Shown here one piece after another: positions 1 to 8,255 of a stretch of DNA of 8,255 bases (position 1 is the first letter of the stretch; the number at the start of each line of letters is the position of its first letter). Below the pieces are notes generated by a model. It saw nothing but the letters and a program-made list of their open reading frames with translations. It was not told the origin of the DNA and searched no databases. Position numbers and translations under genes: made by a program. Source of the DNA: Cytophagales bacterium (GTDB lineage Bacteria; Bacteroidota; Bacteroidia; Cytophagales; Cyclobacteriaceae). Location of the stretch: NCBI GenBank assembly GCA_003537495.1, contig DPSB01000372.1, positions 1 through 8,255 on the forward strand, written 5' to 3'.

Positions 1-1452
1 TATGAAGCCTTGGTAGATGTATTGTTGCAATTGGGTGAAACGGAGTTGGCCATGGGTTATCTGCAAAAAAATAACGAAGACAATTTGAAAGCCAAGTTCA
101 AAAATCTGGATGTGAAATTTGAGAATAGCGATAAGAGTAAGATTGTAGAACAAGAGCGTAACATGAAAGCGAAGTTGGATGGCATTGAACAGCAGATTTC
201 GAAAGAAAAGGCATTGCCTACTGATTTACAAAACAAAGAGAAACTAAAAGCCCTGGATGGCACCAAAACGATTGCCGAAGGTGATTACTTGAAGTTTGTG
301 AATCAGCAGGTAAATGTGCGACCGGAGCTTACCAAGTACTTTAATAATAGCGTACAGCCGGTAGAGTTCAGGCGCGAGAAGAAAAATATTCCGGAAGACA
401 TGGCTTTGCTCTCATACCTGCCAGGTGAAAACCAGCTTTACATTTTTGTAGCCACACGCGATACCGTTATTGCCAAGATTGTAAATGTAGGCCGTGAACA
501 ATTAGGTCGGAATGTAAGCGCTATGTTGAATGTAGCCCGCAACCAGATGGGCGCTTTTGGTAAACTGGATCTTTCGCAGGAAGAAAAATACAGACAAGAG
601 TTGGTGTACACGCAAAAACAAAAAGACAAACTGCTGGTGCCTTTTGAAGAAATGTACCAACACTTAATTGCTCCGGCTGCGGCAGAGATTGCCAACAAAA
701 AGCGATTGGGCATTATTGCCACCGGGGTGTTGAATTATATTCCATTCCAGATGTTGGGTAAAACCCTGGCTAATGGTGAGTTTAATTTACTCGCCAGTCA
801 ATTTGCAATTTTTTATGTAAGCTCAACCAATATTCTTCGGTTGGCCGATTCGGAAAGAAATATGAAGATTATTGCTTTTGGTAATCCGGATAAAACATTG
901 CCAAGTACCGAGCGCGAAGTGGCTGAGATTAAAAAATTATATCCGTCCTCTGCGGTGTTTCTGCACGATCAGGCTACAGAAGAAAAAGTAAAAACAGCTG
1001 GCGATGATTTTACAGTAATGCACTTTGCTACACACGGTAATTTAGATTATGAAGATTTTACCCAATCTTTTTTAACGATGGCTGGTGGTAAAGATATCGA
1101 TGGCGATGGTAAGCTTACACTGGAAGAACTGTGGGGCATGGAAGTAATGAATCACTTAGACATTGTGGTACTCTCAGCTTGCCAGACAGCCGTAACCAAA
1201 GGTTCATCCGAAAGTTCACCGGTAAGTCCGGCCAGTGGCTTTTTACAGAACGGTGTAAAGAGTGTGGTGGCAACTTTATGGAAAGTAGACGATGAAGCAA
1301 CCTCATTATTAATGACAGAGTTTTACAAAAACATGCGCACGATGGCCACGATCGATGCCCTGCGCGAAGCGCAGGTTACATTATCGCGCAATCCAAAATA
1401 CCAACATCCTTACTATTGGGCGGGTGCGATATTGCTGGGCGATTGGCGGTAG
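1..1452 (+). CDS. CHAT-domain (caspase-like) protein, C-terminal part, 5' truncated
   Basis: The reading frame is open from the first base, so the gene begins upstream; the TTG at 10 is not a credible start. About 483 codons are visible. The first ~20 residues (LLQLGETELAMGYLQKN) look like the end of a TPR-type helical repeat. A charged, probably coiled-coil stretch follows to about residue 80. From about residue 130 the sequence fits a CHAT domain: a beta-rich part (LLSYLPGENQLYIFVATRD), the GVLNYIPFQML segment, then the caspase-like dyad. The dyad His is in HFATHG (codon 1033-1035) and the Cys in LSACQTA (codon 1180-1182). The end, GAILLGDWR, is typical of the family. An EF-hand-like loop lies between His and Cys. 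CHAT proteins are known or predicted cysteine peptidases of the caspase/separase clan, often fused to TPRs as sensors. Substrate and localisation cannot be told here because the N-terminus is missing. The domain call is firm; the biological role is unknown. Confidence 0.9.
   Translation, partial: YEALVDVLLQLGETELAMGYLQKNNEDNLKAKFKNLDVKFENSDKSKIVEQERNMKAKLDGIEQQISKEKALPTDLQNKEKLKALDGTKTIAEGDYLKFVNQQVNVRPELTKYFNNSVQPVEFRREKKNIPEDMALLSYLPGENQLYIFVATRDTVIAKIVNVGREQLGRNVSAMLNVARNQMGAFGKLDLSQEEKYRQELVYTQKQKDKLLVPFEEMYQHLIAPAAAEIANKKRLGIIATGVLNYIPFQMLGKTLANGEFNLLASQFAIFYVSSTNILRLADSERNMKIIAFGNPDKTLPSTEREVAEIKKLYPSSAVFLHDQATEEKVKTAGDDFTVMHFATHGNLDYEDFTQSFLTMAGGKDIDGDGKLTLEELWGMEVMNHLDIVVLSACQTAVTKGSSESSPVSPASGFLQNGVKSVVATLWKVDDEATSLLMTEFYKNMRTMATIDALREAQVTLSRNPKYQHPYYWAGAILLGDWR
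1093..1128 (+). other. EF-hand-type Ca2+-binding loop motif inside the CHAT domain
   Basis: The translated 12 residues DIDGDGKLTLEE match the canonical EF-hand loop D-x-D-x-D-G-x-[ILV]-x-x-x-E at every defined position (1, 3, 5, 6, 8 and 12). The loop sits 20 codons after the catalytic His codon and 17 before the catalytic Cys codon. CHAT domains normally have a shorter G-x-L-T-x-x-E segment here, so part of the resemblance (GKLTLEE) is inherited from the family, and the D-x-D-x-D part is the addition. Calcium binding is an inference. Confidence 0.55.
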
Positions 1453-1461
1453 AATAAAGGC

Positions 1462-1482
1462 ATAAGCCATAGAGTTGCTTAT
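1462..1482 (+). terminator. Weak hairpin downstream of the CHAT gene
   Basis: ATAAGC (1462-1467) can pair with GCTTAT (1477-1482) across a 9-nt loop, followed by ATTTTAGG. The stem is short and AT-rich and the T-tract is poor. Its position 10 nt after the stop codon is its best support. The rest of the 1453-1585 gap also holds ACCAAT/ATTGGT arms (1543-1548 and 1557-1562), which could serve the facing lipoprotein gene equally weakly. Confidence 0.25.
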
Positions 1483-1585
1483 ATTTTAGGTGTGTGCGTA
1501 ATTTTTATCGGGATAAATTTGACACATGATACCAGAGAGAATACCAATTCATAGACATTGGTTAACTAAAATAACTGCGCCAACA

Positions 1586-2437
1586 TTAATACTCAATCTT
1601 AAAAATGCGATTGAGGTACAAAAGTTCACCACCAATATCTTCATTGCTGAACCGATCTATTTGAATAGTTCGATCTTTAGTGTCGTATTTAAACTCATAT
1701 TCTTTACCGGAAATAGCCTCTGCATATTGAACATCGTTTTTATAACTGGAGGTATAGGTGTAATCGCTGATAATATTTTCGTTGCCGATGGTTCCTTTAA
1801 GGTTAAGTAAAGCTGAATAGCCCAGTATGTTTTTATAGGGGTTTACGTGGGTATCGTACTCAATCAGGTTGATAACGATATTATATTCATCTTCAATATT
1901 TGTAAACATAAACTCAGCAACATCCTCAATCAGATTGCCGTTTTGAAATGTTAAAATACCTTCTTTCTGCCAATTGGGTGTATCATTGAAACTAAATGTT
2001 TGCTGGTATGCGATGGTTCCGTCTTCCTGATGTGTGTAGGTAATGAAATCGAGATCGCCCGTTAACTTATCATTGTTTTGATACTGCGTTAGTTTACCAT
2101 CGGTATAGGTGTACACGTGTTCGAACCTTATTACGCTGTTTTGGTAATGCTCTATTTTCGTTATCACATCTCCGGTATAGGTAAAAACTTTTTTCTGCGA
2201 TGGGTTGTAATAGATTTCCAGCAGTTTGGTACCATAGTATGTAAATTTTCCTTTCAATTCGCCTGCTGAGGAACCATCTGGATAAAGTTCGGATACTACC
2301 TGCGGCAAACCTAAAACATTGTTATCAGGATTAACATCCTCATCGCCTGAACAGGCATCGAGTAAAATCAGCCCGACAAAAGCCAGTATTAAAAAAAGTA
2401 CTTTACAAAAACGCTGTTTGTATAAGTTACCAGACAT
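1586..2437 (-). CDS. Surface-type lipoprotein with YD-like beta repeats
   Basis: This 283-aa protein starts with a lipoprotein signal peptide: basic n-region (KQRFCK), hydrophobic core at about residues 13-26, and lipobox LDAC with the lipidated cysteine at residue 29. The cysteine is followed by SGDEDVN, an acidic stretch like the lipoprotein export signal that sends Bacteroidota lipoproteins to the cell surface. The rest is rich in Tyr, Thr and Asn and carries irregular repeats of the form Y-T-Y-x-G-x-L/I-T, at about 84-99, 108-122, 131-146, 161-175 and 247-261. They resemble YD-type or DUF4595-like beta-hairpin repeats common in Bacteroidota lipoproteins; the family name is a guess. An outer-membrane, outward-facing location is inferred. 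It lies 100 bp downstream of aspS on the same strand and converges on the CHAT gene. The only near start is the ATG at 2437, and no Shine-Dalgarno is seen. Function is unknown. Confidence 0.85.
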   Translation of the reverse strand: MSGNLYKQRFCKVLFLILAFVGLILLDACSGDEDVNPDNNVLGLPQVVSELYPDGSSAGELKGKFTYYGTKLLEIYYNPSQKKVFTYTGDVITKIEHYQNSVIRFEHVYTYTDGKLTQYQNNDKLTGDLDFITYTHQEDGTIAYQQTFSFNDTPNWQKEGILTFQNGNLIEDVAEFMFTNIEDEYNIVINLIEYDTHVNPYKNILGYSALLNLKGTIGNENIISDYTYTSSYKNDVQYAEAISGKEYEFKYDTKDRTIQIDRFSNEDIGGELLYLNRIFKIEY

Positions 2438-2475
2438 AAAAAATTAGAATTTGGTAGGATGAATCAGTCAGCACC

Positions 2476-2511
2476 GAAGTCGTGGTAAAACCAGAACCTT
2501 TAGCCGACTTC
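2476..2511 (-). other. Inverted repeat between aspS and the lipoprotein gene
   Basis: GAAGTCG (2476-2482) and CGACTTC (2505-2511) form a 7-bp stem. A small hairpin TGGT-AAA-ACCA (2483-2493) stacks directly on its inner end. There is no T-tract on the aspS-transcript side, so it does not look like a standard intrinsic terminator. It could be a structured spacer, a processing site or chance. Confidence 0.3.
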
Positions 2512-2537
2512 CGGATTTTAGTTTATGATTGCAACAA

Positions 2538-4325
2538 TTACTTCTTCACTTCTTGCACGGCAATGCTCAACTCTTTTAATTGTTCATCCGAAATAGTGGA
2601 AGGGGTATCGATCATCATATCTCGGCCTGAATTGTTTTTAGGGAAAGCAATAAAGTCGCGAATGGAATCCGCACCACCAAACAATGAACACAACCGATCG
2701 AATCCAAAGGCAATACCACCGTGTGGCGGAGCGCCAAACTCGAATGCATCCATCAAAAAGCCAAACTGTTTTTTAGCTTCTTCATCGCTAAAGCCTAAAT
2801 GTGTAAACATAAGTTGCTGTGTAGCGCGATCGTGAATCCGGATGGAACCACCACCTACTTCGGTTCCGTTAATCACCATATCGTATGCATTGGCGCGCAC
2901 TGCACCGGGGTTGGTGTCTAACAACTGAATGTCCTGCGGCTTGGGCGAGGTGAACGGATGGTGCATGGCATGCCAGCGATTGGTTTCTTCATTCCATTCC
3001 AATAATGGAAAGTCGATTACCCATAAGGCTGCAAACTTATTTTTGTCGCGTAAGCCAAGTGCATCGCCCATCTTTAAGCGCAATTCATTCAATGCCTTTT
3101 GTGTCTTGGCAGTTTCGCCTGAGAGTACCAGTAATAAATCACCGGGTTGCGCATTGAATTTTTCGGCCCACTGTTTTAGATCTTCGCTTGAATAAAACTT
3201 ATCTACCGATGATTTGAAAGTGCCATCGGTTTTGTATTGCACATACACCAATCCTTTGGCACCAATCTGCGGGCGTTTTACAAACTCCGTAAGTTCGTCT
3301 AATTGCTTGCGGGTATATTCTGCACAACCTTTTGCACAAATACCTACTACAACTTCAGCAGAATCAAAAACACCGAAACCTTTTCTGCGTGCCAGGTCTG
3401 CTCCCCTCTCCTCCGGAGAGGGGCTGGGGGTGAGGTAAACGAACTTCATGTCGAAGCGAGTATCGGGTTTATCCGAGCCGTAGTATTTCATGGCATCGGC
3501 ATACGTCATGTGTGGTACCGATGGCATATCGATACCTTTTACAGTTTTGAATAGGTGCCGAACTAACCCTTCGAACGTATTGAGAATATCTTCCTGGGTG
3601 ATGAAGGCCATCTCGCAATCGATTTGCGTAAACTCTGGCTGGCGGTCGGCTCTTAGATCTTCATCGCGAAAGCATTTTACAATTTGATAGTAGCGATCAA
3701 ACCCAGAAACCATCAGCAATTGCTTAAAGGTTTGTGGCGATTGCGGCAATGCATAAAACTCACCGGGATTCATCCTCGATGGCACCACAAAATCGCGCGC
3801 ACCTTCGGGTGTTGATTTGATTAATACCGGAGTTTCTACCTCAATGAAGTTTAAACTATCTAAATAGATGCGTGTTTGCTGGGCTACTTTATGGCGCAAT
3901 TGTAAATTTTCGCGTACCGGATTTCTACGTAAGTCGAGGTAGCGGTATTTCATGCGCAGGTCATCGCCACCATCGGTATTATCTTCTATGGTGAAAGGCG
4001 GAACTTTTGAAGCGTTGAGTACTTCGAGCGAAGTAACTTTCACTTCAATATCACCTGTTGGCATCTTGTCATTTTTAGAAAGACGCTCTACTACCGTGCC
4101 TTGTACTTTCAGCACATATTCGCGGCCAAGTGTTCGTGCTATTGCGAGGGCTGCAGCATCGGTTTTACCTTCTTCCAGAAAAAGCTGGGTTATACCGTAG
4201 CGGTCGCGCAAGTCGATCCATAGCAGGCTGCCTTTATCGCGGGTACGTTGCACCCATCCCGTAAGGGTAACAGTTTTATTTACATCGTTTAGCCTAAGCT
4301 CGCCACAGGTATGAGTTCTTAACAT
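2538..4325 (-). CDS. aspS: Aspartate--tRNA ligase (AspRS), bacterial type, with in-frame repeat insertion
   Basis: This class IIb aminoacyl-tRNA synthetase activates Asp and charges tRNA-Asp in the cytoplasm. At 595 aa it has the usual bacterial length. The order is: N-terminal OB-fold anticodon-binding domain (about 1-105), catalytic core beginning near YRYLDLRR (127-134), QSPQ at 195-198, motif 2 ([14 protein letters not shown], 219-232), a GAD insertion domain (about 290-415), motif 3 ([10 protein letters not shown], 536-545), and the C-terminal signature [10 protein letters not shown]. Residue 31 is Lys, where E. coli has Leu and some nondiscriminating enzymes have His, so tRNA-Asn discrimination cannot be read from it. 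Residues about 299-309 ([10 protein letters not shown]) are unlike the family and come from a palindromic repeat within the gene. The start ATG at 4325 gives the expected N-terminus ([11 protein letters not shown]). The gene is divergent from the secreted-protein/tadA pair, and the lipoprotein gene follows it. Despite the insertion the frame and all catalytic motifs are intact. Confidence 0.98.
3397..3436 (-). repeat. Palindromic dispersed-type repeat inserted in frame in aspS
   Basis: On the + strand, CCCCTCTCC (3403-3411) and GGAGAGGGG (3415-3423) form a 9-bp inverted repeat with a 3-nt spacer. A C-poor tail, CTGGGGGTGAGG (3424-3435), follows. In the coding direction this reads CCTCACCCCCAG then CCCCTCTCC, and translates to [12 protein letters not shown] recall this string as a widespread short repeat in Bacteroidota and some other genomes, where it yields TPSPSP-type peptides. 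AGGT occurs at 3394-3397 and 3433-3436, 39 bp (13 codons) apart, and may be a target duplication or chance. Judged against remembered AspRS sequences (FVELTxLAxxKGF), the net gain is about 10 codons. Local composition is very GC-rich compared with the rest of the gene. Confidence 0.8.
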
Positions 4326-4403
4326 GGTAATTCTTAAATTTGGGTGCGCAAATTAATAAAGGTTGCCCGTTATATAGAGTGCACACACCTTTTTCGTTAT
4401 AAA
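4326..4403. promoter_or_regulatory. Divergent intergenic region, aspS / secreted protein
   Basis: This gap must carry promoters for both directions. On the minus strand, TTAATTTG (4349-4356) matches seven of eight positions of the Bacteroidota -7 box TAnnTTTG and lies 24 nt before the aspS start. No clear -33 TTG box is seen at the expected spacing. For the + strand gene I see only AT-rich sequence (TTATATAG, TTATAAAA), with no confident box. The + frame is open back to a GTG at 4344, but that extension would add a polar stretch before the signal peptide. Confidence 0.3.
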
Positions 4404-4958
4404 ATGACTATGAAGAGATTCCTTGTTTTCCTGTCGATTGTTAGTCTGTTCGGTTTTTCACCTGATAAGTTGATTAAAACCAAAGTGGCTGATGGTATTA
4501 CTATTTCATTACCGGCCGAGCTTTCGCCCATGACCACGGACGATATAATTCAACGTTACCCTTCCGTACGGGCCCCGCTGGCCGCTTATACTGATTTAAA
4601 CCGTACCCTCGATTTTAGTGTGAATATCTCCGCTACCCAGTGGCCGGATGCCAACCTGGAGATGGCGCAGAAATTTTTCAAGGCCAGCATTCAAAGTTTT
4701 TACGACAGGGTGGATATTATTGATGAAGGCGTACACGAGGTGCATAAAAAGAAACTGATTTTTCTGGAATTTGAATCGCGTGTAAACGGGAACAAGATGG
4801 TGCTAGGTGAACAACAACCGGTGTATCGGTATACTTACATTCAGTATTTGGTGGAGCCGGGGCGAACACTGGTATTTTCTTTCAACTGCCCCAAAGCTTC
4901 TAAAGAAGACTGGCAAGAGAATGTACGTGCTATGATGAAGACGGTAAGGATTAAGTAG
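4404..4958 (+). CDS. Small secreted protein, possibly Mog1/PsbP/DcrB-like fold
   Basis: This is a protein of about 184 aa, not recognised by name. The N-terminus MTMKRFLVFLSIVSLFGFS is a short Sec signal peptide (basic, then about 13 hydrophobic residues), probably cleaved near FGFS-PDK. There is no lipobox Cys, so a periplasmic or secreted soluble protein is expected. The mature part alternates beta strands and helices: GITISLPAELSPMTTDDI, LDFSVNISATQW, a helix around MAQKFFKASIQSFYD, then a strand-rich half ending DWQENVRAMMKTVRI. This pattern recalls the Mog1/PsbP/DcrB alpha-beta sandwich, a low-confidence inference. ATG 4404 is preferred over the upstream GTG at 4344 because it puts the signal peptide at the terminus; ATG 4410 is equally possible. 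The tadA start follows 15 nt after the stop, so the two are probably cotranscribed. No catalytic motif is apparent. Confidence 0.8.
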   Translation: MTMKRFLVFLSIVSLFGFSPDKLIKTKVADGITISLPAELSPMTTDDIIQRYPSVRAPLAAYTDLNRTLDFSVNISATQWPDANLEMAQKFFKASIQSFYDRVDIIDEGVHEVHKKKLIFLEFESRVNGNKMVLGEQQPVYRYTYIQYLVEPGRTLVFSFNCPKASKEDWQENVRAMMKTVRIK

Positions 4959-4973
4959 GACATTTCATCATTC

Positions 4974-5420
4974 ATGTTGGATATTTATACAGACGACTAC
5001 TTCATGCGCGAAGCTTTGAAAGAAGCCCGCAAAGCATTTGATCTTGGCGAAGTGCCGGTAGGAGCAGTGGTGGTTTGTCAGAATAAAATTATTGCCCGGG
5101 CGCACAATCAAACTGAACAACTAACCGACTCAACTGCACATGCGGAGATGCTTGCGATTACCTCTGCCTTTAATTACCTCGGTTCGAAATACCTGAGCGA
5201 GTGTTCACTTTATGTTACGCTGGAACCTTGCGTGATGTGTGCTGGAGCATTACACTGGGCACAACTACAACAATTAGTGTTTGGCGCAAGCGATGTACAG
5301 CGTGGTTACTCATTGGTCAGTTCGCCCTTGCTGCATGCCCGCACAACTATAAAGCGGGGAGTTGGTGAGCAGGAGAGTAAAATTCTTTTACAGGAATTTT
5401 TTAAAAGACTTAGGGAGTGA
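4974..5420 (+). CDS. tadA: tRNA adenosine(34) deaminase TadA
   Basis: TadA deaminates adenosine to inosine at the wobble position of tRNA (classically tRNA-Arg ACG), using a zinc-activated water; it is cytosolic and usually essential. The 148-aa protein has the cytidine/deoxycytidylate deaminase fold. The zinc ligand and general acid motif is HAE (His56, Glu58). The second motif is EPCVMC (Cys86, Cys89), preceded by the strand SLYVTL. The N-terminal helix (YFMREALKEARKAFDLGEVPVGAVVV) and GALHWAQLQQLVFGASD are typical of TadA rather than of guanine or cytosine deaminases. The C-terminus is the usual basic helix (EFFKRLRE). Length is normal. The start ATG at 4974 is 15 nt downstream of the secreted-protein stop, suggesting one transcript. 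A hairpin terminator follows 10 nt after the TGA. Confidence 0.96.
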   Translation: MLDIYTDDYFMREALKEARKAFDLGEVPVGAVVVCQNKIIARAHNQTEQLTDSTAHAEMLAITSAFNYLGSKYLSECSLYVTLEPCVMCAGALHWAQLQQLVFGASDVQRGYSLVSSPLLHARTTIKRGVGEQESKILLQEFFKRLRE

Positions 5421-5429
5421 TAAAATAAA

Positions 5430-5455
5430 AAAAGCTACCGATTTAGGTAGCTTTT
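5430..5455. terminator. Bidirectional intrinsic terminator between tadA and the lysine-rich gene
   Basis: AAAAGCTACC (5430-5439) pairs perfectly with GGTAGCTTTT (5446-5455) around the 6-nt loop GATTTA. In the + direction the stem ends in TTTT, serving tadA. In the - direction the stem is followed by an uninterrupted T-run and then ATTTTA, serving the convergent gene that stops at 5479. The convergent placement and T-tracts on both sides support a shared terminator, stronger on the minus strand. Confidence 0.9.
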
Positions 5456-5478
5456 CCTTAAAGTTTAAGTCGCTTTGA

Positions 5479-5706
5479 TTAAGCTTCTTTAGCCTTTTTA
5501 GCTTTCGCCTTATCGTCCACTTTTTTGCCGTTTTTGTGTTCACCCATGATGATTACATCTTTGGTGGTTTCGTATTGCTTTGCGGCCTGCATCATGGCCA
5601 CATAGCTATCGCGAATCAAAATAGTACCTGATTTTGCGCCTTTGTTGCGTACTTCCAGCCAAAAACCGTCTTTTTTCTTCTTAGGTAATACAGGAGGTCT
5701 GCCCAT
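5479..5706 (-). CDS. Small lysine-rich basic protein, conserved-looking hypothetical
   Basis: This 75-aa protein has no named family that I can assign. It begins MGRPPVLPKKKKDGFWLEVRN: a Pro-rich start, a Lys4 run, then an aromatic beta-like segment. A central part (GTILIRDSYVAMMQAAKQYETT, then DVIIMGEHKNGKKV) could be two strands and a helix. It ends in a Lys/Ala tail (DDKAKAKKAKEA) like those of histone-H1-like or ribosome-associated proteins. Strong net positive charge suggests nucleic-acid binding, which is inference from composition only. No signal peptide or membrane segment is seen. Support for coding is that it is the longest frame in its stretch, starts with ATG, and is followed 24 nt later by a proper terminator. 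It is the last gene of the minus-strand block, with a 121-nt gap to its upstream neighbour that may hold its own promoter. The shift from ordered core to low-complexity tail occurs at about residue 60. Confidence 0.75.
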   Translation of the reverse strand: MGRPPVLPKKKKDGFWLEVRNKGAKSGTILIRDSYVAMMQAAKQYETTKDVIIMGEHKNGKKVDDKAKAKKAKEA

Positions 5707-5827
5707 GTTTTATTGTGTTTTGTTGATTTTTAAGCCAAAATGGCCTACTTGGTTAACCGCTGAACGCTGCGTTTGGTTCAACTGGCCGCGAAGATACCAA
5801 ATCGGGCCCAAATTTCCTTCTGAAACC

Positions 5828-6469
5828 TCAAAGCAGGTATGGCGGCACCGGTACGCCAGCCTTTAAAGCTGGGTCGGCTATAAGAGTTTTGCGTTCTAAT
5901 TTCAGCGGCTGCACTCCGGCCCAAACATTCAAATCATAATCTTCTGCATCGTCTTTAGGTGGCCCAACCCGCACCTTGGCTGAGGCTTCTTTAATTTCAA
6001 AACCCAACACCATCGTAGCTTTCCATTCACCTTCAGTTGGTTTGCGCACATCATCCCAACGGCCTGAGCACATTTTATTGGTGAATACTTCCAAAGCCAT
6101 GTATAATTCTTCCTTGTCGGAAATCAGTTCGGGTTCACTGAATAAAACCACCGAACGATAATTAACCGAATGATGAAAAGCAGAGCGCGCCAGAACCATG
6201 CCGTCAAGCAATGTAGCGCTTATGCATACCGGTAATTTTTTATGCTGCAATTCGCGCATGTAAAAACTGCCCACCGAGCCGTGGATGTAAACCTTGTTGC
6301 CGATCCTGCAAAAACCTGTTGGAATTTGAAACGGTTGTCCGTCCAGCGTAAATGCTACTGTACAAACAAGCGCTTCATCCAAAATGGAATAAACAGTTTC
6401 AGTATCATATACACCACGCTTTGGTAAACGTGTGATCTCAGTTTTGTCGGTGATGGGGAAGTTACTCAT
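5828..6469 (-). CDS. Pyridoxamine 5'-phosphate oxidase-family flavin-binding protein
   Basis: This 213-aa cytosolic protein belongs to the split-barrel flavoprotein group annotated as pyridoxamine 5'-phosphate oxidase family (Pyridox_ox_2 / COG3467 type), not to true PdxH. Visible marks are the N-terminal helix and first strands (VYSILDEALVCTVAFTLDG, 27-44), the flavin-side segment with IPTGF and YIHGSVGSFYMREL (49-74), and the family hallmark RSAFHHSVNYRSV (95-107). The C-terminal block (NVWAGVQPLKL then DPALKAGVPVPPYL) is also typical. Family members bind FMN or related cofactors; the substrate is usually unknown and I do not assign one. The ATG at 6469 gives the expected terminus (residues 1-20 lead into RGVYD). 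It lies 52 nt downstream of the MDR gene on the same strand, with a repeat fragment in between, so it may be part of that transcript. The PNPOx-like call is firm; a vitamin B6 role is not. Confidence 0.9.
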   Translation of the reverse strand: MSNFPITDKTEITRLPKRGVYDTETVYSILDEALVCTVAFTLDGQPFQIPTGFCRIGNKVYIHGSVGSFYMRELQHKKLPVCISATLLDGMVLARSAFHHSVNYRSVVLFSEPELISDKEELYMALEVFTNKMCSGRWDDVRKPTEGEWKATMVLGFEIKEASAKVRVGPPKDDAEDYDLNVWAGVQPLKLERKTLIADPALKAGVPVPPYLL

Positions 6470-6499
6470 GGTGTTTATCTTTTTCTATATTCTTTACAT

Positions 6500-6520
6500 G
6501 TCAGAATGAGCTTGTCGAAG
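6500..6520 (-). repeat. Short dispersed-type repeat (CTTCGACAAGCTCA family), one copy
   Basis: Read on the minus strand, the stretch starts CTTCGACAAGCTCATTCTGA and begins one base after the TAG stop of the MDR gene. I recall the core CTTCGACAAGCTCA followed by a TGAC-like end as a very common intergenic repeat in many Bacteroidota and other genomes, often in inverted pairs. Only one arm is present, so this would be a half element or remnant. Recognition is from memory and not from a second copy in the window. Confidence 0.6.
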
Positions 6521-6521
6521 T

Positions 6522-7517
6522 CTACTTTATCTTCAAAACAATCTTGCCAAACTGGTTGGCATTTTTCATGCGTTGAAAAGCCTGATCGATTTGTTCGAGT
6601 GGATATACCTGATCGATAACCGGTTTCAGGTTTCGACTCTCCAACAAATCCAACATCGATAAAAATTCATCGCGCGTACCCATGGTAGTGCCATGAATAG
6701 AAATCTGTTTCCAATACAACAAGCGTGTAGGTACATCGGGAATATTGCCTGCGGTGCGACCAAAGATTGCAATGCGCCCACCGGGCATCATCAGATCAAA
6801 CAATTGCGAAAATTGTGGTCCACCGGCACTATCAATTACAATGTCAAAACCTCCGGCTTCTTTTAAGGCTTGTTGTGTCCACTGTGGATCGGTGTAGTTA
6901 AAGCCTTGTATCGCACCTAATGATTTTGCCTTTTCAATTTTTTCGTTTGAGCTTGAGGTAACATACACGCGTGCCTGGTAAGCAACTGCAAACTGCATAG
7001 CCCATAGTGCAGCACCACCACCAATACCGGTTATCAATACTTTTTCTTTCGCGCGTAAGCGGGCTTTCGAAAACAACGCCCGATATGCTGTTAATGCCGC
7101 TAACGGTACGGCCGCAGATTCTTCAAAACTTAAATGCTCAGGCTTTTCAAAAATTTGTTTTTTCGAAATGCAGATGTAATCACTGAATGTACCCGAATCA
7201 GGGTAGCCCAGAATTTTAAAAGTGTCACCTTGTACAATCGGATTATTACCCCAGTTCAAGCTGGGATTAATAATTACTTCCGCACCTACCAATAATGGGT
7301 CGGCATCTTCGCCTACATCTTCAATTATACCACAACCATCCGAACCTAAAATTACAGGTTGGGTAGGTGAACTATCTTGCTGCAACCACAAATCGCGATG
7401 ATTGAGTGCTGCGTAATGCAGACGAATCAATACTTGATCTTTAACCGGTTTTGGTTTTTTGATCTCACGAACCTCCAAAGGCAAATTTTGCCCGGTAAAA
7501 AATGCGCCCCGTATCAC
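6522..7517 (-). CDS. MDR-superfamily NAD(P)H-dependent dehydrogenase/oxidoreductase, probably zinc-free
   Basis: This 331-aa protein is a full-length medium-chain dehydrogenase/reductase. The N-terminal GroES-like domain has the strand MIRGAFFTGQNLPLEVRE, the segment ALNHRDLWLQQ and the turn GSDGCG (58-63). The Rossmann domain carries the dinucleotide motif ITGIGGGAALWAMQ (162-175), followed by VYVTSSSNEKIEKAKSLGA and the GGFDIVIDSAGG stretch. It ends in the usual FGKIVLKI. The catalytic-zinc Cys is replaced in the NHRD segment, and the four-Cys structural-zinc lobe is absent around residues 85-118, so it should act without zinc, as quinone-oxidoreductase or enoyl-reductase types do. The substrate is not predictable. 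It starts with GTG at 7517, because no ATG lies near and this start gives the family N-terminus. The ilvE stop is only 3 nt upstream, so the two genes are very probably cotranscribed and translationally coupled. It could alternatively be labelled zinc-binding alcohol dehydrogenase by family name only. Confidence 0.92.
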   Translation of the reverse strand: MIRGAFFTGQNLPLEVREIKKPKPVKDQVLIRLHYAALNHRDLWLQQDSSPTQPVILGSDGCGIIEDVGEDADPLLVGAEVIINPSLNWGNNPIVQGDTFKILGYPDSGTFSDYICISKKQIFEKPEHLSFEESAAVPLAALTAYRALFSKARLRAKEKVLITGIGGGAALWAMQFAVAYQARVYVTSSSNEKIEKAKSLGAIQGFNYTDPQWTQQALKEAGGFDIVIDSAGGPQFSQLFDLMMPGGRIAIFGRTAGNIPDVPTRLLYWKQISIHGTTMGTRDEFLSMLDLLESRNLKPVIDQVYPLEQIDQAFQRMKNANQFGKIVLKIK

Positions 7518-7520
7518 AAC

Positions 7521-8255
7521 TTATCGTATGATGTGGTTCCAGTTGTATTTATCGGCAGCAGCACCACTACGGATTTCAGCTAACTTGTTCTTAACGCGAA
7601 GTTGAAAACTATTGTCCTTAACTTCGGGTAAATGATAGTCGGTACCGTTTATATTAATCGTAGCAATAGGCGAAACAACTGCAGCTGTTCCGGCACCAAA
7701 ACCTTCCGTTAACGTTTTGTTTTGCAATCCCTTCTCTATTTCTGCTACGCTCACTTTTCTTTCTTCAACCGTAACACCCATATCTTTTGCAAGCGTTATG
7801 ACTGTATTGCGGGTAACGCCATCCAGAATAGAAGAAGAGAGTGCTGGCGTAATCAGGTTATTGTCGAGCACAAACATGATATTCATGGCACCCGACTCAT
7901 CAATGTACTTATGTTCTTTGGCATCGGTCCAGATTACCTGGTCGAACCCTTGCTCGCGTGCTTGTTGCGTAGGATAAAACGCACCACCGTAGTTACCGGC
8001 ACACTTGGCAAAACCGGTTCCGCCTTCAGCTGCGCGTACATATTCCAATTCAACTTTTAATCTTACAGGTTTGCTGAAGTAAGGTCCCACCGGGCTGGTA
8101 AGAATCACAAAAAGATATTGATCAGAAACTTTTACACCCAGCTTTGCTTCGGAGGCAAAAACAACCGGCCTCAAATACAACGAACTGCCGCTATCTTTTG
8201 GAACCCAGGCCGAATCTGCTTTAACAATCGCTTCTAATCCATTTACAAAAAGTTC
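7521..8255 (-). CDS. ilvE: Branched-chain amino acid aminotransferase, 5' truncated
   Basis: IlvE is a PLP-dependent class IV (fold type IV) aminotransferase that interconverts Leu, Ile and Val with their 2-oxo acids, using glutamate/2-oxoglutarate; it is cytosolic. The frame is open to the window edge, giving 244 residues; the TTG at 8180 is internal, because the 25 codons upstream read ELFVNGLEAIVKADSAWVPK, which fits the family. The segment SSLYLRPVVFAS and the block TSPVGPYFSKPV follow. The PLP-binding lysine is in GFAKCAGNYGGAF (codon 8004-8006). The class IV signature lies in ESGAMNIMFVLDNNLITPAL and is followed by ILDGVTRNTVITLAKDMG. This is the long, eukaryote/Bacteroidota-like BCAT type, of which roughly the C-terminal two thirds is present. 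The stop at 7521-7523 is 3 nt before the GTG of the MDR gene, so ilvE heads at least a two-gene unit here. Confidence 0.95.
   Translation of the reverse strand, partial: ELFVNGLEAIVKADSAWVPKDSGSSLYLRPVVFASEAKLGVKVSDQYLFVILTSPVGPYFSKPVRLKVELEYVRAAEGGTGFAKCAGNYGGAFYPTQQAREQGFDQVIWTDAKEHKYIDESGAMNIMFVLDNNLITPALSSSILDGVTRNTVITLAKDMGVTVEERKVSVAEIEKGLQNKTLTEGFGAGTAAVVSPIATININGTDYHLPEVKDNSFQLRVKNKLAEIRSGAAADKYNWNHIIR

Follow-up and report, generated by a model that had tools for sequence, protein, structure and literature searches.

A short palindromic repeat in frame within aspS of a Cytophagales bacterium as the candidate solitary end of a DUF559-associated mobile element

Homing endonuclease elements such as inteins and mobile introns carry a nuclease open reading frame (ORF) in conserved genes, show patchy occupancy of the same site and leave a co-converted flank. 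Among short palindromic repeats, the TM/PIT family of Escherichia coli (TM_ECO; Holder et al. 2015, PMC4666352) is described as 23 copies in strain K-12 that are always intergenic, and the accessible part of that report found no link to mobile elements; a palindrome of the TM kind is described in 100 copies from Enterobacter sp. 638 (PMC2869309). Intragenic REPs with GTAG/CGTC tags lie in frame, according to the accessible text of Di Nocera et al. (2013, PMC3733652), inside genes that include those of UvrA and tRNA synthetases. Rickettsia palindromic elements are described as in-frame insertions of about 150 bp in unrelated, often metabolic genes (PMC10969869, accessible part). PD-(D/E)XK, Vsr-like nucleases are reported to contain DUF559, a domain that becomes relevant below (PMC12907096, accessible part). 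The accessible portions of the DUF559 literature gave no link to palindromes, and our search for literature joining homing, in-frame insertion, a tRNA synthetase and a palindromic repeat returned no paper.

Here we analysed a stretch of 8,255 nucleotides (hereafter the window) from a Cytophagales bacterium of the Cyclobacteriaceae, in which the gene for aspartyl-tRNA synthetase (AspRS) carries a short palindromic insert. Its product has Pfam matches to tRNA-synt_2, GAD and OB-fold domains, and its best relative in the PDB is 6wom. The first frame of the window (1-1452) presumably encodes the C-terminal portion of a protein with a CHAT domain, judging by a motif. The features of the aspS locus are as follows:

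2538..4325, minus strand: aspS, aspartyl-tRNA synthetase (595 aa), the insert-carrying gene (ORF, Pfam and PDB relatives)
3090..3359, minus strand: GAD domain, residues 323-412 (Pfam), which begins 13 residues past the insert
3394..3397, plus strand: AGGT copy once proposed as a target duplication, unsupported by empty alleles and copies
3399..3428, minus strand: ten extra codons, residues 300-309, missing in most relatives (homolog comparison)
3403..3411, plus strand: left hairpin arm CCCCTCTCC (perfect 9-bp repeat)
3412..3414, plus strand: loop TCC, 3 nt (sequence)
3415..3423, plus strand: right hairpin arm GGAGAGGGG (perfect 9-bp repeat)
3424..3435, plus strand: spacer CT (2 nt) followed by the purine tail GGGGGTGAGG, which corresponds to the 'third strand' in the TM/PIT architecture (sequence; by-eye comparison)
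3433..3436, plus strand: second AGGT copy, largely the element's own end (base preceding CTCAC)

Read on the plus strand (3403-3435), the element is CCCCTCTCC-TCC-GGAGAGGGG-CT-GGGGGTGAGG, 33 nt in all, and the perfect 9-bp inverted repeat of the original prediction is present with its 3-nt loop. The counterpart of the tail on the coding strand is the tag CCTCACCCCC, which recurs in other copies. By-eye comparison with Table 1 of PMC4666352 points to the same order of parts as in E. coli, that is, a hairpin (CCCTCTCC-loop-GGAGAGGG), a short spacer (2-3 nt) and a purine third strand (GGGGTGAGG), and both kinds are multi-copy and form inverted pairs. By architecture, the insert would thus be a TM/PIT repeat at an unusual site: E. 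coli copies are described as intergenic, whereas the window copy lies inside the essential aspS gene, and when copies in the genomes of relatives were sorted into intergenic and intragenic ones, 26 of 81 fell within ORFs of at least 150 aa. The repeat resembles the GTAG/CGTC REPs in that short palindromes sit in frame inside genes, including those of UvrA and tRNA synthetases. It differs from them in having neither GTAG nor CGTC at the foot of the hairpin, where the tag is CCTCACCCCC / GGGGGTGAGG, and in its same-site occupancy, flanking haplotype and nuclease-family partner, which are described below. A parallel with Rickettsia palindromic elements had also been drawn. It stands for behaviour, namely in-frame insertion in protein genes; in sequence and shape, the repeat agrees with TM/PIT motifs. 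By their description, the Rickettsia elements are set apart by length and host as well (about 150 bp in Rickettsia versus 33 nt in relatives among the Cyclobacteriaceae).

The palindrome by itself proves little. At least one perfect 9-bp short-loop repeat arose in 16 of 50 dinucleotide shuffles of the window, so that a 9-bp arm alone is unremarkable and the palindrome count was rejected as evidence. Scanning the window for such repeats gave one further place, with two overlapping, A+T-richer repeats at 5430, and Rfam returned no match to the window at gathering scores. We take the hairpin as real because its tagged pattern recurs. With at most one mismatch, CTCACCCCCNNCCCCTCTCC gave 166 matches (an element with the tag at both ends counts twice) in 35 of the 62 genomes of a relative's genus, compared with none for the reversed pattern; in a smaller, earlier set the pattern was present in 13 of 29 genomes. 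Copies were counted in relatives' genomes rather than in the window's own, with up to 21 matches per genome and none in 27 of the 62. In these relatives, the repeat is multi-copy and its arms do occur elsewhere, as expected of the mobile repeat that had been proposed.

Comparison with homologs located the insertion in aspS. No extra residues were present at the insert point in 105 of the 120 best AspRS homologs, while 15 had 5 to 25 extra residues right after LT. Within one genus, the aspS genes of 46 genomes comprised 3 filled and 43 empty alleles, and the closest empty genome (G234) reads FVELN-DVAQGKGF at the window's insert site. Both the in-frame insertion and the absence of about ten residues from close relatives at exactly this point were therefore confirmed by alignment, and the segment is not common to relatives across the family. 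The net gain in the window is 30 nt, or ten codons. Residues beside the insert also differ between filled and empty alleles, which suggests that a few bases were replaced in the process. The flanking AGGT copies, proposed as a target duplication, did not withstand this comparison: the empty aspS alleles examined in that genus have no ACCT at the left edge, and C precedes the CTCAC tag in 82 of the 83 copies, so that one AGGT belongs largely to the end of the element itself.

The insert had been placed inside the GAD domain, but it lies 13 residues before the Pfam match. In the alignment to 6wom, it falls in a gap of the PDB chain, after residue 307 and before residue 308. An AF2 model of the enzyme, middling overall (mean pLDDT 74), gave a mean pLDDT of 62 over residues 301-310 versus 90 and 89 on the two sides; VIA-align of this model confirmed the AspRS fold and nothing beyond. 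The insert thus fits a flexible loop in the model. For AspRS, it is most likely neutral. Low model confidence over residues 301-310 and extra residues in some homologs are in line with the predicted tolerance of this loop for additions. Likewise, the repeat was expected to be translatable in at least one frame, and with random bases at the variable positions of the 33-nt element, a stop turns up in no more than about 10% of cases in five of the six frames. The sixth always contains one; window 33-mers contain a stop in 39%. That the element is nearly stop-free in five frames helps explain why in-frame copies survive.

The AspRS loop is an insertion hotspot. A region search with 226 AspRS matches listed, 44 of which were dropped as unparsed, found the PSPxER-type insert in 22 of the remaining 182 proteins. 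A second palindrome, TPLLDKEGSGVV, occupies the same loop in opposite orientation in two genomes (G072 and G128), and two further peptides at this place, TPLTPPSRGDMGG in P0135 and SLSAGEGRGEV in P0191, look palindrome-encoded, as judged from protein alone. The P0056 allele looks like partial loss. AspRS of G233 (L254:507-2624) has two in-frame inserts, the hairpin and, near residue 421, a further stretch of about 111 residues; the latter had no Pfam match and may be an assembly error.

Other genes host the repeat as well. Intragenic copies were found in genes for UvrA, LeuRS, a CusA/CzcA-like RND protein, a PDH E1-like protein and an N-acetylornithine carbamoyltransferase-like protein (278 bits at a cut-off of 288; argF'-like hereafter). 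Thirty argF'-like loci of the genus comprised 7 TM-filled alleles (G203, G212, G223, G224, G233, G234 and G254; net gain ten residues), 3 with another insert and 20 empty ones, and G198 of the wider set was also TM-filled. The other insert (L351, L365, L366) is a different palindrome-like sequence at the same point, where the compared stretch measures 48 versus 31 residues. Within UvrA, the hairpin occurs at differing positions and frames of one linker (L374, L376, L394, L369, L375, L379), and this variation across species suggests repeated independent insertion.

Comparison of the genomic surroundings of the repeat points to a partner gene. In our preferred reading, to which we give a probability of roughly 0.6 from sequence comparison, the aspS hairpin would be a solitary end left by a mobile element, and in its full form this element would carry a DUF559 gene between inverted repeats. 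Of 30 DUF559 loci, taken from 20 genomes mostly picked for having TM copies, 22 had a TM copy at a distance of no more than 300 bp, versus 0 of 30 Y1-transposase loci. Eight of the DUF559 loci had copies on both sides, inverted in seven of them (the copies at L400 are not), 14 had them on one side only and 8 had no strict TM within 300 bp. A generic G+C hairpin was present within 250 bp of 26 of 28 DUF559 loci from the TM-chosen genomes and 21 of 28 from an order-wide draw (two short DUF559 loci were left out), compared with 7 of 29 for Y1_Tnp, 4 of 30 for uvrA, 1 of 29 for the argF'-like gene and 0 of 27 for aspS. Hairpins on both sides were found at 11 and 13 DUF559 loci, respectively, and in these controls at 2 Y1_Tnp loci and none of the others. 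Several order-wide DUF559 loci, for example L471 and L479, have long near-perfect terminal inverted repeats, and across the order DUF559 is present in 148 of 291 genomes.

DUF559 also occurs inside host proteins. It lies in frame within LeuRS, MetH, MutS, a RecB/AddA-like helicase and a class I synthetase whose domains suggest IleRS, and at frame ends with RecQ, HsdM, SpoU methylase, QueG, N-formylglutamate amidohydrolase and an amidohydrolase; these terminal fusions may be read-through. In one MetH-encoding frame (L533:2-3400), DUF559 apparently occurs twice, near residues 555 and 989. The motif RRQ-DF.C-E.DG was found in 47 of 59 DUF559 loci, and the nuclease-like motif is kept in the copies inside LeuRS.

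The association extends to other phyla. Fourteen plasmid DUF559 loci from Pseudomonadota, Cyanobacteriota and Deinococcota, fetched out of at least 38 records, had G+C hairpins within 300 bp in 11 cases, compared with 1 of 14 for their outer flanks, and in 3 of the 14 a CTCACC-type tag stood at a perfect hairpin. On Deinococcus plasmids, DUF559 genes (L515, L519) are bounded by inverted hairpins with a different sequence (CCTCCCCC...), a sign that the nuclease and its ends may evolve together. The E. coli K-12 gene ycjD (DUF559; 1351407-1351760) lies 166 bp from TM no. 9 (1351204-1351240), a copy taken from the accessible Table 1 of PMC4666352 with its position read in the E. coli genome; the strict TM finder misses this copy, which has a mismatched stem. 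Related hairpins thus flank DUF559 genes here, whereas the E. coli copies were reported without mobile elements in the accessible part of that paper.

The last point is also one in favour of a different explanation, in which the hairpin would be a REP-like repeat moved by other machinery and the DUF559 genes passengers caught between or beside its copies. TM matches outnumber DUF559 in several genomes (21 versus 2 in G223), and other palindromes fill the same aspS and argF'-like loops. However, association with DUF559 and bracketing by inverted copies are found repeatedly in host genes that are independent of one another and, with hairpins of different sequence, in other phyla; moreover, the LeuRS-embedded copies have conserved the nuclease-like motif. 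We consider this explanation unlikely, though it is a serious one.

A single gene connects the full and the solitary forms. Starting from one intragenic hairpin copy, we reached leuS genes with an in-frame DUF559 domain between TM hairpins. At one leuS site, 20 alleles have hairpin-DUF559-hairpin, 2 have one fused hairpin with the tag at both ends (G217 and G209) and 24 are empty, as read from 46 of 52 loci; six unreadable loci were dropped, among them G249 and G252 with partial matches to the DUF559 stretch. Two rows scored as empty (G100, G229) have 7-8 extra residues and no TM. These states need at least 15 changes on the tree. The coexistence of full, fused and empty states at one site links solo hairpins to DUF559 elements. 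It is on leuS that the step from full to solo rests, because aspS with DUF559 was not found: none of the 226 AspRS matches listed or the aspS matches examined had the domain at the insert site, and no frame of suitable length among the order-wide DUF559 matches listed was an AspRS with DUF559. One candidate for such a fusion, L523, proved HsdM-like. The same linker contains short repeats of AAAATTC type in four empty leuS alleles (L446, L494, L497, L502), which may represent a further small element.

The aspS insertion is real and mobile in evolution. Filled and empty alleles are interleaved on an AspRS tree of 152 rows (insert masked, quick search, SH-aLRT only; 3 proteins and L009 left out), where the pattern of 22 filled rows requires no fewer than 10 changes, of which 6 are forced by starred branches. 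Three of these rows carry another palindrome or a remnant; the 19 TM-type rows alone need at least 9 changes, 5 of them forced in the same way. Between columns 600 and 1250 of an aspS codon alignment, 17 sites are private to the filled alleles of the window, L254 and L226 versus four empty ones, and all of them fall within the 88 columns around the insert (887-974), 11 downstream and six at the left edge, which may belong to the element. Elsewhere, there was 1 such site in the 1179 columns scanned (columns 1250-1560 were left out, and L230 was dropped from the alignment). Window/L226 quartets favour the pairing of filled with filled near the insert (8:0:2 with L227, 9:3:0 with L228) and do not favour it at the 5' end of aspS (2:21:1). 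Interleaved alleles together with a short flanking haplotype common to some filled lineages make it likely that the insert travelled by recombination. We infer that, for the lineages of the window and L226, recombination carried the insert along with about 48 nt of downstream flank.

Alternatively, the same repeat could have been inserted independently into a hotspot loop in each lineage, without recombination between species. This would accommodate the second palindrome in the loop of G072 and G128, the palindrome-like peptides read from protein only, the shifting positions in the UvrA linker and the allele L096 (G188). The latter has the insert, shares just 8 of the 17 linked sites, the nearer ones, and is without most of the downstream haplotype; filled with filled is not favoured in its quartets near the insert, and L096 may owe its insert to an independent event. 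As a general account, independent insertion is rather unlikely, since the window, L254 and L226 have the downstream haplotype in common and GKGF is followed by G in 12 of the 16 distinct filled proteins compared with 0 of 105 distinct empty ones (kinship ignored).

A single old insertion into aspS that was passed on by vertical descent alone and lost repeatedly would scatter filled alleles over the tree too, and P0056 resembles a partial loss. But each loss would have had to restore the ELN-DVAQ flank, and neither the clustering of filled-private sites around the insert, with almost none elsewhere, nor the local quartet signal agrees with it. We therefore regard this history as improbable.

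Mobilisation of the repeat by a RAYT/Y1 transposase, as in a REPtron, is strongly disfavoured. Size and shape of the repeat are REP-like, Y1_Tnp is present in 18 of 20 genomes, some kind of G+C hairpin occurs near the seven Y1_Tnp loci counted above, and in Bacteroidetes RAYT subclass 2.6 is described as flanked by atypical structures (PMC6006769, accessible part). But the window-type repeat was found within 1.5 kb at 0 of 30 Y1_Tnp loci fetched out of at least 50 matches, and it has no GTAG tag; the association was rejected. A chance palindrome in a naturally variable loop would suit the shuffled sequences and the variability of the AspRS loop across Bacteroidota, but the tagged matches in 35 genomes against zero in reversed controls make the likelihood of this negligible.

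Returning to the DUF559-carrying element, a further parallel would be with homing elements. Common to both are an ORF of a nuclease family in the complete element (here DUF559, found in leuS and several more genes, not in aspS) and same-site occupancy scattered on the tree, as reflected in the changes counted for TM-type aspS alleles and for leuS. The element differs in its short inverted hairpin ends and in that the nuclease stays as an internal domain; no splicing domain of introns or inteins was among the Pfam matches of the DUF559-carrying proteins scanned. We propose that the full element consists of a predicted DUF559 nuclease gene between two inverted hairpin copies. In a step akin to homing, the nuclease would cut empty alleles, and repair would insert a copy of the element. 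A solo hairpin would remain once the ORF was lost; thanks to its nearly stop-free sequence, it could stay in frame within a tolerant loop and would need no splicing. The insert-bearing aspS allele would pass between related species by homologous recombination. Homing in this scheme does not account for first entry into non-homologous sites.

A broader proposal, which we advance tentatively and at slightly less than even odds, is that DUF559 serves as the mobility nuclease of hairpin-ended elements across phyla, which would reside as non-splicing in-frame domains in essential genes, and that PIT/TM repeats, those of E. coli included, would be their solitary ends. The DUF559 association in several phyla, together with the leuS states, provides a concrete and testable candidate for the way in which TM/PIT repeats spread. 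If true, a mobile element would endure in essential enzymes with no need for splicing, through a nearly stop-free sequence and insertion into tolerant loops, and DUF559, called Vsr-like in the accessible part of PMC12907096, would have a possible second role. This would also bear on how proteins gain segments.
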